Assembly: GCF_030908245.1 (NCBI RefSeq)
Contig: NZ_JAVFJJ010000004.1
Location: forward strand, 62,001-126,000
From: Sinomonas sp. ASV322
GTDB taxonomy: Bacteria; Actinomycetota; Actinomycetes; Actinomycetales; Micrococcaceae
Direction: 5' to 3'
DNA length: 64,000 nucleotides
The notes beneath the pieces were generated by a model. It saw only the letters and a program-made list of their open reading frames with translations. It did no database searches and was not told the DNA's origin. The translations under genes and the position numbers were made by a program. Below are positions 1 through 64,000 of this stretch, in pieces (the first letter of the stretch is position 1; each line of letters begins with the position of its first letter).

Positions 1-34
1 GCCGTCACGTCCGCAGGATGCTCCCCTCGCGAAC

Positions 35-931
35 GTGACGGCGCACGGCGAAGACGGCGGCTTTCCCGAGTTCTCGGTGCTCCTTCCCGTCTACGCGGGG
101 GACTCGGCCGCGCGCGTGCGCCGCGCGATCGCGTCCGTGACCACGGATCAGACCGTGGCCCCCAGCCAGCTCGTGATCGTGCGGGACGGTCCGGTCGGCG
201 AGGACATCGAGCGGCTCCTTGTCGAGGCGGAGCGCGACGGCTCCGTCCCGGCTGACGTCGTGCGGCTTCCCGCGGGCGTCGGGCTCGCCGAGGCGCTGGA
301 CGCAGGCCTCGAACGCTGCCGCCACGACGTCGTCGCGCGCATGGACGCGGACGACGTCGCCCTGCCTGCCCGCTTCGAGCGGCAGCTTGCGCTCCTCGGA
401 CAGGGCTACGACATCGTCGGCTCCGCCATCGCCGAGATCGGCGACGACGAGGCACGCCCGTTCGCGAGCCGGCCCGTCCCTGCCTCGCACCGGGAGATCA
501 TGGCGCAGCTCGATTTCCGGACGCCGTTCAACCACCCCAGCGTCATGTACCGCGCGTCGGCGGTGCGTGCCGCGGGGGGCTACCGGGGCGTGCCGGACAT
601 GGAGGACTACTGGCTGTGGGCGCGCATGCTCCACGGCGGGAGCCTCGGGGCGAACGTGCCCGACGTGCTCGTCCTCTATCGCGTGAACGACGGCGCCTAC
701 GTGCGCCGCGGGGGGAAGCGCATGCTCGTCGCCGAGCTACGCCTCCAGCGACGCATGCTCGGGGAACGGTACATCGGGCCCCTCGGATTCGCGCGGAACG
801 TCCTTGTCCGCGGCCTCTACCGCCTCGTTCCCACCGGAGTGCGGCGCCGCGGCTACCGCACGGCGTTCACGGAACGGCCCGCCCCGGCAGAGCAGTCCGG
901 CACGGCCGCGCCGGGGGAGGCCGCGGGCTGA
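35..931 (+). CDS. Family 2 glycosyltransferase
   Basis: This 298-residue protein is a GT-A fold family 2 glycosyltransferase that transfers a sugar from a nucleotide donor, probably in cell-surface polysaccharide assembly. The N-terminal PVYAGD segment (about residues 18-23) begins the nucleotide-binding fold. MDADD (residues 103-107) is the DxD-type metal and nucleotide-sugar motif. ED at the MEDYWLW segment near residue 190 fits the usual acceptor-side acid. No membrane helix is evident. The start is GTG at 35, and there is too little upstream sequence to judge it. The stop lies 3 nt before the sugar-phosphate transferase gene, which supports a shared envelope operon. Donor and acceptor cannot be read from the sequence. 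Confidence 0.88.
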   Translation: MTAHGEDGGFPEFSVLLPVYAGDSAARVRRAIASVTTDQTVAPSQLVIVRDGPVGEDIERLLVEAERDGSVPADVVRLPAGVGLAEALDAGLERCRHDVVARMDADDVALPARFERQLALLGQGYDIVGSAIAEIGDDEARPFASRPVPASHREIMAQLDFRTPFNHPSVMYRASAVRAAGGYRGVPDMEDYWLWARMLHGGSLGANVPDVLVLYRVNDGAYVRRGGKRMLVAELRLQRRMLGERYIGPLGFARNVLVRGLYRLVPTGVRRRGYRTAFTERPAPAEQSGTAAPGEAAG

Positions 932-934
932 GCC

Positions 935-2440
935 ATGTTCATCTACGTCCTCGTGGCCATGCTGGCCGCCATCGTCACGTACGGCGCGACGGGCCTCGTG
1001 CGGGCCTTCGCCGTGCGGCTCGGCCTCGTGTCTCCCGTGCGCGAACGGGACGTCCACACGCGCTCGGTGCCGCGCCTCGGGGGTCTCGCGATGCTCGTGG
1101 GCTTCGCCGCCGCGTTCTGGGCGGCATCGCAGACCGTCTGGATCCGAACGATCTTCGAAACGCCTCAGACGTGGGCGGTGCTGGCGGGTGCCGCAGTCAT
1201 CGTCGTCGTCGGCGTCATCGATGACATCGTGGACCTCAACAGCTGGGTCAAGCTCTTGGGCCAGCTCGTGGCAGCCGGGATCGTGGCCGTGTGGGGGCCG
1301 CGCGTGACGTTCCTGCCATTGGGCCTCCTCCAGGTCAACGACGTGTGGCTGCAGATCGGCCTCACGATGTTCCTCATCGTGCTCACGGTCAACGCGATCA
1401 ACTTCGTCGACGGGCTTGACGGCCTCGCGGCCGGCGTCGCCGCGATCGGCGGCTTCGCGTTCTTCCTCACGGCGTACTGGGTGCATCGCAACGCGTTCCT
1501 GCCGGACTACACGGATCTCTCGACACTCCTCATGGCGCTGCTCGTCGGGATCTGCCTCGGCTTCCTCCCGCACAACGTGCACCCCGCGAGGATCTTCATG
1601 GGCGATTCCGGGTCGATGCTCCTCGGCCTCGTCATGGCGACGGGCGCCGTGGTCGCGACCGGCCAGATCGCCTCGGGGCTCTACGACAGGGCCGAGGGCA
1701 TCCCGACGTTCGTGCCGGTCGTGCTGCCGATCGTCGTCATGCTCCTCCCGTTCCTCGACCTTGTCCTCGCCGTGCTCCGCCGCACGGCGAGCGGACGGTC
1801 GCCATTCTCGCCGGACCGCGAGCACGTTCACCACAAGCTTCTCGACCTCGGATACACGCACCGGCAGGCCGTCGCGGTCATGTACGTGTGGGCGGCCTTC
1901 GTCGCGTTCGGCGGCGTTGCCTACGCGTTCATCCCGTGGCTTCCGCTCACGATCGCCAACCTCATCGTCCTGCCGACCGTCGGCTTCATCACGATGCATC
2001 CGTGGGTCCGCGAGAAGGGCGTCACCGTGCGGCGCGAATGGCTGCGGACGAGCCCGTGGGTTCCGCGCTTCACGCTTCCGTTCGCGGGCTGTGTGGCGGC
2101 CGCGACGATCCTCGGCTTCACGGGGCTCGCGACCGGGGGAGTGCCGCTTCTCTACTCGACCTTCCTCGCGCTCGCAGTCGTCTCGGTGTGCGCGGGAACG
2201 GGCGTCGTGATCCTCCACATCGCCGCCCCGTCGCTTCCGTTCCGCCGCCGGACGCTCGTCGCGGACGTCCTCATGAAGCTTGCCGCCTCAGCGATCGTCC
2301 TCCTCGCGGTCGGCTCTCCGAGCTGGTCGGATCGGGGCTGGTACTGGTCCTCGCTCGCAGTGTGCGGCGTCGTGTGGATCGCGACGCAGGCAGCGGTCGT
2401 CATCCTGCAATGGCGCGCGCGGGTGGCGTCGGCGATATGA
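935..2440 (+). CDS. wecA: Undecaprenyl-phosphate sugar-1-phosphate transferase (WecA/MraY family) with long C-terminal extension
   Basis: A polytopic membrane enzyme that starts lipid-linked glycan synthesis by moving a sugar-1-phosphate, typically GlcNAc-1-P, from UDP-sugar to undecaprenyl phosphate. The family motifs are present in order: an Asp pair at residues 96-97 (GVIDDIVDL), NAINFVDGLDG at 153-163, GDSG at 223-226, and HVHHK at 297-301. The first 340 or so residues match the usual family length. A further 160 residues add several hydrophobic segments that the enzyme does not normally need. The gene sits between the glycosyltransferase and the ATP synthase genes. The catalytic assignment is firm, but the sugar and the product (teichoic acid linkage unit or arabinogalactan-like polymer) are inference. 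Confidence 0.9.
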   Translation: MFIYVLVAMLAAIVTYGATGLVRAFAVRLGLVSPVRERDVHTRSVPRLGGLAMLVGFAAAFWAASQTVWIRTIFETPQTWAVLAGAAVIVVVGVIDDIVDLNSWVKLLGQLVAAGIVAVWGPRVTFLPLGLLQVNDVWLQIGLTMFLIVLTVNAINFVDGLDGLAAGVAAIGGFAFFLTAYWVHRNAFLPDYTDLSTLLMALLVGICLGFLPHNVHPARIFMGDSGSMLLGLVMATGAVVATGQIASGLYDRAEGIPTFVPVVLPIVVMLLPFLDLVLAVLRRTASGRSPFSPDREHVHHKLLDLGYTHRQAVAVMYVWAAFVAFGGVAYAFIPWLPLTIANLIVLPTVGFITMHPWVREKGVTVRREWLRTSPWVPRFTLPFAGCVAAATILGFTGLATGGVPLLYSTFLALAVVSVCAGTGVVILHIAAPSLPFRRRTLVADVLMKLAASAIVLLAVGSPSWSDRGWYWSSLAVCGVVWIATQAAVVILQWRARVASAI

Positions 2441-2450
2441 CGACGGCGGG

Positions 2451-2478
2451 GGACCGCAAGTTCTATCTCATGTAGAAT
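2451..2478 (+). promoter_or_regulatory. Candidate promoter of the ATP synthase operon
   Basis: A TAGAAT hexamer at 2473-2478 is preceded by TG and lies 75 nt before the AtpI-like start. A weak -35-like GGACCG stands 16 nt further up at 2451-2456. It is the only good -10 in the 112-bp gap between wecA and the atp genes. The assignment rests on pattern alone. Confidence 0.35.
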
Positions 2479-2552
2479 ATTTCCTGCACCCCACCCACGC
2501 CGGCACCGCATCGACCTAGCCCTCGACGGAGGCCGCCGACGAACGGTACGAA

Positions 2553-3038
2553 ATGAAGAGCAAGCCCGCACGCCTCGGCCGCCCGGCCGGCGCCGTCGGC
2601 TTCTCCTCGCTCTGGCTCCGCCTCGCCGTCCTGTGCACGGGAGCATCGGCCGCCGTCGCCGTCGTCCTCGCGGTTGCAGCGTGGCTCACCGCCAACGCGG
2701 CCGCCGCCGGAAGCGTCATATTCGCGGCCGTCGTCGTCATCTCCTTCTTCGCGATAAGCCTCCTCGTGGGCCATTTTGTGGGCCGCAGGAACCCGTCCGG
2801 GGCTATCGGGGCCTTCGCCGTCGTGTACCTCGTGAAGATCGTGGGCTTCGCGGCGCTCCTCATCTGGATCGGCACCCCGGTCTGGATCAATCCGCCGTGG
2901 TTCGGCGCGACGGGCATCGTCACCGTCGTCGTGTGGCAGGCAGTCGAGCTGTGGGGGTTCAGCAGAGTCCGTCTCCAGATCTTCGACGAGCCCGACGACG
3001 ACGCCCCCTCCGGGCCATCCGGAGGCTCGCGTGACTGA
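2553..3038 (+). CDS. AtpI-like membrane protein at the head of the ATP synthase operon
   Basis: This 161-residue protein has four hydrophobic segments, at roughly residues 23-48, 50-78, 84-108 and 116-136, and a charged acidic tail. Proteins of this layout stand in front of atpB in many actinobacteria and are annotated as ATP synthase I-like. In other bacteria AtpI helps assemble the c-ring. The direct evidence here is the topology and the position: it overlaps the AtpZ-like gene by 8 bp and begins the atp operon. Sequence identity to classical AtpI is not obvious by eye, so the function is inferred from context. Confidence 0.7.
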   Translation: MKSKPARLGRPAGAVGFSSLWLRLAVLCTGASAAVAVVLAVAAWLTANAAAAGSVIFAAVVVISFFAISLLVGHFVGRRNPSGAIGAFAVVYLVKIVGFAALLIWIGTPVWINPPWFGATGIVTVVVWQAVELWGFSRVRLQIFDEPDDDAPSGPSGGSRD

Positions 3039-3327
3039 CCCGAACCAGCCCCCGCGCGAACCCCAGCGCGAGCCCGAAGGCGACGGCGGCTACAACGCCG
3101 GAATGGCCGTCTTCAGCTACATCATTGGCGGGATCATTGTCTGGAGTTTGATAGGGTGGGGGCTGGACACTCTCCTGAAAACGCACTGGATCGTGCTCGT
3201 TGGAGCCTTGCTGGGGATTGCCGGTGGCCTATACCTCGCCGGCAAGCATGGACTCTTCACGCAGCAAGGTCGTTCGGCGAAATCCAACCCTCCCGACAAC
3301 GGGGTCGAGGGGAACGGAGACCACTGA
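3031..3327 (+). CDS. AtpZ/AtpI family small membrane protein
   Basis: A 98-residue protein with a hydrophilic, Pro/Glu-rich N-terminus and two membrane helices (about residues 26-47 and 53-72). The GWGLDTLL segment between the helices and the Gly-rich second helix are typical of the AtpZ/AtpI family. These proteins sit in the membrane and are thought to act in Fo assembly or Mg/Ca handling. The GTG start at 3031 overlaps the preceding gene by 8 bp, which implies coupled translation. The following 88 bp leads to atpB. Confidence 0.75.
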   Translation: MTDPNQPPREPQREPEGDGGYNAGMAVFSYIIGGIIVWSLIGWGLDTLLKTHWIVLVGALLGIAGGLYLAGKHGLFTQQGRSAKSNPPDNGVEGNGDH

Positions 3328-3415
3328 TGGAGAGACCGACAATTTCACACGTGGGGGTCGAAGCCACTCGCCCCGGCACCTGCCCGACGAAGGACACTGC
3401 AAGAGAGGAATCGCG

Positions 3416-4216
3416 TTGACCCCGCTCACGCTTCCGGCCGCCGACAACGGCGCATTCACCCCTCCCACCCTTGAAGAGCTCCACCTGCCGGCGATCCTGC
3501 CGTGGGGGGCGTCCGACGGCTTCAACAAGCAGATGCTGCTCGTCCTGCTTTCGGTCGTCTTCATTGCCTGGTTCTTCATCGCGGCGTCCCGCAGGCGGCA
3601 GCTCGTTCCGGGCAAGCTGCAGTTCCTCGGCGAGCAGCTCTACGGCTTCGTCCGCAACGGCATCGGCAAGGACGTCATCGGCGGCAAGGACTTCATGACC
3701 TTCGTGCCGCTCCTCTTCACGCTCTTCTTCTTCATCCTCGTCAACAACATCTACGGCGCGGTCCCGGTCTTCCAGCTGCCGACGATGTCCCACGTCGGCG
3801 GCGCATACTTCCTCGCGGGCCTTGTCTACGTCATCTGGATCGGCGTCGGCCTCAAGCGCTTCGGCTTCCGCTACCTCAAGCTCGCAACGGTCCCGTCCGG
3901 CGTGCCGTGGTACATCATGCCGATCGTCGTTCCGATCGAGATCATCTCGAACTTCATCGTCCGCCCGATGACGCACAGCCTCCGTCTTTTCGCGACGATG
4001 CTCGCGGGTCACCTCGTCGTCGCCCTCGCGGGCTCGGGCATCGCGTTCCTCATCACGCAGGAGAGCGTGCTGCTCAAGGGCATGAGCCTTCTCGTGCTCG
4101 TCGGCGCGATCGCGATGTACATGCTCGAGGCCCTCATCATGGTCCTTCAGGCCTACGTCTTCACGCTTCTCACAGCGATCTACATCCAGGGCGCGGTCGC
4201 GGCCGACGCCCACTGA
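3416..4216 (+). CDS. atpB: ATP synthase Fo subunit a
   Basis: Membrane subunit a forms the proton half-channels next to the c-ring. I chose TTG at 3416 as the start because a purine-rich AGAGAGGA lies just upstream and the resulting N-terminus (MTPLTLPAADNGAF) fits actinobacterial subunit a; the frame is open further upstream but reads unlike the family. The product has 266 residues with five or six membrane helices. The essential Arg is at residue 190 in SLRLFATMLAGH. A GC-only hairpin follows the stop before atpE. Confidence 0.95.
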   Translation: MTPLTLPAADNGAFTPPTLEELHLPAILPWGASDGFNKQMLLVLLSVVFIAWFFIAASRRRQLVPGKLQFLGEQLYGFVRNGIGKDVIGGKDFMTFVPLLFTLFFFILVNNIYGAVPVFQLPTMSHVGGAYFLAGLVYVIWIGVGLKRFGFRYLKLATVPSGVPWYIMPIVVPIEIISNFIVRPMTHSLRLFATMLAGHLVVALAGSGIAFLITQESVLLKGMSLLVLVGAIAMYMLEALIMVLQAYVFTLLTAIYIQGAVAADAH

Positions 4217-4221
4217 GAATT

Positions 4222-4237
4222 CCCCCCGAGAGGGGGG
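4222..4237 (+). other. Intercistronic hairpin between atpB and atpE
   Basis: CCCCCC, loop GAGA, GGGGGG: a perfect 6-bp stem 5 nt after the atpB stop, with no U-run behind it. It could protect or process the transcript so that subunit c, needed in many copies, is made at a higher level. That role is inference from its position. Confidence 0.5.
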
Positions 4238-4286
4238 TAGAACCAACCGCATCAACCTGCCTGCGGGCGATTGAAAGGAAAAATCA

Positions 4287-4505
4287 ATGGAAGGCACGAT
4301 CAACGGCAGCCTCAACCTCATCGGCTATGGCCTCTCGGCCATCGGCGGTGCCATCGGTGTTGGCCTCGTCTTCTCGGCCTACATCAACGGCGTGGCCCGT
4401 CAGCCGGAGGCGCAGCGTGTGCTGCAGCCGCTCGCGTTCCTCGGCCTTGCCCTGACCGAGGCGCTCGCGATCCTCGGCCTCGTGTTCGCCTTCGTCCTGA
4501 AGTAA
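4287..4505 (+). CDS. atpE: ATP synthase Fo subunit c
   Basis: A 72-residue hairpin of two membrane helices, the monomer of the rotating proton-driven ring. ARQP (residues 37-40) is the polar loop that touches the F1 stalk. Glu58 in [10 protein letters not shown] is the proton-binding carboxylate. No extra sodium-site Gln/Ser/Thr pattern stands out, so a proton enzyme is likely. The ATG at 4287 has the purine-rich GAAAGGAAAAA upstream. It is the third gene of the Fo block, 70 bp after atpB and 49 bp before atpF. Confidence 0.96.
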
Positions 4506-4536
4506 ACCAGGCCGAATCGCAGCAGTACCTACGTAG

Positions 4537-5105
<569 letters not shown>

Positions 5106-5106
<1 letters not shown>

Positions 5107-5930
5107 TGGCAGGAGTATCGAGCGAATCGCTGGCGACCGCGCTGGCGGACCTGGAGACCAAGCTGCCAACAGCTTCGCTGTCGCTGGCGGATGAGCTCTT
5201 CGGAATTCTGCGGATCGTCGACTCATCGGCGGGTCTGCGCCGCGCGCTGACCGACCCGTCCCGCGAGGGTGCGGAGAAGTCCGCCCTCGTCGAGCGGCTT
5301 CTGGCCGGCAAGGTCTCGAGCGAAGCGGTCCAGATCGCGTCGCGACTGGCCTCGCTGCGCTGGGCTGATTCTCGCGACGTCAGCGATGCACTCGAGACCC
5401 TGGCAGCGACTGTGGCCATCGCCGTGGCCGAGCAGGGCAACGGCGAGGCCGCCGGGCTTGGTGGACTCGAAAGGCTTGAGAACGACCTGTTCGCGTTCAA
5501 TCGCCGCGTCGAGGACAGCCACGAGCTTCAGGCAGCCCTGAGCGAGCCTCAGGCGACTTCGGACGCCAAGCGGGCGCTCGCCCTTCGGCTCGCCGCGGGC
5601 GCGTCCGACGAAGCTCTTCTGCTCATCGGTCAGGCTGCCGCGGCGCCGCGAGGCCTCAAGAGCACCGAGCTCGTGAAGCGCTTTGCGGCCCTCGCCGCGA
5701 CGCGTCAGGCGCGCTGGATCGCCGAGGTCTCGGTGGCGCGGCCGCTCAGCGAGACCCAGCTCGACCGGCTTCAGGCGGGGCTCAACGGCCTGTATGGCCG
5801 CGAGCTCAAGATCACGACGACGGTCGACCCCCAGCTTATGGGCGGCGTCCGGGTTGCGGTCGGCGACGAGGTGCTCGATGCCTCGACCCTGGCCCGGCTT
5901 GCGGATCTGCGCCGTCAGCTAGCCGGCTAG
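5106..5930 (+). CDS. atpH: ATP synthase F1 subunit delta (long actinobacterial form)
   Basis: Delta clamps the peripheral stalk to the top of the alpha/beta hexamer. The OSCP fold is recognisable in the C-terminal half, ending in the VDPQLMGGVRVAVGDEVLD segment that is typical of delta subunits. At 274 residues it is about 90 residues longer than the enterobacterial protein, a length common in actinobacteria. The extra helical sequence lies in the N-terminal half. Its ATG overlaps the atpF stop by one base. A 99-bp gap separates it from atpA. Confidence 0.93.
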
Positions 5931-6029
5931 GCCGGCCGGCGGCCCACAGCACACTTCGAACCAGACAATCCGGTCATCACAGCCACTGCACCGATGATGA
6001 CCACGAGATGTAGAGAGCAGGGACTGCAG

Positions 6030-7667
6030 ATGGCCGAACTGACCATCAACGCCGACGACGTCCGCGATGCGCTGAACGACTTCGCGGCGTCCTACGAACC
6101 CGGAACGGCTGACCGCGTTGAGGTCGGCCGCGTCGCACAGGCCGCCGACGGCATCGCCCGTGTCGAGGGCCTTCCCTCGGTCATGGCGAACGAGCTGCTT
6201 CGCTTCGAGAACGGCGTCCTGGGCCTCGCCCAGAACCTCGACGTCCGCGAGATCGGCGTGATCGTGCTCGGCGAGTTCGCCGGGATCGAAGAGGGCCAGG
6301 AAGTGCACCGCACCGGCCAGATCCTCTCGGTCCCCGTGGGCGACGCGTTCCTCGGCCGCGTCGTGGACCCGCTGGGCCAGCCGATCGACGACCTCGGCCC
6401 GATCGCAGCGGAGACCACGCGAGCGCTCGAGCTCCAGGCGCCGGGCGTGACGCAGCGCAAGTCGGTTCACGAGCCGATGCAGACGGGCCTCAAGGCCATT
6501 GACGCCATGATCCCGATCGGCCGCGGCCAGCGCCAGCTCATCATCGGCGACCGTCAGACCGGCAAGACCGCGATCGCCGTCGACACGATCATCAACCAGA
6601 AGGCCAACTGGGCTTCGGGCGATGTGACGAAGCAGGTCCGCTGCGTCTACGTGGCCATCGGCCAGAAGGCCTCGACGATCGCCGCCGTCCGTCAGACTCT
6701 CGAGGACCACGGTGCCCTCGAGTACACGACGATCGTCGCGTCCCCGGCGTCGGACCCGGCTGGCTTCAAGTACCTCGCTCCCTACGCCGGTTCGGCCATC
6801 GGCCAGCACTGGATGTACGGCGGCAAGCACGTCCTCATCATCTTCGATGACCTCTCGAAGCAGGCTGAGGCCTACCGTGCTGTGTCCCTCCTCCTCCGCC
6901 GTCCGCCGGGCCGCGAGGCCTACCCGGGCGACGTGTTCTACTTGCACTCGCGTCTCCTCGAGCGCTGCGCAAAGCTCTCCGACGAGCTCGGCGCGGGCTC
7001 GATGACGGGTCTGCCCATCATCGAGACCAAGGCGAACGACGTCTCGGCGTACATCCCGACGAACGTCATCTCGATCACGGACGGCCAGATCTTCCTCCAG
7101 TCCGACCTCTTCAACGCGAACCAGCGCCCTGCTGTCGACGTCGGCATCTCGGTCTCCCGCGTCGGCGGCGCGGCCCAGGTCAAGTCGATGAAGAAGGTTT
7201 CCGGCACGCTCAAGCTCGACCTTGCGCAGTACCGGGACATGCAGGCGTTCGCGATGTTCGCGTCGGACCTCGACGCGGCGTCCCGTCAGCAGCTCACCCG
7301 CGGCGCCCGCCTCATGGAGCTCCTCAAGCAGGGCCAGTACTCGCCGTTCCCGGTCGAGGACCAGGTCGTTTCGATCTGGGCCGGCACCAACGGGCACCTC
7401 GACGACGTCCCGGTCGAGGACGTGCGCCGCTTCGAGGCCGACTTCATCGAATACCTCAAGCACCGCACTTCGATCCTCACGACGCTGGCCCAGACCAGCC
7501 GTCTTGAGGATGACACGGTTGAGGCGCTCAAGTCCGCCATCAAGGACTTCAAGCAGGGCTTCTTCGGTGAGGGTGACAGCAAGCTCGTGGCCGCAGGCCG
7601 CGAGGAGCACGAGGCGCTTGCCGAGGGCGATGTCACCCAGGAACGGATCGTCAAGCAGACCCACTGA
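6030..7667 (+). CDS. atpA: ATP synthase F1 subunit alpha
   Basis: Non-catalytic nucleotide-binding subunit of the F1 hexamer. The P-loop GDRQTGKT is at residues 173-180, and the family signature [10 protein letters not shown] is present about 200 residues later. Earlier in-frame starts exist, but ATG at 6030 begins the normal MAELTIN N-terminus and is preceded by a purine-rich GAGCAGGGA. The product has 545 residues, the usual length for actinobacteria. A strong hairpin lies in the 92-bp gap before atpG. Confidence 0.97.
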
Positions 7668-7688
7668 TTCCATGCGGCGACCCCCGCT

Positions 7689-7728
7689 GGGGCCGCGGGA
7701 CCGGAGAGCTTCTCCGGCCTGCGGCCCC
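7689..7728 (+). other. Intercistronic hairpin between atpA and atpG
   Basis: GGGGCCGC (7689-7696) pairs with GCGGCCCC (7721-7728), and inside it CCGGAG (7701-7706) pairs with CTCCGG (7712-7717). There is no U-run, so it looks like a processing or stability element rather than a full terminator, because the operon continues. The effect on stoichiometry is inference. Confidence 0.55.
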
Positions 7729-7759
7729 GCGGGACCGCACTGGAGAGGAAAGGACAAGA

Positions 7760-8650
7760 ATGGGTGCCCAGATCCGCGTCTACCGCCAGAAGATCGCCTC
7801 GACCTCGTCGATGCGCAAGATGTTCAAGGCGATGGAGCTGATTGCCACCTCCCGTATCGGCAAGGCGCGTGCTCGCCTGGCCGCCTCCCTGCCGTATGCG
7901 CGCGCGATCACCCGGGCCGTCTCTGCGGTGTCTTCAGCGCGCGAGCTGGACCACCCGCTGACCACCGAGCGCGAGAACGTCCGCCGCGCGGCGGTCCTGG
8001 TCCTGACGGCGGACCGCGGTCAGGCTGGGGCGTACTCGTCGAGTGTCATCAAGCAGGCCGAGGCGCTCACCGAGCTTCTCCGCGGCCAGGGCAAGGACGT
8101 GGCGACCTATCTCGTGGGCCGCAAGGGCCAGGCGTACTACGACTTCCGCAATCGGCCGTACACGCGCGTGTGGACCGGTCAGACCGACAACCCGGAGTTC
8201 GCGACCGCCCAGGAGATCCGCGAGGTGCTCCTCGAGGCGTTCGGCGCCGAGTTCGCCGACGGCGGCGTCGACGAGATCCACGTCGTCTACACGACTTTCA
8301 AGTCGATGGTCGTGCAGCAGCCGACGGTCATCCGCCTGCTTCCGCTCGAGGTGGTCGAGGAGAAAGCGGCCGAGGCCGATGAGATCCTGCCGCTCTACGA
8401 GTTCGAGCCGGAGCCCGAGCAGGTGCTCGACGCGCTTCTGCCGCGCTACATCGAGTCACGGATCTTCGCCGCCATGCTGCACTCGGCCGCGAGCGAGCTC
8501 GCTTCCCGGCAGCGGGCCATGAAGAACGCGGGCGACAACGCGACGGAGCTGATCAAGAAGTACACGCGACTGCGCAACACCGCCCGCCAGGCGGAGATCA
8601 CGCAGGAGCTCACCGAGATCATCGCCGGCGCGGATGCGCTCAACGCCTAG
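7760..8650 (+). CDS. atpG: ATP synthase F1 subunit gamma
   Basis: The central rotor shaft. The N-terminal helix ([14 protein letters not shown], then [16 protein letters not shown]) and the C-terminal helix (about residues 240-296, with [17 protein letters not shown]) are the conserved coiled coil that turns inside the hexamer. The middle Rossmann-like part carries the usual [11 protein letters not shown] segment. At 296 residues it is of normal length. A GGAGAGGAAAGG ribosome site precedes the ATG. The next gene, atpD, follows after 65 bp. Confidence 0.96.
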
Positions 8651-8679
8651 GCAGCCCGCAGCCTCGGCCCACTCATTAG

Positions 8680-10167
<1,488 letters not shown>

Positions 10168-10168
10168 C

Positions 10169-10450
10169 ATGGCTGAGCTCGAAGTCGAGGTTGTCGCGGC
10201 GGACCACTTCGTGTGGTCCGGCGCGGCGAAGATGGTCAAGGCCCGTACGGCCGACGGCGAGATCGGGATCCTCCCGAACCACACGCCGGTGCTGGCAGTG
10301 CTCCATGCGGGCAACATCGAGATCGAGCCTGTTTCGGGTTCGCGGATCGTCGTCGAGGCCGATGGGGGATTCTTCTCCGTCGACAGCAACCGCGTCGTCA
10401 TCGTCGCGGACAACGCACAGATCAGCGAGTCAGTCGCGGGGATCCGTTAG
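10169..10450 (+). CDS. atpC: ATP synthase F1 subunit epsilon (short form)
   Basis: The epsilon subunit sits at the foot of gamma and modulates ATPase activity. The 93-residue product holds the N-terminal beta-sandwich (MAELEVEVVAADHFVWSG through ILPNHTPVLAVL) and ends soon after NAQISESVAGIR. It thus lacks most of the C-terminal helical pair that mediates auto-inhibition in longer forms. The ATG is one base after the atpD stop. The short length suggests weak epsilon inhibition, which is inference. Confidence 0.93.
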   Translation: MAELEVEVVAADHFVWSGAAKMVKARTADGEIGILPNHTPVLAVLHAGNIEIEPVSGSRIVVEADGGFFSVDSNRVVIVADNAQISESVAGIR

Positions 10451-10459
10451 CCACACTCA

Positions 10460-10891
10460 ATGGACGATTCTGCTCTTCCGTTCATCGTCCTGGCAGCGAT
10501 TTTCCTGCTCCTTGCAGCAATGCTCTGTGCCCTGGGGGTGCGCCGCTTCGTTCTGCGGCGCACCCTCGGCACGGTAGATGCCTCCATCAGCCTGTCCTCC
10601 GGGGCATGGCGGATGGGGGTTTGCCGTTATCAGGACGCCGAACTCGAGTGGTTCGATCTCCTCTCTCTCAGCCCGCTCCCCAAGCGGCGCTTCACGCGGA
10701 GCGCCCTCATGCTCCAGGGTCGGCGTCTGCCAACGGAGGCCGAGCGGCCCAAGGTCCAGGCCGACGTCGTGATCGTGGAGCTCATGCACCGCGGCGCCGA
10801 GGTGCGCTTCGCCATGGACTTCCGCGCCTATGCGGGCCTCGCGTCGTGGCTCGAGGCTGGGCCTGTGATCGGCGTCGGAACGTGGCGCTGA
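10460..10891 (+). CDS. DUF2550 family membrane-anchored protein
   Basis: This 143-residue protein has one N-terminal membrane helix (about residues 7-27) and a globular part with the RMGVCRYQDAELEWFDLLSL and RFTRSALMLQGRRLP segments that mark DUF2550. Such proteins follow atpC in many actinobacteria and have no established biochemical role. The gene begins 9 bp after the atpC stop, so it is probably the last or next-to-last gene of the ATP synthase transcript. A link to ATP synthase is suggested by position only. Confidence 0.82.
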   Translation: MDDSALPFIVLAAIFLLLAAMLCALGVRRFVLRRTLGTVDASISLSSGAWRMGVCRYQDAELEWFDLLSLSPLPKRRFTRSALMLQGRRLPTEAERPKVQADVVIVELMHRGAEVRFAMDFRAYAGLASWLEAGPVIGVGTWR

Positions 10892-10898
10892 CCCCGAC

Positions 10899-12221
10899 AT
10901 GGACGCGCTCTATGACGTGAGGATCGTCGACGGCCCGGCGGCTGTTGTGTGCTGGGCTCTGGCCCTCGCGGGGCTGGGGTCGCTCGTCATCCTCGCCGCG
11001 CGGCCGCGGAATGATCCGTGGCATCGCATCCTCATGATCTGCGCCGGTGCGGTCGCGGCAGCAGCGGCCATCACGGCTGTTGCGCACTGGCTCCTCGTGG
11101 ACATCGCGAACGTCTTTCCCGAAGACCTTCCCGCCGAGGTCCTGACCGCTTCGGGCTTCGGGGTCCTCGGGGCCGTCCTGGCTGTCGCGGCGCTCGTCCG
11201 GATCGGCTTCGCGCGGCGAGCCTGGGGCCGCCGGGTGGTCGCGATTCTCTCGGCCGCCGCGATGGCTCTCCTCTCGGGCCAGCTCATCAACGCCTATTTC
11301 GGCCTCAATCTCACGCTCGCGGACCTCGCAGGCGTCTCGTTGAGCCACATCCGCCCGTTCGATCCGTCTCTCGATCGGTCGGCGCACCCGACGGCGGCGC
11401 TTGGGGCGTGGTCTCGTGCCGGTGGACTTCCGCCCAGCGGAGAGCTGCGCACCGTCCAGATTCCCGCGCCGTCGTCTGGATTCGCGGCGCGACCCACGTA
11501 CGTCTATTTGCCGCCCGCATATTTTGCCCCCACGAGGCCCGAGCTTCCCGTGCTCCTGCTGGTCCCGGGGCAGCCCGGAAACCCTTCCGACTGGATCGTG
11601 GGCGGGCGCCTGCGGCACAAGCTCGATCGCTTTGCCGCCGATCACGGTGGAGTCGCCCCGGTCGCCGTCGTCGTCGATCCGAACGGGAGCCCGTCGGCGA
11701 ATACGATGTGCATGGACACCAAGCTCGGGCGGGCGGAGAGCTATCTCGTCAATGACGTCATCCCGTGGGTCAAGAAGCATGTGAGCGTCGCCGAGGACCC
11801 GTCGCTGTGGGCCGCGGGCGGGTTCTCCTTTGGCGGCACGTGCGCGGTGCAGCTCCTCGCGAAGCATCCCGAACTCGTCACGAGTGCGTTGGGCTTCGCC
11901 GCCGAGCAGGAGCCTGCCCTCGCCAAGGACCGGACCAAGACGATCGATCTGGCGTTCGACGGCGACGCCGCGGCTTTCGCTTCCGAGGTGCCCGCGCATT
12001 TCTTCGCCTCGAGCCGCCACGAGGGCCTCCTGTTCCTCGCCGCGGGTTCGCGGGATCAGGACTTCACGCGGCAGGCCAGGGTGATTGCGGCGCAGGCGCA
12101 GGCCTCGGGTGTCGAGGTCCATGAGTTCTCCGCGGACGGCGAGGGACACTCGTGGGAGATGATCGCGAAGGCCTGGCCGTCGGGACTTGACCTCTTGGCC
12201 CGACGCTGGGGGATTGCGTGA
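10899..12221 (+). CDS. Membrane-anchored alpha/beta-hydrolase esterase (PF00756-like)
   Basis: Of the 440 residues, the first 135 or so hold four hydrophobic segments. The rest is an alpha/beta hydrolase of the putative-esterase or mycolyltransferase-like type, which would face the outside. Ser310 in GGFSFGGT is the nucleophile, and His in GEGHSWEM near the C-terminus completes the triad. LLLVPGQPGNPSDW (from about residue 219) and VVDPNGSP are typical of this esterase family. The gene is 7 bp after the DUF2550 gene and overlaps the next one by 4 bp (GTGA). The substrate is unknown; a cell-envelope ester is a reasonable guess. Confidence 0.82.
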   Translation: MDALYDVRIVDGPAAVVCWALALAGLGSLVILAARPRNDPWHRILMICAGAVAAAAAITAVAHWLLVDIANVFPEDLPAEVLTASGFGVLGAVLAVAALVRIGFARRAWGRRVVAILSAAAMALLSGQLINAYFGLNLTLADLAGVSLSHIRPFDPSLDRSAHPTAALGAWSRAGGLPPSGELRTVQIPAPSSGFAARPTYVYLPPAYFAPTRPELPVLLLVPGQPGNPSDWIVGGRLRHKLDRFAADHGGVAPVAVVVDPNGSPSANTMCMDTKLGRAESYLVNDVIPWVKKHVSVAEDPSLWAAGGFSFGGTCAVQLLAKHPELVTSALGFAAEQEPALAKDRTKTIDLAFDGDAAAFASEVPAHFFASSRHEGLLFLAAGSRDQDFTRQARVIAAQAQASGVEVHEFSADGEGHSWEMIAKAWPSGLDLLARRWGIA

Positions 12222-14812
12222 CCGCCGGGCGGCGCGAGTCTGCCGCTCGCGCGGCGGGCAGCCCGGTGACGAGTGGGCTTGGCCGTCCCAGGTTCGGTGC
12301 GTCCGGAGCGCTCGCAGATGCCATGCGCGAGGCCGTGCGCCGGTGGCTCGGCGCGCTCGGGCGCTATCCGGTGACCCTCACCATCGTCGCGGTGTTCTGG
12401 ATCGTCGGCCTTGCCTCGGACAGCATCCTCGCCGGCCCGGACCAGGACCTCTACAACCTCGTCGGAGGCAACTTCGCCGGGCTCCGCGGGGGGCAATGGT
12501 GGACCCCGATCACGTCCGTCTTCTTCGCTTCGAACCCGTTCGCCTATCTCGCGGGCACCGTCGTGATCGCGGGCCTCGTCCCGTTGGCCGAGCGTGTGTT
12601 CAGGCCGTGGCGCACGCTCGTGCTCTTCTTCGGCGGGCAGCTCGCGAGCCTCATCGTCTTCTTCACGCTCGCCCAGCTCGCGCGCTGGCTCGGTGACGAC
12701 TGGCTCGGGTCGATGGTGGATGTGCCGATCCTCGGGCCGTACCCGGCAGCGCTCGCGTGTGGTCTCGCCGCGAGCGGCTCCCTGGGGGCGCTCCTCAGGC
12801 GCCGCGTGCGCGCAGTGGTCTTGGTCATCGCCGGGATGCTCGTGCTCTACGTGGGCCATTCGGAGACCGTTCTCGGGCTCATCGGCGCCCTCGTGGGCCT
12901 CGTCGCCGGCTGGTGGACGGCAGGCCCCGCGCCGGAGCGGCACTTCCGGCTGCCGAGCATTCGCGAACGGCGCAACCTCCTCTCGCTCCTCGTAGCGGTT
13001 GTGGCCATCGGCCCTCTCCTGACGGCCTTCAGCCGCAGCCCCACCGGCCCGCTCGCGCTCGTCCGTGGGATGGTCCTCAACCCCCTTCCCGTCCTCGCCC
13101 AGATCCAACAGGACTGCGCCGGCTCCATCAACGCCGTCTGCCTCCCGTCAGGTCCACCGACGGTCCTTTCGGCGGCTGGTTACCTCACGGCCCTCCTGCC
13201 GGTTCTCATCCTGCTCGTGTGCGCGGAGGGGCTCAGGCGGGGCCGTTCGGTCGCGCTGCGGGTGGCCGTGGGCGTTCAGCTCGCGGTCTTCGTCCTCGCG
13301 GCGGGCTACATCGGCTCGTTCCTCCGCATCCCGTATCGTCCGGGACCGGGACGCACCGGCGTCCTTGGATCAAGCATCGTGCACGTGCTGCCCGTCGTGA
13401 TCGCGGCGCTCGCGCTCGTCGTCGTGCTCTGGATGCACCGAGACCTCTTCCCGGTCGAAACGGCGCGCGGTATGAGGCGACGGCTGCAGACCGCGGGCGC
13501 AGCGCTTGCGGGGGGCCTCGTCTCCCTCTACGTCGTGCTGTGGTTCAAGGACGGTGGAACCGGGAGGCCGGGCGGGGTGTGGGGGCTCGTCGAGGAGCTC
13601 GTGCGGCAGTATCTCCCGTCCCCGCTGCCTACGAGCTACGCTGCCCTGTTCCGAGACCGTGACGGCTTCGAGCTGTGGCTCTTCACGTACAGCGGACTGA
13701 TCCTGTGGGCCGCGGCGCTCGCGGGCGTCGTCGTCGCCGTCCTCCGTGGCCAGCAGACGCTCGGCGCGCGCGACGACAGCCTCCACCTTGCGCGCCGCCT
13801 CGTCCACCGAGGCGGGAGCAGCCTCTCATGGATGACGCTGTGGCCTCCCAACCGTTTCTGGTTCGACGAGCACGCCGCCGCGGGCATCGCGTTCCAGCAG
13901 CACGGAAGCGTCGCCCTCTCGGTCGCGGGCCCAATCGGGTCACCGGGGCGCGGGCCGGCGGCGCTCGAGGGGTTCATCGGCTATTGCTCGCGCCACGCTC
14001 TCGTCCCGTGCTTCTACTCGCTCACGGAAGACCATTGGCCGCTCTTGCGAGAACGCGGATTCCGACGCGTCGAGGTCGCGCAGGAGACGCGACTCCGAAT
14101 CCGCGAGCTCGAATTCAAGGGCAAGGATTGGCAGAACGTCCGTACCGCCGTCAACCGGGCGAGGAAGACGGGGGTGAAGGCCGAATGGGTGCGCTACGTC
14201 GCGCTCAGCCCACACCGCCGCTCGCAGCTCCACATCCTGTCGGAGGAGTGGTCCGCGCGGAAGACACTTCCGGACATGGGCTTCACACTGGGCGGCCTCG
14301 ACGAGCTTGCGGACCCCGAGGTTCTCCTGTGCCTCGCCGTCGACGGCGAGGGAGGTCTTCACGGCGCCACGAGCTGGCTCCCCGTCTATAGCGAGGGGCA
14401 GATCGTGAGCTGGACCCTCGACTTCATGCGCCGCAGCCCCGACGGCTTCCCGGGAGTCATGGAGTTCCTCGTTGCCTCGGCAGTCAGCGAGCTCGGCTCG
14501 ACGGTCGACACCATTTCGCTCTCGGGCTCGCCGCTCGCAGCCGATCCGGCTGGCGAACGGGCGGCAGTCGAGGGCCAGGACGAGCTCCTGGGACGAATTC
14601 TCGAGGCGACGGGCCACGCGCTCGAGCCGATTTATGGGTTCAGGTCGCTCGCCCGATTCAAATCCCATTTCCAGCCCGAATACCGTGCCCTGTACATGTA
14701 CTACCAGGACTCGCTCCAGCTTCCCGCGATCGGACGGGCGCTCGCCGAGGCCTACCTCCCGGGCTTGACGATGAGGCACCGCATGCGGCTTCTGAGGACT
14801 CTCGTGCGCTGA
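12218..14812 (+). CDS. Rhomboid-like/DUF2156 (MprF-type) bifunctional membrane protein
   Basis: An 864-residue protein. Residues from about 45 to 250 form a rhomboid-like membrane domain (WWTPITSVFFAS, then several helices) without a recognisable Gly-x-Ser-Gly protease site. More helices run to about residue 520. The C-terminal 330 residues are the DUF2156 aminoacyl-transferase fold of lysylphosphatidylglycerol synthases, with the FYSLTEDHW, RELEFKGKDWQNVRTAVN and SLSGSPLA segments. It probably modifies lipid head groups or a related acceptor and may flip the product. The GTG start overlaps the esterase stop by 4 bp, so the two genes are likely to act on the same envelope layer. Confidence 0.85.
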   Translation: MTAGRRESAARAAGSPVTSGLGRPRFGASGALADAMREAVRRWLGALGRYPVTLTIVAVFWIVGLASDSILAGPDQDLYNLVGGNFAGLRGGQWWTPITSVFFASNPFAYLAGTVVIAGLVPLAERVFRPWRTLVLFFGGQLASLIVFFTLAQLARWLGDDWLGSMVDVPILGPYPAALACGLAASGSLGALLRRRVRAVVLVIAGMLVLYVGHSETVLGLIGALVGLVAGWWTAGPAPERHFRLPSIRERRNLLSLLVAVVAIGPLLTAFSRSPTGPLALVRGMVLNPLPVLAQIQQDCAGSINAVCLPSGPPTVLSAAGYLTALLPVLILLVCAEGLRRGRSVALRVAVGVQLAVFVLAAGYIGSFLRIPYRPGPGRTGVLGSSIVHVLPVVIAALALVVVLWMHRDLFPVETARGMRRRLQTAGAALAGGLVSLYVVLWFKDGGTGRPGGVWGLVEELVRQYLPSPLPTSYAALFRDRDGFELWLFTYSGLILWAAALAGVVVAVLRGQQTLGARDDSLHLARRLVHRGGSSLSWMTLWPPNRFWFDEHAAAGIAFQQHGSVALSVAGPIGSPGRGPAALEGFIGYCSRHALVPCFYSLTEDHWPLLRERGFRRVEVAQETRLRIRELEFKGKDWQNVRTAVNRARKTGVKAEWVRYVALSPHRRSQLHILSEEWSARKTLPDMGFTLGGLDELADPEVLLCLAVDGEGGLHGATSWLPVYSEGQIVSWTLDFMRRSPDGFPGVMEFLVASAVSELGSTVDTISLSGSPLAADPAGERAAVEGQDELLGRILEATGHALEPIYGFRSLARFKSHFQPEYRALYMYYQDSLQLPAIGRALAEAYLPGLTMRHRMRLLRTLVR

Positions 14813-14884
14813 CGCATGCAAAATTGACCAAATCTGTCACAAATAGCCCGAGATGCTGGCCCAACGCAACGGAGGCACAAAAAA

Positions 14885-14912
14885 GCGGGGGCCCCGAATC
14901 CGGGGCCCCCGC
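14885..14912 (-). terminator. Rho-independent terminator of the cold-shock gene
   Basis: A perfect 12-bp stem: GCGGGGGCCCCG, loop AATC, CGGGGCCCCCGC. Read on the minus strand it starts 15 nt after the cold-shock stop and runs directly into six U residues, the textbook intrinsic terminator. It could also slow plus-strand transcription coming from the MprF-type gene. Confidence 0.92.
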
Positions 14913-14927
14913 TCGAAGCGCGAGGCG

Positions 14928-15131
14928 TCAGAGGGCGGTAACGCCCATGGCCTGCGGGCCCTTGGCCCCCTGGCCGATTTCGAACTCGACTCGCTGGTTC
15001 TCCTCGAGCGTGCGGAAGCCGTTCGACTTGATCTCCGAGTAGTGAACGAAGACGTCGCCCTCAGCGTCATCCGGGGTGATGAAGCCGAAGCCCTTCTCAG
15101 CGTTGAACCACTTGACGGTTCCCTGTGCCAT
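14928..15131 (-). CDS. cspA: Cold-shock protein, CspA family
   Basis: A 67-residue OB-fold RNA chaperone. The RNP1 motif KGFGFI and the RNP2 motif VFVHYSEI are both visible, as is the standard [17 protein letters not shown] start. It binds single-stranded RNA or DNA and melts secondary structure. AGGAG lies 9 nt before the ATG at 15131. The gene is monocistronic, with its own terminator downstream and a 277-bp non-coding region upstream. Confidence 0.97.
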
Positions 15132-15408
15132 TACCTGTGTTCTCCTGTGGATTTCCGATTGATGGCCCCCGCTTGTGCTGAGGGCCCAGTTACTCCGCGG
15201 GAAGAACCTGACACGCACTGGATATCAGGAGCTTCGCGCTCGCAACGGTCTTGCGAGCATGCTCTGCTAGCTGAACTGGCTGCTAGCTCACAGACACTGC
15301 TAACTACATCAAGACTGGATATAGCCAATCATGCCCAGCATGTGCGGTCAATGGCATACGAAACCGGGAAACCAATTCTGGGGGAACAAATCCTGAATGC
15401 CGCCGGGT
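15132..15408 (-). other. Long non-coding region upstream of the cold-shock gene
   Basis: The 277 bp between nagA and the cold-shock gene hold no open frame worth calling. The GC content is clearly lower than around it. TGCTAGCT occurs twice 19 nt apart (near 15266 and 15285), each copy containing the palindrome GCTAGC. A TTGACC hexamer on the minus strand lies near 15346-15351, without a well-spaced partner. A long structured leader is common for cold-shock genes and would fit, but I cannot place the transcription start. Confidence 0.45.
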
Positions 15409-16644
15409 TCAGTTCTGGCCCGGCGCCTCAAGCAGCTGGCCCGCCCGGACGACCGCGACGAGTTCGAGGCGAGAGTCCGTCGCCACGAGATCGGCGCGGA
15501 GGCCCCGGCGGAGGCTTCCGAATTCGTCCGAACGGCCCAGGACTGCCGCCGGGACCGCGGTGGCGGACTTGACGGCGGACTCGAGCGGCACACCTGCGGC
15601 GGCCGTACGCCGGACGACCTCGAGCAGGGTAGCCGTTCCGCCCGCGATCGCGCCCGTTGCGTCGAGCGTCGCGACGCCGTCCTGCACGGTCACGGGCGAG
15701 GGCCCGAGCATGTAGTGGCCGTCGCTGAGGCCGGCCGCGGCCATCGAATCCGTGACGAGCGCGATATTGGAGTCGCCCACGAGCGCAAAGACCGTGCGGA
15801 CCGTCGCCGGGTCCAGGTGCACGCCGTCGGCGACGAGCTCGACGACGGCGCGGCCCGCGGCTGCGGTGCGGAGGCACGCCGCGACGGGCCCCGGGGCACG
15901 ATGGTGCAGCGACGGCATGCCATTGAACAGGTGCGTCACCGTCGGGATGGACGCCTGTCCGTCGAAGCCTCCCTCGGTGAGCTCGTCGAGGGCCTGCTCG
16001 AGCGATGCCGCTGCGGTCGCGTCGTCGCAGTCGGTGTGGCCGAGAGACGGAGTGACGCCGTGGGCCGTCAGGAGGTCCACGAGCTCGGCGGCTCCCGGAA
16101 GCTCTGGAGCGTAGGTCATGGTTTCGAGGTTGCCTTCGGCCGCTTCGATGAGCTCTTCTGCGAGCCCGAGGTCTGGCTCGAGGAGGAACGCGGGGTTCTG
16201 CGCGCCGCAGCGGGCCTGCGAGAGGAACGGCCCCTCGAGGTGGATGCCTTCCACGAGCCCCTCGGCGTCGAGCCGCGCGAACAGCCGGACGCCGCGCAGG
16301 AGATCCTCGGGGGCTGCCGTCACGAGGCTCGCGAGGAGACTCGTGGTGCCTGAACGGTGAAGGAAGCTGATTGCGCGGCGCGAGCCTTCCTCGTCGGCGC
16401 TCGGGAAGTCGGCCCCTGCAGCGCCGTGGCAGTGGAGGTCGACGAGACCCGGAAGGAGCACCGCGTCGGGGGGGAGGGGAACCTCGTCCCCGCCGAAGGC
16501 CGCAGCGTCGAAGTCTGCCGCGGGGCCGGCGAAGGCGATCCTGTCGCCCTCAAGGGCCACGACGCCGTCGTCGATCGCCTCCCCGTCGCTCACGATTCGC
16601 CCGCGGGCGATGAGACGGGCCTGGGCGGGGTCCGGGGAAGTCAT
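15409..16644 (-). CDS. nagA: N-acetylglucosamine-6-phosphate deacetylase
   Basis: Removes acetate from GlcNAc-6-P, the entry step of amino-sugar and cell-wall recycling. At 411 residues it is close to the family length. Metal and active-site motifs appear in order: HCH at residues 71-73 (GLVDLHCHGAAG), HLEGPFLS, SLGHTDCDD, THLFNGM and the catalytic Asp in ALVTDSMAAAG. The start is ATG at 16644 with a -10 hexamer 6 nt before it. No nagB or transporter lies next to it, so it stands alone here. Confidence 0.93.
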   Translation of the reverse strand: MTSPDPAQARLIARGRIVSDGEAIDDGVVALEGDRIAFAGPAADFDAAAFGGDEVPLPPDAVLLPGLVDLHCHGAAGADFPSADEEGSRRAISFLHRSGTTSLLASLVTAAPEDLLRGVRLFARLDAEGLVEGIHLEGPFLSQARCGAQNPAFLLEPDLGLAEELIEAAEGNLETMTYAPELPGAAELVDLLTAHGVTPSLGHTDCDDATAAASLEQALDELTEGGFDGQASIPTVTHLFNGMPSLHHRAPGPVAACLRTAAAGRAVVELVADGVHLDPATVRTVFALVGDSNIALVTDSMAAAGLSDGHYMLGPSPVTVQDGVATLDATGAIAGGTATLLEVVRRTAAAGVPLESAVKSATAVPAAVLGRSDEFGSLRRGLRADLVATDSRLELVAVVRAGQLLEAPGQN

Positions 16645-16650
16645 ACGACG

Positions 16651-16656
16651 ATCATA
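16651..16656 (-). promoter_or_regulatory. -10 hexamer of nagA, leaderless
   Basis: TATGAT on the minus strand, 6 nt before the nagA ATG, with no ribosome site between. Confidence 0.65.
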
Positions 16657-16692
16657 GGGGAGCGCTCGGCCCCGCGGACCGGCCCGCAGCGG

Positions 16693-16825
16693 CTAGAAAA
16701 GGCGGCTCTCCGAGTCGTCGACACCGCGCAGGGCGTCGTAGTCGAGGGTCACGCAGTCGATGCCACGGTCGTTCGCGAGGACGCGAGCCTGTGGCTTGAT
16801 CTGCTGGGCCGCGAGACGCCGCGCA
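16693..16825 (-). repeat. Duplicated 3-prime end of nucS, distal copy
   Basis: These 133 bp repeat the last 134 bp of nucS (17341-17474) in the same orientation with six substitutions and one 1-nt deletion, about 95 percent identity. The copy starts exactly at the nucS stop codon and would encode the last 40 or so residues of NucS. There is no start or remaining gene body, so it is a pseudogene fragment. Together with the true 3-prime end it brackets the SnoaL-like gene as a direct repeat. Confidence 0.93.
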
Positions 16826-16884
16826 TCGCCGATCGAGTCCGGCGGCCTTGCAGCGCGAGCATGCCCCGGAGTTGAATATGCCCC

Positions 16885-17298
16885 GTGGGCGATCGTGACG
16901 ACTTCCTCGAATGGTTCAACACGACGTGGTGGGCCGCCGAAGTGGCGCTGCACAACGGCGATCCGGCGCCGAGGTTTGGGACCTGGTCGGAGCGGGAACC
17001 GATCACGCTGTTCGGCGCGTGGATCAGCGCCAACGGCAGTCAGGCGGTGCGTGAGGTCTTCTCGAACTTGGCTCGGGGGTTCTCCGATGCGGCTTCTAGC
17101 GACATCGAGCTGATCGCGGCTGATGTGAGCGGCGACATGGCCTACACGGCGCATCGGGAGATCACGTCGGTCAGCGTCGACGGCTCTGCCCGCGCCTACG
17201 TGCTCCGGGTGACGCAGGTCTACCGTCGCGAGGCCGGCGAATGGAAGGTCGTTCACCGCCACGGCGACGAGGAGACCGACGCCGTCCCCGGGCCGTGA
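16885..17298 (+). CDS. SnoaL/NTF2-like protein
   Basis: A 137-residue single-domain protein of the NTF2-like superfamily (SnoaL, DUF4440 or ketosteroid-isomerase-like). The pattern is an N-terminal helix, a central AYTAHREIT strand, and the closing [25 protein letters not shown] strand pair that typifies the fold. Relatives range from isomerases and hydrolases to binding proteins, so no reaction can be named. The GTG start has no clear ribosome site. The gene runs opposite to nucS and lies wholly between two copies of the nucS 3-prime end, which suggests it arrived by insertion. Confidence 0.78.
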
Positions 17299-17340
17299 CC
17301 TGCTGATCTGCCCGACCCAGCGGTCCAGGCTCCGCCGTCC

Positions 17341-17474
17341 CTAGAACAGGCGGCTCTCCGAGTCGTCGACACCGCGCAGGGCGTCGTAGTCGAGCGTCAG
17401 GCAGTCGATGCCGCGGTCGTTCGCGAGGACGCGGGCCTGGGGCTTGATCTGCTGGGCCGCGAAGACGCCGCGCA
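17341..17474 (-). repeat. Duplicated 3-prime end of nucS, copy inside the intact gene
   Basis: This is the functional counterpart of the 16693-16825 fragment. The matching segment begins at the stop codon and extends 134 bp into nucS. The 515 bp between the two copies contain the SnoaL-like gene and little else. Confidence 0.93.
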
Positions 17475-18036
17475 CGGGGGCGAGCAGCGGGTCGCGGTTG
17501 AGTAGCTCGAGGTAGCGCGTGAGCTGCTCGACGCCGTCGATGTCGCCGCGCCGCTTGAGCTCGACGGCGACCGTTCCGCCGTTCGCGTCGCGCGCGAGGA
17601 TGTCGACGGGGCCGATGGCCGTCGCGTATTCGCGCCGGATGAGCGTGTAGCCCGCGCCGAGCGTCTCGATCTGCTCGGCGAGGAGGCGCTGGAGATCCGC
17701 CTCGACGCCATCCTTGATGAGCCCGGGGTCGACGCCGAGCTCGTGGCTCGAATCGTGGAGCTGCTCGTAGATGTTCACGATGAGGCGATCGTCGGTCTTG
17801 GCGGACTGCACGGTCCACTGTTCGACGATTCCCTCCTCGAACTGGGCCCCCTCGGCTGCGGTGACGCGGAGCGTCGCGGGCGGGCTCATCCAGTTGAGCG
17901 GCTTGTAGGAGCCGCCGTCGGAGTGGACCAGCACCGAGCCGTCGGCCTTGACGAGCAGGAGCCGAGTCGCGAGCGGGAGGTGGGCCTTGAGACGGCCTTC
18001 GTAGTCCACGGAGCAGCGGGCAATGACGAGTCGCAC
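17341..18036 (-). CDS. nucS: Mismatch-specific endonuclease NucS (EndoMS)
   Basis: NucS makes double-strand breaks at mismatches and provides the non-canonical mismatch repair of actinobacteria, which lack MutS/MutL; it works with the beta clamp. The 231 residues comprise an N-terminal DNA-binding domain (about 1-105) and a RecB-like nuclease domain. Catalytic residues are Asp145 (GPVDIL), Glu159 and Lys161 (VAVELKRRG). The protein starts at a GTG with a -10 hexamer 6 nt upstream. A 22-bp tandem array stands just upstream of that promoter, and the 3-prime end is duplicated on the other side of the SnoaL-like gene. Confidence 0.95.
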
Positions 18037-18042
18037 CCGAGC

Positions 18043-18048
18043 ACTCTA
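18043..18048 (-). promoter_or_regulatory. -10 hexamer of nucS, leaderless
   Basis: TAGAGT on the minus strand, 6 nt before the GTG. The tandem array begins 14 bp further upstream and therefore occupies the -35 and upstream region. Confidence 0.65.
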
Positions 18049-18061
18049 CCCGTAGCAGGGT

Positions 18062-18191
18062 GGGTGGGTGGGAGAAGCCAGTCGGGTGGGTGGGAGAAGC
18101 CAGTCGGGTGGGTGGGAGAAGCCAGTCGGGTGGGTGGGAGAAGCCAGTCGGGTGGGTGGGAGAAGCCAGTCGGGTGGGTGGGAGAAGCCAG
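18062..18191. repeat. 22-bp tandem repeat array between nucS and the divergent zinc-site gene
   Basis: Unit GGGTGGGTGGGAGAAGCCAG followed by TC, five perfect copies plus a 20-nt sixth copy. On the other strand the unit reads CTGGCTTCTCCCACCCACCC plus GA. That is almost the same unit as the 21-bp array inside the helicase gene at 28063-28209. The runs of G triplets could also form a G-quadruplex. Confidence 0.95.
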
Positions 18192-18209
18192 GTGGGGGAA
18201 AATAAGACA

Positions 18210-18563
18210 GTGCCCCGCTCGAACCGCCCCCGCCGGCCCCGATTCACGGGCAACCCCTCGGCCCGCGAGCTGAACGCGCGCCGCGCCGAAGGCCCGGACG
18301 ACGACTACGACCTCGAGCGCATCCTCGCCGACTTCGAACGGCTCGAATCGGCGCCCGACGGCGAATGGCGCGTGAGCACGGTGACGACGCGCAGCGCCGC
18401 GAAGGTCTACACGTGCCCAGGCTGTTCGCGGCCCATCCCTCCCGGCGTCGCGCACCTCGTGGTGTGGGCCGACGACCACCTCTTCGGCGCGGAGGCCGGG
18501 ATCGCGGAGCGGCGGCACTGGCACACACATTGTTGGCGCACGCGGACGTTCCGGTATCGCTGA
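18210..18563 (+). CDS. Small protein with Cys/His zinc-type site
   Basis: A 117-residue, basic, mostly soluble protein. C69-P-G-C72 together with His103, His105, His107 and Cys108 in RRHWHTHCWR look like a zinc-binding site. The N-terminal 25 residues are Arg/Pro-rich and may bind nucleic acid. Homologues in related actinobacteria are often labelled ATP/GTP-binding, but I see no P-loop. The GTG start at 18210 has a GGGGGA ribosome site and directly follows the tandem array. The function is unknown. Confidence 0.72.
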   Translation: MPRSNRPRRPRFTGNPSARELNARRAEGPDDDYDLERILADFERLESAPDGEWRVSTVTTRSAAKVYTCPGCSRPIPPGVAHLVVWADDHLFGAEAGIAERRHWHTHCWRTRTFRYR

Positions 18564-18598
18564 TCGCGGGTCCGCCGACCGGGGCGCCGATCGCGGCA

Positions 18599-18604
18599 TA
18601 GGCT
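18599..18604 (+). promoter_or_regulatory. -10 hexamer of the 18611 hydrolase, leaderless
   Basis: TAGGCT, 6 nt before the ATG. Confidence 0.6.
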
Positions 18605-18610
18605 GTTCCC

Positions 18611-19441
18611 ATGCCCTTCGACCCCCAGTCCTACGAGTTCAGTGCGCCCGACGGCCCGGTCGAGATCCGCGCCAACACGGTCCTCCCCGCGCGACGCGAG
18701 AACATCGAGCTTCGCACCGAAGATGGTCTGATGCTCGTCGGCGAGCTCGCCCTCCCGCTCGACCGGGATCCGGTCGCCACCCTCGTGACGCTCCATCCGC
18801 TGCCCACGCACGGGGGCTTCATGGACTCGCACGTCTTCCGCAAGGCCTCCTTCCGCCTTCCCGCCCTCGCGGACGTCGCCGTCGTCCGCTTCAACACCCG
18901 TGGCACATCGAGCCCGCGCGGGACGAGCGAGGGTCGGTTCGAGGAGGGCGTCGGTGAGCGTGCGGACGTCGAGGCAGCCGTTCGCTTCGCCGTCGAGCGC
19001 GGCCTGCCGGAACGCTGGCTCGTCGGCTGGTCGTTCGGCACGGAACTCGCGCTCAAGTACGGCGCCGTGCCGCCCGTGGCCGCCGAGATCGAGGGGGCGA
19101 TCCTGCTCTCTCCGCCCCTTCATCGCGCAGACGACTCGGATCTGGCGGCGTGGGCCGCACTCGGCAGGCCGCTCAAGGTCCTCGTCCCCGAGCACGACGA
19201 CTACCTCCGTCCCGCCGAGGCGGCGCAGCGCTTCGCGGCCGTCCCGCAGGCAGAGGTCGTGGGGATCGACGGGGCCAAGCATCTGTGGGTGGGCGAGAAA
19301 TTCGTCCAGCGCGCCCTCGCTGAGATCGTCGGCACGGTCGCCGGGGGAGCGGGAGCCGAGCGGACGACGGCGGTGCCGGGCACGCGTGCGTGGCAGCTGC
19401 CCACAGCGTGGGACGGTCCCGTCGCGACGGCTGTCGGCTGA
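18611..19441 (+). CDS. Alpha/beta hydrolase
   Basis: A 276-residue soluble alpha/beta hydrolase. Ser141 in VGWSFGTE is the nucleophile, Asp in the LVPEHDDYL region the acid, and His in GAKHLWVG the base. VTLHPLPTHGG near residue 60 is the oxyanion-side strand, and RFNTRGTSSPRG resembles the fold seen in the dienelactone-hydrolase and KANL2-like groups. No signal peptide is visible. It stands alone, with its own leaderless promoter, and converges on the AI-2E gene across a repeat array. The substrate is unknown. Confidence 0.85.
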   Translation: MPFDPQSYEFSAPDGPVEIRANTVLPARRENIELRTEDGLMLVGELALPLDRDPVATLVTLHPLPTHGGFMDSHVFRKASFRLPALADVAVVRFNTRGTSSPRGTSEGRFEEGVGERADVEAAVRFAVERGLPERWLVGWSFGTELALKYGAVPPVAAEIEGAILLSPPLHRADDSDLAAWAALGRPLKVLVPEHDDYLRPAEAAQRFAAVPQAEVVGIDGAKHLWVGEKFVQRALAEIVGTVAGGAGAERTTAVPGTRAWQLPTAWDGPVATAVG

Positions 19442-19463
19442 GCCGAGCGCCCGGCTCAGCGCG

Positions 19464-19552
19464 TCAGTGCTGGACTGGGCTCCTCGGTGCAGGACTGGGC
19501 TCTTCAGTGCTGGACTGGGCTCCTCGGTGCAGGACTGGGCTCTTCAGTGCTG
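19464..19552. repeat. 40-bp tandem repeat (two 20-bp half units) between convergent genes
   Basis: Two full copies and a short third of a 40-bp unit. Each unit is itself two similar halves, GTGCTGGACTGGGCTCCTCG and GTGCAGGACTGGGCTCTTCA. The array fills the space between the two convergent stop codons and its last copy forms the final codons of the AI-2E gene. Confidence 0.92.
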
Positions 19553-20803
19553 ATCCTGGCGCGTGATGAAGACTTCCCTGATGAGGAGCATGACGGCCGC
19601 CGCCGTGGGGATGGCGATAAGGGCGCCCAAGACGCCGAGGAGGCTGCCCCCGGCGATGACCGAGATCACGGCGACGGGGCCGGGGACCGCGACGGCTTTC
19701 TGCATGATGCGCGGCGAGACGAAATACGCCTCGAACTGGAGGTAGGCGAAGTACGCGATCCCGAGGATGAGTGCCGTCTGCCAGCCTTGGGTGAGCGCGA
19801 CGAGAACGATTGTCGTGCCCGCGACGACGCCCCCGACCAGCGGAATGAACGCGAGGAAGCCGACCACGAACGCGAGAAGGGCCGCGAACGGGACGTGCAG
19901 GATGCTCATGACGATGAAGGCGAACGTCGCGTTGAGCACCGCGACCAGGACCTGCCCGATCACGTAGTTTCCGACTGAGCGGGTGATCTGCTCGGAGAGT
20001 GCCTCGACGCGGTGGCGGCGCGAGCGAGGGGCGAGCCGGTAGGCCCACACCTTCATGGCGGGCAGGGCGGAGAGGAAGTAGAGGCTCAGGACGAGCACGA
20101 CGAGCGAGCCGAATGCCGTGTTCGCGATCGTGGATCCAACCCCGAGGACCCCTCCGAAGACATCTGTGATGGCCTGGGAGTTCTGGCCGAACTTCTGGAG
20201 CTCCTCGGTGACGCGCTGCTTGATGCCGAACTGCTCGTCGATGCTCTTGTAGAGGTCCGAGTGGAGGAGGTCCGTGATCCAGCCCGGAAACGCGTTGACG
20301 AGCTGGGTGATCTGGTCCACGAGGGTGGGAATGAGGGTCCCGAAGAACGCCGCGAAAACTCCCAGGAGGGCCACGAGCGTGATGACGATTCCGAGCGCGC
20401 GGGGAAGACGCCGGCCCTCGAGCCAGCGGACCACGGGGTCGAGGCCGAGGGCGATGAAGAGCGCCGCGAGGATCCAGACGAGCAACTGGGTCGTGTGCTG
20501 CGCGATGTAGTAGAGCGCAAGCGCGATGCCGACGCCGACCGTGCCCATGAATCCGATATAGATGGGGTGCTTCGACGACATGCGCGGCCCGGGGGCGCCG
20601 AAATCGTCCTCGGCCGGGGATTCCTCGCCCTCTTGGACGGGCGGCATGAGGAACCGGACCCGCGGTTGGGCACCGGGGAGCGGGCGGCGCAGCCGGTTCG
20701 CGAAGCCGCGCACGTCCCAGTGCATGCGGCCCTCGTCGGCGAGCGTCTCCTCGAGTGCCGGACGCGGTTCGTCGCCGGGCGTCGGACGGGTTTCGTCTGC
20801 CAC
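19544..20803 (-). CDS. AI-2E family transporter
   Basis: A 419-residue inner-membrane protein of the AI-2E/TqsA/PerM family, eight predicted helices. The N-terminal 95 residues are soluble; then come a helix pair, a long amphipathic stretch (about residues 155-230), and the C-terminal GFLAFIPLVGGVVAGTTIVL block, a hallmark of the family. Members export autoinducer-2 or exchange ions, and the sequence does not decide between these. GTG at 20803 has an AAGG ribosome site. The C-terminal QDQH comes from the edge of the tandem array. Confidence 0.88.
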   Translation of the reverse strand: MADETRPTPGDEPRPALEETLADEGRMHWDVRGFANRLRRPLPGAQPRVRFLMPPVQEGEESPAEDDFGAPGPRMSSKHPIYIGFMGTVGVGIALALYYIAQHTTQLLVWILAALFIALGLDPVVRWLEGRRLPRALGIVITLVALLGVFAAFFGTLIPTLVDQITQLVNAFPGWITDLLHSDLYKSIDEQFGIKQRVTEELQKFGQNSQAITDVFGGVLGVGSTIANTAFGSLVVLVLSLYFLSALPAMKVWAYRLAPRSRRHRVEALSEQITRSVGNYVIGQVLVAVLNATFAFIVMSILHVPFAALLAFVVGFLAFIPLVGGVVAGTTIVLVALTQGWQTALILGIAYFAYLQFEAYFVSPRIMQKAVAVPGPVAVISVIAGGSLLGVLGALIAIPTAAAVMLLIREVFITRQDQH

Positions 20804-20997
20804 AGTTCTTGCCTTCCCATGGGGCCTCTCGCCACCCTATCAGCCGCGCAGTTCCGGGCTTCGGAGGTAATTAGGAGGCGAAGGAGTCGAGAGCCGACGA
20901 GCGCCTTCGACGCCCATCGGCGAACGTCCGAGTGGGTCATCAGATCACGATTTGGTTACCATTGAGTGATCCCCTTCCCCAACGTGAGGTGTTTTCT

Positions 20998-22713
20998 GTG
21001 CGAGTCAAGACCGCAGCCGCGCTCCTGCTGCTGGGCCTGATAGCTCTCGTGGCCGGCATTGGCCAGCTGACCTTCTGGGCGCCTCCCCAGACGGTCACCG
21101 CGACGCTGCAGGCCGACGTCAAGGCGGCCCCGCTGACCGTGATCGACACGAAGCTGCGCAGCCTCCGCGGAGGCGAGGCGGACGTGGCGATCAAGGGCGA
21201 CGGCAACTTTGTCCTCGCCGTGGGACGCCCCGACGACGTCGCGGCATGGGTCGGCAAGACAGCCCACACGACGATCGACGGCGCCTCAGCGGACGGAAAG
21301 CAGCTGACGGCTTCCTTCACGGACGGCGAGCCGAGCGCGCCGTCGCCGGCTTCGGCCGATACCTTCGCGACGGCCCAGAACGCCTCGGGTTCCCTCGACT
21401 ACCGCTGGGACCTTCCGGACGACGGCGATTGGCAGCTTGTGCTCGCGACGGATGGGACGAAGCCCGCGCCGCACGACATCACGATCACGTGGCCGAGCAA
21501 TGAGACGACCCCGTGGGCCGTCCCGCTCATCGTGCTCGGCGCCCTCCTTCTCGCTGCCGCCATCGTGCTCCTCGTGATCCGCCGGGGCGGGCCCGGCGCT
21601 CGCAAGCCTGCTGCCGAGGCCGCCGCTCAGCCGGGCCCGGACGCGGGGGACAGCACGCCGGGCCGGGCCGAGCGCCGCTCGGCCCGGCGAGCGGCATCGG
21701 CGGCCGTCGCCGTCGTCGTCGCCCTCGTCACGGGCGCCGGCGCGGCGCACGCCACCACGGCGCCGAGCCCCCCGGGCTCGGCGAACCCCTCGCCGGCCAG
21801 CTCGGCCGCCTCGGCGAGTGCGAGCGCGGCGCCCGCGCAGGAGAAGGTTCTCGTCGACGAGCAGCTCCAGCGCATCCTTGACCAGGTCGCCAACGCCGTC
21901 GCCGCGGGCGACCAGGCGAAGGACTCGAAGCAGCTCGAGCCGCGTGTTGGGGAATCCGCACTCCTCGCGCGGACCCAGAACTACAAGATCCGGGCGTCCG
22001 TCGCTTCCGCGGCGGCGCTGAGCCCCGTGCGCGGCGCGTCGCTGCGCACGAGCGTCGTCACGACGCAGCGTTCGTGGCCGCGCACGGTCATGGCCGTGAC
22101 GCGGGGTGAAGGCAACACGACGCCGCAGATCCTGACTCTCCGCCAGGACAACGCGAGGGCAAACTACAAGCTCATCGAGGTCTCCCCGCTCCTGCCCGGC
22201 CCCGCGTTCCCGAACGCGCCCAAGGCCGGAGCCGAGCAGCTCGCGCTCGACGCGAAGAGCGGCCTCGCCTACTCGCCGAACGAGGCCCTGCGAGGCCTCG
22301 GCGACCGCCTCACGAACGGCGACGCGTGGAAGGACAAGATTCCCGAGAACGCGTACATCAAGGACACGCTCGACTACGAGGCCGACGTCGTCAAGACGAG
22401 CCCCAACGGCAACCTGACGTTCACCCACAACCCAACTGCCAACGACGCCGTCGCCTACCGCACTGCGGACGGGGGAGCCATCCTCGTGGCCCCGCTCGAC
22501 TTCACGATCTCGGGCACCCCCAAGTCCTCGGGGGACAAGGTGACCCTGGCCGATGACTCGGCCGCGGCCCTCGCGGGCGGCAAGGAGGCCACGACGAAGA
22601 TGACCCTGCAGTTCCGCGAGTCTGTCGTCCTCTACATCCCGGCCGACGGTGCGAAGGGCCAGCTCACCCTCGTCGGCGCGACGCGCAATCTCGTGGGGGC
22701 GAGCGTCAGCTGA
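20998..22713 (+). CDS. Membrane-anchored actinobacterial protein of unknown function
   Basis: 571 residues from the GTG at 20998. A membrane helix at about residues 5-27 is followed by an extracytoplasmic beta-rich domain to about 175, a second helix (VPLIVLGALLLAAAIVLLVI), and a basic cytoplasmic stretch. A third helix (about 225-245) then places a long Ala/Ser/Pro-rich linker and a C-terminal domain of about 290 residues outside. The C-terminal domain has an alpha+beta look and no motif I recognise. A tight hairpin terminator follows, so the gene is transcribed alone. I cannot assign a function. Confidence 0.75.
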   Translation: MRVKTAAALLLLGLIALVAGIGQLTFWAPPQTVTATLQADVKAAPLTVIDTKLRSLRGGEADVAIKGDGNFVLAVGRPDDVAAWVGKTAHTTIDGASADGKQLTASFTDGEPSAPSPASADTFATAQNASGSLDYRWDLPDDGDWQLVLATDGTKPAPHDITITWPSNETTPWAVPLIVLGALLLAAAIVLLVIRRGGPGARKPAAEAAAQPGPDAGDSTPGRAERRSARRAASAAVAVVVALVTGAGAAHATTAPSPPGSANPSPASSAASASASAAPAQEKVLVDEQLQRILDQVANAVAAGDQAKDSKQLEPRVGESALLARTQNYKIRASVASAAALSPVRGASLRTSVVTTQRSWPRTVMAVTRGEGNTTPQILTLRQDNARANYKLIEVSPLLPGPAFPNAPKAGAEQLALDAKSGLAYSPNEALRGLGDRLTNGDAWKDKIPENAYIKDTLDYEADVVKTSPNGNLTFTHNPTANDAVAYRTADGGAILVAPLDFTISGTPKSSGDKVTLADDSAAALAGGKEATTKMTLQFRESVVLYIPADGAKGQLTLVGATRNLVGASVS

Positions 22714-22747
22714 CAAACCCACGGGCTCCGAGGGCGAGCCCGACTTC

Positions 22748-22786
22748 GCGAGGGGCGGAACTGCTGTGAGCGGTTCCGCCCCTCGC
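22748..22786 (+). terminator. Hairpin terminator after the 20998-22713 gene
   Basis: GCGAGGGGCGGAAC pairs perfectly with GTTCCGCCCCTCGC across an 11-nt loop, 34 nt after the stop. It has no U-run. The -10 of the next gene begins 2 nt after the stem. Confidence 0.75.
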
Positions 22787-22788
22787 AC

Positions 22789-22794
22789 TATGGT
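22789..22794 (+). promoter_or_regulatory. -10 hexamer of the thioredoxin/TPR gene, leaderless
   Basis: TATGGT, 6 nt before the ATG at 22801. The hairpin just upstream would occupy the -35 region. Confidence 0.5.
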
Positions 22795-22800
22795 GGAGCC

Positions 22801-23808
22801 ATGAGCGTTCCCGGTTCCCGCAATCCCCATGTGCCCTCCGCAAGCCTCCGCGGCGCCGTCGACCTCTCCGCGCTCAAGGCGCGTGCGACCGCGGCGCCGC
22901 CCCAGCGAGCAGCGCGCCCTGTTGACGCAGCGGGCGGCGAGGGGACGACGCCGGAACGCGAGGCGGAGCGCGCCCCGGGGGCCGAGGGCGGTGGCCTGGC
23001 CGTCGAGATCGACGACGCGAACTTCCCCGACATCGTCCAGCTCTCGTCGCAGGCGCCGATCGTCGTGCTCCTGTGGGCACAGTACTCGCCCGAGTCGCAG
23101 CGGGTCCGCGACGAGCTCGGCCCGCAGGTCGACGCCTACGGCGGGCGCCTCGGCTACGCGACGGCAGACATCGAGGCCTTCCCCCAGCTCGCCCAGGCGC
23201 TCGGGGTCCAGGCCGTTCCGACCGCGATCGCGTTCCTGAAGGGGCAGCCGATCCCACTGTTCCAGGGTGCGGCGGCACCCGCGCAGTCCCGGCAGCTCTT
23301 CGACGAGCTCCTGCGCGTCGCCGAGGCGAACGGCGTCACGGGAACGGTCGACGGCGCCCCCGCGGCTCCCCTCGAGGAGCCTCCCCTTCCTCCCCTCCAC
23401 GCGGAGGCCTACGAGGCGCTCGAGCGTGGCGACTTCGCCGCCGCCGAGGCAGCCCTCACGAAGGCCATCGCCGAGCAGCCCTCCGACCACGAGGCCAAGG
23501 CCGCCCTCGCGCAAGTGCACCTCATGACGCGCGTCCAGGGGCTTGGGCAGAGCGAGGCCGAGGTGGCCCGCCAATCGGCGGCGGAGAACCCCGACGACGT
23601 CGAAGCCCAGCTCGTCGTGGCGGACCTCGACCTCCAGGGAGGCCACGTGGAGGATGCGTTCGCCCGGCTCGTCGGGTTCATCAGCCGGAACTTCGGTCCC
23701 GAGCGGGACACGGCGCGCGTGCGGCTTCTCGAGTTGTTCGAGGTCGTCGGAACGACGGACCCCCGTGTGAGCGCGGCCAGGCAGCAGCTCGCCCGCGCGC
23801 TGTTCTGA
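22801..23808 (+). CDS. Thioredoxin-fold/TPR protein, CnoX (YbbN)-like
   Basis: 335 residues: a disordered Ala/Arg-rich start, a thioredoxin fold from about residue 65 to 180, and TPR-like helical repeats to the end. At the redox site the usual Cys-x-x-Cys is Ser96-Pro-Glu-Ser99 (WAQYSPES), so it cannot act as an oxidoreductase; the cis-proline loop (QAVPTAI) is kept. YbbN/CnoX proteins hold unfolded clients for chaperonins. The missing cysteines imply a pure holdase or scaffold here, as in other actinobacterial members. It is transcribed alone from a leaderless promoter. Confidence 0.88.
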   Translation: MSVPGSRNPHVPSASLRGAVDLSALKARATAAPPQRAARPVDAAGGEGTTPEREAERAPGAEGGGLAVEIDDANFPDIVQLSSQAPIVVLLWAQYSPESQRVRDELGPQVDAYGGRLGYATADIEAFPQLAQALGVQAVPTAIAFLKGQPIPLFQGAAAPAQSRQLFDELLRVAEANGVTGTVDGAPAAPLEEPPLPPLHAEAYEALERGDFAAAEAALTKAIAEQPSDHEAKAALAQVHLMTRVQGLGQSEAEVARQSAAENPDDVEAQLVVADLDLQGGHVEDAFARLVGFISRNFGPERDTARVRLLELFEVVGTTDPRVSAARQQLARALF

Positions 23809-23868
23809 GCCGGAATCATCCTCGCGGGCTCATCCTCACGGTGGATCCGTTCGCGCGCGCTGGCTTGC

Positions 23869-23874
23869 TAGCGT
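23869..23874 (+). promoter_or_regulatory. Extended -10 of the ABC exporter operon, leaderless
   Basis: TGCTAGCGT (TG plus one base plus TAGCGT), 6 nt before ATG 23881. Confidence 0.62.
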
Positions 23875-23880
23875 GTGGTC

Positions 23881-24672
23881 ATGACCGTGCCCAGCTACGC
23901 CGCGCCGAATCATGGCAACGGCGAATCGGCCCTCTCGCTGCGGGGGCTCGTGAAGTCCTTCGGCGGCAAGCCCGCCGTCGAGGGAATCAGCCTTGAGGTC
24001 CCCGCGGGTTCGTTCTATGGCCTCGTGGGCCCCAACGGCGCGGGAAAGACGACGACCCTTTCGATGGCCACGGGCCTCCTGCGGCCCGATGCGGGGACGG
24101 CGGTCATCCTCGGCATCGACGTATGGCGCGAACCCATCGCTGCGAAGCGGCTCATGGGAGTGCTGCCCGATGGGGTCCGCCTCTTCGACCGCCTGAGCGG
24201 CGAGCAGCTCATCACCTACGCGGGCCTCCTGCACGGCCTCGACCGGGCAACTGTCGCACAGCGGACGGCCGAGCTGCTCGGGGCCTTCGACCTGACCGCC
24301 GACGCGCGGACGCTCGTCGTCGACTACTCGGCCGGCATGACGAAGAAGATCGCGCTCGCGGCCTCGCTCGTCCACGCACCGAGGCTCCTCGTGCTCGACG
24401 AGCCGTTCGAATCGGTCGACCCCGTCTCAGCCGCGAACATCCGCAGCATCCTCACGGATTATGTCCGCTCGGGCGGGACGGTGATCGTCTCGAGCCACGT
24501 CATGGACCTCGTCCAGCGCATGTGCGATCACGTTGCCGTCGTCGCCAAGGGACGCATCCTCGCGGCCGGAACGGTCGACGACGTGCGCGCGGGGTCGACG
24601 CTCGAGGACCGCTTCGTCGAGCTCGTCGGCGGCCACGGTCCCACGGAGGGCCTCTCGTGGTTGCACACCTGA
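23881..24672 (+). CDS. ABC transporter ATP-binding protein
   Basis: A 263-residue nucleotide-binding domain. Walker A GPNGAGKTT is at residues 50-58, the ABC signature appears as DYSAGMTKKIAL, Walker B as LLVLDEPFE, and the switch His in VIVSSHVMD. The order and spacing fit exporters of the drug/antibiotic (CcmA-like) subclass. ATG at 23881 is chosen over a GTG two codons earlier because the -10 hexamer ends 6 nt before it. The permease gene overlaps the 3-prime end by 16 bp, so the two are made together. Confidence 0.93.
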   Translation: MTVPSYAAPNHGNGESALSLRGLVKSFGGKPAVEGISLEVPAGSFYGLVGPNGAGKTTTLSMATGLLRPDAGTAVILGIDVWREPIAAKRLMGVLPDGVRLFDRLSGEQLITYAGLLHGLDRATVAQRTAELLGAFDLTADARTLVVDYSAGMTKKIALAASLVHAPRLLVLDEPFESVDPVSAANIRSILTDYVRSGGTVIVSSHVMDLVQRMCDHVAVVAKGRILAAGTVDDVRAGSTLEDRFVELVGGHGPTEGLSWLHT

Positions 24673-26237
24673 TCACCCTCAAGGTCGTCCTGCTCCGCAA
24701 CGGGCTTCGCCGCAGCGTCGGCCAGCTCGTGGGACTCATCATCGGAGCACTCTACGGACTCGGCGTCCTGGCCCTGGCCATCTCCGGGCTCATCGCCCTC
24801 CGCCTCGCCGACGCGGATCTCGCCCGGACAATCCTCGTCGTCGCGGGCTCCGCACTTGTAGCCGGCTGGGCGCTCGCTCCGATCGTCGTCTCCGGTGTTG
24901 ACCTCACGCTCGACCCCGCGCGCTTCGCGCTGTTTCCGATCCCGCTCCCGAAGCTGCTCCTGGGACAGGCCGCCGCCGGCCTGATCGGCATTCCGGGCGC
25001 GTGCACGGCGCTCGCGCTCGCCGCGACGACCGTGACATGGGCACGAGGCCCAGCACCTTTCGCCGCAGCCGCCCTGAGCGCCGTCGTCGCTCTCGCGCTG
25101 TGCGTCGTCATAAGCCGACTCGTGGCGAGCGCCGCGACCGAGCTTGCCACGTCCCGGCGCTTTCGCGAGGCGAGTCGGCTGATCCTCATGGTCCCCCTCA
25201 TGCTCCTCGGACCGATCATCGCCTTCGCGGCGCGGGGCATCGAGACATACGTCACGGTCTTCAAGGCGGTGGCAGGTGTCCTTGGATGGACTCCGCTGGG
25301 GGCGGCGTTCGCCGCTCCGGCATCCTTCGCGGCGGGGGACGCCCCCGAAGGCTTCGCGCAGCTGGCTGTCGCCGCGGCCTCCCTTGCCCTCTCCGCCTGG
25401 GTCTGGTCCCGCGCCCTCGCGCGAGCCCTCGTGACGCCAGCCAGCCGCGCGTCGTCCAAGAGCCTGCCCGCCGCACGCCGGGGGCTGGGCGCGTTCGGCT
25501 GGATGCCGCAGACGCCGGCGGGGGCCATTGCTGCCCGATCGCTCACGTATTGGATCCGGGACCCGCGGTACGGTGCGGCCCTCATTCTCGTGCCGCTCAT
25601 CCCGGTACTGCTCTTCTTCTCATCGGTCCAGCGGCACAACTCCGAGGTCTTCCTCCTGTCGGGTCCGATCGCTGCCTTCTTGCTCGCGTGGTCGCTGTCG
25701 ACGGACGTCTCCTACGATTCGACGGCTTTCTCCCTTCATCTCGTTGCGGGCGTCCGGGGGCGCGAGGACCGCTGGGGGCGAGCCCTCGCGCTCATGACGT
25801 TCGCTCTCCCTGCTGCGCTCGTCATCACGCTCGTGCCGTTCATCGTCACGGGACGGTGGGACCTGCTGCCGGGATACCTCGGTCTCGCCCTCGGAGTGCT
25901 TCTCAGCGGGGCGGGGCTTGCGTCGACGGTGTCGGCCCGATTCACCGTTGCGGTTCCGCTCCCGGGCGAGAGCCCTTTCAAGAGGTCGCCGGGGAACAGG
26001 ATGCAGACCCTCCTCGTCCAGCTGGGCGGCATGATCGGCCTCGGCATCCTCGTGGTGCCGGAGATCGTGCTCGTGGTCCTCTCGGCAGTCACGGGTGCGG
26101 CCGGATTCGGATGGGCCGCCCTCGGGGTGGGACTCGGGCTTGGCGGCGCCTTGTTCGTCGGCGGCATCCTGCTGGGCGGCGCGTGGCTCGAACGGCGGGG
26201 GCCCGAGGTGTATGCATCGCTCGTGCGAGCGGGTTGA
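24657..26237 (+). CDS. ABC transporter permease
   Basis: A 526-residue membrane protein with about twelve hydrophobic segments. The GTG at 24657 lies inside the end of the ATPase gene and begins VVAHLITLKVVLLRNGLRR, a normal cytoplasmic start before the first helix; a longer open frame upstream is a shadow. The length suggests a permease that folds two ABC-2-like halves into one chain. The substrate cannot be read from the sequence. It ends 50 bp before the DUF3039 gene. Confidence 0.85.
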   Translation: MVAHLITLKVVLLRNGLRRSVGQLVGLIIGALYGLGVLALAISGLIALRLADADLARTILVVAGSALVAGWALAPIVVSGVDLTLDPARFALFPIPLPKLLLGQAAAGLIGIPGACTALALAATTVTWARGPAPFAAAALSAVVALALCVVISRLVASAATELATSRRFREASRLILMVPLMLLGPIIAFAARGIETYVTVFKAVAGVLGWTPLGAAFAAPASFAAGDAPEGFAQLAVAAASLALSAWVWSRALARALVTPASRASSKSLPAARRGLGAFGWMPQTPAGAIAARSLTYWIRDPRYGAALILVPLIPVLLFFSSVQRHNSEVFLLSGPIAAFLLAWSLSTDVSYDSTAFSLHLVAGVRGREDRWGRALALMTFALPAALVITLVPFIVTGRWDLLPGYLGLALGVLLSGAGLASTVSARFTVAVPLPGESPFKRSPGNRMQTLLVQLGGMIGLGILVVPEIVLVVLSAVTGAAGFGWAALGVGLGLGGALFVGGILLGGAWLERRGPEVYASLVRAG

Positions 26238-26275
26238 CAGCCTTCCCGTGGGGCTGCTGTGTCGGCCCCCATTGC

Positions 26276-26281
26276 TAGCAT
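26276..26281 (+). promoter_or_regulatory. Extended -10 of the DUF3039 gene, leaderless
   Basis: TGCTAGCAT (TG, one base, TAGCAT) ending 6 nt before ATG 26288. A perfect TTGACA lies at 26234-26239, too far from it to be a normal partner. Confidence 0.68.
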
Positions 26282-26287
26282 GGACGC

Positions 26288-26593
26288 ATGAGCACAGCTG
26301 ACCCCTTCGATCCCTACGCGAACGATCCGCGGGACCCCTCGACCTCCGGCTCGACGGCGACGATCGAGCGCGAGGAGGTCCGCGAGGAGCTCGAGCCAGG
26401 CGATCGCGAACGCTTCTCCCACTACGTCCGCAAAGAGAAGATCATGGAATCGGCCCTCACCGGCGAACCCGTGATCGCCCTGTGCGGCAAGGTCTGGACA
26501 CCGGGCCGCGACCCGAAGAAGTTCCCGGTCTGCCCCACGTGCAAAGAGATCTACGAGGGGCTTCGCCCAGGCGACAACGGCGAGAACTCCTGA
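26288..26593 (+). CDS. DUF3039 family protein
   Basis: A 101-residue acidic protein conserved across actinobacteria. The REELEPGDRERFSHYVRKEKI segment and the Cys pattern ALCGKVW with VCPTCKEIY (a likely zinc knuckle) are diagnostic. No biochemical role is established. It is followed without a gap by the MFS gene (TGA then ATG), and then by the DEAH helicase, giving a three-gene operon from one leaderless promoter. Confidence 0.9.
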   Translation: MSTADPFDPYANDPRDPSTSGSTATIEREEVREELEPGDRERFSHYVRKEKIMESALTGEPVIALCGKVWTPGRDPKKFPVCPTCKEIYEGLRPGDNGENS

Positions 26594-28021
26594 ATGGGGG
26601 CCGGGCCCCGCGGTGAGGCCCAAGGACTCATGTCCCGGGCTTACCGCGGGCTTGTCATCGGTCTGCTTGCGATCGTCACGTGCAGCGCGTTCGAGGCGAT
26701 GGCGGTCACGACGGCCATGCCGGTTGTCGCGGGCGAACTCGGCGGAGCCCGGGCCTACGGCATGGCGTTCTCGCTCTACCTCACGGCGGCGATGGCGGCG
26801 ACCGCAGCGGCCGGTTCCTGGTGTGACGTCAAAGGTGCCCGTCCGTCCCTTCTGACCGGTCTCGGCCTCATGACCGTGGGGCTCATCCTCTGCGGCGGCG
26901 CGTGGGACTTCGGTGCGTTCACGCTTGGGCGCATGGTCTCAGGCGCGGGGGCCGGATTCATGATCGTGCCGGTTTACGTGATCATCGGGCAGGCCTTGCC
27001 CGCGGCGCTCCAGCCCGTTCTGTTCGGCTGGTTCTCGGCGGCGTGGGTCGTGCCGTCGCTCGTGGGACCCTACGTGTCCGGCGTGCTGGCCGAGCACGGG
27101 AGCTGGCGCTGGGCGTTCTACGGGGTCGCGCCGATCGTTGTCGTGGCCGTGCTGTTCACGTGGCCGCGCGTGCGGAGCCTCGGCGTACCCGAAGAGAGGT
27201 CAATGGCTGCGGGCGAAGGACGACGGCGCAGCCTCCTCGGGCTGACGCTCGCCGTGGGCGTCGCGGCGGCGCAGTGGGCCACCCAGTCCTCGGCCGACCC
27301 CTCGGTCCGGGACGTGCTGACCCCCGTCCTGCTCGGCCTTGTGGGGCTTGCCGGCCTCGCGGCCGTCCTCGCGACCATCCCTCGGCTCCTCCCGCGCGGG
27401 GTCGTGCGTGTGGCCCGCGGGCTGCCTGCCGTCATCGTGGTGCGCGGGCTTCTCACGCTCGCGTTCTTCGGCGCGGAGGCGTTCATCCCGCTCATGCTTG
27501 TGGAACGGTACGGGCTTGAGCCGTCGATCGCCGGGCTCGCCCTCACGGGCGGCGCGCTGGGGTGGACCGCGGGCTCGTTCGTGCAGGCGAAGGGGTGGCT
27601 CGCGCGGCCCACGTACCTTGTGGTGGGGCCGGCGCTTCTGGGGGCGTGCATGGCAGGTGTCGCGACCGTAGTCGCAACCGAGGCGTCGCCGTGGCTGCTC
27701 GCCGCCGCATGGGCGGTGGCCGGTATGGGCATGGGCGTCGCGACCACGACGACCTCAGTCCTGCTCCTGGATCTGAGCGACGCGGCCGAGCGCGGGAGGA
27801 ATTCGGCCTCGCTCCAGTTGGCCGATATGCTCGGTGGAGTGATTGGAACCGCCGGAGCCGGAACGCTCTACTCCCTGCTGCTCAACCCAGACAGGACCCC
27901 GGGACCCGGTGTGTTCGCGGTACTCGTCGGCGTTCTCGCTGTCTCCGCCTTCTTCGGTGCCGTGGCCGGCTCGAGGACTCGCACGCCGTCGCCCGTCGTT
28001 CGCGAAGCGGGACGCGCGTGA
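26594..28021 (+). CDS. MFS transporter, drug-efflux type
   Basis: A 475-residue major facilitator with 12 or more helices. After the first helix (GLVIGLLAIVTCSAFEAMAV) comes the TAMPVVAGELGG stretch typical of H+-antiporting drug pumps. The WCDVKGARPSLL loop corresponds to the family motif between helices 2 and 3, and GRMVSGAGAGF to helix 4. The ATG adjoining the DUF3039 stop is given as start; a second ATG at 26630 would give a tidier 463-residue protein. Its last codons overlap the helicase start by 4 bp. Confidence 0.87.
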   Translation: MGAGPRGEAQGLMSRAYRGLVIGLLAIVTCSAFEAMAVTTAMPVVAGELGGARAYGMAFSLYLTAAMAATAAAGSWCDVKGARPSLLTGLGLMTVGLILCGGAWDFGAFTLGRMVSGAGAGFMIVPVYVIIGQALPAALQPVLFGWFSAAWVVPSLVGPYVSGVLAEHGSWRWAFYGVAPIVVVAVLFTWPRVRSLGVPEERSMAAGEGRRRSLLGLTLAVGVAAAQWATQSSADPSVRDVLTPVLLGLVGLAGLAAVLATIPRLLPRGVVRVARGLPAVIVVRGLLTLAFFGAEAFIPLMLVERYGLEPSIAGLALTGGALGWTAGSFVQAKGWLARPTYLVVGPALLGACMAGVATVVATEASPWLLAAAWAVAGMGMGVATTTTSVLLLDLSDAAERGRNSASLQLADMLGGVIGTAGAGTLYSLLLNPDRTPGPGVFAVLVGVLAVSAFFGAVAGSRTRTPSPVVREAGRA

Positions 28022-29952
28022 CGGAAACCCTCTTCGGTGGGCATGAGCCTCCGCAACTGCCGCTGGCTTCTCCCGCCCTCCCGCTGGCTTCTCCCGCCCT
28101 CCCGCTGGCTTCTCCCGCCCTCCCGCTGGCTTCTCCCGCCCTCCCGCTGGCTTCTCCCGCCCTCCCGCTGGCTTCTCCCGCCCTCCCGCTGGCTTCTCCC
28201 GCCCTCCCCCCTGCTTACCCCGAACGTGCCGCGTGGGGCACGGCCCCCAAGCTCCGCGCGTGGCAGCAGGAGGCGCTCGACAGATACCTCGACCGCGCTC
28301 CGCGCGACTTCCTCGCCGTCGCGACGCCCGGCGCAGGCAAGACGACGTTCGCGCTCCGTATCGCGTCAACGCTCCTCGAGCGGGGGGTCGTCAACCGAGT
28401 GACGGTCGTGGCCCCGACGGATCACCTCAAGCGGCAGTGGGCCGACGCTGCGGCGCGCGTCGGGATCGCGATCGACCCGAACTTCAAGAACTCCGACGGG
28501 CAGCACGGCCGCGACTTCCGTGGCGTCGCCGTGACGTACGCGCAGGTCGCGAGCAAGCCTCTCCTGCACCGCGCGAAGACCGAGGCCGCGCGGACGCTCG
28601 TGATCCTCGACGAGATCCACCACGGCGGCGAATCGCTCTCGTGGGGTGACGGCCTCCGCGAGGCGTTCGAGCCCGCCGTGCGCCGGCTCGCTCTCACGGG
28701 AACGCCGTTCCGCTCCGACACGTCACCCATTCCCTTCGTCGACTACGCCGAGGACCCAGACGGGATCCGCCGGTCGAAGGCCGACTACACGTACGGCTAT
28801 GGGCAGGCCCTCCGGGACCATGTGGTCCGTCCCGTCATCTTCATGGCGTATTCGGGGCAGATGCGGTGGCGCACGAGCGCGGGCGAGGAGATGGCGGCGT
28901 CGCTCGGCGAGGCTGCCGTCACGAAGGACGTCACCGCGCAGGCGTGGCGCACGGCGCTCAACCCCCAGGGCGAGTGGATTCCCGCCGTCCTCGCCGCCGC
29001 CGACCGGCGCCTCACCGAGGTGCGGCGCACCGTGCCCGACGCCGGCGGCCTCGTCATCGCGACCGACCACGAGGACGCTCGGGCGTACGCGGGGCAGCTC
29101 AAGAAGATCACGGGCGAATCGCCGGCGATCATCCTGTCAGATGACGCGAAGGCGTCGAACCGGATCGAGGAATTCTCCGACGGCGCCGCCCGGTGGATGG
29201 TCGCCGTGCGCATGGTGTCCGAGGGGGTCGACGTGCCACGGCTCGCCGTGGGCGTGTACGCGACGTCGACCTCGACGCCGCTGTTCTTCGCCCAGGCCGT
29301 GGGGCGCTTCGTGCGCGCCCGCAAGCGAGGCGAGACCGCGTCGGTCTTCCTGCCCTCGGTCCCGCAGCTCATGGCGCTCGCGAACTCGATGGAGGTCGAA
29401 CGCGACCACGCGCTCGACCGCCCGTCCTCGAACGAGGACGGGCTCATGGACCTCGAGGAATCGCTCATCGACGAGGCCAACCGCGAGGAGAAGGCCTCCG
29501 ACACGCTCGCAAAGGGCAAGTACGAGGCGCTCGAGTCGCAGGCCGCGTTCGACCGGGTCCTCTTCGACGGCGGCGAGTTCGGCACGGGCGGCGAGATCGG
29601 CTCCGACGAGGAACTCGATTTCCTCGGTATCCCCGGGCTGCTCGACGCGGAGCAGGTCGCGACGCTCCTGCGCCAGCGCCAGCAGGAGCAGGTCTCGCGC
29701 CGCAAGACCAAGGGGCCTACGTCGTCGGCTACTTCTGGCCCTTCGGGCCTCCCCGACCATCGCCGGCTCATGGACCTCCGCAACGAGCTCGCGAAGAACG
29801 TGTCGGCGTGGAGCGCACGGACCGGAACTCCGCATGGCGTGGTCCACACGAAGCTCCGCGAGATGTGCGGTGGGCCGGCCGTCGCCCAGGCCAACGAGGA
29901 GCAGATCCGGGCGCGGCTCAAGAAGCTCCAGGACTGGTTCGTCGGCCGCTAG
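28018..29952 (+). CDS. DEAH-type superfamily 2 helicase with an N-terminal heptapeptide repeat
   Basis: 644 residues from the GTG at 28018, which overlaps the MFS stop (GTGA). Residues 16-64 are seven perfect LPLASPA repeats encoded by a 21-bp tandem array. Then come the Q-like RAWQQEALDRYL motif, Walker A ATPGAGKTT (102-110), the DEIH box (198-201), LTGTPFRSD (motif III) and the C-terminal helicase motifs (VRMVSEGVDVPRLAVG and QAVGRFVRAR). It resembles the ERCC3/SSL2-like and Type III-restriction-like helicases common in actinobacteria. The C-terminal 150 residues are charged and helical. Its substrate, DNA or RNA, is not known. Confidence 0.9.
   Translation: MTETLFGGHEPPQLPLASPALPLASPALPLASPALPLASPALPLASPALPLASPALPLASPALPPAYPERAAWGTAPKLRAWQQEALDRYLDRAPRDFLAVATPGAGKTTFALRIASTLLERGVVNRVTVVAPTDHLKRQWADAAARVGIAIDPNFKNSDGQHGRDFRGVAVTYAQVASKPLLHRAKTEAARTLVILDEIHHGGESLSWGDGLREAFEPAVRRLALTGTPFRSDTSPIPFVDYAEDPDGIRRSKADYTYGYGQALRDHVVRPVIFMAYSGQMRWRTSAGEEMAASLGEAAVTKDVTAQAWRTALNPQGEWIPAVLAAADRRLTEVRRTVPDAGGLVIATDHEDARAYAGQLKKITGESPAIILSDDAKASNRIEEFSDGAARWMVAVRMVSEGVDVPRLAVGVYATSTSTPLFFAQAVGRFVRARKRGETASVFLPSVPQLMALANSMEVERDHALDRPSSNEDGLMDLEESLIDEANREEKASDTLAKGKYEALESQAAFDRVLFDGGEFGTGGEIGSDEELDFLGIPGLLDAEQVATLLRQRQQEQVSRRKTKGPTSSATSGPSGLPDHRRLMDLRNELAKNVSAWSARTGTPHGVVHTKLREMCGGPAVAQANEEQIRARLKKLQDWFVGR
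28063..28209. repeat. 21-bp tandem repeat array inside the helicase gene
   Basis: Seven copies of CTGGCTTCTCCCGCCCTCCC plus G (the last ends in C). The unit length, a multiple of three, keeps the frame and encodes LPLASPA seven times. It differs from the 22-bp unit near nucS at two positions and by one missing base. Slippage by whole units would change protein length without breaking it. Confidence 0.96.
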
Positions 29953-29954
29953 CC

Positions 29955-30074
29955 GTTCAGGGGTCACCTCCCGTGGGTGGGGTGGCGTTCAGGGGTCACG
30001 TCCCGTGGGTGGGGTGGCGTTCAGGGGTCCCGTCCCGTGGGTGGGGTGGCGTTCAGGGGTCACGTCCCGTGGGT
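29955..30074. repeat. 32-bp tandem repeat array A, between helicase and DUF559 gene
   Basis: 3.75 copies of a 32-bp unit beginning GTTCAGGGGTCACGTCCCGT and ending GGGTGGGGTGGC. It fills the space between two convergent stop codons. The core GGGTCAC-n2-CCCG-n-GGGTG also occurs, inverted, in array B at 31051-31268. Confidence 0.94.
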
Positions 30075-30075
30075 T

Positions 30076-30999
30076 CTAGGCCGCCCGTTCCGCAAGATGA
30101 CGTCGGATCCGCCGGATGACCTCTCTGAAGTCGTCGCGGAGGTCCTCGACGGTCACGAGAATGACCGTCCATCCGGCTTGATGGAACGCGCGATCACGGC
30201 GTGCGTCGGTAAGCCGTTGCGCCTCATCGAGGTGATGGCCCCCTTCGTACTGGATTGCAAGTCGAAAGCGCTTGTACCCGAGGTCGGCGGTCGGCGACTT
30301 CGGATTGTCGGGATACAGCCGCAGCTGCAGTTCCGGATCCGGCAGGCCGGCCGCTTCCATCGCGAGTCGGAGGAGGGTTTCCGGGACGGAATCCGAGCCA
30401 ACTCGCATGAGTTCGAGCGCGCTCTTGGCCTTCCCGACCCCGCGGGACCACGAGTGATCCTTGAGCATCGCGCGCAACGACTCGATCGTGGCGTAGGGCT
30501 GGTCTCTGCCTTCGAACTCCGCGCGCGGGCGGCGGATGAGCTGATCTCCGAAGGCTACGAGGAAGTCCGGGGTCAGTTCGTTCGCTAGGTCGAGCCAGGT
30601 CCGGGAGGGAGTCGTCATGAGAAGCCCACCGATGTGGTGAAGCTCGCCTGGACGGACCCGAACCCGGTGCCCGACGACGCCCTTCCGGCGTACCCGGGGA
30701 AGATGGTCCGGCTTGCTGAGGTGCAGCTGGTCGTGTTCGTCGCACCACGGCGGAAGCGGAAGCTCTTGCAGCTTGGCCGCCGTTCGATGCGACCCCCAGC
30801 CAAATGGGGTGACCGCGAGATGAACTTCTAGTTGCTCCGCGAGACTCGGATCGTGGGTACTTGGGCGGTAGATCTCGCGACTGCAGTGCTCGAGGTCACC
30901 CGCTCGCAGCCGACCGGGCATGATGCCGGCCGTGAGGGCGTCGGTGAAGGTGAAGGGTTGGTCTCGAAACGGCTCGGGCAGGGGCGCGCGTGCGGTCAT
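30076..30999 (-). CDS. DUF559 (Vsr/very-short-patch-like) endonuclease-domain protein
   Basis: A 307-residue protein. The N-terminal 200 residues resemble the AbiEi-type winged-helix proteins that often precede this domain (FTFTDALTAGIMPGRLRAG, then LEVHLAVTPFGWGSHRTAA). The C-terminal 105 residues are a DUF559 PD-(D/E)xK nuclease fold with LAIQYEGGHHLDEAQRLTDARRD, where Glu and Asp would hold the metal, and HQAGWTVILVTVEDL. Such proteins are common and often present in many copies in actinobacteria; their role is not settled. It starts at ATG 30999 and is bracketed by two related 32-bp repeat arrays in opposite orientation. Confidence 0.85.
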   Translation of the reverse strand: MTARAPLPEPFRDQPFTFTDALTAGIMPGRLRAGDLEHCSREIYRPSTHDPSLAEQLEVHLAVTPFGWGSHRTAAKLQELPLPPWCDEHDQLHLSKPDHLPRVRRKGVVGHRVRVRPGELHHIGGLLMTTPSRTWLDLANELTPDFLVAFGDQLIRRPRAEFEGRDQPYATIESLRAMLKDHSWSRGVGKAKSALELMRVGSDSVPETLLRLAMEAAGLPDPELQLRLYPDNPKSPTADLGYKRFRLAIQYEGGHHLDEAQRLTDARRDRAFHQAGWTVILVTVEDLRDDFREVIRRIRRHLAERAA

Positions 31000-31050
31000 A
31001 CGGCTAAGTCTGCCGGGAAGCCAGCCGCCACCGCGGAAGTTATCCACAGG

Positions 31051-31268
31051 CACCCGCGGTAGGTGACCCTTGGATGGGGCGGCACCCGCGGGTGGTGACC
31101 CTTGGATGGGGCGGCACCCGCGGGTGGTGACCCTTGGATGGGGCGGCACCCGCGGTAGGTGACCCTTGGATGGTGGGGCACCCGCGGGTGGTGACCCTTG
31201 GATGGGGCGGGACCCGCGGGTGGTGACCCTTGGATGGGGCGGGACCCGCGGGTGGTGACCCCTGGATG
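31051..31268. repeat. 32-bp tandem repeat array B, between DUF559 gene and pncA
   Basis: 6.8 copies of a 32-bp unit beginning CACCCGCGGGTGGTGACCCT and ending TGGATGGGGCGG, with a few variants (GTGGGTGG to GTAGG, CGGCACC to CGGGACC). The palindrome ACCCGCGGGT is in most units. The copies are contiguous, with no spacers. The array ends at the pncA stop and faces the DUF559 promoter region. Confidence 0.95.
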
Positions 31269-31853
31269 CTAGGCGAGGCGGACGCCCGCGGCCTCGAGGT
31301 CGTGGAACGTGGGCTCGAGGTCGTCGGCGATGCCGGCGCTGAGGTCCCGGAGCACCGTGGTGCGGTACCCCGCGTGCGCGGCGTCGAGGGCGGTGGCCTT
31401 GACGCAGTAGTCGGTCGCGAGGCCGGCGACGTCGACGTCCGTGACGCCGTGTCGCGAGAGCCACTCGTCGAGGCCGGGTGAGTCGTCCGAGGTGCCCTCG
31501 GAATCGCCCGCCTGGGCGAGATGCCCCTCGAAGCCCGAATACGCCGCCGCGTACTGGCCCTTCCGGAACATCGCGTCCACGTTCGAGATGTCGAGGCTCG
31601 GGTGGAATTCTGCGCCGTGCGAGCCGGCGATGCAGTGCGTGGGCCATGAGTCAACGAAGTCCGGATGGTCGGAGAAATGCTCGCCCGGATCGATGTGCCA
31701 GTCCTGGGTCGTCACGACGGCGCCGTAGTCGCCAGCGTGGCCCGCAAGATAGTCGGTGAGGCGCCCGGCCACGGCTGCGCCGCCGTCGACCGCGAGCGAA
31801 CCGCCCTCGCAGAAGTCGTTCTGCACGTCCACGATGATGAGTGCGCGCTTCAT
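31269..31853 (-). CDS. pncA: Nicotinamidase
   Basis: Hydrolyses nicotinamide to nicotinate for NAD salvage. The 194-residue isochorismatase-fold protein shows the catalytic Asp in ALIIVDVQNDF, the metal-binding TQDWHIDPGEHF segment (Asp and two His), and the nucleophilic Cys in GLATDYCVKAT. ATG 31853 is used because GGAG stands 5-8 nt ahead. An in-frame TTG further up would make that ribosome site coding. The pncB gene lies just upstream on the same strand, with 38 bp between, so the two consecutive salvage enzymes form an operon. Confidence 0.94.
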   Translation of the reverse strand: MKRALIIVDVQNDFCEGGSLAVDGGAAVAGRLTDYLAGHAGDYGAVVTTQDWHIDPGEHFSDHPDFVDSWPTHCIAGSHGAEFHPSLDISNVDAMFRKGQYAAAYSGFEGHLAQAGDSEGTSDDSPGLDEWLSRHGVTDVDVAGLATDYCVKATALDAAHAGYRTTVLRDLSAGIADDLEPTFHDLEAAGVRLA

Positions 31854-31891
31854 AGCTCCATTCTCCAACGTGCGGGGGACCGCGGACTGGC

Positions 31892-33235
31892 TCAGCCCTC
31901 GAGATACACCGTGGGGATCGCCGGCTCGCCGCGGTGCATGCGGTGCGCCGCAGGCGGGAGCTCGGCGACTGACGCCGCGTGACGCGCTCGCGCCCGTTCG
32001 ACGCCCTCGGCGCCCGTCCAGCCCGGCATCAGTTCGCCGTCCTTGACGAACTGCTCGAGGAGCGGGCGGTCGTTGCCGTCGCCTTCGGGAGCCTGGCCGA
32101 CGCCGATGACCTCGGCGGTTGCGAGGCCGTCATCGCCGAGCCGCCTGAGGGCATACTTGCGTCCGCCGACCGTCTGCTTGTTCTTGGCGGCCTTGGCGAC
32201 GGAGACGAAGTCCCCGTCGTCGTCCGTGCGGCTCACGAGCTTGTAGACCATCGACGCCGTCGGGGCGCCGGATCCCGTGACGAGCGAGGTCCCGACTCCG
32301 TACGAGTCGACGGGCGCGGCCGCGAGTGCCGCGATCGCGTATTCGTCCAGGTCCGAGGTCACGACGATTCGCGTGTTGACGTTGCCGAGCTCGTCGAGGA
32401 GGCGCCGGACCCAGTGCGCCTGGCCGATGAGGTCGCCCGAGTCGAGCCGGACCGCGCCGAGGCGATCGCCCGCGATGTCCACGGCCGTGCGGACGGCGGT
32501 CTCGACGTCGTACGTGTCCACGAGCAGCGAGGTTCCGGGCCCCATCGAGGCGACCTGCGCCTCGAACGCGTCGCGCTCGGAATCGTGGAGAAGGGTGAAG
32601 GAATGCGCGGCGGTGCCGACGGTGCGCAGTCCATAGCGCAGGCCCGCGGCGAGGTTCGAGGTGCTTGCGAAACCGGCGACGACGGCGGCGCGCGCCGCGG
32701 CGACGGCCGACTCCTCGTGCGTGCGGCGCGAGCCCATCTCGATACACGGCCGGCCATTGGCGGCGATCGTCATGCGGGATGCGGCGGAGGCGATCGCCGA
32801 ATCGTGGTTGAGCACGGAGAGGAGGTAAGTCTCGAGGATGCACGCCTCGGCAAACGTCGATTCGACGATGAGGACGGGCGAATTCGGGAAATAGACCTCG
32901 CCCTCGGCGTAGCCCCAGACGTCGCCCGAGAATCGGTAGTCTGCAAGGAAGTCCAGCGTCTCGCGGTTCACGACGCCAGTGCGCCCCAGGAACGCGAGCT
33001 CCTCGTCTTTGAAGCGGAAGCCGAGGATCCCCTCGAGCAGTCGGCCAGTTCCCGCGACGACGCCGTACCGCCGCCCGTCGGGGAGGCGGCGCGCGAAGAC
33101 CTCGAACACCGCCCGCCGGTGCGCCGCGCCCGAATGCAGCGAGGCCTGGAGCATCGTGAGCTCGTAGTGGTCGGTGAACAGGGACGTGCGGGGCGCTTCC
33201 TGTCGAGCAAGGCCCCGGTCGGTCGAAGTGGTCAC
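31892..33235 (-). CDS. pncB: Nicotinate phosphoribosyltransferase
   Basis: Joins nicotinate and PRPP to nicotinate mononucleotide, the step after PncA. The 447-residue length and the LFTDHYELTMLQASL start are typical of the actinobacterial form. GSRRTHEESAVAAARAAVVAGFASTSN region, VDTYDVETAV and VRLDSGDL carry the phosphoribosyl- and substrate-binding residues. VFFARRLPDGR-type sequence near residue 45 fits the family too. The GTG start has a -10 hexamer 6 nt upstream, back to back with the clpS promoter in a 65-bp gap. Confidence 0.95.
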   Translation of the reverse strand: MTTSTDRGLARQEAPRTSLFTDHYELTMLQASLHSGAAHRRAVFEVFARRLPDGRRYGVVAGTGRLLEGILGFRFKDEELAFLGRTGVVNRETLDFLADYRFSGDVWGYAEGEVYFPNSPVLIVESTFAEACILETYLLSVLNHDSAIASAASRMTIAANGRPCIEMGSRRTHEESAVAAARAAVVAGFASTSNLAAGLRYGLRTVGTAAHSFTLLHDSERDAFEAQVASMGPGTSLLVDTYDVETAVRTAVDIAGDRLGAVRLDSGDLIGQAHWVRRLLDELGNVNTRIVVTSDLDEYAIAALAAAPVDSYGVGTSLVTGSGAPTASMVYKLVSRTDDDGDFVSVAKAAKNKQTVGGRKYALRRLGDDGLATAEVIGVGQAPEGDGNDRPLLEQFVKDGELMPGWTGAEGVERARARHAASVAELPPAAHRMHRGEPAIPTVYLEG

Positions 33236-33241
33236 GGGATC

Positions 33242-33247
33242 ACTCTA
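33242..33247 (-). promoter_or_regulatory. -10 hexamer of pncB, leaderless
   Basis: TAGAGT on the minus strand, 6 nt before the GTG; identical to the nucS hexamer. Confidence 0.65.
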
Positions 33248-33288
33248 GCTGCGGGGCGCGGCTGCGAGGGCGGGAGGGCGGGGCTGCC

Positions 33289-33294
33289 TAGAAT
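33289..33294 (+). promoter_or_regulatory. -10 hexamer of clpS, leaderless
   Basis: TAGAAT, 6 nt before ATG 33301; no purine-rich ribosome site between. Confidence 0.68.
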
Positions 33295-33300
33295 ATCCCC

Positions 33301-33618
33301 ATGAGTTTGAGCGTCGCGACGGAACCATCGCCTGGCCTCACCGAGCAGACGACGTCGGCGACCGACACCGCGAACGTCGTCCCGTGGAGCCTCGTGGTCT
33401 GGAACGACCCCGTGAACCTCATGAGCTACGTGAGCTACGTCTTCCAGACCTACTTCGGCTATTCGGAAACGAAGGCCGAGGCTCTCATGATGCAGGTTCA
33501 CACCGAGGGGCGCTCGATCGTCTCGCGCGGCGCGAAGGAGACGGTCGAGAGGCAGGCCATCGCGATGCACAACTTCGGGCTGTGGGCCACGGTCGAGAGG
33601 GCCGGCGAGTATGGCTGA
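33301..33618 (+). CDS. clpS: ATP-dependent protease adaptor ClpS
   Basis: Delivers N-degron substrates to the ClpAP/ClpCP protease. The 105 residues hold the family core: VVWNDPVNLMSYVSYVFQ with the Asn-Asp-Pro binding pocket, then the TKAEALMMQVHTEGR helix. A 25-residue flexible N-terminal tail precedes it. Its stop overlaps the DUF2017 start by 8 bp. The clpS, DUF2017, murI, MBL-hydrolase order is widespread in actinobacteria. Confidence 0.95.
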   Translation: MSLSVATEPSPGLTEQTTSATDTANVVPWSLVVWNDPVNLMSYVSYVFQTYFGYSETKAEALMMQVHTEGRSIVSRGAKETVERQAIAMHNFGLWATVERAGEYG

Positions 33619-34225
33619 TCCCTTCACGTACGGCCGGCGCGGCATCAGCGGGCGCTTCGAGGACGCGGAACGCGAGCTGCTGCGCGGCCTGTTCCGGGAC
33701 GTCGTCGCGCTCCTCGAGCCGGATGACGCGCCCGACGAGGATCCGCTCGCCGCGCTCGTGGGTATCAGCCCCGATGCCGCCGAGCCCGAGGATCCCGCGC
33801 TCAAACGCCTCCTCCCCAATGTCTCGACGGACGACGACGAGGCGTCCCGTGAGTTCCGCCGCTTCACCGAGCGCTCGCTCCGGGAGAGCAAGGCCGGCGC
33901 GCTGAGGGCCGCAGCGTTGGGCCTTGAGTCCCGCGACATGCTCCTCGACGAGGCTGCGGCAGCACACTGGGCGACAGCGCTCACCGACGTGCGCCTCGTC
34001 CTCGCCGAGCGTCTCGGAATCCATACCGAAGAGGACGCCGAGCGGATCCACGAGGTCACCGACTGGTCTGATGTCGAGGATGACGACGTCGACGCGTACC
34101 TCGCGCTCGTCTACAACTTCGTGACGTGGCTCCAGACGACGCTCGTCGACGCGATGATGACGGCGTTCCGCACGCGGACCTCGGACGGGAAGGACGCCGG
34201 CGATGGGCCGCAGGGCGAAGACTGA
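33611..34225 (+). CDS. DUF2017 family protein
   Basis: A 204-residue, helical, soluble, acidic protein of DUF2017, typically encoded between clpS and murI in actinobacteria. The [20 protein letters not shown] segment and the [19 protein letters not shown] segment are characteristic. It overlaps clpS by 8 bp at the start and murI by 23 bp at the end, so the three are translated as a coupled unit. No function is known; a role alongside the ClpS adaptor is suggested only by position. Confidence 0.87.
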
Positions 34226-35234
34226 CGTGTACGCCGAGCTCGACCGCTCGGAGCGGCCGATCGGCATCTTCGATTCGGGCGTGGGCGGCCTCACGGTCGC
34301 GCGCGCCGTCATCGACCAGCTGCCGAACGAGTCGGTCCTGTACGTCGGCGACACGGCGCACGGCCCGTACGGCCCGCTTCCCATCGCGGAGGTGCGGGCC
34401 AACGCGCTAGGAGTCATGGACGAACTCGTTGATTCGGGCGTCAAGCTCCTCACGATCGCGTGCAACTCGGCGTCTGCCGCCGTCCTGCGCGACGCCCGCG
34501 AGCGCTACACCGCCCGCTACGGCATCCCGGTCATCGAGGTCATCCAGCCGGCCGTGCGCCGCGCCGTCGTCGCGACCCGGAACGGACGGGTCGGCGTCAT
34601 CGGGACGAGCGCGACCGTCGGCTCGCGGGCCTACGAAGACACCTTCGCGGCGGCCCCCGAGCTGAGCATCACGTCGGCCGCGTGCCCGGATTTCGTGAGC
34701 TACGTCGAGGCCGGGGTGACGACAGGCCCCAAGCTCCTTGCGGCCGCCGAGGGCTATCTCGCACCGCTCCGCGAGGCCGGCGTCGACACTCTCGTGCTCG
34801 GCTGCACGCACTACCCGCTCCTGACCGGGGTCATCAGCTACGTCATGGGCGACGGCGTGACGCTTGTCTCGAGCGCGGAGGAGACCGCGAAAGACGTCTA
34901 CCGGGCGCTCGTGGGCCACGGGCTCGAGCGCCGCTCGGCCGAGCCGCCCCTCCACACCTTCCTCGCGACGGGGGACGCGGCACAGTTCGAGGTCCTCGCG
35001 CGCCGTTTCCTGGGCCCCGAGGTGCAGCGGGTCGAGCACGCGGAGCACGTGTCCGCGCACTATCCGACGGGGAGCCTGGCCCGCATCACGCCCGAGATGC
35101 TCGAGGCCGCCCGCGGCGGGGCGCGGGTCGGGGGCGGGAGCCGTTTGTCGTATTTCGTCGAGAGCTTCGTGAATCCACCGCTTCCGGGTCCTTCCGCGCC
35201 TTCAGGGCCGGGCGCGGATAGGATGCAGGCGTGA
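34203..35234 (+). CDS. murI: Glutamate racemase
   Basis: Makes D-glutamate for peptidoglycan. [15 protein letters not shown] and [13 protein letters not shown] are the substrate loops. The two catalytic cysteines lie in ACNSASAA (most members have CNTASA) and LGCTHYPLL. At 343 residues it is about 70 longer than usual; much of the excess is a Gly/Pro-rich C-terminal tail after residue 300. The start lies inside the DUF2017 gene and the stop overlaps the metallo-hydrolase GTG by 4 bp. Confidence 0.94.
35219..35224 (+). promoter_or_regulatory. Internal -10 hexamer before the MBL hydrolase gene
   Basis: TAGGAT inside the last codons of murI, 6 nt before GTG 35231. It would let the hydrolase be made from a leaderless message independent of murI. 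Confidence 0.5.
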
Positions 35235-36028
35235 AACTCACGATCGTCGGCTGCAGCGGCTCATTCCCGGGGCCGAGCTCGCCGGCGAGCTGCTATCTCC
35301 TGACCGCGAACGACGGCGATCGCGACTGGCGCCTGCTCCTCGACCTCGGCTCGGGCGCGCTCGGCCCACTCCAGCGATACATGGACCTGAGCGATATCGA
35401 CGGCGTCCTCTTGAGTCATCTGCACCCCGACCACTGCATGGATCTCGCGGGGCTGCAGGTCGCGATCCATTGGGACCCGAACGGCTGGCCCTCGGGCCGC
35501 GTTCCCGTGTGGGGACCCGCGGCGACGTCGCGGCGTCTCTCGATCGCCCTCGACATGGAGCCCCCCGCGGATCTCGACGAGGACTTCGAGTTCCACAGCT
35601 GGGCCGTCGGGGAGAAGGTCGAGCTCGGGCCCTTCCGGTTCGGCGCCTATCCGGCGCGGCACCCCATCGCGGAGGCCTACGCGATGCGGATCGAGGCAAC
35701 CGAGCCCCGGCGCGACGGAAGCATCGAGACGCGGGTCCTGGCCTACTCGGGCGATACGGACACCTGCCCGGGCCTCGTCGAGGCCGCGCGGGGCGCCGAC
35801 ATGTTCTTGTGCGAGGCGGCCTACCACGAGGGCCGCGACGACGCGATCGACGGCGTGCACCTCACCGGCCGGCGGGCTGGGCAGGCGGCGTCCGACGCCG
35901 GTGCGAAGCGCCTCCTGCTCACCCACCTTCCCGTGTGGAACGACGCCAATCGCACGGTGGCGGAGGCTCAGGGCGCGTACTCGGGGCCGATCTCCGTCGC
36001 CGTGGCCGGCGTCCACTACACGGTCTGA
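35231..36028 (+). CDS. MBL-fold metallo-hydrolase, RNase Z-like
   Basis: A 265-residue metallo-beta-lactamase-fold hydrolase. Ligands are in [10 protein letters not shown] (HxHxDH), the [13 protein letters not shown] segment, [11 protein letters not shown] and the C-terminal LLLTHLPVW. This pattern fits the RNase Z/phosphodiesterase-like branch; many related proteins carry a cyclic-nucleotide phosphodiesterase label. GTG overlaps the murI stop (GTGA). Its 3-prime end overlaps the convergent lgt gene by 13 bp. Confidence 0.88.
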
Positions 36029-36921
36029 TCTGCCTCCGGGCCGGACTCCGTCCCGGCGCCTTCCGCCTCAGAGCTGGCCGGCTGACGCCTCGCGCGCACG
36101 AGGATGAGCACCAAGGCCACAGCGCCGCCGAGGAACACGAGTCCCGAGACCCAGGTGTTGACGCGCAGCCCGAGGATGAGGTTGGCGTAGTCGGAGCGCA
36201 GGAGCTCGATGACGAAGCGCCCCGCCGTGTAGATCATGACGTAGAGCGAGAACTCGATGCCGCGCGCGAGCCGAAGGCGCCGGGCCAGGATGAGGATCGC
36301 GATGGCCCCGAGGGTCGTCCACACGGCCTCGTAGAGGAAGGTCGGCTGGAAGTACCCGATGATGATGGGCTGCCCGTCCGGCCCGATCGCGGCCTGGCCC
36401 GTCTGGGAGTCCATCTCGTGGATCTCGAGGCCCCACGGGAGCGTGGTCGGGTCGCCATAGAGCTCGTTGTTGAACCAGTTTCCGAGGCGGCCAAGTGCCT
36501 GGGCGAAGAGGAGGCCGGGGGCCAGGGCGTCGGCGAAGGCCGCGAGGCTCACCTTCTTCCATCGGCAGCCGATCCACGCCCCGAGCCCGCCGAGGGCCAC
36601 GGCACCCCAGATTCCGAGGCCCCCGTCCCAGATCGCGAAGGCATTCCATGGGTTCTTGCCGGGCACGAAGTACAACTCGGGGTCGGTGATGACGTGGTAG
36701 ATCCGGCCGCCGACGATGCCGAAGGGGACGGCCCACAGGGCGATGTCGAGGACTTCGCCGCCGCGGCCGCCGCGGCTGATCCATCGGCGGTCCGTGAGCC
36801 AGATCGCGGCGGCGATGCCAGCGAGGATGCACAGGGCGTAGAAGTGAATCGAGAGGGGGCCGAGCTTGATCGCGTTGATCGTCGGCGAGGGAAGGTATCC
36901 GGGGAGGGAGAGCGCGCTCAT
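36016..36921 (-). CDS. lgt: Prolipoprotein diacylglyceryl transferase
   Basis: Transfers diacylglycerol from phosphatidylglycerol to the lipobox Cys of prelipoproteins at the outer face of the membrane. Seven helices; the Lgt signature is GRLGNWFNNELYGDPT, with Arg and Asn essential, and GGRIYHVITDPE holds another conserved Arg/His patch. 301 residues is normal for actinobacteria. An AAGGA ribosome site precedes the ATG at 36921. The 3-prime end overlaps the convergent hydrolase by 13 bp. The 147 bp between this gene and the aldo/keto reductase hold nothing I can call. Confidence 0.95.
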   Translation of the reverse strand: MSALSLPGYLPSPTINAIKLGPLSIHFYALCILAGIAAAIWLTDRRWISRGGRGGEVLDIALWAVPFGIVGGRIYHVITDPELYFVPGKNPWNAFAIWDGGLGIWGAVALGGLGAWIGCRWKKVSLAAFADALAPGLLFAQALGRLGNWFNNELYGDPTTLPWGLEIHEMDSQTGQAAIGPDGQPIIIGYFQPTFLYEAVWTTLGAIAILILARRLRLARGIEFSLYVMIYTAGRFVIELLRSDYANLILGLRVNTWVSGLVFLGGAVALVLILVRARRQPASSEAEGAGTESGPEADQTV

Positions 36922-37068
36922 GGCACGTCCTTTCGTCGTGCCGCGGCGGGCGGCAGGTCCCGGCGCGGGGACACGCTGGGGGTCGTCTGCACGTCCTCCA
37001 GTCTAGAGGCGATGTTCCTGGCACACGGCCCTCAGGATGCGCGGCGATCCTGCCGTCGGATCGCCCTG

Positions 37069-37956
37069 TCAGAGCATTTCGAGCGGAACGGCCCGTCGTG
37101 GCGCGGGGAAGGCGGCGTCGAGGTCCGCGAGATCCTCCCGCGTGAGCCGGACGCCGAGTGCTCCACGATTTTCGAGCGTGTGCTCCGGCGTCGAGGACTT
37201 CGGGATCGCGATCACCTCGCCCCCGCGCAGGACCCATGCGAGCGCGATCTGTGCCTCGCTCGCCCCGTGCCGTGCGGCGACGGCCGCGAGCGCCGGATGG
37301 CCGAGGAGGCGTCCCTGCTCGATGGGGGAGTAGGCCATGACCGGCACGCCGGCTTCGCGGAGGCCTGGCAGGAGATCGAACTCGATGCCGCGGCGCGAGA
37401 GGTTGTAGAGGACCTGATTCGTCTGGAGGCCCGAAGCCGAGCGTGCGCCGGGGATCGCGGACAGTTCCGCGAGGTCGGAGGGATCGAGGTTGCTCACGCC
37501 CCAGGCCTGGATCTTGCCCTGCTCCTGGAGCCGCATGAGGGCCTCGATGCTCTCGGCAAGCGGGGTGCCGCCGCGCCAATGATAGAGATACAGGTCGAGA
37601 CGATCGGTGCCGAGCCTGCGGAGACTTCCCTCGAGCGCCTCGGCGGTTCCCCGCCTCGTCGCGTTCCACGGAAGGACCTTGCTCACGAGGAACACGTCAT
37701 CCCGACGCCCCGCGATCGCCTTCCCGACAAGCTCTTCGGCGGCGCCGTCCCCGTACATCTCGGCCGTATCGATGAGCGTGAGGCCCGCGTCGAGGCCCAC
37801 CCGGAGGGCTCGGAGCTCTTCGTCGGCGCGGGACGCGTCCTCGCCCATGAACCACGTGCCCTGCCCGAGGCACGGCACGCGCACGCCGCACGGAAGCGCG
37901 ACGAGGGGGACGCCGTCGTCGTTCGTCTGACGGGACGCGGAGTCTTCGGTGACCAT
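37069..37956 (-). CDS. Aldo/keto reductase
   Basis: A 295-residue NADPH-dependent (beta/alpha)8 reductase. The catalytic tetrad is visible: Asp and Tyr in LIDTAEMYGDGAAEE, Lys in VSKVLPWNATR and His in LYLYHWRGG. IAIPKSSTPEHTLENRGA is the cofactor-binding C-terminal part of the AKR5-like group. The start ATG has a -10 hexamer 6 nt upstream and diverges from rph. Substrate unknown; neighbouring genes give no hint. Confidence 0.9.
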   Translation of the reverse strand: MVTEDSASRQTNDDGVPLVALPCGVRVPCLGQGTWFMGEDASRADEELRALRVGLDAGLTLIDTAEMYGDGAAEELVGKAIAGRRDDVFLVSKVLPWNATRRGTAEALEGSLRRLGTDRLDLYLYHWRGGTPLAESIEALMRLQEQGKIQAWGVSNLDPSDLAELSAIPGARSASGLQTNQVLYNLSRRGIEFDLLPGLREAGVPVMAYSPIEQGRLLGHPALAAVAARHGASEAQIALAWVLRGGEVIAIPKSSTPEHTLENRGALGVRLTREDLADLDAAFPAPRRAVPLEML

Positions 37957-37962
37957 TGGGCC

Positions 37963-37968
37963 AGCCTA
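37963..37968 (-). promoter_or_regulatory. -10 hexamer of the aldo/keto reductase gene, leaderless
   Basis: TAGGCT on the minus strand, 6 nt before the ATG. Confidence 0.6.
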
Positions 37969-38041
37969 GCGCCGGCCCGCGCCCCGGAAACCTGCGGTTT
38001 GGGAATGTTCGGGCGGCAGCCCTCGCGGCAGCGCTCGCCGG

Positions 38042-38047
38042 TAAGCT
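38042..38047 (+). promoter_or_regulatory. -10 hexamer of rph, leaderless
   Basis: TAAGCT, 6 nt before ATG 38054; the same hexamer precedes the exonuclease gene at 40395. Confidence 0.6.
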
Positions 38048-38053
38048 GGTCCT

Positions 38054-38827
38054 ATGACCCCACTCACGGCCTCGAGCTCTTCCGCTGTGCGCGCCGACGG
38101 GCGCGCTTCCGACCAGCTGCGTCCCATCAGCATCACCCGGGGGTGGTCGAAGCAGGCGGAGGGCTCGGCCCTCATCGAGTTCGGGAACACGCGCGTCCTG
38201 TGCACGGCGTCGTTCACCGAGGGCGTGCCGCGCTGGCTCAAGGGCGAGGGCCGGGGCTGGGTCACGGCCGAGTACGCGATGCTTCCGCGCGCGACGAACA
38301 CGCGCTCGGATCGCGAGTCGGTCAAGGGCCGGATCGGCGGGCGCACGCACGAGATCTCGCGCCTCATCGGACGCTCCCTGAGGTCGATCATCGATACGAA
38401 GGCGCTCGGCGAGAACACGATCGTGCTCGACTGCGACGTGCTCCAGGCCGACGGCGGAACGCGCACCGCGGCCATCACAGGCGCGTTCGTGGCCCTCGCG
38501 GAGGCGGTGCGGTGGGCCAAGGACAAGGGCCTTGTCGAGCCGGGAGCCGAGCCGCTCATCGACACGGTCTCCGCCGTGTCGGTCGGGATCATTGACGGCG
38601 TGCCTGTTCTTGACCTCCCCTACGTCGAGGACGTTCGGGCGGAGACGGACATGAATGTCGTCGTGACCGGCTCGGGGAAGTTCGTTGAGGTCCAGGGGAC
38701 GGCCGAGGGGGCGCCGTTCGACCGCGACGAGCTCAACATCCTGCTCGACCTTGCGCTCATTGGAACGGGGCAGCTGGCTGATATCCAGCGCGAAACCCTC
38801 GCCGAGGCGCTCAGGACCGCCGAGTGA
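38054..38827 (+). CDS. rph: Ribonuclease PH
   Basis: Phosphorolytic 3-prime exoribonuclease that trims tRNA precursors. Typical segments are RVLCTASF, the [29 protein letters not shown] block with the catalytic and phosphate-binding Arg residues, and the [14 protein letters not shown] motif. 257 residues, full length. Its TGA overlaps the rdgB GTG by 4 bp; this pair is common in actinobacteria. Confidence 0.96.
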
Positions 38828-39480
38828 GCTCGGGAGCCTCCCACCCGGGCACCGGGCCTCGGCTCGTCCTCGCGACCCATAACCAGGGCAAGCTCCGCGA
38901 GCTGCGGGACCTGCTTCGCGGGCAGGTGCCCGGGCTCGACGTCGAGACCCAAGTCGTGGATGCGGCGGCCGTCGGGGGTCCCGACGTCGTTGAGGACGGC
39001 GTGACGTTCGGCGAGAATTCGCTGCTCAAGGCGCGCGCCGTCGCGGCGGCGACGGGTCTCGCGGCGGTGGCCGACGATTCGGGCCTCGCCGTCGATGTCC
39101 TCGGCGGGGCGCCCGGGATCTTCTCGGCGCGCTGGGCCGGCCGGCACGGCGACGATCGTGCCAACCTCGAACTCCTGCTCGCCCAGCTCGCTGACGTCCG
39201 CGACGATCATCGCGGCGCGGCGTTCGTGTGCGCGGCCGCCCTCGTCGTCCCTGCGGGCGACGGCGACGCGGCCCGCGAGCACGTCGAATACGGCGAACTC
39301 AAGGGGACCCTCCTGCACGAACCCCGCGGGGAGGGCGGCTTCGGCTACGACCCCATCCTCCTGCCTCACGGGCTCGATCGGAGCTGCGCCGAGCTCTCGC
39401 GCGAAGAGAAGAACGCGATCAGCCACCGCGGCCAGGCGTTCCGCGCTCTCCTGCCCGCGATCGTCGACGCGCTCTCCTGA
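38824..39480 (+). CDS. rdgB: XTP/dITP diphosphatase (RdgB/HAM1)
   Basis: Removes dITP, XTP and other non-canonical purine nucleotides from the pool. [18 protein letters not shown] is the nucleotide-binding start, [20 protein letters not shown] the catalytic core, and [10 protein letters not shown] with [10 protein letters not shown] the C-terminal signature. 218 residues. The GTG at 38824 overlaps the rph stop. After the stop a short tandem repeat separates it from the convergent DedA gene. Confidence 0.95.
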
Positions 39481-39498
39481 CCCTCAGCAGGCCGTGCC

Positions 39499-39538
39499 CA
39501 GTCCCCGGCCGTCCTCAGTCCCCGGCCGTCCTCAGTCC
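39499..39538. repeat. 17-bp tandem repeat between rdgB and the DedA gene
   Basis: CAGTCCCCGGCCGTCCT, two perfect copies and a 6-nt start of a third. It occupies the gap between two convergent stops and the last copy forms the end of the DedA gene. Confidence 0.88.
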
Positions 39539-40308
39539 TGGGGGTCGCCTTGGTCCTCGAGGGAAGCCGCGGGCCGGTCCTCGAGGGATGCCATGGGCTC
39601 GGGGGCGGCCGCCGTGCCGCGGCGCTTGGCGAGCCATGACTTCGTGAATTCGACGATGATCGGGATCACCGAGATGAGGACGATGGTGACGAAGATGAGG
39701 TCGATGTTCTTGCCGACCCATTCGTACTGTCCGAGCCACGCCCCGAGCAGGGTCACGCCGCCGCCCCACGGAATCGCGCCGAGGACGTTGTAGACGAGGA
39801 ACTTGCGCTTCTCCATCCCCGCGACGCCCACGATGACGGGGACGAAGGTCCTGATGATGGGCACGAAGCGCGCGAGGATGAGCGATTGTCCGCCGTGGCG
39901 CTCGAAGAACTCGTGGGCCTTCCGCACATTCTCCTGCTTGAAGAACCGTGAGTCGGGCCGGCTGAAGAGGGCGGGCCCGATCTTGGCGCCGATGAGGTAC
40001 CCGACCTGATTGCCGATGATCGCCGCGACGATGATGCACACGATGAGGATCCAGAGATTGAACTGGATCGCGCCGGTTGCGACGAGCAGCCCAGCCGTGA
40101 AGAGCATTGAGTCGCCGGGCAGGAAGAAGCCGATGAGCAGCCCCGTCTCGGCGAAGATGATCGCGCACACGAGCAGGATCACCCAGGGGCCGAGCGACGA
40201 ATGGCGCAAGAACACGTCGGGATTGAGCCAGTCGGGAAGGAGTGCGGCCTTCGGCTGGACGACGGCGGGCAGGGCGGTGGCGAGGTCGTGCAGCGCGGCG
40301 GGAATCAC
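39532..40308 (-). CDS. DedA family membrane protein
   Basis: A 258-residue SNARE-associated/DedA protein with five or six helices. FAETGLLIGFFLPGDS and the FFERHGGQSLILARFVPIIRTF segment, with its conserved Glu, Arg and Pro, are diagnostic. DedA proteins recycle polyprenyl-phosphate or lipid carriers across the membrane. The GTG at 40308 is chosen because a TACCCT hexamer ends 6 nt before it; an open frame 22 codons longer would overlap that promoter and nearly reach the divergent gene. The C-terminal 30 residues are acidic and low complexity. Confidence 0.88.
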   Translation of the reverse strand: MIPAALHDLATALPAVVQPKAALLPDWLNPDVFLRHSSLGPWVILLVCAIIFAETGLLIGFFLPGDSMLFTAGLLVATGAIQFNLWILIVCIIVAAIIGNQVGYLIGAKIGPALFSRPDSRFFKQENVRKAHEFFERHGGQSLILARFVPIIRTFVPVIVGVAGMEKRKFLVYNVLGAIPWGGGVTLLGAWLGQYEWVGKNIDLIFVTIVLISVIPIIVEFTKSWLAKRRGTAAAPEPMASLEDRPAASLEDQGDPQD

Positions 40309-40314
40309 CTTCCA

Positions 40315-40320
40315 AGGGTA
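40315..40320 (-). promoter_or_regulatory. -10 hexamer of the DedA gene, leaderless
   Basis: TACCCT on the minus strand, 6 nt before GTG 40308; it decides the start. Confidence 0.52.
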
Positions 40321-40382
40321 CCGGCCCACACTATGAGGACCCTGTGGCCGTGGCGGTCCCGGATCTGAGGCCACTCCGCGGC

Positions 40383-40388
40383 TAAGCT
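40383..40388 (+). promoter_or_regulatory. -10 hexamer of the exonuclease gene, leaderless
   Basis: TAAGCT, 6 nt before GTG 40395. Confidence 0.6.
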
Positions 40389-40394
40389 CGCCGC

Positions 40395-41468
40395 GTGGCC
40401 TTGGACTTTACCGCGATCGATTTCGAGACTGCCAACGGCTTCCGGGGCTCCCCGTGCGCCGTCGGCCTCGTCAAGGTCCGCGGCGGCAGGCCCGTCGAGA
40501 CGGCCACGTGGCTCATGCGGCCTCCCGCGGGCCACGACCGGTTCGACCCGCGCAACGTCGCGATCCACGGCATCCATCCGGAGGAAGTCGCGGACCGGCC
40601 CCGCTTCGGCGAGCTCTTCTCAGAGATCGGCGGCTTCATCGGAGACGACGTCCTCGCGGCCCACAACGCGGCCTTCGACCTCGGCGTGATTCGCTCGGCC
40701 CTCGAGGTGTCGGATCTGCCGGCCCCTGCGTACGACTACGCCTGCACGGTCGTCCTCTCGCGCCGCACGTACGATCTTCCGTCCCATTCCCTGCCGTTCG
40801 TCGCGGAGGCGGCCGGCGTGCCGCTCGTCAATCACCACGACGCGACCGAGGACGCCGCGGCCTGCGCGGGCATCCTCGTCGACATCGCGCAGCGCCACGG
40901 AGCGGACAGCGTCGAGGAGCTCTACGATGCCCTGCACCTGACCCTGCCGCACCATCCGGAGTTCGTCCCGGGCCGTGACGCTGTGTCCACGCCGACCGCG
41001 AAGGCCCTCCGCGCGACCGTGGGCGCCGCGACCGTGGGCGGCGCGACCGGGGGCGGGGGAATCCGGACGACGGCGGAACGCGCCGTCCGCGGCCCGCGCA
41101 CGTGGGCGCCGTGGCCCGAGGAGGGCGTCAACCCGTCGGCGAACGCGGCGGCGGACCCCGCGCATCCGCTGTTCGGCCACCGGATCGTCTTCACCGGCGC
41201 GCTTGGCATGACCCGCGCCGAGGCGAAGGGCCGCGCCGCGGCGCTCGGCGCCCAGCCCGCGAGCTCCGTCACGCGGGCCACGACGCTCCTCGTGGTCGGG
41301 GACGGCTTCGTCGCCGCCGATCTCGTGGCCGGCCGGGGAACAGGCCGCATGACGTCGAAAGCGCGCCGGGCCCTTGAGCTCCGTTCGTCGGGCTTCCGGG
41401 TCGAGGTGCTCTCCGAGGGAGAATTCCTGCAGATGCTCGGCGGAGAGTGGCCTGCCAAGAGCGCGTGA
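40395..41468 (+). CDS. DEDDh exonuclease with C-terminal BRCT domain
   Basis: 357 residues. The N-terminal 175 form a DnaQ-like 3-5 exonuclease: D9 and E11 in AIDFETAN, Asp in AAHNAAFDLGVIR, and His/Asp in HHDATEDAAACAGIL complete the DEDDh set. A linker of about 80 low-complexity residues leads to a BRCT domain (HRIVFTGALGMTRAEAKGRA through SGFRVEVLSEGEF). Actinobacteria often carry such stand-alone epsilon-like nucleases for repair; the BRCT part would bind phosphoprotein or DNA ends. The GTG start follows a leaderless -10. Confidence 0.92.
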   Translation: MALDFTAIDFETANGFRGSPCAVGLVKVRGGRPVETATWLMRPPAGHDRFDPRNVAIHGIHPEEVADRPRFGELFSEIGGFIGDDVLAAHNAAFDLGVIRSALEVSDLPAPAYDYACTVVLSRRTYDLPSHSLPFVAEAAGVPLVNHHDATEDAAACAGILVDIAQRHGADSVEELYDALHLTLPHHPEFVPGRDAVSTPTAKALRATVGAATVGGATGGGGIRTTAERAVRGPRTWAPWPEEGVNPSANAAADPAHPLFGHRIVFTGALGMTRAEAKGRAAALGAQPASSVTRATTLLVVGDGFVAADLVAGRGTGRMTSKARRALELRSSGFRVEVLSEGEFLQMLGGEWPAKSA

Positions 41469-41513
41469 AAGTCACGCTCCGCAACATTCCTTTCAAGGTG
41501 CGCACGGGATTCC

Positions 41514-41519
41514 TACGCT
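41514..41519 (+). promoter_or_regulatory. -10 hexamer of the DUF4395 gene, leaderless
   Basis: TACGCT; counting 6 nt selects the second of two adjacent GTG codons, at 41526. Confidence 0.5.
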
Positions 41520-41525
41520 GGGGTG

Positions 41526-42065
41526 GTGACCACGAGCACTGGATCTGTCTCCGACGCCGTCCGTGAAAGCGCGCTGCGCCGCGCGTTCGCGTTCCCGAAT
41601 CCCGTGAACGAGTACGCGGCGCGCTCGACGGCCGGCATCGTCGTCGTCCTGAGCCTCGCTGCCCTCGTCCTTGGGCTGGCTGCGGGCTGGGGCTGGCCAC
41701 TGTGGATCATCGCGCTCGGCTTCTGGCTTCGGGTGGCCGGCGGCCCGCGCTATTCGCCCGCGGGCAGGCTCGCCGTCCATATCATCGCGCCGCGTTTCGG
41801 CAAGCCTCGCCTCGTCCCGGGCCCGCCCAAGCGCTTTGCCCAGGCCATCGGCGCGGTGCTCTCGACGGCGGCCGCGACCCTGTGGACCGTTGGGCTCGGC
41901 CCGGTCGCGTGGGTGCTCATCGTGCTCCTCATCGCTGCCGCGTCGCTTGAGGCCTTCGCCGGCTTCTGCCTCGGCTGCTGGATCTTCGGCAAGCTCCAGG
42001 CGGCGGGCGTCATCCCCGAGAGCGTGTGCGAGGCCTGCAACAACATCGCGCTGCGGCGCGCCTGA
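41526..42065 (+). CDS. DUF4395 family membrane protein
   Basis: A 179-residue protein with four membrane helices in two pairs (about residues 35-70 and 110-155). The FPNPVNEYAARSTAG start and the FCLGCWIFGKLQAAGVIP end are typical of DUF4395. Cys pairs sit in CLGC and the C-terminal CEAC, so a thiol or metal role is possible. In other bacteria this family lies next to thioredoxin-like or rhodanese genes; none is adjacent here. The function is unknown. Confidence 0.86.
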   Translation: MTTSTGSVSDAVRESALRRAFAFPNPVNEYAARSTAGIVVVLSLAALVLGLAAGWGWPLWIIALGFWLRVAGGPRYSPAGRLAVHIIAPRFGKPRLVPGPPKRFAQAIGAVLSTAAATLWTVGLGPVAWVLIVLLIAAASLEAFAGFCLGCWIFGKLQAAGVIPESVCEACNNIALRRA

Positions 42066-42155
42066 CCCGCGCGGCCCGCCTCCGCGCAGGAACTTCTCGC
42101 ATTCCGCAGGTGCCCGGGCCTCGACACGCTCCGTGATGCGTTTCAGACTTGGTGG

Positions 42156-42482
42156 GTGGCTGGATACCGGATCACGCTCTATGTCTTTTCGAGCCCGGGC
42201 GTTCGCGGGGGACCGCGCGGGTCAGGCGCCCTGAGACCGGTCGTGAGCGGCTGCCTCGTCGAGGCGCCGTCCGCGCACGCCGCCGCGTTCGAGCTCTCGC
42301 GCCCGTTCGTCGGCTCGGGCTGGGCGGTTGAATGGACGGCCCGACCGATCGGTCTCTCATGGCCGCGGCGACGGTGGAGCGGGAGGTTCGCTCCTCGCGG
42401 TGGCGACGACGGCCTGGCGGGGGTGCGCGAGCCGCGGCGCCCGTATCCACCCGTTGGATCGGCCAGGGCGGCGCGCGTCTAG
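42156..42482 (+). CDS. Doubtful small protein
   Basis: A 108-codon frame in the 413-bp space between the DUF4395 gene and the convergent ADP-ribosylglycohydrolase. The first 65 codons have the G/C third-position bias of real genes here (MAGYRITLYVFSSPG onward), while the rest turns Arg/Pro-rich and looks like non-coding drift. A CAGACT hexamer lies 6 nt before the GTG, one base off the local -10 pattern. It may be a decayed or frameshifted gene. The rest of this space shows nothing else. Confidence 0.28.
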   Translation: MAGYRITLYVFSSPGVRGGPRGSGALRPVVSGCLVEAPSAHAAAFELSRPFVGSGWAVEWTARPIGLSWPRRRWSGRFAPRGGDDGLAGVREPRRPYPPVGSARAARV

Positions 42483-43456
42483 CCCGCGCCGGAGGCCGCT
42501 GCGAGCTCCGCCGAGAGTTCGACGGCGATGTCTGCGCCCTCGAGCCGCGCTGCCCATGGTGCGGGGACGGCGTCGGCGCCCCACCGGGTGCCGAGCAGGG
42601 CGCCCGCGATCGCCGCCGCATCGGGGCCCGCGCTGCCAGCACTGGCGACGGCGGCGGAGAATGCGTCCGCGGCTCCTGCATGCGACTCGGTCGCATTCTC
42701 GGCTTCGAGCGCTGCGGCAAGGGCTCCGTGCAGCGCGAAGGCCGCGGCTGATCCCTGTTCGATGGGCCGGCCGTTGAGCGCGGCGTCGACGGCAGCGGCA
42801 ACGTCGGGAGCCGCGCCGCGTCTGCCCGCGAGGCCCTCGCCCGCTGCTGCCACAGCGTCGCGCAGCCTTGATCCTCGTGCGAGCTCGCTCACGGCCAACG
42901 CGACGGCCACGGCGGCCTGAACGGCCGACGCGTGGCCGTGGGTCAGGGACGCGCCGTCGGCGGCCATCGCGGCGACCGCTTCGGCCGGGGTTCCCACGAT
43001 GAGGCCGAACGGGGCCGAGCGCGCGGCGGCGGCGCCGTCGTCGAACGCGGCGCCGAGCGGGCGAGCGGAAGTCCCCATCTCGCCGCCAGCGAGCGACGAC
43101 GCCCAAACAGGGCGCGCCGGAAGCGCACGACGCGCGGCGGGCCGGCTGTCGATCCACCGCTGCTGCGCGGGCGGGGCCGAAGAGGGGAGCGGGATGCCCT
43201 GTCCTCCAGCCCACCGCAGGAAGGCGAGCCACACGCAGGCGGCCTGGTCCGCGTAGACGCCCGCGTTCGCCCATTCGAGCACCTCGACGAGGGCGTCCGC
43301 CGTGTAGAGCGAGAGCTGGCCCGCGGCGCCGAGCCGGATGGCGCCGTCGTCCGGTCCAGGCGCCCCGGACGCTTCGGCCAGGGCAACGCCCTCCGCCGCC
43401 GCGCCGCCCACAAGGCAGCCGTGGATCCTCGACAGGGGGTTCGGAGAACGTCTCAC
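42479..43456 (-). CDS. ADP-ribosylglycohydrolase family protein
   Basis: 325 residues of the all-alpha ADP-ribosylglycohydrolase (DraG/ARH) fold. RIHGCLVGGAAAEGVALA is the family start, though the usual GD-A-G of the first metal site is altered (Gly-Ala-Ala), and DAAAIAGALLGTRWGADAVP matches the C-terminal metal-site segment (usually DTD-A-GA), here with one Asp only. Activity may therefore be changed or lost. GTG 43456 is chosen because TACATT ends 6 nt before it; the much longer open frame upstream is antisense to the aquaporin gene. Confidence 0.83.
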   Translation of the reverse strand: MRRSPNPLSRIHGCLVGGAAAEGVALAEASGAPGPDDGAIRLGAAGQLSLYTADALVEVLEWANAGVYADQAACVWLAFLRWAGGQGIPLPSSAPPAQQRWIDSRPAARRALPARPVWASSLAGGEMGTSARPLGAAFDDGAAAARSAPFGLIVGTPAEAVAAMAADGASLTHGHASAVQAAVAVALAVSELARGSRLRDAVAAAGEGLAGRRGAAPDVAAAVDAALNGRPIEQGSAAAFALHGALAAALEAENATESHAGAADAFSAAVASAGSAGPDAAAIAGALLGTRWGADAVPAPWAARLEGADIAVELSAELAAASGAG

Positions 43457-43462
43457 GTGAGC

Positions 43463-43468
43463 AATGTA
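43463..43468 (-). promoter_or_regulatory. -10 hexamer of the ADP-ribosylglycohydrolase gene, leaderless
   Basis: TACATT on the minus strand, 6 nt before GTG 43456; it decides the start. Confidence 0.55.
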
Positions 43469-43630
43469 CCGCCCGCCTGCGCTCAGCAAGGTCAGAGTCC
43501 GCTCAGAGGGGGACTGTAGGATGTGGGCGGGCCCGCGTCCGGTCACCTGCGTGACCATCGCACATGCGCTATTGAATCGGCCCCAGGCCTTGACAGGGCT
43601 GCCTACCGACGACTCGAAAGAGGACTTCCC

Positions 43631-44569
43631 ATGACCACCCCCGCGGCACCTACCGCTGCCGAGGCCGTTCCTTCGGCCCACAAGGAGTTCGGCATCGTCG
43701 CGAAGCTCGCGGCCGAGGCCTTCGGCACGTTCCTTCTCGTCTTCGGCGGCATCGGCGTTGCGCTCTTCAGCAACCCGTCGAGCGCACCGTTTCCCGCAGC
43801 CCTTGCGCTTGGCCTGAGCATCGGCGTGAGCGTCGCCGCCTTCGGCCACATTTCCGGAGGGCACTTCAACCCGGCCGTGACAGTCGGCACGGCCGTCGCT
43901 GGTCGGACGCCGTGGAGGGTCGTGCCGGGGTACGTCCTCGCCCAGCTCGTCGGCGGCTCGGTGGGCGCCCTCATCCTGTGGGTGACGGTCAGGACTCTTC
44001 CGAACCTCTCCGACGTCCGGCCGATCTTCACGTCGGTATCGAACGGCGTTGACAGCCTCTCGCAGATCAAGGCTCCCATCGCTGCAGGCCTCCTCGTCGA
44101 GGTTGTCGCGACGGCCGTGTTCCTCGCCATCATCCTCGCCGCCACGTCGAAGCGTGCCGCGAAGGGTGTGGCCCCGTGGGCGATCGGCCTCGGCCTCGCG
44201 ATCCTCATCCAGGCGATCGCCCCCATCACGAACGCGTCGATCAACCCGGCCCGTTCGACCGCGACGGCCATCTTCGCCGAGGGCAGTGCCATCGGCCAGC
44301 TCTGGATCTTCTGGGTCGCCCCGCTCCTCGGCGCGGTCATCGCGGGCCTCATCTTCCGGGGCTTCGGTTCGCCCGACGACGTCCTCGTGACGGGCGGGCC
44401 GTCCGCGCCGTCCTTCACGACGTCCGAGGGTGAGCCGTCCGAGGGCGAGGCGCTTGCCGAGGAGAAGGCAGGGGACGCGGCAGAGCCGGCGGAGGCCGGC
44501 GAGTCCGCGGCGCCGCAGCCGCGTTCCGACGAGGACGACGCGAAGTCGTTCTTCGACCAGTCGAAGTAG
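43631..44569 (+). CDS. Aquaporin (MIP family)
   Basis: A 312-residue channel with six helices and both NPA boxes: HFNPAVT in the first half and SINPARST in the second. The pore signature near the second box (NPAR with Ser before Ile-Asn) resembles AqpZ-type water channels more than glycerol facilitators. N-terminal 25 and C-terminal 60 residues are cytoplasmic, the latter Glu/Ala-rich and acidic. ATG 43631 has AGAGGA ahead. A perfect hairpin follows the stop. Confidence 0.93.
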   Translation: MTTPAAPTAAEAVPSAHKEFGIVAKLAAEAFGTFLLVFGGIGVALFSNPSSAPFPAALALGLSIGVSVAAFGHISGGHFNPAVTVGTAVAGRTPWRVVPGYVLAQLVGGSVGALILWVTVRTLPNLSDVRPIFTSVSNGVDSLSQIKAPIAAGLLVEVVATAVFLAIILAATSKRAAKGVAPWAIGLGLAILIQAIAPITNASINPARSTATAIFAEGSAIGQLWIFWVAPLLGAVIAGLIFRGFGSPDDVLVTGGPSAPSFTTSEGEPSEGEALAEEKAGDAAEPAEAGESAAPQPRSDEDDAKSFFDQSK

Positions 44570-44601
44570 CAGGTTCGTCGCGCCTTCCTTCGCGCTTCTG
44601 G

Positions 44602-44633
44602 CGGGTGGCACCGAAGAATGTCGGTGCCACCCG
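44602..44633 (+). terminator. Hairpin terminator between the aquaporin gene and sbcD
   Basis: CGGGTGGCACCGA, loop AGAATG, TCGGTGCCACCCG: a perfect 13-bp stem 32 nt after the aquaporin stop, followed by GTTAGCGTTTCT, a weak U-rich tail. Confidence 0.82.
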
Positions 44634-44634
44634 T

Positions 44635-44640
44635 TAGCGT
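44635..44640 (+). promoter_or_regulatory. -10 hexamer of sbcDC, leaderless
   Basis: TAGCGT, 7 nt before ATG 44648 and 1 nt after the terminator stem. No ribosome site is present. Confidence 0.55.
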
Positions 44641-44647
44641 TTCTCCC

Positions 44648-45820
44648 ATGAAGATCCTGCACACCTCGGACTGGCATCTCGGGCGATCGTTCCACGGGCT
44701 AGGCCTCCTTGGGGTGCAGGCTGAATGGCTCGACGGCCTCGTGGAGTTCGTCGCCGCCGAGCGGGTCGACGCGGTGCTGGTCTCCGGCGACGTCTACGAC
44801 CGCGCCCTCCCGGCCGTCGACGTCGTGGCCCTCCTCGATCGGACGCTCGTGCGCCTCACGGAGGCCGGAGCGCGCGTCATCCTCACGAGCGGCAACCACG
44901 ATTCCGCCGTGCGGCTTGGCTTCGGCGCGCGGCTCCTCGAACGGGCGGGCGTCCACGTGCGGACGCGCGTCGGCGAGCTCGACGATCCCGTCGTCCTCGA
45001 GGGGCTCGACGGGACCCGGGTCGCGGTCTACGGGCTTCCGTACCTCGAGCCGCGGCTCGTGGCGGCGGAGCTCGACGTCGACGAGCCGGGACACACGCCC
45101 GTCACTCGGGCCGCGCTCGATCGCGTGAGGGCAGACCTCGCGGGCCGCCGCGCAGACGCCGCTCCAGCCCGTCTGCACGCCGTTGTCATGGCCCACACGT
45201 TCGCGTCCGGTGGTGTGCCCGCAGAGAGCGAGCGGGCCCTCGCCGTCGGCGGACTCGACGTCGTCGCGGCCGACGAGTTCGCAGGGTTCGACTATGTCGC
45301 GCTCGGCCATCTGCACGGCCGCCAGCGGCTCACGGAGACGGTCCGCTATTCGGGCTCGCCCCTCGCCTACTCGTTCGGCGAGGCGCGCCAGGCAAAGGGG
45401 GCGTGGCTCCTTGAATTCCACGATTCGGGCCTGGCGTCGGTGGGCGAGGTGGGCTGGCCCACGTCGCACCGGCTCGAAGTCCTCCGTGGCACGCTCGAGG
45501 GGCTCCTGTCCGATCCTGGCCTTGCGGCGGCCGAGCACGCGTGCTGCCAGATCACCCTCACCGACCCCGAGCGGCCCCAGCGGGCGATGGAGCGCCTCCG
45601 TGCCCGCTTCCCGCTCACGCTTTCGCTCCAGTTCGACCCAGTCGGCGGGGCCGAACGCGCAGCCACGACGTATCACGGCCGCCTCGCGGGTGCGCGCGAC
45701 GATCTCGAGGTATGCTCCGGCTTCCTCGAGCACGTGCGCGGCCGCGGGCCGGGCGACGTGGAGCGTGCCGCCCTGACCCAGGCGCTCGACTCGGTCCGGC
45801 TCGAGGAAGCCTCGCGATGA
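44648..45820 (+). CDS. sbcD: Nuclease SbcCD subunit D
   Basis: The Mre11-like nuclease of the SbcCD complex, which opens hairpins and trims DNA ends. Metal-binding motifs are in order: LHTSDWHLGR, VSGDVYDRALP, LTSGNHDSAVRLGFG, VVMAHTFASGG and VALGHLHGRQ. 390 residues. ATG 44648 is the natural start (MKILHTSDWHLG); an in-frame ATG ten codons earlier lies in the loop of the terminator hairpin. The stop overlaps the sbcC ATG by 4 bp. Confidence 0.95.
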   Translation: MKILHTSDWHLGRSFHGLGLLGVQAEWLDGLVEFVAAERVDAVLVSGDVYDRALPAVDVVALLDRTLVRLTEAGARVILTSGNHDSAVRLGFGARLLERAGVHVRTRVGELDDPVVLEGLDGTRVAVYGLPYLEPRLVAAELDVDEPGHTPVTRAALDRVRADLAGRRADAAPARLHAVVMAHTFASGGVPAESERALAVGGLDVVAADEFAGFDYVALGHLHGRQRLTETVRYSGSPLAYSFGEARQAKGAWLLEFHDSGLASVGEVGWPTSHRLEVLRGTLEGLLSDPGLAAAEHACCQITLTDPERPQRAMERLRARFPLTLSLQFDPVGGAERAATTYHGRLAGARDDLEVCSGFLEHVRGRGPGDVERAALTQALDSVRLEEASR

Positions 45821-48800
45821 GGCTCCACAGGCTAGAAATCGAGGCGTTCGGGCCGTTCGCCGCGCGCCAGACGGTCGACTTCGACGCCCTCGCCGAGCAC
45901 GGGCTGTTCCTCCTCAACGGTGCGACTGGCTCGGGCAAGACGAGCGTCCTCGACGCCGTGTGCTTCGCGCTCTACGGGGGGCTCCCCGGTGCGCGGCACG
46001 GGAGCAAGTCCCTCAAGAGCCATCACGCAGAGGCCTCCGCGCAGCCGGAGACAGTCCTCGAATTCAGCGCGCAGGGGCGCCGGTTCGAAGTGCGTCGAAC
46101 CCCCGAATGGCAGCGGCCCAGCGCGCGTTCGAGGAACGGCTTCGTGACCCAGCAGGCGAGCACCCACCTGCGGGAACTCGTGGGGGGTGAATGGCAGGCC
46201 CTGTCGTCCCGCAGCGACGAGGCGTCCGGGGTTGTCCGCGACGTCCTCGGCATGGACCGCGAGCAGTTCACCCGGGTCGTCATGCTTCCCCAGGGAGAGT
46301 TCGCGGCGTTCCTGCGCGCGAAGCCGTCTGACCGCGAGGATCTGCTTGAGAGCCTCTTCGCGACGGGGAGATTCGGTGAGGTCGAGGCCCGGCTCGCGGC
46401 GATGGCGCAGGACGCCGAAGCGCGCGCCGCCGCCGCCGAGCAGGCCGCCCGGGTGCCGGTCCGCCAGCTTGAGGCCGAGCTTTCCGCGAGTGGCCTTTCA
46501 CTCGCGGGACCCGAGCCAGCGCGGCCCGAGCGAGCGGGACTCGAGCTCGCCGAGTCCGGCCCGAGCGAGTTCGACCTCGGTGAGTTCGATCCGGCCGATC
46601 CGATCCAGGTCGACGACGGCGCGCGCCTCGACGTGGAGGCCGTCGAGAGACGATTCGCAGGGGTTTCTCGTCGGCTCGCCCTCGTGGCCCGGAGCGCCGG
46701 AGCGGCCATTGATGCCGCTCGGCTCGAGGTCAGTGGCGCACGCGCCGCCGAGGAGGCGTGCCGCCGTGCAGACGAGGATGCGGCGGAGCTCTCCGTCGCT
46801 CGAAACCGTCGTTCGCGCTGGGAAGCCCACGAGCCGGAGAACGCCGTGTGCCGCGCGAAGCTGCAGCGCGCGGCGGCGGCTGCTGCGCTCAGGTACGAAC
46901 TCGAGGAAGAGCGCCTCTCCTCCGTCGCGGCCGAGGACGCGGCTTCAACGCTCGCGACGGCCCGTGCGGCCGCCGCCGCTGCGGGATGGGCCCCCGAAGG
47001 GGACGCGGAGCCGACGCCGGCCGTGCTTCGATCCGAGGCGGGCAACGCGCGCGCCGAGGCCGCCGTGCTCGCCGAGCGGATCCCGCTCGAGGAAGAGCTC
47101 GAGAGCCTCGTCGCCAAGCGAGAGGGGACCGAGGCCGAGGCGGAGCGGCGGCGGTCGGCCTGTGTGCGACTCGACGCCGAGCTCGCGGAAGCCGACGAGG
47201 CGCTCGCCCGACTCGCCCAAGAACGCGCTCGGCTCGTACCGCTCGCTGCGTCCCGGCCTGCTGCCGAGCGAGACGAGAAGTCCGCGCGGGAGGTGGTCAA
47301 CGCCGTCCAGGAGCACGCGATGGCCTCAGGCAGGCTCGCCAAGGCCGAGAGCGCTCTGCTCGAACGGAAGAACGAGACGCTCGCACGTCGCGGTCGATGG
47401 CTCGACCTCCGGGAAGAGAGGCTCGCCCACACGGCGTTCGAGCTCGCCGCCCAGCTCGACGCGGGAAGCCCATGCCCCGTCTGCGGGTCCGAGGACCATC
47501 CGCGGCCTGCGAGGGGCGACGAGGATCCGCTTCGGCTCGTTGATCTGGAGAAGGACGCGGCGTCGGCCGCCGAGCTCGCGCTGGAGCGCGAACGGATGGC
47601 AGCCGGCACCGTCGCCGACGCCAAGGCCGCCCTCTCCGGCGTCGTCGCCCGCGGCGGGGACGCGGATCCGGACAAGGCCGCACGCGAACTCGAGGACGCT
47701 GTCCGCGAGGTGCGTTCTGCCCTGGACGCGGAAGCCCGCCTCGGCGTCGTCGTCGCACAGATCGAATCGCGCGAGGCGCGTCGCACGAAGGCTGCGTCCG
47801 AGCGCGAGGCGTCCGCCGGTGCCCTCCTGCTCGCGACCGCTGAATGCGGGCGCCTTGCCGCGGAGGTCGCACAGCGCACACGGGATCTCGCCGCATGGCG
47901 CGATGGCTGGGCGACGCTCCGGGCGCGCCACGCGGCGGTGTCGGCGGTCGTCCGGGTCCTCGAGCCGCTTGCCGAGGCCGCGGCGCACCGCGCGGCCGCG
48001 CGGACTCGCCTCGGGGCGGCCCGCGCGTCGCTCGCTGCTGCGCTCGTCGGAAGTCCGTTCGAGACGGCCGAGAACGCCCGGGCCGCGCTTCTCGCCGACG
48101 CCGAGATCGGCGAACTTCGGGCCGCGGTGGAAGCGCACGCCGCCGAGGAGCGGACTATCGTCGGCCTCCTCGCATCGGCCGCTGCCGTTCGCGCGCTCGA
48201 GGCCGAAGCCGCCGCAGACTCTGAAGCAACCGAAGCCCCCGAAGCCGCCGCAGACTCTGAAGCAACCGAAGCCCCCGAAGCAGATATGGCTCGCGACGCC
48301 GCCGAGGGCTCAGCGGTGGGCGGAGGCCATGCAATGGCCGAGCCTGCACAGGCCCGCCGGGCCCAACAGCTTGCCGCGCGGGTCGCCGACCTCGTCGAGG
48401 CCGAGGCCCTGCTTGCCAGCGCCCAGACGACGCATCACGCCGCCGAGGCGGCCCACACCCGATGCGAGCGGCTGGCTGCCGAATTCCGGGACACGATTCC
48501 CGCCCTGCTGCAGCAGCGCGGGGCCGCAGACTTGCTCACCGAGCTCCAGCGCACAGCCCGGGGGAGCGGGGAGAACCGCCTCCGCATGTCGCTCCACCGC
48601 TACGTGCTCGCCGCTCGGCTCGAGCAGGTCGCCGCAGCGGCGTCCGAGCGGCTCGCCGTGATGAGTGACGGCCGCTTCAGCCTCGAGCACACGGACGCCC
48701 TCGCGGCGCGCGGTGCGGCGTCCGGGCTCGGCCTCGAGGTCATGGATGCCTGGACAGGGCAGCGCCGCGACCCCGCGACGCTCTCCGGCGGCGAATCGTT

Positions 48801-49086
48801 CATGGCGTCGCTCGCGCTCGCACTCGGACTGGCCGACGTCGTGCAGCACGAATCGGGCGGGGTGGACATCGAAACGCTCTTCGTCGACGAGGGCTTTGGG
48901 ACGCTCGACGAGCAGGCGCTCGAACAGGTCATGGAGGCGATCGAGGGCCTCCGTGACGGCGGCCGCACGGTGGGGCTTGTAAGCCATGTGCCGGAGCTCA
49001 AACAGCGAATTCCCGCGCAGATCCGCGTGGCAAAGGGGCGCTCGGGGTCATCCCTCGCCGTCGTCGCGGGAGGAGGCTCGATCTAG
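45817..49086 (+). CDS. sbcC: Nuclease SbcCD subunit C, SMC-like ATPase
   Basis: The Rad50-like partner of SbcD. Walker A NGATGSGKTS lies at about residues 34-43; the C-terminal half-ATPase shows the TLSGGESFMASLALALGLADV signature and LFVDEGFGTLDEQAL Walker B. Between them are two long Ala/Glu/Arg coiled-coil arms that meet at the zinc hook CPVCGSEDHPR near residue 550. At 1,089 residues it is of normal length. A 12-residue tandem duplication (AADSEATEAPEA twice) interrupts the second coil near residue 800. ATG overlaps sbcD (ATGA). Confidence 0.95.
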   Translation: MRLHRLEIEAFGPFAARQTVDFDALAEHGLFLLNGATGSGKTSVLDAVCFALYGGLPGARHGSKSLKSHHAEASAQPETVLEFSAQGRRFEVRRTPEWQRPSARSRNGFVTQQASTHLRELVGGEWQALSSRSDEASGVVRDVLGMDREQFTRVVMLPQGEFAAFLRAKPSDREDLLESLFATGRFGEVEARLAAMAQDAEARAAAAEQAARVPVRQLEAELSASGLSLAGPEPARPERAGLELAESGPSEFDLGEFDPADPIQVDDGARLDVEAVERRFAGVSRRLALVARSAGAAIDAARLEVSGARAAEEACRRADEDAAELSVARNRRSRWEAHEPENAVCRAKLQRAAAAAALRYELEEERLSSVAAEDAASTLATARAAAAAAGWAPEGDAEPTPAVLRSEAGNARAEAAVLAERIPLEEELESLVAKREGTEAEAERRRSACVRLDAELAEADEALARLAQERARLVPLAASRPAAERDEKSAREVVNAVQEHAMASGRLAKAESALLERKNETLARRGRWLDLREERLAHTAFELAAQLDAGSPCPVCGSEDHPRPARGDEDPLRLVDLEKDAASAAELALERERMAAGTVADAKAALSGVVARGGDADPDKAARELEDAVREVRSALDAEARLGVVVAQIESREARRTKAASEREASAGALLLATAECGRLAAEVAQRTRDLAAWRDGWATLRARHAAVSAVVRVLEPLAEAAAHRAAARTRLGAARASLAAALVGSPFETAENARAALLADAEIGELRAAVEAHAAEERTIVGLLASAAAVRALEAEAAADSEATEAPEAAADSEATEAPEADMARDAAEGSAVGGGHAMAEPAQARRAQQLAARVADLVEAEALLASAQTTHHAAEAAHTRCERLAAEFRDTIPALLQQRGAADLLTELQRTARGSGENRLRMSLHRYVLAARLEQVAAAASERLAVMSDGRFSLEHTDALAARGAASGLGLEVMDAWTGQRRDPATLSGGESFMASLALALGLADVVQHESGGVDIETLFVDEGFGTLDEQALEQVMEAIEGLRDGGRTVGLVSHVPELKQRIPAQIRVAKGRSGSSLAVVAGGGSI
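48208..48279 (+). repeat. 36-bp in-frame duplication in sbcC
   Basis: Two perfect 36-bp copies starting GCCGCCGCAGACTCTGAAGC, encoding AADSEATEAPEA twice. The lower GC content and different codon choice (GAA, GCA, TCT) stand out from the flanking gene. Confidence 0.93.
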
Positions 49087-49094
49087 CCGCCGGC

Positions 49095-49805
49095 CTAGCC
49101 GATGGCTTCGGCAATGCGTCGGGCCGACGTCGCGAGGGCTTTCCCGATGGCTTCCGTCTCCATGTTCCCGCCCAAATGGACGACGGCGAGCGCGGAGGGC
49201 CGCTGGCGTGGAGGCTGGATGGGCACTGCCACTGAGAAGACCCCCGGAATGACCTCGTCGTGGCTCACGGCGTAGCCGCGCTCGCGGGCTTCGTCGGCCT
49301 CGAGCCGGTACGGGACGCCGGGCATCCGCTGCTCCCATTCGGCTCGGCCGAGGGCAGACTGGATCGCGATCCCGGGGGCTCCCGACGAGACGCTGTGCCG
49401 CGTCCCGGGGCGCTGTGCGAGGGTCGCGCCGTTGTGCCGCGGTTCAACGGTCGCGAGTGTCACGCATTCGGCATGGTCCCACACGACCACGAATGCCGTC
49501 ATGCCGAGCTCATCGGCGATCCGCCCCAGTTCGGGCGACGCCGCCGACTGGAGGTCTCGGGCGACGCCCCGGGCGAGCACCGCGAGACCCGCCCCCGGCA
49601 GGAGGCGCCCCGAGTCATCCCGCTCGACGAGCGAGTGGTCCTCGAGCGTGCGGATGATGCGGTACGCGATCGATCGGTGGAGCCCGAGCGACGCCGCGAG
49701 TTCCGCGATCGTCAGCGGCGCGCGGGAGTCGGCTAGGATCTCGAGAGCCCGAATGCCGCGCGAGAGCGTCTGGGAGTGGGCGGCGGTCTCGGCGGTGCGA
49801 GCCAT
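49095..49805 (-). CDS. IclR family transcriptional regulator
   Basis: 236 residues: a winged helix-turn-helix at about 10-75 (LSRGIRALEILADSRAPLTIAELAASLGLHRSIAYRI region) and an IclR effector domain from about 90. The effector domain keeps VTLATVEPRHNGATLA and the PGVFSVAVPIQPP signature near the C-terminus. IclR proteins commonly control aromatic-acid catabolism. It is divergent from the flavin reductase/monooxygenase genes, and a clear IclR-type palindrome lies in the 208-bp gap. AAAGGA precedes the ATG. Confidence 0.92.
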   Translation of the reverse strand: MARTAETAAHSQTLSRGIRALEILADSRAPLTIAELAASLGLHRSIAYRIIRTLEDHSLVERDDSGRLLPGAGLAVLARGVARDLQSAASPELGRIADELGMTAFVVVWDHAECVTLATVEPRHNGATLAQRPGTRHSVSSGAPGIAIQSALGRAEWEQRMPGVPYRLEADEARERGYAVSHDEVIPGVFSVAVPIQPPRQRPSALAVVHLGGNMETEAIGKALATSARRIAEAIG

Positions 49806-49909
49806 GCTCGGTCCTTTCAGGAAGAGTCCCCGGGCAGGGGTGAATCTCCGGGTCTTGTGGCAGCGAACACACTCCTGTAGCGTGAAATGTGCTCGATATC
49901 GGGACTATA

Positions 49910-49926
49910 TGTTCGATTATAGAACA
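49910..49926. promoter_or_regulatory. IclR-type operator between iclR and the monooxygenase genes
   Basis: TGTTCGATTATAGAACA: 5-bp inverted arms TGTTC/GAACA around 7 nt. It resembles the GTTCGATAATC-type sites known for IclR-family PcaU/PobR regulators. A second, looser copy (GCTCGATATCGGG) lies 20 bp to the left. The region is AT-rich and sits midway between the two divergent starts, so it may control both. Confidence 0.7.
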
Positions 49927-50013
49927 ACATCCCGTGTCGGTCAGTCTGGAGGGCTCGAACTGCTCCTCATACCGATCCACACCTGGAGGCGGACAGACAA
50001 GGAGGTTCGGCCC

Positions 50014-50544
50014 ATGAGCGCGCAGCCCGGAGCGTTCCCCGAAGGGCGGAGACGCGCCTCCTCGCCCCGTTCGCACCACTTCCGCGGGAGCCTCGGCCGA
50101 TTCGCGACCGGCGTAGCCATCGTGACGTTCGACGGACCGAGCAGGCGCTACGGCATCACCGTCAATTCCTTCACCTCGGTCTCGCTCGAGCCGCCGCTCG
50201 TGCTCGTGAGCATCGCTCGTCGGACCAAGGCGCACGACGAGATCGCGGACCGCCCGTTCACGGTGAACATCCTCGGCGCAGAACAGCAGGCCCTTGCCCT
50301 GCATTTCGCCGGCAGGCCAGGCGTCGAGCCCCAATGGGTCGAGGGATCCGTCGCGCCGCGCCTGAGCCGCGTCCTCGCCTACTTCGAATGCACACCGTGG
50401 GCCGCCTACGACGGCGGTGACCACACCTTGTACCTCGGCGAGGTCATCGACTTCGACTACCGTTCGGGCGACGCCCTCGCCTTCGCGAACGGCCGCTTCA
50501 CGACCATCCCCGAAAGCCAGCTCGGCGTCGAGGACCTGCTCTAG
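50014..50544 (+). CDS. Flavin reductase, HpaC-like
   Basis: A 176-residue flavin reductase of the HpaC/split-barrel family, which hands reduced FAD to a partner monooxygenase. FRGSLGRFATGVAIVTFDG, GITVNSFTSVSLEPPLVLVSI (flavin phosphate site) and the closing GDALAFANGRF segment fit well. AAGGAGG lies 9 nt before the ATG at 50014. The oxygenase gene follows after 19 bp, making an obvious two-component pair. Confidence 0.93.
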   Translation: MSAQPGAFPEGRRRASSPRSHHFRGSLGRFATGVAIVTFDGPSRRYGITVNSFTSVSLEPPLVLVSIARRTKAHDEIADRPFTVNILGAEQQALALHFAGRPGVEPQWVEGSVAPRLSRVLAYFECTPWAAYDGGDHTLYLGEVIDFDYRSGDALAFANGRFTTIPESQLGVEDLL

Positions 50545-50563
50545 CTCCACGAAGGGAAACACC

Positions 50564-52015
50564 ATGGGCATCCGCACCGGTCAGCAGTTCCTGGACACGC
50601 TCAACGGCATGCGGCCGCATCTTGTGATCGACGGGGAGGTCGTCTCCGAGAACCTCACCGCGCATCCCGCCTTCGCGGGCCTCGCCCACACCTTCGCGCA
50701 CCTCTTCGACATGCAGCACTCGCCGGAGTTCCAGGGCAGGCTGACCTACACGTCTCCGAAGAGCGGAGACCTCGTGAACGCGTCCTTCCTCGTGCCGCGC
50801 ACGAGGGAGGACCTCGTGAGACGGCGCGACGCGATGAGCGTGTGGGCCGAGTACTCGAGCGGCTTCCTGGGGCGCACGGGCGACTACATGAACTCGTCCC
50901 TCACGGCCTTGAGCGCAGCGAAGAAGTTCTTCGCGCAGGCCGATCCCGTCTTCGGCGAGCGCATCGAGGCGTATTACGAGATGGCGCGCGAGAACGACCT
51001 CCTCGCGACGCACACGCTCATCCCGCCGCAGGCCAACCGCTCGGTCTCGGGCTCCGAGCAGCTCGGCGGGCAGCTCTCGGCGCGCGTCGTCGAGGAGCGG
51101 GGCGACGGCGTCGTCATCCAAGGCGCGCGCATGCTCGCGACGATCGCCCCCATCGCCGACGAACTGCTCGTCTTCCCCTCGACGCTCCTACGCGCGACGC
51201 CCGAGGATGCCCCGTATTCGTTCGCCTTCGCGATCCAGAACGACGCCCCAGGCCTGCGCTACCTGTGCCGCACGGGCCTCTACCACGGCGGCAGCCACCA
51301 CGACGAGCCGCTCGCGAGCCGCTTCGAGGAGATCGACGCCGTCGTCGTGTTCGACGACGTCTTCGTCCCCAATGAGCGCGTCTTCATGCTCGGCCACCCC
51401 GAGCTGTGCAACCAGTGGTACGCCGACACGGGCGCGGCGGCGCTCATGACCCATCAGGTCGTCACCCGCACGCTCGCCAAGAGCGAGTTCTTCCTCGGCC
51501 TCGCATCGGAGATCGCCGCGACGATCGGCATCGACGGCTTCCAGCACATCCAGGAGGACCTTGCCGAGCTCATCCGCAACGTCGAGATCGGCAAGGCGCT
51601 CATCGTCGCGGCAGAGGCGCAGGCCGAGCTGAGCGACGACGGCGTCATGCTCCCGCACTGGCCGACCCTCAACGCCGCGCGCAACTGGTATCCGAAGGTG
51701 GCGCAGCGGTTCCCTGAGATCATCCGCAAGTTCTGCGCGTCGGGCCTCATGGCGCTGCCGGGCGAGGCGGACCTTGACGTCGCACGCGAGGACATCGAGC
51801 TGTACCTCCAGGGGAAGGCCCTCACGGGTCCCGAGCGCATCCGGCTGTTCAAGCTCGCGCTCGATGCGTCGGTCTCGGGCTTCGCCGGCCGGCAGTCGCT
51901 CTATGAGTACTTCTTCTTCGGCGACCCTGTGCGCATGGCGGGCGCCCTCGTGAACAGCTACGACCGCGCGCCCTTGCGCGGGCGGATCCGCGAGCTCCTC
52001 CACCGCGAGGACTGA
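50564..52015 (+). CDS. hpaB: FADH2-dependent aromatic monooxygenase, HpaB-type
   Basis: 483 residues of the 4-hydroxyphenylacetate 3-hydroxylase large-subunit family (acyl-CoA-dehydrogenase-like fold). MGIRTGQQFLDTLNGM is the standard start; IPPQANRS, the PYSFAFAIQNDAPGLRYLCR flavin-site region and FDDVFVPNERVF are family segments. It hydroxylates a phenol ortho to the OH with FADH2 from the adjacent reductase. The true substrate may be 4-hydroxyphenylacetate or a related phenol; ring-cleavage genes are not in this window. Confidence 0.9.
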   Translation: MGIRTGQQFLDTLNGMRPHLVIDGEVVSENLTAHPAFAGLAHTFAHLFDMQHSPEFQGRLTYTSPKSGDLVNASFLVPRTREDLVRRRDAMSVWAEYSSGFLGRTGDYMNSSLTALSAAKKFFAQADPVFGERIEAYYEMARENDLLATHTLIPPQANRSVSGSEQLGGQLSARVVEERGDGVVIQGARMLATIAPIADELLVFPSTLLRATPEDAPYSFAFAIQNDAPGLRYLCRTGLYHGGSHHDEPLASRFEEIDAVVVFDDVFVPNERVFMLGHPELCNQWYADTGAAALMTHQVVTRTLAKSEFFLGLASEIAATIGIDGFQHIQEDLAELIRNVEIGKALIVAAEAQAELSDDGVMLPHWPTLNAARNWYPKVAQRFPEIIRKFCASGLMALPGEADLDVAREDIELYLQGKALTGPERIRLFKLALDASVSGFAGRQSLYEYFFFGDPVRMAGALVNSYDRAPLRGRIRELLHRED

Positions 52016-52064
52016 GTACCGCCGCCCGGGGGTGTGCGGCACGCCACACTTCCTGTATCCTCTC

Positions 52065-52096
52065 GAATTAGTGACCGACCAATCGGTCACTAATTC
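52065..52096. promoter_or_regulatory. Perfect 14-bp inverted repeat upstream of the MHS transporter
   Basis: GAATTAGTGACCGA, CCAA, TCGGTCACTAATTC: perfect arms, 48 nt before ATG 52144. The inner GACCG-n6-CGGTC form is that of TetR-family operators and resembles those of phenylacetate-type (PaaR) regulators. No TetR gene is in the window. It could also act as a weak transcript hairpin after hpaB. Confidence 0.78.
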
Positions 52097-52143
52097 GGCC
52101 CGCTCCGGCTCCTGCTGCCGGCGCTACGGACAATGGAGTTCGC

Positions 52144-53511
52144 ATGACCCAGGCAATCAACAGCGCCAAGCCCGCGCCGGGCGTGTCGAAGGAGGCGCGA
52201 CGGGTGCTGGCCGGCACCCTGGTCGGCACGACCATCGAGTGGTACGACTTCTTCATCTACGCGCAGGCCGCGGGCGGCGTGCTCGCGTCCCTGTTCCTCG
52301 CGCCCGTCGCGAAGGACAATCCGGGCCTGGCCCAGATCCTCTCCTTCGCGACGATCGGCATCTCGTTCCTGTTCCGTCCGCTCGGGGCGATCGTCGCGGG
52401 CCACCTCGGGGACCGGCTCGGCCGCAAGAAGATGCTCGTGTTCACCCTCGTGCTCATGGGCCTCTCCACCTCGCTCATCGGTCTGCTGCCCACGTACGCG
52501 CAGGCGGGGTTCGTGGCCCCGGTCCTGCTCATCCTGCTGCGGATCCTGCAGGGATTCTCCGCGGGCGGCGAATGGGGTGGCGCGGCGCTCATGGCCGTCG
52601 AGCACGCGCCCAGCAGCCGACGGGGCTACTTCGGCGCCTACCCGCAGATCGGCGTCCCGGTCGGCATGATCCTCGCGACCTTCACGCTGTGGGCCCTCAC
52701 CGCGGCCCTGGGACCCGCGTTCGCCGTGTGGGGCTGGCGGATCCCGTTCTTGCTCTCGATCGTCCTCATCCTCGTCGGCTACTTCATCCGGCGCGCCGTC
52801 GAGGAGAGCCCCGTCTTCAAGGAGCTCCAGGAGCGCCGCAGGGAATCGTCCGCACCCCTCGGCCAGCTCTTCCGCCACAACGCGAAGGAGGTGGTCCTCA
52901 CCGCGGTCATCTTCATCGCGAACAACGCGGCGGGCTACCTCCTCATCGCCTATTTCGCGACATATGCGGTCAAGGCACTCAAGATGGACCAGCCGACGGT
53001 GCTCCTGACGACGACGCTCGCCTCCTTCGGCTGGCTCGTCTTCACCCTGTGGGGCGGAGCGATCTCGGACCGGCTCGGCCGGGTGCGCACGTTCCAGCTC
53101 GGCTACGCGTTCCTCGCGGCCTGGGCGGTGCCGATGTGGTTCCTCATCGATACGCGCAACATCGTGTGGTATTTCGTGGCGCTGTTCCTCATGACGATCG
53201 GCCTCGGCCTGAGCTACGGTCCCCAGTCCGCTCTCTACGCCGAGATGTTCCCCGCCAAGGTTCGTTACTCCGGCGTCTCGATCGGCTACGCGATCGGCGC
53301 GATCCTGGGCGGGGCGTTCGCACCGATGATCGCGGAAATGCTCATGAACGGGTTCAAGGCATCGTGGACGATCGGGGTCTACATCGGGGTCGCGGCGATC
53401 GTCTCGCTCGTAGGCGTCTCCCTCGTCAAGGAGACCAAGGGCGTCGACCTGCACGTCGCCGAGGCCCGCGCCGACTTTGTCGGGCAACACAGCGGCGAGA
53501 CGGCGGACTGA
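52144..53511 (+). CDS. MFS transporter, metabolite:H+ symporter (MHS) type
   Basis: A 455-residue 12-helix symporter. GTTIEWYDFFIYAQAAG is the MHS-family first helix; GHLGDRLGRKKML is the loop 2-3 motif and RILQGFSAGGEWGGAAL the helix 4 motif. Relatives import organic acids such as shikimate, alpha-ketoglutarate, or hydroxyphenylacetate. Position after hpaB suggests uptake of the oxygenase substrate, but the separate operator in front of it shows that it can be regulated on its own. AATGGAG precedes the ATG. Confidence 0.9.
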   Translation: MTQAINSAKPAPGVSKEARRVLAGTLVGTTIEWYDFFIYAQAAGGVLASLFLAPVAKDNPGLAQILSFATIGISFLFRPLGAIVAGHLGDRLGRKKMLVFTLVLMGLSTSLIGLLPTYAQAGFVAPVLLILLRILQGFSAGGEWGGAALMAVEHAPSSRRGYFGAYPQIGVPVGMILATFTLWALTAALGPAFAVWGWRIPFLLSIVLILVGYFIRRAVEESPVFKELQERRRESSAPLGQLFRHNAKEVVLTAVIFIANNAAGYLLIAYFATYAVKALKMDQPTVLLTTTLASFGWLVFTLWGGAISDRLGRVRTFQLGYAFLAAWAVPMWFLIDTRNIVWYFVALFLMTIGLGLSYGPQSALYAEMFPAKVRYSGVSIGYAIGAILGGAFAPMIAEMLMNGFKASWTIGVYIGVAAIVSLVGVSLVKETKGVDLHVAEARADFVGQHSGETAD

Positions 53512-53550
53512 GCGGTACTCCACACGAGACCCGCCAAACCGACCGCACGA

Positions 53551-53583
53551 CGGCGGCCCCCCCAGATGCGGGAGGGGCCGCCG
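53551..53583. terminator. Bidirectional hairpin between the MHS transporter and gntR
   Basis: CGGCGGCCCC pairs with GGGGCCGCCG over a 13-nt spacer that can itself pair CCC with GGG. It lies between two convergent stops and would serve both strands. Confidence 0.75.
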
Positions 53584-53590
53584 AGCGTTG

Positions 53591-54286
53591 TCAGGACCGG
53601 GGCGAGGCCTTCGCGTCCTTGAGGGCCCGGTCCCGCACGTGGGCAATGTGCGCGGCCATGGCCCCGCGCGCGCGTTCGGGGTCACCTGACGCGAACGCGG
53701 TGAGGATGTCGGTGTGCTCGGCGATCGCGTGCTCGGCGTCCGTCACTCCGAGGTTCCCGAAGAAGCGGAAGCGCTGCACCTGGCCGCCGAGGGCGTTGTA
53801 GGCGTTGAGCAGGAATCGGTTGTGGGCGTTCGCGGCGATGATGCGGTGGAAGCGCTCGTCGGCCTCCCAGTAGGCGCCGTACTCCGCGAACGTGGGGCCG
53901 GTGGGTGCCCCGCGGAGATCGTCGACGGCCTTCTCGAGCTCGGCGCGGAACTCCGGCGCCACGTGGGCGCACGCCCGTTCGGCGATGGCAGGCTCGATGA
54001 CCGCGCGCGCGTCCATGAGCTCGGCGAGCTCTTCGGCCGTGAAGAGGGGAGCGACGCGGTAGCCCTTGAGGGCCTCGCGCCGCACGAGGCCCGTGGCCTC
54101 GAGGCGCGCGAGCGCTTCGCGGATGGGGGTCTGGGAGACCTCGAGCTCCTGGGCCATGCGGTCGATCCCTATGCCGGAACCGGGCTCGAGCCGCCCGTCC
54201 ATGAGGGATGCCAAGAGCTCCTGGTAGACGTAGTCGGCCAGGAGCTGGCGGTTGGCGGGCCGGGGGCCACCTGAGAGGGCGGGCAT
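53591..54286 (-). CDS. GntR family regulator, FCD subfamily
   Basis: 231 residues: a winged helix with SQTPIREALARLEATGLVRR as the recognition part (about 50-70) and an all-alpha FCD ligand domain from about 90 to 220 (ELMDARAVIEPAIAERA; the metal-binding His residues lie in HRIIAANAHN and AEHTDI). It probably senses a sugar-acid intermediate and represses the cluster to its right. A half copy of the cluster operator overlaps its own promoter, which suggests autoregulation. It is the last gene of the minus-strand cluster. Confidence 0.92.
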   Translation of the reverse strand: MPALSGGPRPANRQLLADYVYQELLASLMDGRLEPGSGIGIDRMAQELEVSQTPIREALARLEATGLVRREALKGYRVAPLFTAEELAELMDARAVIEPAIAERACAHVAPEFRAELEKAVDDLRGAPTGPTFAEYGAYWEADERFHRIIAANAHNRFLLNAYNALGGQVQRFRFFGNLGVTDAEHAIAEHTDILTAFASGDPERARGAMAAHIAHVRDRALKDAKASPRS

Positions 54287-54294
54287 GGAAGAAA

Positions 54295-54306
54295 ATCCTA
54301 TATGAG
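54295..54306. promoter_or_regulatory. Half copy of the cluster operator before gntR
   Basis: ATCCTATATGAG: eight bases match the left half of ATCCTATAGGAT at 58752 and 62722; the right half has drifted. On the minus strand it overlaps a TAGGAT -10, 8 nt before the gntR ATG. Confidence 0.5.
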
Positions 54307-54327
54307 GGCGGAAGCGTAGGTCAGCAC

Positions 54328-54360
54328 ATGCGGGCCGCCAGCTGGTCTGGCGGCCCGCAT
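54328..54360 (-). terminator. Hairpin between the ACS transporter gene and gntR
   Basis: ATGCGGGCCGCCAG, loop CTGGT, CTGGCGGCCCGCAT: a perfect 14-bp stem 34 nt after the transporter stop on the minus strand. It separates gntR from the catabolic operon; there is no U-run. Confidence 0.8.
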
Positions 54361-54393
54361 GAGTGTGCTGCGTGCCCCGGGCGGGGCGCCTTG

Positions 54394-55761
54394 CTAGTGG
54401 TGGGCGACGGGTTCGAGCAGCTCGTCCGACTTGGCGGTGCGGAAGTACTTTGTCCCGAAGACCATGGCGGCTGCGACAAACGCGAACACGCCGAGCGAGA
54501 CGACGCCCCAGACGCCGCTTGGGGTCGGGACGGCGTCGTTGATGCTGGTGCGCATGAGCGGGGCGACGAAGCCACCGAGGTTGCCCAGGGAGTTGATGAG
54601 GCCGATGCCGGCCGCGGCGGCTGCCCCCGTGAGGAACGAGGTCGGGTAGGCCCACGTGATCGGGCCGACCGTGAGGAAGCTCGCGACGGCGAGCGTGATG
54701 AACAGGATGCCGAGGACGGGCTGGTGGTTCGCTCCGGCCCAGCCCGAGCCGACGATCGTGAGGCCGGTGAGGACGTAGCAGGCGGTGCCCCACGCGCGGC
54801 GGCGGACAATAGTGTTCGCGGCCTTGCCGAAGAAGTAGCACGCGAAGAGGCCCACGAGCCACGGGAGGGCCGAGATGACGCCGACCTCCCAGCCGACCTT
54901 CTTCCCGATGAGGGAGGCGACCTGCTGGGGGAGGTAGAACGTCGTCCCGTACACCGCGATCTGGAGTGCGAAGTAGATGACGGTGAAGTACCAGACCTTC
55001 CAGTTGCCCATCGCACGCCAGATGCCCGTGGGGCCGTCCTCGGTGCGAACGCGGTCCTCGAGGGCCATGACGTCGATGAGCGCGGCCTTCTCGTCCTCGT
55101 CGAGGAACTTCGCCTTGGCGGGGCTGTTCGTGAGGAAGAAGAGCGCGGCGATGCCCGCGATGACCGCGAGCAGGCCCTCGACGAAGAACATGACCTGCCA
55201 GCCGCGCGCGAAGCCGAGCGAGTCGCCGAAGCTGATGAGGCCGCCGCTGAGCGGGGCGCCGATCATCTGCGAGAACGGCTGCGCGAGGTAGAAGATCGCG
55301 AACATCTGCACGCGGACCTTGTTCGGGAACCACTCCGAGAGGAACATGATGACGCCCGGGAAGAGCCCGGCCTCGGTCACGCCGAGGAGGAAGCGGAGCA
55401 CGTTGAACATGACGTCGTTCGTCGTGAACGCGAAGGCCGCGGCGACGATGCCCCACGTGATCGCGATCCGGGCGAGCCAGAATCGCGCCCCGAAGCGCTT
55501 GAGGAGCAGGTTGCTCGGGACCTCGAAGAGCGCGTAGCCGATGAAGAAGATGCCGGCGCCGAGGGCGAAGGCCCCGGCGCTGACCCCGCGGTCGGTGCGG
55601 AGCGCGGCCTCGGCGAAGCCGACGTTCGTGCGGTCGAGGAACGCCACGAAATAGAGGATCACGAGCATCGGCATGAGGTGCCGCGCGGCCTTGGAGATGG
55701 CGGACTTGAGGGCCGCGCTGCCGACCTCGGCGGTCAGCGGATTGCCAGTTGAGGTGGACAC
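54394..55761 (-). CDS. MFS transporter, anion:cation symporter (ACS) type
   Basis: 455 residues, 12 helices. PMLVILYFVAFLDRTNVGFA is the ACS-family first helix, and ARIAITWGIVAAAFAF with FLLGVTEAGLFPGVIMFLSEWFP the helix 4-5 region. ACS members import hexuronates, galactonate, tartrate and similar sugar acids, so the cluster substrate is likely an acid. GTG 55761 has AAGGAGAGAC directly upstream; a longer frame of 27 codons reads as low-complexity non-coding sequence. Confidence 0.92.
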   Translation of the reverse strand: MSTSTGNPLTAEVGSAALKSAISKAARHLMPMLVILYFVAFLDRTNVGFAEAALRTDRGVSAGAFALGAGIFFIGYALFEVPSNLLLKRFGARFWLARIAITWGIVAAAFAFTTNDVMFNVLRFLLGVTEAGLFPGVIMFLSEWFPNKVRVQMFAIFYLAQPFSQMIGAPLSGGLISFGDSLGFARGWQVMFFVEGLLAVIAGIAALFFLTNSPAKAKFLDEDEKAALIDVMALEDRVRTEDGPTGIWRAMGNWKVWYFTVIYFALQIAVYGTTFYLPQQVASLIGKKVGWEVGVISALPWLVGLFACYFFGKAANTIVRRRAWGTACYVLTGLTIVGSGWAGANHQPVLGILFITLAVASFLTVGPITWAYPTSFLTGAAAAAGIGLINSLGNLGGFVAPLMRTSINDAVPTPSGVWGVVSLGVFAFVAAAMVFGTKYFRTAKSDELLEPVAHH

Positions 55762-55850
55762 GTCTCTCCTTTGAGATGGTTCTTGTCCGGGTGCGAACGG
55801 GGATTGAGGGCGGGTTGGGTGGGTACGGGCAGATCGGGTCAAGCTGGGTA

Positions 55851-55958
55851 TCAGGCGGGATGCCCGACGATCGAGACGATGCCGACGACGACGAGGACGA
55901 CGCCGATGGCAAGGTACGCGAGGCGGGCTTTCGACCAGTTCGAGAAGATCGAGCTCAT
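55851..55958 (-). CDS. 35-residue single-helix membrane peptide
   Basis: A tiny gene, MSSIFSNWSKARLAYLAIGV at the start, then a Val-rich helix ending in GHPA. It has a short amphipathic head (residues 1-13) and one membrane helix (about 14-32). GAAAGG stands 8 nt before the ATG. It lies between the SDR gene (19 bp) and the ACS transporter gene (89 bp) on the same strand, so it is part of the operon. Small helices of this kind often stabilise a transporter; here that is inference. Confidence 0.7.
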   Translation of the reverse strand: MSSIFSNWSKARLAYLAIGVVLVVVGIVSIVGHPA

Positions 55959-55977
55959 GGCTGGGCCTTTCGTGGAA

Positions 55978-56751
55978 TCAGTGCATATACAGGCCGCCGT
56001 CGACGTTCAGGGTCTGGCCCGTCACGAAGCCCGCGTCCTCGCTGATGAGGTAGGCGATCGCCGCGGCGATGTCGCGCGGAGTGCCGATGCGCGGCAGCAC
56101 GCCGTCGGCCGCCATCTTCTCCTTGCGGTCATCGGTGAGCGTGCCGCCCATGATGTCGGTGTCGATCGGGCCCGGGGAGACCGCATTGACAGTGATGCCC
56201 CGAGGGCCGAGCTCGCGGGCGAGGCTCCGCGTGAAGCCGATGACGCCGGCCTTCGCGGTCGAGTAGACGGTCTTGCTGAACGTGCCGCCGCCGCGCTGGG
56301 CCGAGACCGACGAGAGGCTCACCACGCGGCCGACGCCGTGCCGCACCATGGTCTCGACGGCGCGCTTGGTCGTGTGGTGGACGCCGTGGAGGTTGATGTC
56401 GATGACGCGATGCCATTCCTGCGGAGTGACCTCGAGGTAGTCGACGGGGGACGAGACTCCCGCAAGATTGACGACGGCGACGACCTGGGGAAGGGCGGCC
56501 TCGAGCTCGTCGAACGCGGCGCGGACCTGGTCCTCGTCGGCCACGTTGGCGCCCGCGCCCGCGGCGACGACGCCGTGCTGCTCGGCGACCTCGGCCGCGA
56601 CGGCCTTCGAGGCCTCGGCGTCGAGGTCGAGGATGCCGACGTTCCAGCCGTGCTCGGCGAGGTAGTGCGCGGTGTATCGGCCGATGCCGCGCGGCGAGGC
56701 GGCGCCGGTCAGGATGACGCTGCGCTGTTCGGGAAAGACAGGGGTGGTCAT
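55978..56751 (-). CDS. Short-chain dehydrogenase/reductase
   Basis: A classical 257-residue SDR. The cofactor loop is TGAASPRGIG (residues 15-24), and an Asp after strand 2 (ILDLDAEAS) indicates NAD(H). NLAGVS follows; the catalytic Ser is in SLSSVS (about 150), and Tyr163 and Lys167 in YSTAK. AGGAG precedes the ATG. In this cluster it probably oxidises a hydroxyl of the sugar acid or polyol; dehydrogenases of D-threitol and related C4 compounds belong to this family. Specificity is not readable. Confidence 0.92.
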   Translation of the reverse strand: MTTPVFPEQRSVILTGAASPRGIGRYTAHYLAEHGWNVGILDLDAEASKAVAAEVAEQHGVVAAGAGANVADEDQVRAAFDELEAALPQVVAVVNLAGVSSPVDYLEVTPQEWHRVIDINLHGVHHTTKRAVETMVRHGVGRVVSLSSVSAQRGGGTFSKTVYSTAKAGVIGFTRSLARELGPRGITVNAVSPGPIDTDIMGGTLTDDRKEKMAADGVLPRIGTPRDIAAAIAYLISEDAGFVTGQTLNVDGGLYMH

Positions 56752-56773
56752 AGGGTTTCTCTCCTTGGGGTGA

Positions 56774-57727
56774 TCAGTTGATGGGCGCGGGGCCGAGCTC
56801 GTCCATGAGCTTCTTGATGGCCACGTAGGCCTTGTTCCGGTAGGCGACGAGCTCTGGGATCCGCTCGGCGGGCACATCGAGGTAGCCCGCGCCGGACTTC
56901 GTGCCGAACTTGCCGGCGTCGACGAGCTCGCGCAGCGACTCGGGCGTCGCAAATCGCTCAGGCCAGCGGGTCTGGAGCGACGCATAGCAGAACGAGTAGA
57001 CGTCGAGCCCGGCCATGTCCGCGATCGCGAACGGGCCGAACGCCGGGAGCCGGAAGCCGAACGTCGTGCGGACGATCGTGTCGATGTCGTTCGGGGTCGC
57101 GATGCCCTCCTCGACGATCTGGGTTGCCTCGTGGAAGAGCGCGTACTGGAGCCGGTTGAGCACGAAGCCGGTCGCGTCCTTGATCCGCGCGGTCTCCTTC
57201 CCGGTTGCCGCGACGAGTTCCTCGACGAAGGGTAGGATCGCCTCGTCCGTCCCTGCGTGCGGGATGAGCTCGACGCCGGGGATGAACGGAGCGGGGTTCG
57301 AGAAGTGCACGCCGAGGAACCGCTCGGGCCCCGTGACCGCCTCGGCGAGGCTGCCGATGAGAATCGTCGACGTGTTCGAGCCGATGATCGCGTCGGGGCG
57401 CGCGGCGGTGCTGATGCGGCGGAGCGTCGCGTGCTTGATCTCGATCTTCTCCGGGACGGCCTCCTCGATGAAGTCGGCGTCCGCAACCGCGTCCTCGATC
57501 GAGGCAGCAGCCGTCAGGTTCGCCTCGATGCGCTCCACGGCGTCGGCGGGGAAGAGCCCCTCGGCCGCGAATTCGGCGGCCTCGCGGAGCAGACGCTCGC
57601 GGTTCGACGCCGCGACCTCCGCGGTCACGTCGGCGATCTTGACGGTGGCGCCGGCAAGGGCGAGCGACTGTGCGATGCCGCCTCCCATATAGCCGGAGCC
57701 GACGACGGCGATTCTGCGGAGAGTCAT
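56774..57727 (-). CDS. 3-hydroxyacyl-CoA-dehydrogenase-family oxidoreductase
   Basis: 317 residues. N-terminal Rossmann fold with VGSGYMGGGIAQSLALAG, the PEKIEIKHATLRRI and SNTSTILIGSLAEAV segments, and the catalytic His in GVHFSNPAP. The all-alpha C-domain has GFVLNRLQYALFHEA and GPFAIADMAGLDVY. Family members oxidise 3-hydroxyacyl-CoA, L-gulonate (lambda-crystallin type) or L-carnitine. Among sugar genes, oxidation of a 3-hydroxy group on a free sugar acid is more likely than fatty-acid work. AAGGAGG stands just ahead of the ATG. Confidence 0.9.
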   Translation of the reverse strand: MTLRRIAVVGSGYMGGGIAQSLALAGATVKIADVTAEVAASNRERLLREAAEFAAEGLFPADAVERIEANLTAAASIEDAVADADFIEEAVPEKIEIKHATLRRISTAARPDAIIGSNTSTILIGSLAEAVTGPERFLGVHFSNPAPFIPGVELIPHAGTDEAILPFVEELVAATGKETARIKDATGFVLNRLQYALFHEATQIVEEGIATPNDIDTIVRTTFGFRLPAFGPFAIADMAGLDVYSFCYASLQTRWPERFATPESLRELVDAGKFGTKSGAGYLDVPAERIPELVAYRNKAYVAIKKLMDELGPAPIN

Positions 57728-57762
57728 TGAGTCCTCCTTTGGACCGGGCTGCTTGAGGGCTG

Positions 57763-58698
57763 TCAGGCCTTGGGCAGCAGAGAGCGGATGTACTTCTGGT
57801 TGGTCGCGCACATGCCCAGGCTGTCGCCCCCGTAATGCTCGGCGAGGATGATGCCGGAGAAGCCGAGGGCGATCGCGTCGCGGAACACCTGGCGGTAGTT
57901 GATGAGGCCGGCTTCCATGGTCGACGGCGCGGACGTCGCCCAGCTGCGGTCAGCGGCCTCGTCCCGCGTGTAGTTCTTGACGTGCCAGTAGTTGGCGTAG
58001 GGGAGCGTCTTGGCGAAGAGCTCGCGCCAGTCCTCGACGGGCCGGTGCAGGCGGATGAGGTTGGCGACGTCGGGGTTGAGGCCGACGTTGTCGAGCCCCA
58101 CCTCTTCGACGAAGCGCACCGCGCTGTCGGCCGTTCCGAGGTACGTGTCCTCGTAGAGCTCGAGGGAGACGGGCAGGCCCAGCTCGGCGGCGTGCTTGCC
58201 GAGCTCGCGGATGCGGCGGACGGCGAGGTCCCACATCTCGGGGTCGGCAGGGTCCTTGGGGCCCTCCGCCGTCCAGAACCAGAGGGCCTTGCGCTGGGCG
58301 TCGCTGAAGGGCTGGTGCAGGCCGGTCGAGAAGACCTTCATGCCCCATTCGGCGGCCGCGTCGATCGTGCGGTGGGCGTACTCGAGGTTGCGTTCGTCCT
58401 GGCCGGGCATGATGATGCTCTGGCGCTGGAGGTGCACGGACGGGATGCCGACGCCGTAGGACGCGGCGACTGCGAGGAACTCGTCGCGACGCGAGGGCTC
58501 AAGGTCCGCGGGCCGCACGTGGCTGTCCGCGAGTTCGGCGAGCGTGAAGCCGACGTCGGCGATCTGCGCGAACATGTCGTCCCAGACCTGTGGATCGGCG
58601 TCGTGCATGCTGACGCCGAGTGCGTCCTTCGCGGGGAACGCGTGCAGACACGTGGCGATGGGCCAGGTTTCGGCGGTGTATGGAGGGGTCTCCGGCAT
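57763..58698 (-). CDS. Xylose-isomerase-like TIM-barrel sugar isomerase/epimerase or decarboxylase
   Basis: 311 residues of the PF01261 AP-endonuclease-2 type barrel. Likely metal ligands are Glu in LPVSLELYEDTYLG, Asn/Asp in VGLNPDVANL, His in YWHVKNYT and Glu in GIILAEHYGGD. The family includes hydroxypyruvate isomerase, EryC-type tetrulose-phosphate enzymes and 3-oxo-isoapionate decarboxylase. ATG 58698 has CGGAG 7 nt ahead; a TTG five codons earlier is less likely. It is the first gene of the catabolic operon, 54 nt from the operator. The exact reaction is open. Confidence 0.87.
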   Translation of the reverse strand: MPETPPYTAETWPIATCLHAFPAKDALGVSMHDADPQVWDDMFAQIADVGFTLAELADSHVRPADLEPSRRDEFLAVAASYGVGIPSVHLQRQSIIMPGQDERNLEYAHRTIDAAAEWGMKVFSTGLHQPFSDAQRKALWFWTAEGPKDPADPEMWDLAVRRIRELGKHAAELGLPVSLELYEDTYLGTADSAVRFVEEVGLDNVGLNPDVANLIRLHRPVEDWRELFAKTLPYANYWHVKNYTRDEAADRSWATSAPSTMEAGLINYRQVFRDAIALGFSGIILAEHYGGDSLGMCATNQKYIRSLLPKA

Positions 58699-58737
58699 GA
58701 TGCTCCGTTGCAAAGTCGAGGTCCTGAGGTCCTTCAG

Positions 58738-58743
58738 ATTCTA
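58738..58743 (-). promoter_or_regulatory. -10 hexamer of the TIM-barrel operon
   Basis: TAGAAT on the minus strand, within TATAGAAT. The ATCCTATAGGAT operator begins 8 bp upstream, so a bound repressor would block polymerase. Confidence 0.55.
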
Positions 58744-58751
58744 TAGCAAAG

Positions 58752-58763
58752 ATCCTATAGGAT
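58752..58763. promoter_or_regulatory. Palindromic operator ATCCTATAGGAT, copy 1
   Basis: A perfect 12-bp palindrome followed by ATATG, upstream of the TIM-barrel operon. The whole 17 bp ATCCTATAGGATATATG is repeated exactly at 62722. It is a probable GntR site. Confidence 0.82.
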
Positions 58764-58818
58764 ATATGGTCATCCGGACAGCCGATCGAGCAGAACTCTT
58801 GCCCAGCTCTATTTGTAA

Positions 58819-58831
58819 GATGTCTGACATC
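58819..58831. promoter_or_regulatory. Palindrome GATGTCTGACATC, candidate second GntR site
   Basis: 6-bp perfect arms (GATGTC/GACATC) with one central base. The form TGTCnGACA fits FadR/FCD-type GntR sites. It is 141 nt upstream of the second gntR and 121 nt from the TIM-barrel start. Confidence 0.6.
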
Positions 58832-58971
58832 AAGTCTCCATGGGCACGCGCATCTGTCAAGGGGAGGGGCTTCGCATCGGCGGGCGCGCTCCGCGCCGAC
58901 GCCGGTGGGCAAGCCGCCGTCCAGGACACGCGACGCCCCTAGACTACGAGTGAGAACACGGACGGAGGACG

Positions 58972-59667
58972 ATGGCTCGAAAGTCGCTCGTCGGCGAGGT
59001 CGCCGACGATCTTCTGGATCGAATTGTGGCGGGGGAGTTCCCCCCGGGGGCGCTTGTCCCCGGGGAGCTCGAGCTCTCGGCCCGGCACGAGGTGAGCCGC
59101 ATGACCGTCCGAGAGGCCATGAAGACCCTCGAGGCGCAGCGGATCCTGAGCGTCCAGCGAGGACGCGGGACGTTCGTCAACGCCGTCGACCAATGGAACT
59201 CCCTCGAAGCGCTCCTGCGCGCGGCATCGGCGCACGTGGGAAACGAGGCGGCCGGCATCCAGCTCATCGAGCTGCGCCGCATGCTCGAAACCGGTGCGTG
59301 CGCGCTCGCGGCCCCGCGGATCGCCGATGGCGAGCTTGCGCGACTGCGTGGGTTCCTCGACACGATGAGAGACGCCCATGACCGGGGGAACGTGGACGAG
59401 TTTGTTGCCGCCGACCTCGCGTTCCACGACGTCATCCTCGAGGCGTCCGGCAACGTCTTCCTGACGGCCGTCTTCCAGCCCCTCCACCGCGTGCTCGAGG
59501 CGCGACGCAAGGAAACATCGAGGGTGCCGGACATCCAGGAGCACGCCCTCGGGATGCACGCGGCCGTGCTCGCGGCCCTCGAATCGCGGGACCCGAAGGC
59601 CGCGAGCGACGCGATGGACGCCCACATGACGCAGACGCTCGACGACCTTGTGAACTACGTCCAGTAG
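58972..59667 (+). CDS. GntR family regulator, FadR-like (FCD)
   Basis: 231 residues: winged helix with ELELSARHEVSRMTVREAMKTLEAQRIL and the RGRGTFVN wing, then an FCD domain (LRRMLETGACALAAPRI; DLAFHDVILEASGN and HAAVLAALESRD carry the metal His residues). CGGAGGACG lies before the ATG and a TAGACT -10 at 58938. It is divergent from the TIM-barrel operon and overlaps the tpiA-like gene by 13 bp at its 3-prime end. It is the best candidate for binding the shared operators, with the other GntR as rival. Confidence 0.93.
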   Translation: MARKSLVGEVADDLLDRIVAGEFPPGALVPGELELSARHEVSRMTVREAMKTLEAQRILSVQRGRGTFVNAVDQWNSLEALLRAASAHVGNEAAGIQLIELRRMLETGACALAAPRIADGELARLRGFLDTMRDAHDRGNVDEFVAADLAFHDVILEASGNVFLTAVFQPLHRVLEARRKETSRVPDIQEHALGMHAAVLAALESRDPKAASDAMDAHMTQTLDDLVNYVQ

Positions 59668-60440
59668 CGCGCGCCCGCCGTTGCGAGCGCGAGGGCTTCG
59701 TCGAGGATCGCCTCGAGCGACGCGGGCCGGTGAGCGAAGCGGCCGAGGAAAAGCCCGTCGACGTCGTCGGCAATTTCCGTGAGGAGGCCGGGCCGGGCGC
59801 TCCCGCCGTAGATCACGGCCGAATCGCGGAAGTCCGTCAGGCCCTGAACATGCTCGCGCACAAGCGAGCACACGGCGCGGATGTACGCCGGCTCGGCGGG
59901 CTCGCTCGCGCCGATCGCCCAATGTGGCTCATAGGCGACGATGACGCGCCCGGAGCGGCCCGCCGCGCGCGCCGAGGCGAGCGCGTCGTCGATCTGGCGG
60001 ATGCATTCGCGCGCGGCGTCGGCGTGCGCGAGCCGCGCCGCCTCGCCGACGCACAGCACGGGAGAGAGCCCGTTGCGCAGCGCGGCGAGCGCCTTGGCTC
60101 GCACGACGTCGTCCGTCTCGCCGAAAAGGCTTCGCCGCTCGGCATGGCCGACCTCGACGACGCCGCAGCCGAGCTCGGCGATCTCCGCCCCGCTCACCTC
60201 GCCCGTGAAGGCACCCGAATCTGCTGCCGCGAGATCCTGCGCGCCCACGCGTGCCACGCCGTCGAGGATGCCGAGGGCGGCGGGCACCGAGAGATACGTC
60301 GGGATCACGAAGAGCTCGGCATGGCCTTCGCGCACGGCCGCGTGCGACCGCCCAAGCTCGGCGACCGCCCGGCACCACTCGACCGTCTGGGCGTGGCCGA
60401 AGTACATCTTGAGGCTCACGCCGAGGAGGAAGCGCGGCAT
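59655..60440 (-). CDS. Triose-phosphate-isomerase-like enzyme, probable tetrulose-phosphate isomerase (TpiA2/EryH type)
   Basis: 261 residues of the TIM fold. Catalytic residues are kept: Lys11, His99 (VEVGHAERRS), Glu171 (VAYEPHWAIG) and the phosphate loop YGGSA. The canonical Asn of the N-x-K start is Ser (VSLKMYFG), and loop sequence differs from glycolytic TpiA, which is expected elsewhere in the genome. TpiA2 proteins next to RpiB and DHA-kinase genes interconvert L-erythrulose 1-phosphate and D-erythrulose 4-phosphate. ATG overlaps the rpiB-like stop by 1 bp. Confidence 0.88.
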   Translation of the reverse strand: MPRFLLGVSLKMYFGHAQTVEWCRAVAELGRSHAAVREGHAELFVIPTYLSVPAALGILDGVARVGAQDLAAADSGAFTGEVSGAEIAELGCGVVEVGHAERRSLFGETDDVVRAKALAALRNGLSPVLCVGEAARLAHADAARECIRQIDDALASARAAGRSGRVIVAYEPHWAIGASEPAEPAYIRAVCSLVREHVQGLTDFRDSAVIYGGSARPGLLTEIADDVDGLFLGRFAHRPASLEAILDEALALATAGARYWT

Positions 60441-60901
60441 CACACGCCCTCGTACGCGCAGATCTCCTGAACCTTCTCCTGCGAGTGGCTCGTCTCGTCG
60501 AACTCGTACGTGAGCCATTCGCGGACGTTGCGGCGCGCGAGCTCGAGGCCGATGACCCGCTGGCCCATGCACAGCACCTGCGCGTTGTTGGAGAGCACGG
60601 ATCGCTCGACGGAGAAGGCATCATGCGCCGTGACGGCGCGGATGCCCGGGACCTTGTTGGCCGCGATCGCGACGCCGAGGCCCGTCCCGCAGATGAGGAT
60701 CGCGCGGTCGGCCTGGCCGCGCGCGACGAGCTCCGCAGCGCTCGTTGCGATGGCCGGATAGTTCGTGTGCGCGCCGGCGGCGACGCCGACATCGGTCACG
60801 GACGCGACCAGGCCGCTCGCCTCGAGGTCCTTCTTGATGGCCTCTTTGTACTCGAAGCCCGCGTCGTCCGAGCCGACGACGATGCGCCACTGCTGTGCCA
60901 T
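60440..60901 (-). CDS. RpiB/LacAB-family sugar-phosphate isomerase, probable D-erythrulose-4-phosphate isomerase
   Basis: 153 residues of the RpiB fold. The active-site Cys71 lies in [13 protein letters not shown], and the [14 protein letters not shown] segment is typical. The usual Asp-His-Ala-Gly near the start is Asp-Asp-Ala-Gly ([11 protein letters not shown]), an unusual change at a substrate-side position that argues against plain ribose-5-phosphate isomerase. EryI-type enzymes of this family convert D-erythrulose 4-phosphate to D-erythrose 4-phosphate. A strong AGGAGG precedes the ATG. Confidence 0.88.
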
Positions 60902-60955
60902 GGGTGCCTCCTGGGGTGGGTGGGAACGTGGGTTGCGGATGAAAGGGAGTCGCCG

Positions 60956-62692
60956 TCAGTCGGCGGCGAGAAGTTCAACGACCGCCGTCGCGATGAGGGC
61001 GAGCGAGACGGCGCCGGGATCCGGCACCCCGAGCGCCTTGTCGCCGTGCGAGCGCGCGCGGCCCATGCCGGGGAGCAGATCGGCCGTGTCCTGGGCGGCC
61101 TTCGTCGCGGCCTTCGCGGCGGCCTCCCACGCGGTCGCGAGGTCTTCGCCATCCGCGACGCCGGCCGCGAGGGTCGCTGCGAACGGCACGAGCGCGTCGA
61201 CGAGGGTCTTGTCTCCCACGCGCGCCTTCCCGTACGCCATGACCGACTCGGCGGCCTCGCTCAGGCCGGCCGCGACGCGCTCGCGGGTGAGGGATTCGCC
61301 GTCGTTCGCACGGGAGCCGAGCGTGCGGAGGATGACGCCCCACAGCGCGCCCGAGGTGCCGCCCGCACGGTCCGCCCACGCGTCGCCGACCCCCACGAGA
61401 AGCGTTCGCGCGCCGGCCCCGCGGGCGGCGAGGTCCGCAGCCTCGGCGGCCGCAGCGCGTGCCCCGCGCTGCATGCCGATGCCGTGGTCGCCGTCGCCCG
61501 CGATGGCATCGAGGCGCCCGAGCTCGTCGGCATGCGCGTCGATGGTCTCGCGCACGGCCGCGAGAAGCCCCGCGATGCGGCGGGCGGCCTGTCGCGACTC
61601 CGTGCTCGCGGCGGGAATCGCACGCACGGCGGCCTCGGCGTCGACGTGCGGGGCGTCGTGGGCCGGGGCGAGCCCGCTCTGGTCGAAGGCTCCCGTGCGG
61701 AACGCGGGCGTGTCCGCGGGGGCGCCCCAGAGCTCCTCGAGCTCGTCGTCGAGCCACAGGAAGGTCAAGGAGACCCCTGCCATGTCGAAGCTCGTGCAGA
61801 ACTCGCCGACCTGCGGATCGACGAGCGTGATGCCGCGTGCCTCGGAAAGCTCTGCCACGCGCCGGTAGACGACGAACAGCTCTTCGGATTTGACGGAGCC
61901 GAGCCCGTTGAGGATGGGAACGACGCGCGCGCCGGTCGCGTCCGCGACGGGCACCTCCGCGTCGGCGAGGAGGTGTTCGAGGAAGAGCTCGGCGAGGCCG
62001 TCCGCGGTCGGAATGGCGGTCTCGGCGAGGCCGGGCTCGCCGTGGATGCCGAGGCCGATCGCCATGCGCCCATCGGGGACGGAGAACAGCGGCTCGGCAG
62101 CCCCGGGCATCGTGCAGCCGCTGAACGCGACACCCATCGAGCGGGTCCTCGCGTTGGCACGCCGCGCGACGCGCTCGACGTCGTCGAGGCTCCAGCCGCG
62201 CGACGCCGCCGCGCCGGCGATCTTGAACACGGTGAGGTCGCCCGCGATGCCGCGGCGTTTCTCGGCTTCGTGCGGGCTCGCGGAGAAGATGTCGTCGGTG
62301 ACCGTCACCGTTCGGCACTCGATGCCGTCGGCTCGGAGCGCCTCTTGGGCTTCCGTGAAATGGAGGACGTCGCCCGCGTAGTTCCCGTAGCTGAGCAGCA
62401 CGCCGCGGCCGCGATGGCTCGCGCGCGCGACTGACTCGACCTGGTGGGCGGATGGGGACGCGAAGAGATTGCCCATCGCGGCGCCGTGGGCGAGGCCCGG
62501 GCCGACGAGGCCAGCGAACGCGGGATAGTGGCCGCTTCCGCCGCCGATCACGACCGCGACCTCGGGCTCCGCCGCGACCGTCGAGCGGGAGACTCCGCCG
62601 TGGACCTTGCGGACCCACCGGGCGTTCGCGCGGGCGAAGCCGTCCACCATTTCGTCGGCGAAGTCGGCGGGTTCGTTCCAGAGTCGCGTCAC
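60956..62692 (-). CDS. Fused DhaK-DhaL kinase, probable tetrulose or dihydroxyacetone kinase
   Basis: 578 residues. Residues 1-330 are DhaK-like: VVIGGGSGHYPAFAGLVGPG, NYAGDVLHF and GIHGEPG form the substrate site that binds the ketose covalently through His. After a short linker, about 375-578 are DhaL-like, with the metal/ATP motif AGDGDHGIGMQRG. Fused ATP-dependent kinases of this type phosphorylate dihydroxyacetone or L-erythrulose. First gene of the kinase-rpiB-tpiA operon; GAGGAG stands before the GTG and the operator 30 bp ahead. Confidence 0.92.
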   Translation of the reverse strand: MTRLWNEPADFADEMVDGFARANARWVRKVHGGVSRSTVAAEPEVAVVIGGGSGHYPAFAGLVGPGLAHGAAMGNLFASPSAHQVESVARASHRGRGVLLSYGNYAGDVLHFTEAQEALRADGIECRTVTVTDDIFSASPHEAEKRRGIAGDLTVFKIAGAAASRGWSLDDVERVARRANARTRSMGVAFSGCTMPGAAEPLFSVPDGRMAIGLGIHGEPGLAETAIPTADGLAELFLEHLLADAEVPVADATGARVVPILNGLGSVKSEELFVVYRRVAELSEARGITLVDPQVGEFCTSFDMAGVSLTFLWLDDELEELWGAPADTPAFRTGAFDQSGLAPAHDAPHVDAEAAVRAIPAASTESRQAARRIAGLLAAVRETIDAHADELGRLDAIAGDGDHGIGMQRGARAAAAEAADLAARGAGARTLLVGVGDAWADRAGGTSGALWGVILRTLGSRANDGESLTRERVAAGLSEAAESVMAYGKARVGDKTLVDALVPFAATLAAGVADGEDLATAWEAAAKAATKAAQDTADLLPGMGRARSHGDKALGVPDPGAVSLALIATAVVELLAAD

Positions 62693-62721
62693 GGGGTCTC
62701 CTCATCGAGTGATCGAGCTAC

Positions 62722-62733
62722 ATCCTATAGGAT
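62722..62733. promoter_or_regulatory. Palindromic operator ATCCTATAGGAT, copy 2
   Basis: Second exact copy of the 17-bp ATCCTATAGGATATATG element, 30 bp upstream of the kinase GTG. A TGACA half-palindrome follows at 62741, similar to the GATGTCTGACATC site at 58819. Confidence 0.82.
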
Positions 62734-62856
62734 ATATGCCTGACAGATGATTGGGAAGGCGACTGGTTCGCGCCCGTGGGCGGCCGTTCGCTCCCCGACA
62801 AGCGCCGTGCGCCCGCGTCGCGGCGCCTCCGACGGCTCGTGCGGGAGGGTGGACGC

Positions 62857-63381
62857 ATGACAGCTTCCGTTCTCGAGGCGCCGCCACGGCGGCCGGCCGG
62901 GGCCGACGTGCGGCGAGTGTCGCCGTCGTCAGGTCCGCGTCGTTCCCCGACGGACGACGGCGGGAGGCGGGCACGCGCCGTCGTCCGCCATGCGCGCTGG
63001 GTCGCCGCGGTGGCTGCGGTCGGGGTCACGGCCCACCTCGCGATGGCGCTCGACGGCGGGTGGATGGCCATCTTCGCGCTCGCGATGGCCTCGGCATGCG
63101 CGCCGTGTGTGTGGGCCATGTGGCGCCGGCCGTCGGCGCACGCCGCGCGGGTGCTTGTCGGGATGTCCCTTGCGATGGCCCTCGCGCACGCGGCGCTCGT
63201 GCTCGGGCTCGCGGGTGTGCCGGGCGGGCATGCTGCGCACGGCGGCGGCTCGCGCATTGCCCCGTCATCGGAGCAGGTGGGCCACGACGGGCAGGCGCTC
63301 GCGATCGTCGCGGCCGATCTCGGGTCGGCGCTGCTCGCCGCGGGCTGGCTCAGGAGGGACGGGGCACGACGCTCTGAGTGA
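62857..63381 (+). CDS. Small membrane protein of unknown function
   Basis: 174 residues from ATG 62857, which has GGAGGGTGG ahead. After a 45-residue basic, disordered start come four hydrophobic segments (about 50-70, 73-95, 100-125 and 145-165). A Gly/His-rich loop (GGHAAHGGGS) lies between helices 3 and 4. I do not recognise a family. It is divergent from the kinase operon and transcribed towards the terminal hydrolase. Confidence 0.68.
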   Translation: MTASVLEAPPRRPAGADVRRVSPSSGPRRSPTDDGGRRARAVVRHARWVAAVAAVGVTAHLAMALDGGWMAIFALAMASACAPCVWAMWRRPSAHAARVLVGMSLAMALAHAALVLGLAGVPGGHAAHGGGSRIAPSSEQVGHDGQALAIVAADLGSALLAAGWLRRDGARRSE

Positions 63382-63394
63382 GCCGGGCTGACGC

Positions 63395-63400
63395 TAGGGT
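63395..63400 (+). promoter_or_regulatory. -10 hexamer of the terminal hydrolase, leaderless
   Basis: TAGGGT, 6 nt before GTG 63407. Confidence 0.6.
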
Positions 63401-63406
63401 GTCCTC

Positions 63407-64000
63407 GTGGCAGAAGCGCTGAATCCCACCGATGGCACCCCTCTCGCGTTCGACGTCTCGGGCGAGGGGCCCGCCGTCCTCCTTCTCCACGGCTCCGCGC
63501 TCTCTCGTGCGATCTGGCGAGGCTTGGGCTATGTGCGGGGGCTCGAAGGCTTCACGGTGGTCCGCATGGACCTACGCGGACATGGCCGCAGCGGGAAGCC
63601 GCACGCGGCCGAGGCGTACCGGATGCCGCGCGTCGTCGAGGACGTGCTTGCCGTGCTGGATGCGGCTTCGGCGCCTGTCGCCCACGTGGTGGGGTATTCC
63701 TTCGGCTCGCGCGTCGCGTTCGCGCTTGCCGCGCGGGCTCCCGAGCGCGTCGCGAGCCTCGTCACGCTCGGCGGCGCGTACGGCGCCCAAGGCGGCCAGG
63801 TCGAGAAGGTGTTCTTCCCGGGGTATCTCGAGGCGATCAGGGCGGGTGGCATGGCCGCGTTCGCGGACGGCTATGCAGCGGCAGGCAAGACGCTCGATCC
63901 CGCGACGCGCGCAGCCTTCCTGGCGAACGACGCCGGGGCCCTCGCCGCGTATTTCGAGGCGACCGAGGCCGATGAGGGGGTTCCCGAGGACGTCCTCGCG
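63407..64000 (+). CDS. Alpha/beta hydrolase, cut by the window end
   Basis: 198 codons are open to the end of the window with no stop. The start AEALNPTDGTPLAFDVSGEG leads into VLLLHGSAL (oxyanion loop), MDLRGHGRSGKP (typical of the fold) and the nucleophile Ser in VVGYSFGSRVAFAL. It belongs to the 3-oxoadipate-enol-lactonase/haloperoxidase-like group of hydrolases; the catalytic His would lie beyond the window. Substrate unknown. Confidence 0.88.
   Translation, partial: MAEALNPTDGTPLAFDVSGEGPAVLLLHGSALSRAIWRGLGYVRGLEGFTVVRMDLRGHGRSGKPHAAEAYRMPRVVEDVLAVLDAASAPVAHVVGYSFGSRVAFALAARAPERVASLVTLGGAYGAQGGQVEKVFFPGYLEAIRAGGMAAFADGYAAAGKTLDPATRAAFLANDAGALAAYFEATEADEGVPEDVLA

What the first reader, a model, noticed from the sequence alone, without database searches (positions are those of the whole stretch)
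53591..62733. Two-operon sugar-acid cluster predicted to reach D-erythrose 4-phosphate through a tetrulose
Seen: ACS-type MFS, 35-residue peptide, SDR, 3-hydroxyacyl-CoA-dehydrogenase-family enzyme and PF01261 barrel in one operon; DhaKL kinase, RpiB-like and TpiA-like enzymes in another; two GntR regulators. Known: DHA-type kinase, TpiA2 (EryH) and RpiB (EryI) form the module from L-erythrulose to D-erythrose 4-phosphate in erythritol, threitol and apionate catabolism; PF01261 includes a 3-oxo-isoapionate decarboxylase and EryC; the 3-HADH family includes L-gulonate 3-dehydrogenase. Inference: a C5 sugar acid is imported, oxidised at C3 by the 3-HADH-type enzyme, decarboxylated by the barrel to a tetrulose, then phosphorylated and isomerised. 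I know of no described pathway with this exact set (3-HADH instead of the apionate oxidoisomerase, with an SDR and an ACS permease).
Basis: partly seen in the sequence, partly recalled or inferred. Interest (0 to 1): 0.85.

Follow-up and report, generated by a model that had tools for sequence, protein, structure and literature searches.

The report
Sugar-acid regulon feeding erythrose 4-phosphate
A set of genes found in many soil and plant bacteria appears to work as one switchable unit that imports an unidentified sugar acid and turns it into a common metabolic intermediate, by a route that looks like a new variant of known sugar-acid pathways.

Summary
The reading is partly supported and can be sharpened. 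The two operons are one regulon: the 13-mer TATCCTATAGGAT, allowing one mismatch, occurs only in their two promoters in the 4.34 Mb Sinomonas-type genome, and the palindrome recurs before the orthologous genes in dozens of Actinobacteria. The gene set travels together: of 80 named loci, HADH is in 72, the kinase in 69, all six other enzyme/transporter genes in 50. In five loci a PdxA-type dehydrogenase plus a Tct transporter replaces HADH, SDR and MFS; rhizobial plasmids have that version too. Transporters belong to three acid-transporter families. HADH resembles a free-acid enzyme at its active site. Kinase, Tpi and, less firmly, Rpi match tetrulose enzymes. So sugar acid, oxidation at C3, tetrulose, D-erythrose 4-phosphate is a well-supported frame. 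Not supported: kinship of the barrel to OiaC, EryC or hydroxypyruvate isomerase. It forms a subfamily with the solved but unassigned 5tnv, and its decarboxylase role is inference. The substrate is unknown; L-lyxonate or L-xylonate from plant ascorbate breakdown is my leading guess.

The parts
53591..54286 (-). GntR1, FCD-type regulator; likely reader of the TATCCTATAGGATA operator
   Evidence: GntR + FCD domains; of nine barrels without the site, four are in loci without a clear GntR1 ortholog, two are paralogues, two lie inside PdxA operons and one has 4 mismatches. Against: L054, L071 and L078 have the site but no GntR1 hit in the fetched stretch
54294..54307 (.). degenerate operator-like copy before GntR1
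   Evidence: 3 mismatches, within chance for the window; copies within 3 mismatches before GntR1 in 7 of 31 loci
54394..55761 (-). ACS-type MFS sugar-acid permease
   Evidence: TIGR00893 254 bits, below cutoff 395
55851..55958 (-). 35-aa single-TM peptide, motif W-[ST]-K-[SG]-R-x-x-[FY]-L-x-x-G
   Evidence: similar short ORF in 47 of 57 SDR-MFS gaps, window included; no Pfam or NCBIfam hit
55978..56751 (-). SDR oxidoreductase, accessory step unknown
   Evidence: PF13561 219 bits; tblastn hit in 63 of 80 loci, none labelled in the L118 GntP-type cluster
56774..57727 (-). 3HCDH-family dehydrogenase, predicted C3 oxidation of a free sugar acid
   Evidence: catalytic-type S120/H141/E153/N191 at least 97% conserved in 75 sequences (roles recalled)
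57763..58713 (-). PF01261 barrel, subfamily of 5tnv; predicted beta-keto sugar-acid decarboxylase (ATG start at 58698 also possible)
58751..58764 (.). operator 1, TATCCTATAGGATC, promoter of the barrel operon
58820..58830 (.). second palindrome ATGTCNGACAT, probable GntR2 operator left where relatives have a DUF1537-LtnD unit
58972..59667 (+). GntR2, FCD-type regulator; in near relatives divergent from DUF1537-LtnD genes
59655..60440 (-). TpiA2/EryH-type isomerase (predicted L-erythrulose 1-phosphate to D-erythrulose 4-phosphate)
   Evidence: on the catabolic side of a 99/97 split from housekeeping TIM, long branches flagged
60440..60901 (-). RpiB-family isomerase, predicted EryI type (D-erythrulose 4-phosphate to D-erythrose 4-phosphate)
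   Evidence: shares HD-[FY]-S-x-E-R-x3-S-N motif with the EryI-type protein, not with E. coli RpiB or the genome's distant RpiB; 4 RpiB matches in the genome; NCBIfam names it ribose-5-phosphate isomerase
60956..62692 (-). fused DhaKL kinase (predicted erythrulose kinase)
   Evidence: Dak1 + Dak2; 60% identical to the kinase of an Erwinia apionate-type cluster
62721..62734 (.). operator 2, TATCCTATAGGATG, promoter of the kinase operon

Best explanation
The two operons form one GntR1-controlled regulon for catabolism of a sugar acid, most likely a C5 aldonate of L configuration. Proposed steps: the MFS (with its 35-aa partner) imports the acid; the 3HCDH-family enzyme oxidises its C3 hydroxyl (in other lineages a PdxA-type enzyme does); the PF01261 barrel decarboxylates the 3-oxo acid to L-erythrulose; DhaKL makes L-erythrulose 1-phosphate; the TpiA2-type and RpiB-type isomerases turn it into D-erythrose 4-phosphate. 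The SDR probably brings an alternative or epimeric acid into the route. Shown by sequence: gene content, shared and genome-unique operator, conservation, dehydrogenase and transporter swaps, kinship of the last enzymes to tetrulose modules. Inferred: substrate, C3 regiochemistry, decarboxylation by the barrel, stereochemistry, the regulator's role. My rough odds by step: one regulon 0.95; tetrulose to erythrose 4-phosphate 0.85; sugar-acid import 0.85; oxidation at C3 0.65; barrel as decarboxylase 0.45.
For: Operator only at the two promoters in 4.34 Mb at up to one mismatch; within 3 mismatches before 76 of 79 barrel and 49 of 56 kinase genes that have an upstream gap of 50 bp or more, random palindromes mean 0.1, max 2; 125 of 129 core decamers in 1.73 Mb lie before labelled pathway genes, seven control palindromes give 0 sites. 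Co-occurrence in 80 named loci by tblastn: HADH 72, kinase 69, Rpi 68, Tpi 66, SDR 63, MFS 58, all six 50 (hits of any identity at 50% coverage, so some SDR and MFS hits are paralogues; by clustering 75, 71, 71, 66, 67 and 60 of 86 loci). One same-strand run in Arthrobacter-type loci. Dehydrogenase swap: 5 of the 8 loci without HADH carry PdxA and Tct genes, 2 end at a contig end, 1 (L071) has neither; 4 label changes on the quick barrel tree, 2 forced by well-supported branches. Rhizobial PdxA-TctCBA-barrel-DhaKL clusters. GntP permease in L118. HADH shares SNP..IIP/IP with free-acid enzyme 4om8 where the three CoA enzymes shown have FNP..MKLVE or MQLVE. Tpi and Rpi group with or share motifs of tetrulose enzymes; the same DhaKL-Rpi-Tpi module in an Arthrobacter polyol-type cluster and an Erwinia apionate-type cluster.
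Against: No enzyme was assayed. The barrel has no clear kinship to the candidate decarboxylase OiaC, and its nearest structures after 5tnv are tied at Z about 24-25 across dehydratase, hydratase, epimerase and unassigned entries. PdxA-type enzymes can yield decarboxylated product themselves (recalled), which would leave the barrel another task. PdxA-type proteins also occur without barrel or kinase in the fetched stretch. NCBIfam puts Rpi above cutoff as a ribose-5-phosphate isomerase and below cutoff in the rhizobial DerI model. HADH scores almost as well with a CoA enzyme as with 4om8 (160 against 162 bits). Eleven of 80 loci lack the kinase in the fetched stretch, and three have the operator without a GntR1 hit. 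The SDR is unexplained. DUF1537 and LtnD genes of C4-acid catabolism are in 28 and 25 of 86 loci, so a C4 acid is not excluded. The family is patchy: 4 of 396 sampled genomes of the phylum.
Confidence: 0.45

Rival explanations
1. The barrel is an isomerase or epimerase (for example of erythrulose or of a keto acid); the 3-oxo acid decarboxylates spontaneously or on the dehydrogenase.
For: The barrel goes with two unrelated dehydrogenases, one of which (PdxA type) is recalled to yield decarboxylated product by itself. The best sequence matches beyond 5tnv are mostly ketose 3-epimerases, though weak, and epimerases are among the tied structural neighbours; a ketose 3-epimerase solved with L-erythrulose, 5h1w, is listed at Z 22.7.
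Against: The one polyol-type cluster I looked at with the same kinase and isomerases has no such barrel annotated, and an epimerase making L-erythrulose from D-erythrulose would be a detour, since D-erythrulose 4-phosphate is the later intermediate anyway (inference).
Confidence: 0.27
2. The substrate is a branched or apionate-related acid (for example isoapionate), so the operon is an alternative entry to the known 3-oxo-isoapionate to L-erythrulose step.
For: Same downstream module as the Erwinia apionate-type cluster; one locus (L050) has ApnO-like and ApnL-like genes within 10 kb upstream of the barrel; the best hhalign score among the four reference barrels was the Erwinia OiaC candidate, though weak.
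Against: ApnO-like protein in 1 of 86 loci and OiaC-like in 0 of 86; barrel and OiaC candidate have no significant BLAST similarity.
Confidence: 0.12
3. The substrate is a C4 acid (threonate or erythronate), oxidised to 3-oxo-tetronate, decarboxylated to dihydroxyacetone and phosphorylated to DHAP.
For: The kinase family is named for dihydroxyacetone; DUF1537 and LtnD-like genes, enzymes of C4-acid pathways (PMC12540250, passages), are in 28 and 25 of 86 loci and in several directly precede the barrel.
Against: RpiB and a TpiA2-type enzyme distinct from the housekeeping copies would have no role, yet both are with the kinase in 62 of 80 loci. In the window's genome DUF1537-LtnD lies elsewhere and has a different palindrome. 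OtnI- and OtnC-like proteins (E. coli queries) in 0 of 86 loci; the F_bP-aldolase type of OtnC was not looked for.
Confidence: 0.1
4. Ordinary co-location of unrelated metabolic genes.
For: HADH, SDR and DhaKL families are large and versatile.
Against: Genome-unique shared operator and co-occurrence over many genera.
Confidence: 0.02

Closest known systems
D-apionate route through 3-oxo-isoapionate decarboxylase OiaC (Carter et al. 2018, recalled; paper not held)
   Same: Decarboxylation of a 3-oxo sugar acid by a PF01261 barrel to L-erythrulose, then Dha-type kinase, TpiA2, RpiB (recalled); an Erwinia E602 cluster served as stand-in.
   Different: First enzyme is 3HCDH family (or PdxA), not an oxidoisomerase; the barrel is not detectably OiaC-like; ACS permease and SDR beside it.
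Tetritol catabolism: Brucella/Ochrobactrum erythritol (EryH, EryI) and Mycolicibacterium smegmatis threitol/erythritol pathways (PMC12780249, passages; primary papers not read)
   Same: Tetrulose phosphates to D-erythrose 4-phosphate; TpiA2- and RpiB-type isomerases; Dha-type kinase in the actinobacterial form (enzyme names recalled).
   Different: Entry here is a sugar acid with dehydrogenase and barrel, not a polyol dehydrogenase or FGGY kinase (EryA-, EryB-, EryC-like proteins in 0 of 86 loci).
PDB 5tnv, xylose-isomerase-like TIM barrel from Mycobacterium smegmatis
   Same: Same subfamily: 44% identity, Z 40.6, rmsd 1.9 over 304 residues, E 8.7e-112.
   Different: No function in the entry title; no paper with that code in the held library.
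L-threonate / D-erythronate catabolism (LtnD, DUF1537 kinase; PMC12540250 and PMC10580937, passages)
   Same: Sugar-acid theme; LtnD and DUF1537 genes adjoin the barrel in some relatives.
   Different: Different palindrome and a separate place in the window's genome; no E. coli-type OtnI or OtnC in the neighbourhoods.
Mammalian L-gulonate 3-dehydrogenase (lambda-crystallin) plus decarboxylase giving L-xylulose (recalled)
   Same: 3HCDH-family oxidation at C3 of an aldonate followed by decarboxylation to a ketose.
   Different: C6 substrate; HADH here scores higher with 4om8 than with lambda-crystallin (162 against 107 bits).

Membership tests
Tetrulose-to-D-erythrose-4-phosphate module (Dha-type kinase, TpiA2/EryH, RpiB/EryI) | TpiA-like protein separate from housekeeping TIM and on the side of EryH | tested here: met
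   Split 99/97 between 14 catabolic rows (EryH-type among them) and 2 housekeeping TIM rows; long branches flagged
Tetrulose-to-D-erythrose-4-phosphate module (Dha-type kinase, TpiA2/EryH, RpiB/EryI) | RpiB-like protein of EryI type | tested here: inconclusive
   Shares the HD-[FY]-S-x-E-R motif with the EryI-type row, but the tree is weak there; NCBIfam TIGR02133 ribose-5-phosphate isomerase 207.6 against cutoff 168.2, rhizobial DerI model 144.8 against 240
Tetrulose-to-D-erythrose-4-phosphate module (Dha-type kinase, TpiA2/EryH, RpiB/EryI) | Kinase acts on erythrulose | not testable with these tools
   Only context: 60% identity to the Erwinia kinase
D-apionate / OiaC pathway | D-apionate oxidoisomerase (PGDH_C-type) in the cluster | tested here: not met
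   ApnO-like BLAST hit in 1 of 86 loci (L050), not in the window; the ApnO label of the query rests on context and recall
D-apionate / OiaC pathway | Barrel is an OiaC ortholog | tested here: not met
   BLASTP E 0.45 against the Erwinia OiaC candidate; 0 of 86 loci with an OiaC-like protein. The OiaC label itself rests on context and recall
Erythritol (ery) pathway | EryA kinase, EryB dehydrogenase and EryC barrel | tested here: not met
   0 of 86 loci for each, queries from one rhizobial plasmid; barrel against EryC hhalign E 0.12
Hydroxypyruvate isomerase / OtnI | Barrel is an ortholog of Hyi or YgbM | tested here: inconclusive
   hhalign E 0.012 (Hyi) and 0.0066 (YgbM), low probability; 0 of 86 loci with BLAST hits; not among the 50 structure rows shown, which excludes nothing
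5tnv subfamily of PF01261 | Full-length sequence and structure match | tested here: met
Acyl-CoA 3-hydroxyacyl dehydrogenases | Active-site segment FNP..(MK or MQ)LVE and shortened loop before the GP motif, as in the three CoA enzymes shown | tested here: not met
   Window has SNPAPFIPGVE and no deletion, like free-acid enzyme 4om8 (4 of 34 matches viewed as alignments). Substrate itself not testable
FHMPC dehydrogenase (NF042925) | Score above curated cutoff | tested here: not met
   210 bits against cutoff 500

The most novel reading that the evidence does not exclude
A previously undescribed oxidative-decarboxylative pathway for C5 sugar acids (L-lyxonate or L-xylonate from plant ascorbate breakdown), in which the 5tnv barrel family is a second, independently derived PF01261 beta-keto sugar-acid decarboxylase, fed interchangeably by a 3HCDH-type or a PdxA-type dehydrogenase and ending in D-erythrose 4-phosphate.
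Probability: 0.33. Interest if true: 0.75.

Novelty: new variant of a known kind. Interest (0 to 1): 0.6.

Why it matters
It would give a function to a solved but unassigned enzyme family (5tnv) seen here in Micrococcales, other Actinobacteria and rhizobia, and define a catabolic regulon with a ready-made operator signature (TCCTATAGGA) for annotating the genomes that carry it (206 relatives of the barrel matched). If the substrate is an ascorbate-derived pentonate, it would show one fate of C5 acids that plants release: a review states that L-lyxonate and L-xylonate form from ascorbate and that the roles of most such products are far from clear (PMC11066805, passages).

Tried and rejected
Rejected: (1) barrel as an OiaC, EryC or Hyi/OtnI ortholog. 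All four hhalign runs used one sequence on one side, so they are weak tests. (2) HADH as an ordinary acyl-CoA enzyme. (3) The kinase operon as a separate polyol operon: the shared unique operator speaks against it. (4) Rpi as the housekeeping copy: the genome has four matches and the distant one differs in its motif.

Led nowhere: papers on isoapionate + erythrulose, 5TNV (16), apionate (84, one unrelated hit), guessed S. meliloti locus tags (94), operator string (105). Searches gave background only; 83 and 106 show 15 rows of long lists. Carter 2018, Zhang 2016 and Huang 2015 are not held, so earlier description of this gene set cannot be excluded. My recalled C. necator plasmid location for OiaC showed no such cluster among the annotated features of the stretch fetched. 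The operator (up to 3 mismatches) was not found in ten other stretches: five rhizobial plasmid, one Erwinia, one Arthrobacter plasmid and three of the own genome. Three of the five ATGTCNGACAT places in the genome lie at predicted gene starts and look coincidental. Of 18 loci with GntR2, 12 lack the exact ATGTCNGACAT form.

Dropped rows and errors of mine: the L140 RpiB row was read on the wrong strand and is ignored. L107 is labelled 'none' because my gene finder missed its HADH, which tblastn finds. One search counts only genes with at least 50 bp of upstream gap. One search used 46 of 89 barrel sequences and alignment A1 36. GntR1/GntR2 tblastn counts may include cross-hits, so I quote cluster counts for them. 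The first gene finder was poor and replaced.

Full report
WHAT IS THERE. The barrel is in 15 of 15 genomes of the genus, 10 of 118 of another actinobacterial genus and 4 of 396 sampled genomes of the phylum, the window's own included. The near operon reads barrel - HADH - SDR - 35-aa peptide - MFS - GntR1; the far operon DhaKL - Rpi - Tpi; GntR2 lies between them on the other strand.

ONE REGULON. Both promoters carry TATCCTATAGGAT exactly, in a near-perfect palindrome. With up to one mismatch this 13-mer occurs at these two places only in the whole genome held. In the orthologous loci the 14-mer TATCCTATAGGATA lies within 3 mismatches in the 300 bp before 76 of 79 barrel genes and 49 of 56 kinase genes with an upstream gap of 50 bp or more; random palindromes of the same letters gave means of 0.1 and 0. 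The core TCCTATAGGA occurs 129 times in 1.73 Mb of 86 loci (window included). Of these, 125 lie before barrel, kinase, GntR1, PdxA or other labelled genes, three before an extra MFS gene in Sinomonas (D-galactonate type in L043), and one at L107:8974, close before the place where tblastn finds GntR1. Of 86 barrels, nine lack the site within 400 bp: four in loci without a clear GntR1 ortholog (L050, L056, L100, L108), two paralogues (L121, L122), two inside PdxA operons (L070, L072; L072 has the site before PdxA), and L118 with 4 mismatches. Conversely L054, L071 and L078 have the site but no GntR1 hit in the stretch held. GntR1 is the probable reader of this operator; binding was not tested.

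CONSERVATION AND SWAPS. One scan of named genomes with the barrel gave 80 loci (206 relatives matched and the best 80 were kept). By tblastn at 50% coverage, HADH is in 72, kinase in 69, Rpi in 68, Tpi in 66, SDR in 63, MFS in 58, kinase+Rpi+Tpi in 62, all six in 50 of 80; some SDR and MFS hits are low-identity paralogues. By protein clustering over 86 loci the counts are HADH 75, kinase 71, Rpi 71, SDR 67, Tpi 66, MFS 60, GntR1 75. Barrel and HADH are directly adjacent on one strand in 56 of the 75 loci where both were called. In Arthrobacter-type loci the set is a single same-strand run barrel - kinase - Rpi - HADH - SDR - MFS - Tpi. Of the eight loci without HADH, L067 and L104 end at a contig end, L070 and L072-L075 carry PdxA plus Tct genes (Pfam was run on the L075 members, TctB is by position), and L071 has neither. 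L051 has both types. On a quick barrel tree of 46 rows the HADH/PdxA label changes 4 times, 2 of them forced by well-supported branches. Rhizobial plasmids have GntR - PdxA - TctCBA - barrel - DhaKL. Three unrelated transporter families known for organic or sugar acids thus accompany the same barrel. I take this as the best evidence for an acid substrate.

THE DEHYDROGENASE. HADH scores best with 4om8, an enzyme of a free pyridine carboxylate (162 bits), and nearly as well with a 3-hydroxybutyryl-CoA enzyme (160). At the active-site segment it reads HFSNPAPFIPGVE; 4om8 reads HWSNPPHIIPMIE; the three CoA enzymes shown read HFFNP then VMKLVE or LMQLVE. It also shares the undeleted loop before the GP motif with 4om8. 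In 75 relatives 154 of 317 positions are at least 97% conserved.

THE BARREL. The model is confident (pLDDT 88.8). 5tnv stands far above all else (Z 40.6, 44% identity); the next rows are tied at Z about 24-25 and include IolE, SCO6571, Art22, a hydratase and ketose 3-epimerases. Metal-site-type residues E180, D210, H239 and E287 and residues R92, W140, W142, R216, R219, K241 and R245 are nearly invariant in 89 sequences (roles assigned from recall of related barrels). These do not distinguish decarboxylase from epimerase.

THE LAST STEPS. Tpi lies with the rhizobial EryH-type protein, an Arthrobacter polyol-type cluster and the Erwinia apionate-type cluster, apart from the genome's own and E. 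coli TIM (99/97, long branches flagged). Rpi shares an HD-[FY]-S-x-E-R motif with the EryI-type protein, unlike E. coli RpiB or the genome's distant copy, but NCBIfam names it ribose-5-phosphate isomerase. Two further DhaKL-Rpi clusters occur in the same genome.

THE C4-ACID NEIGHBOURS. In several Sinomonas relatives DUF1537 and LtnD genes stand between GntR2 and the barrel. The window lacks them there, but a 67% identical DUF1537 and an LtnD lie elsewhere in the genome. ATGTCNGACAT lies between GntR2 and DUF1537 in five loci, before DUF1537 in one more, between GntR2 and the barrel in the window, and before the pair on contig C1; three control patterns gave 2, 0 and 0 sites, and 12 of 18 GntR2 loci lack the exact form. 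So GntR2 probably belongs to a threonate-type unit, not to the tetrulose regulon. A paper on L-threonate describes LtnD and a DUF1537-type kinase in an Arthrobacter three-step pathway (PMC12540250, passages).

SUBSTRATE. Threonate, L-lyxonate and L-xylonate all arise from plant ascorbate (PMC11066805, passages). Oxidation at C3 and loss of C1 from an L-pentonate gives L-erythrulose, which is what the TpiA2 step needs (established chemistry, my inference). This is a hypothesis; isoapionate and C4 acids remain open.

LITERATURE LIMITS. The rows listed by searches show no description of this gene set in the held library; 83 and 106 are capped lists, and three key papers are not held.

Noticed in passing
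window 55851-55958: 35-aa single-TM peptide between SDR and MFS is conserved (motif W-[ST]-K-[SG]-R-x-x-[FY]-L) in 47 of 57 SDR-MFS gaps, probably a small MFS partner; the most hydrophobic short ORF was chosen in each gap.
   Followed up: partly
window 58820-58830 and genome C1:192780-192790: Palindrome ATGTCNGACAT before GntR2 matches one before the distant DUF1537-LtnD pair, suggesting control in trans after a rearrangement.
   Followed up: partly
L143 (genome C1:16000-32000): Another cluster with DhaKL, Rpi, an SDR and a different PF01261-like protein, beside two genes that look like a split transketolase; similar to S. meliloti L136 and Shinella L137 clusters.
   Followed up: no
L050:3-8071: ApnO-like and ApnL-like genes, a DUF1537 kinase and an HpcH/HpaI aldolase within 10 kb upstream of the barrel, a possible link to apionate.
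   Followed up: partly
L061:1877-8296: myo-Inositol genes (iolC, mmsA, iolB, iolD) upstream of barrel-HADH in Clavibacter; iolC-cluster genes also near Arthrobacter loci.
   Followed up: no
L108:8697-12826: Barrel and HADH flanked by an FMN-dependent 2-hydroxyacid dehydrogenase and an SMP-30-type lactonase.
   Followed up: no
L042:18380-19702, L043:15243-16559, L046 near 19774: Extra MFS genes carrying the same operator core, likely added members of the regulon.
   Followed up: partly
L145: A PdxA-TctCBA unit in Chelatococcus with an amidohydrolase and without barrel or kinase in the stretch fetched.
   Followed up: no
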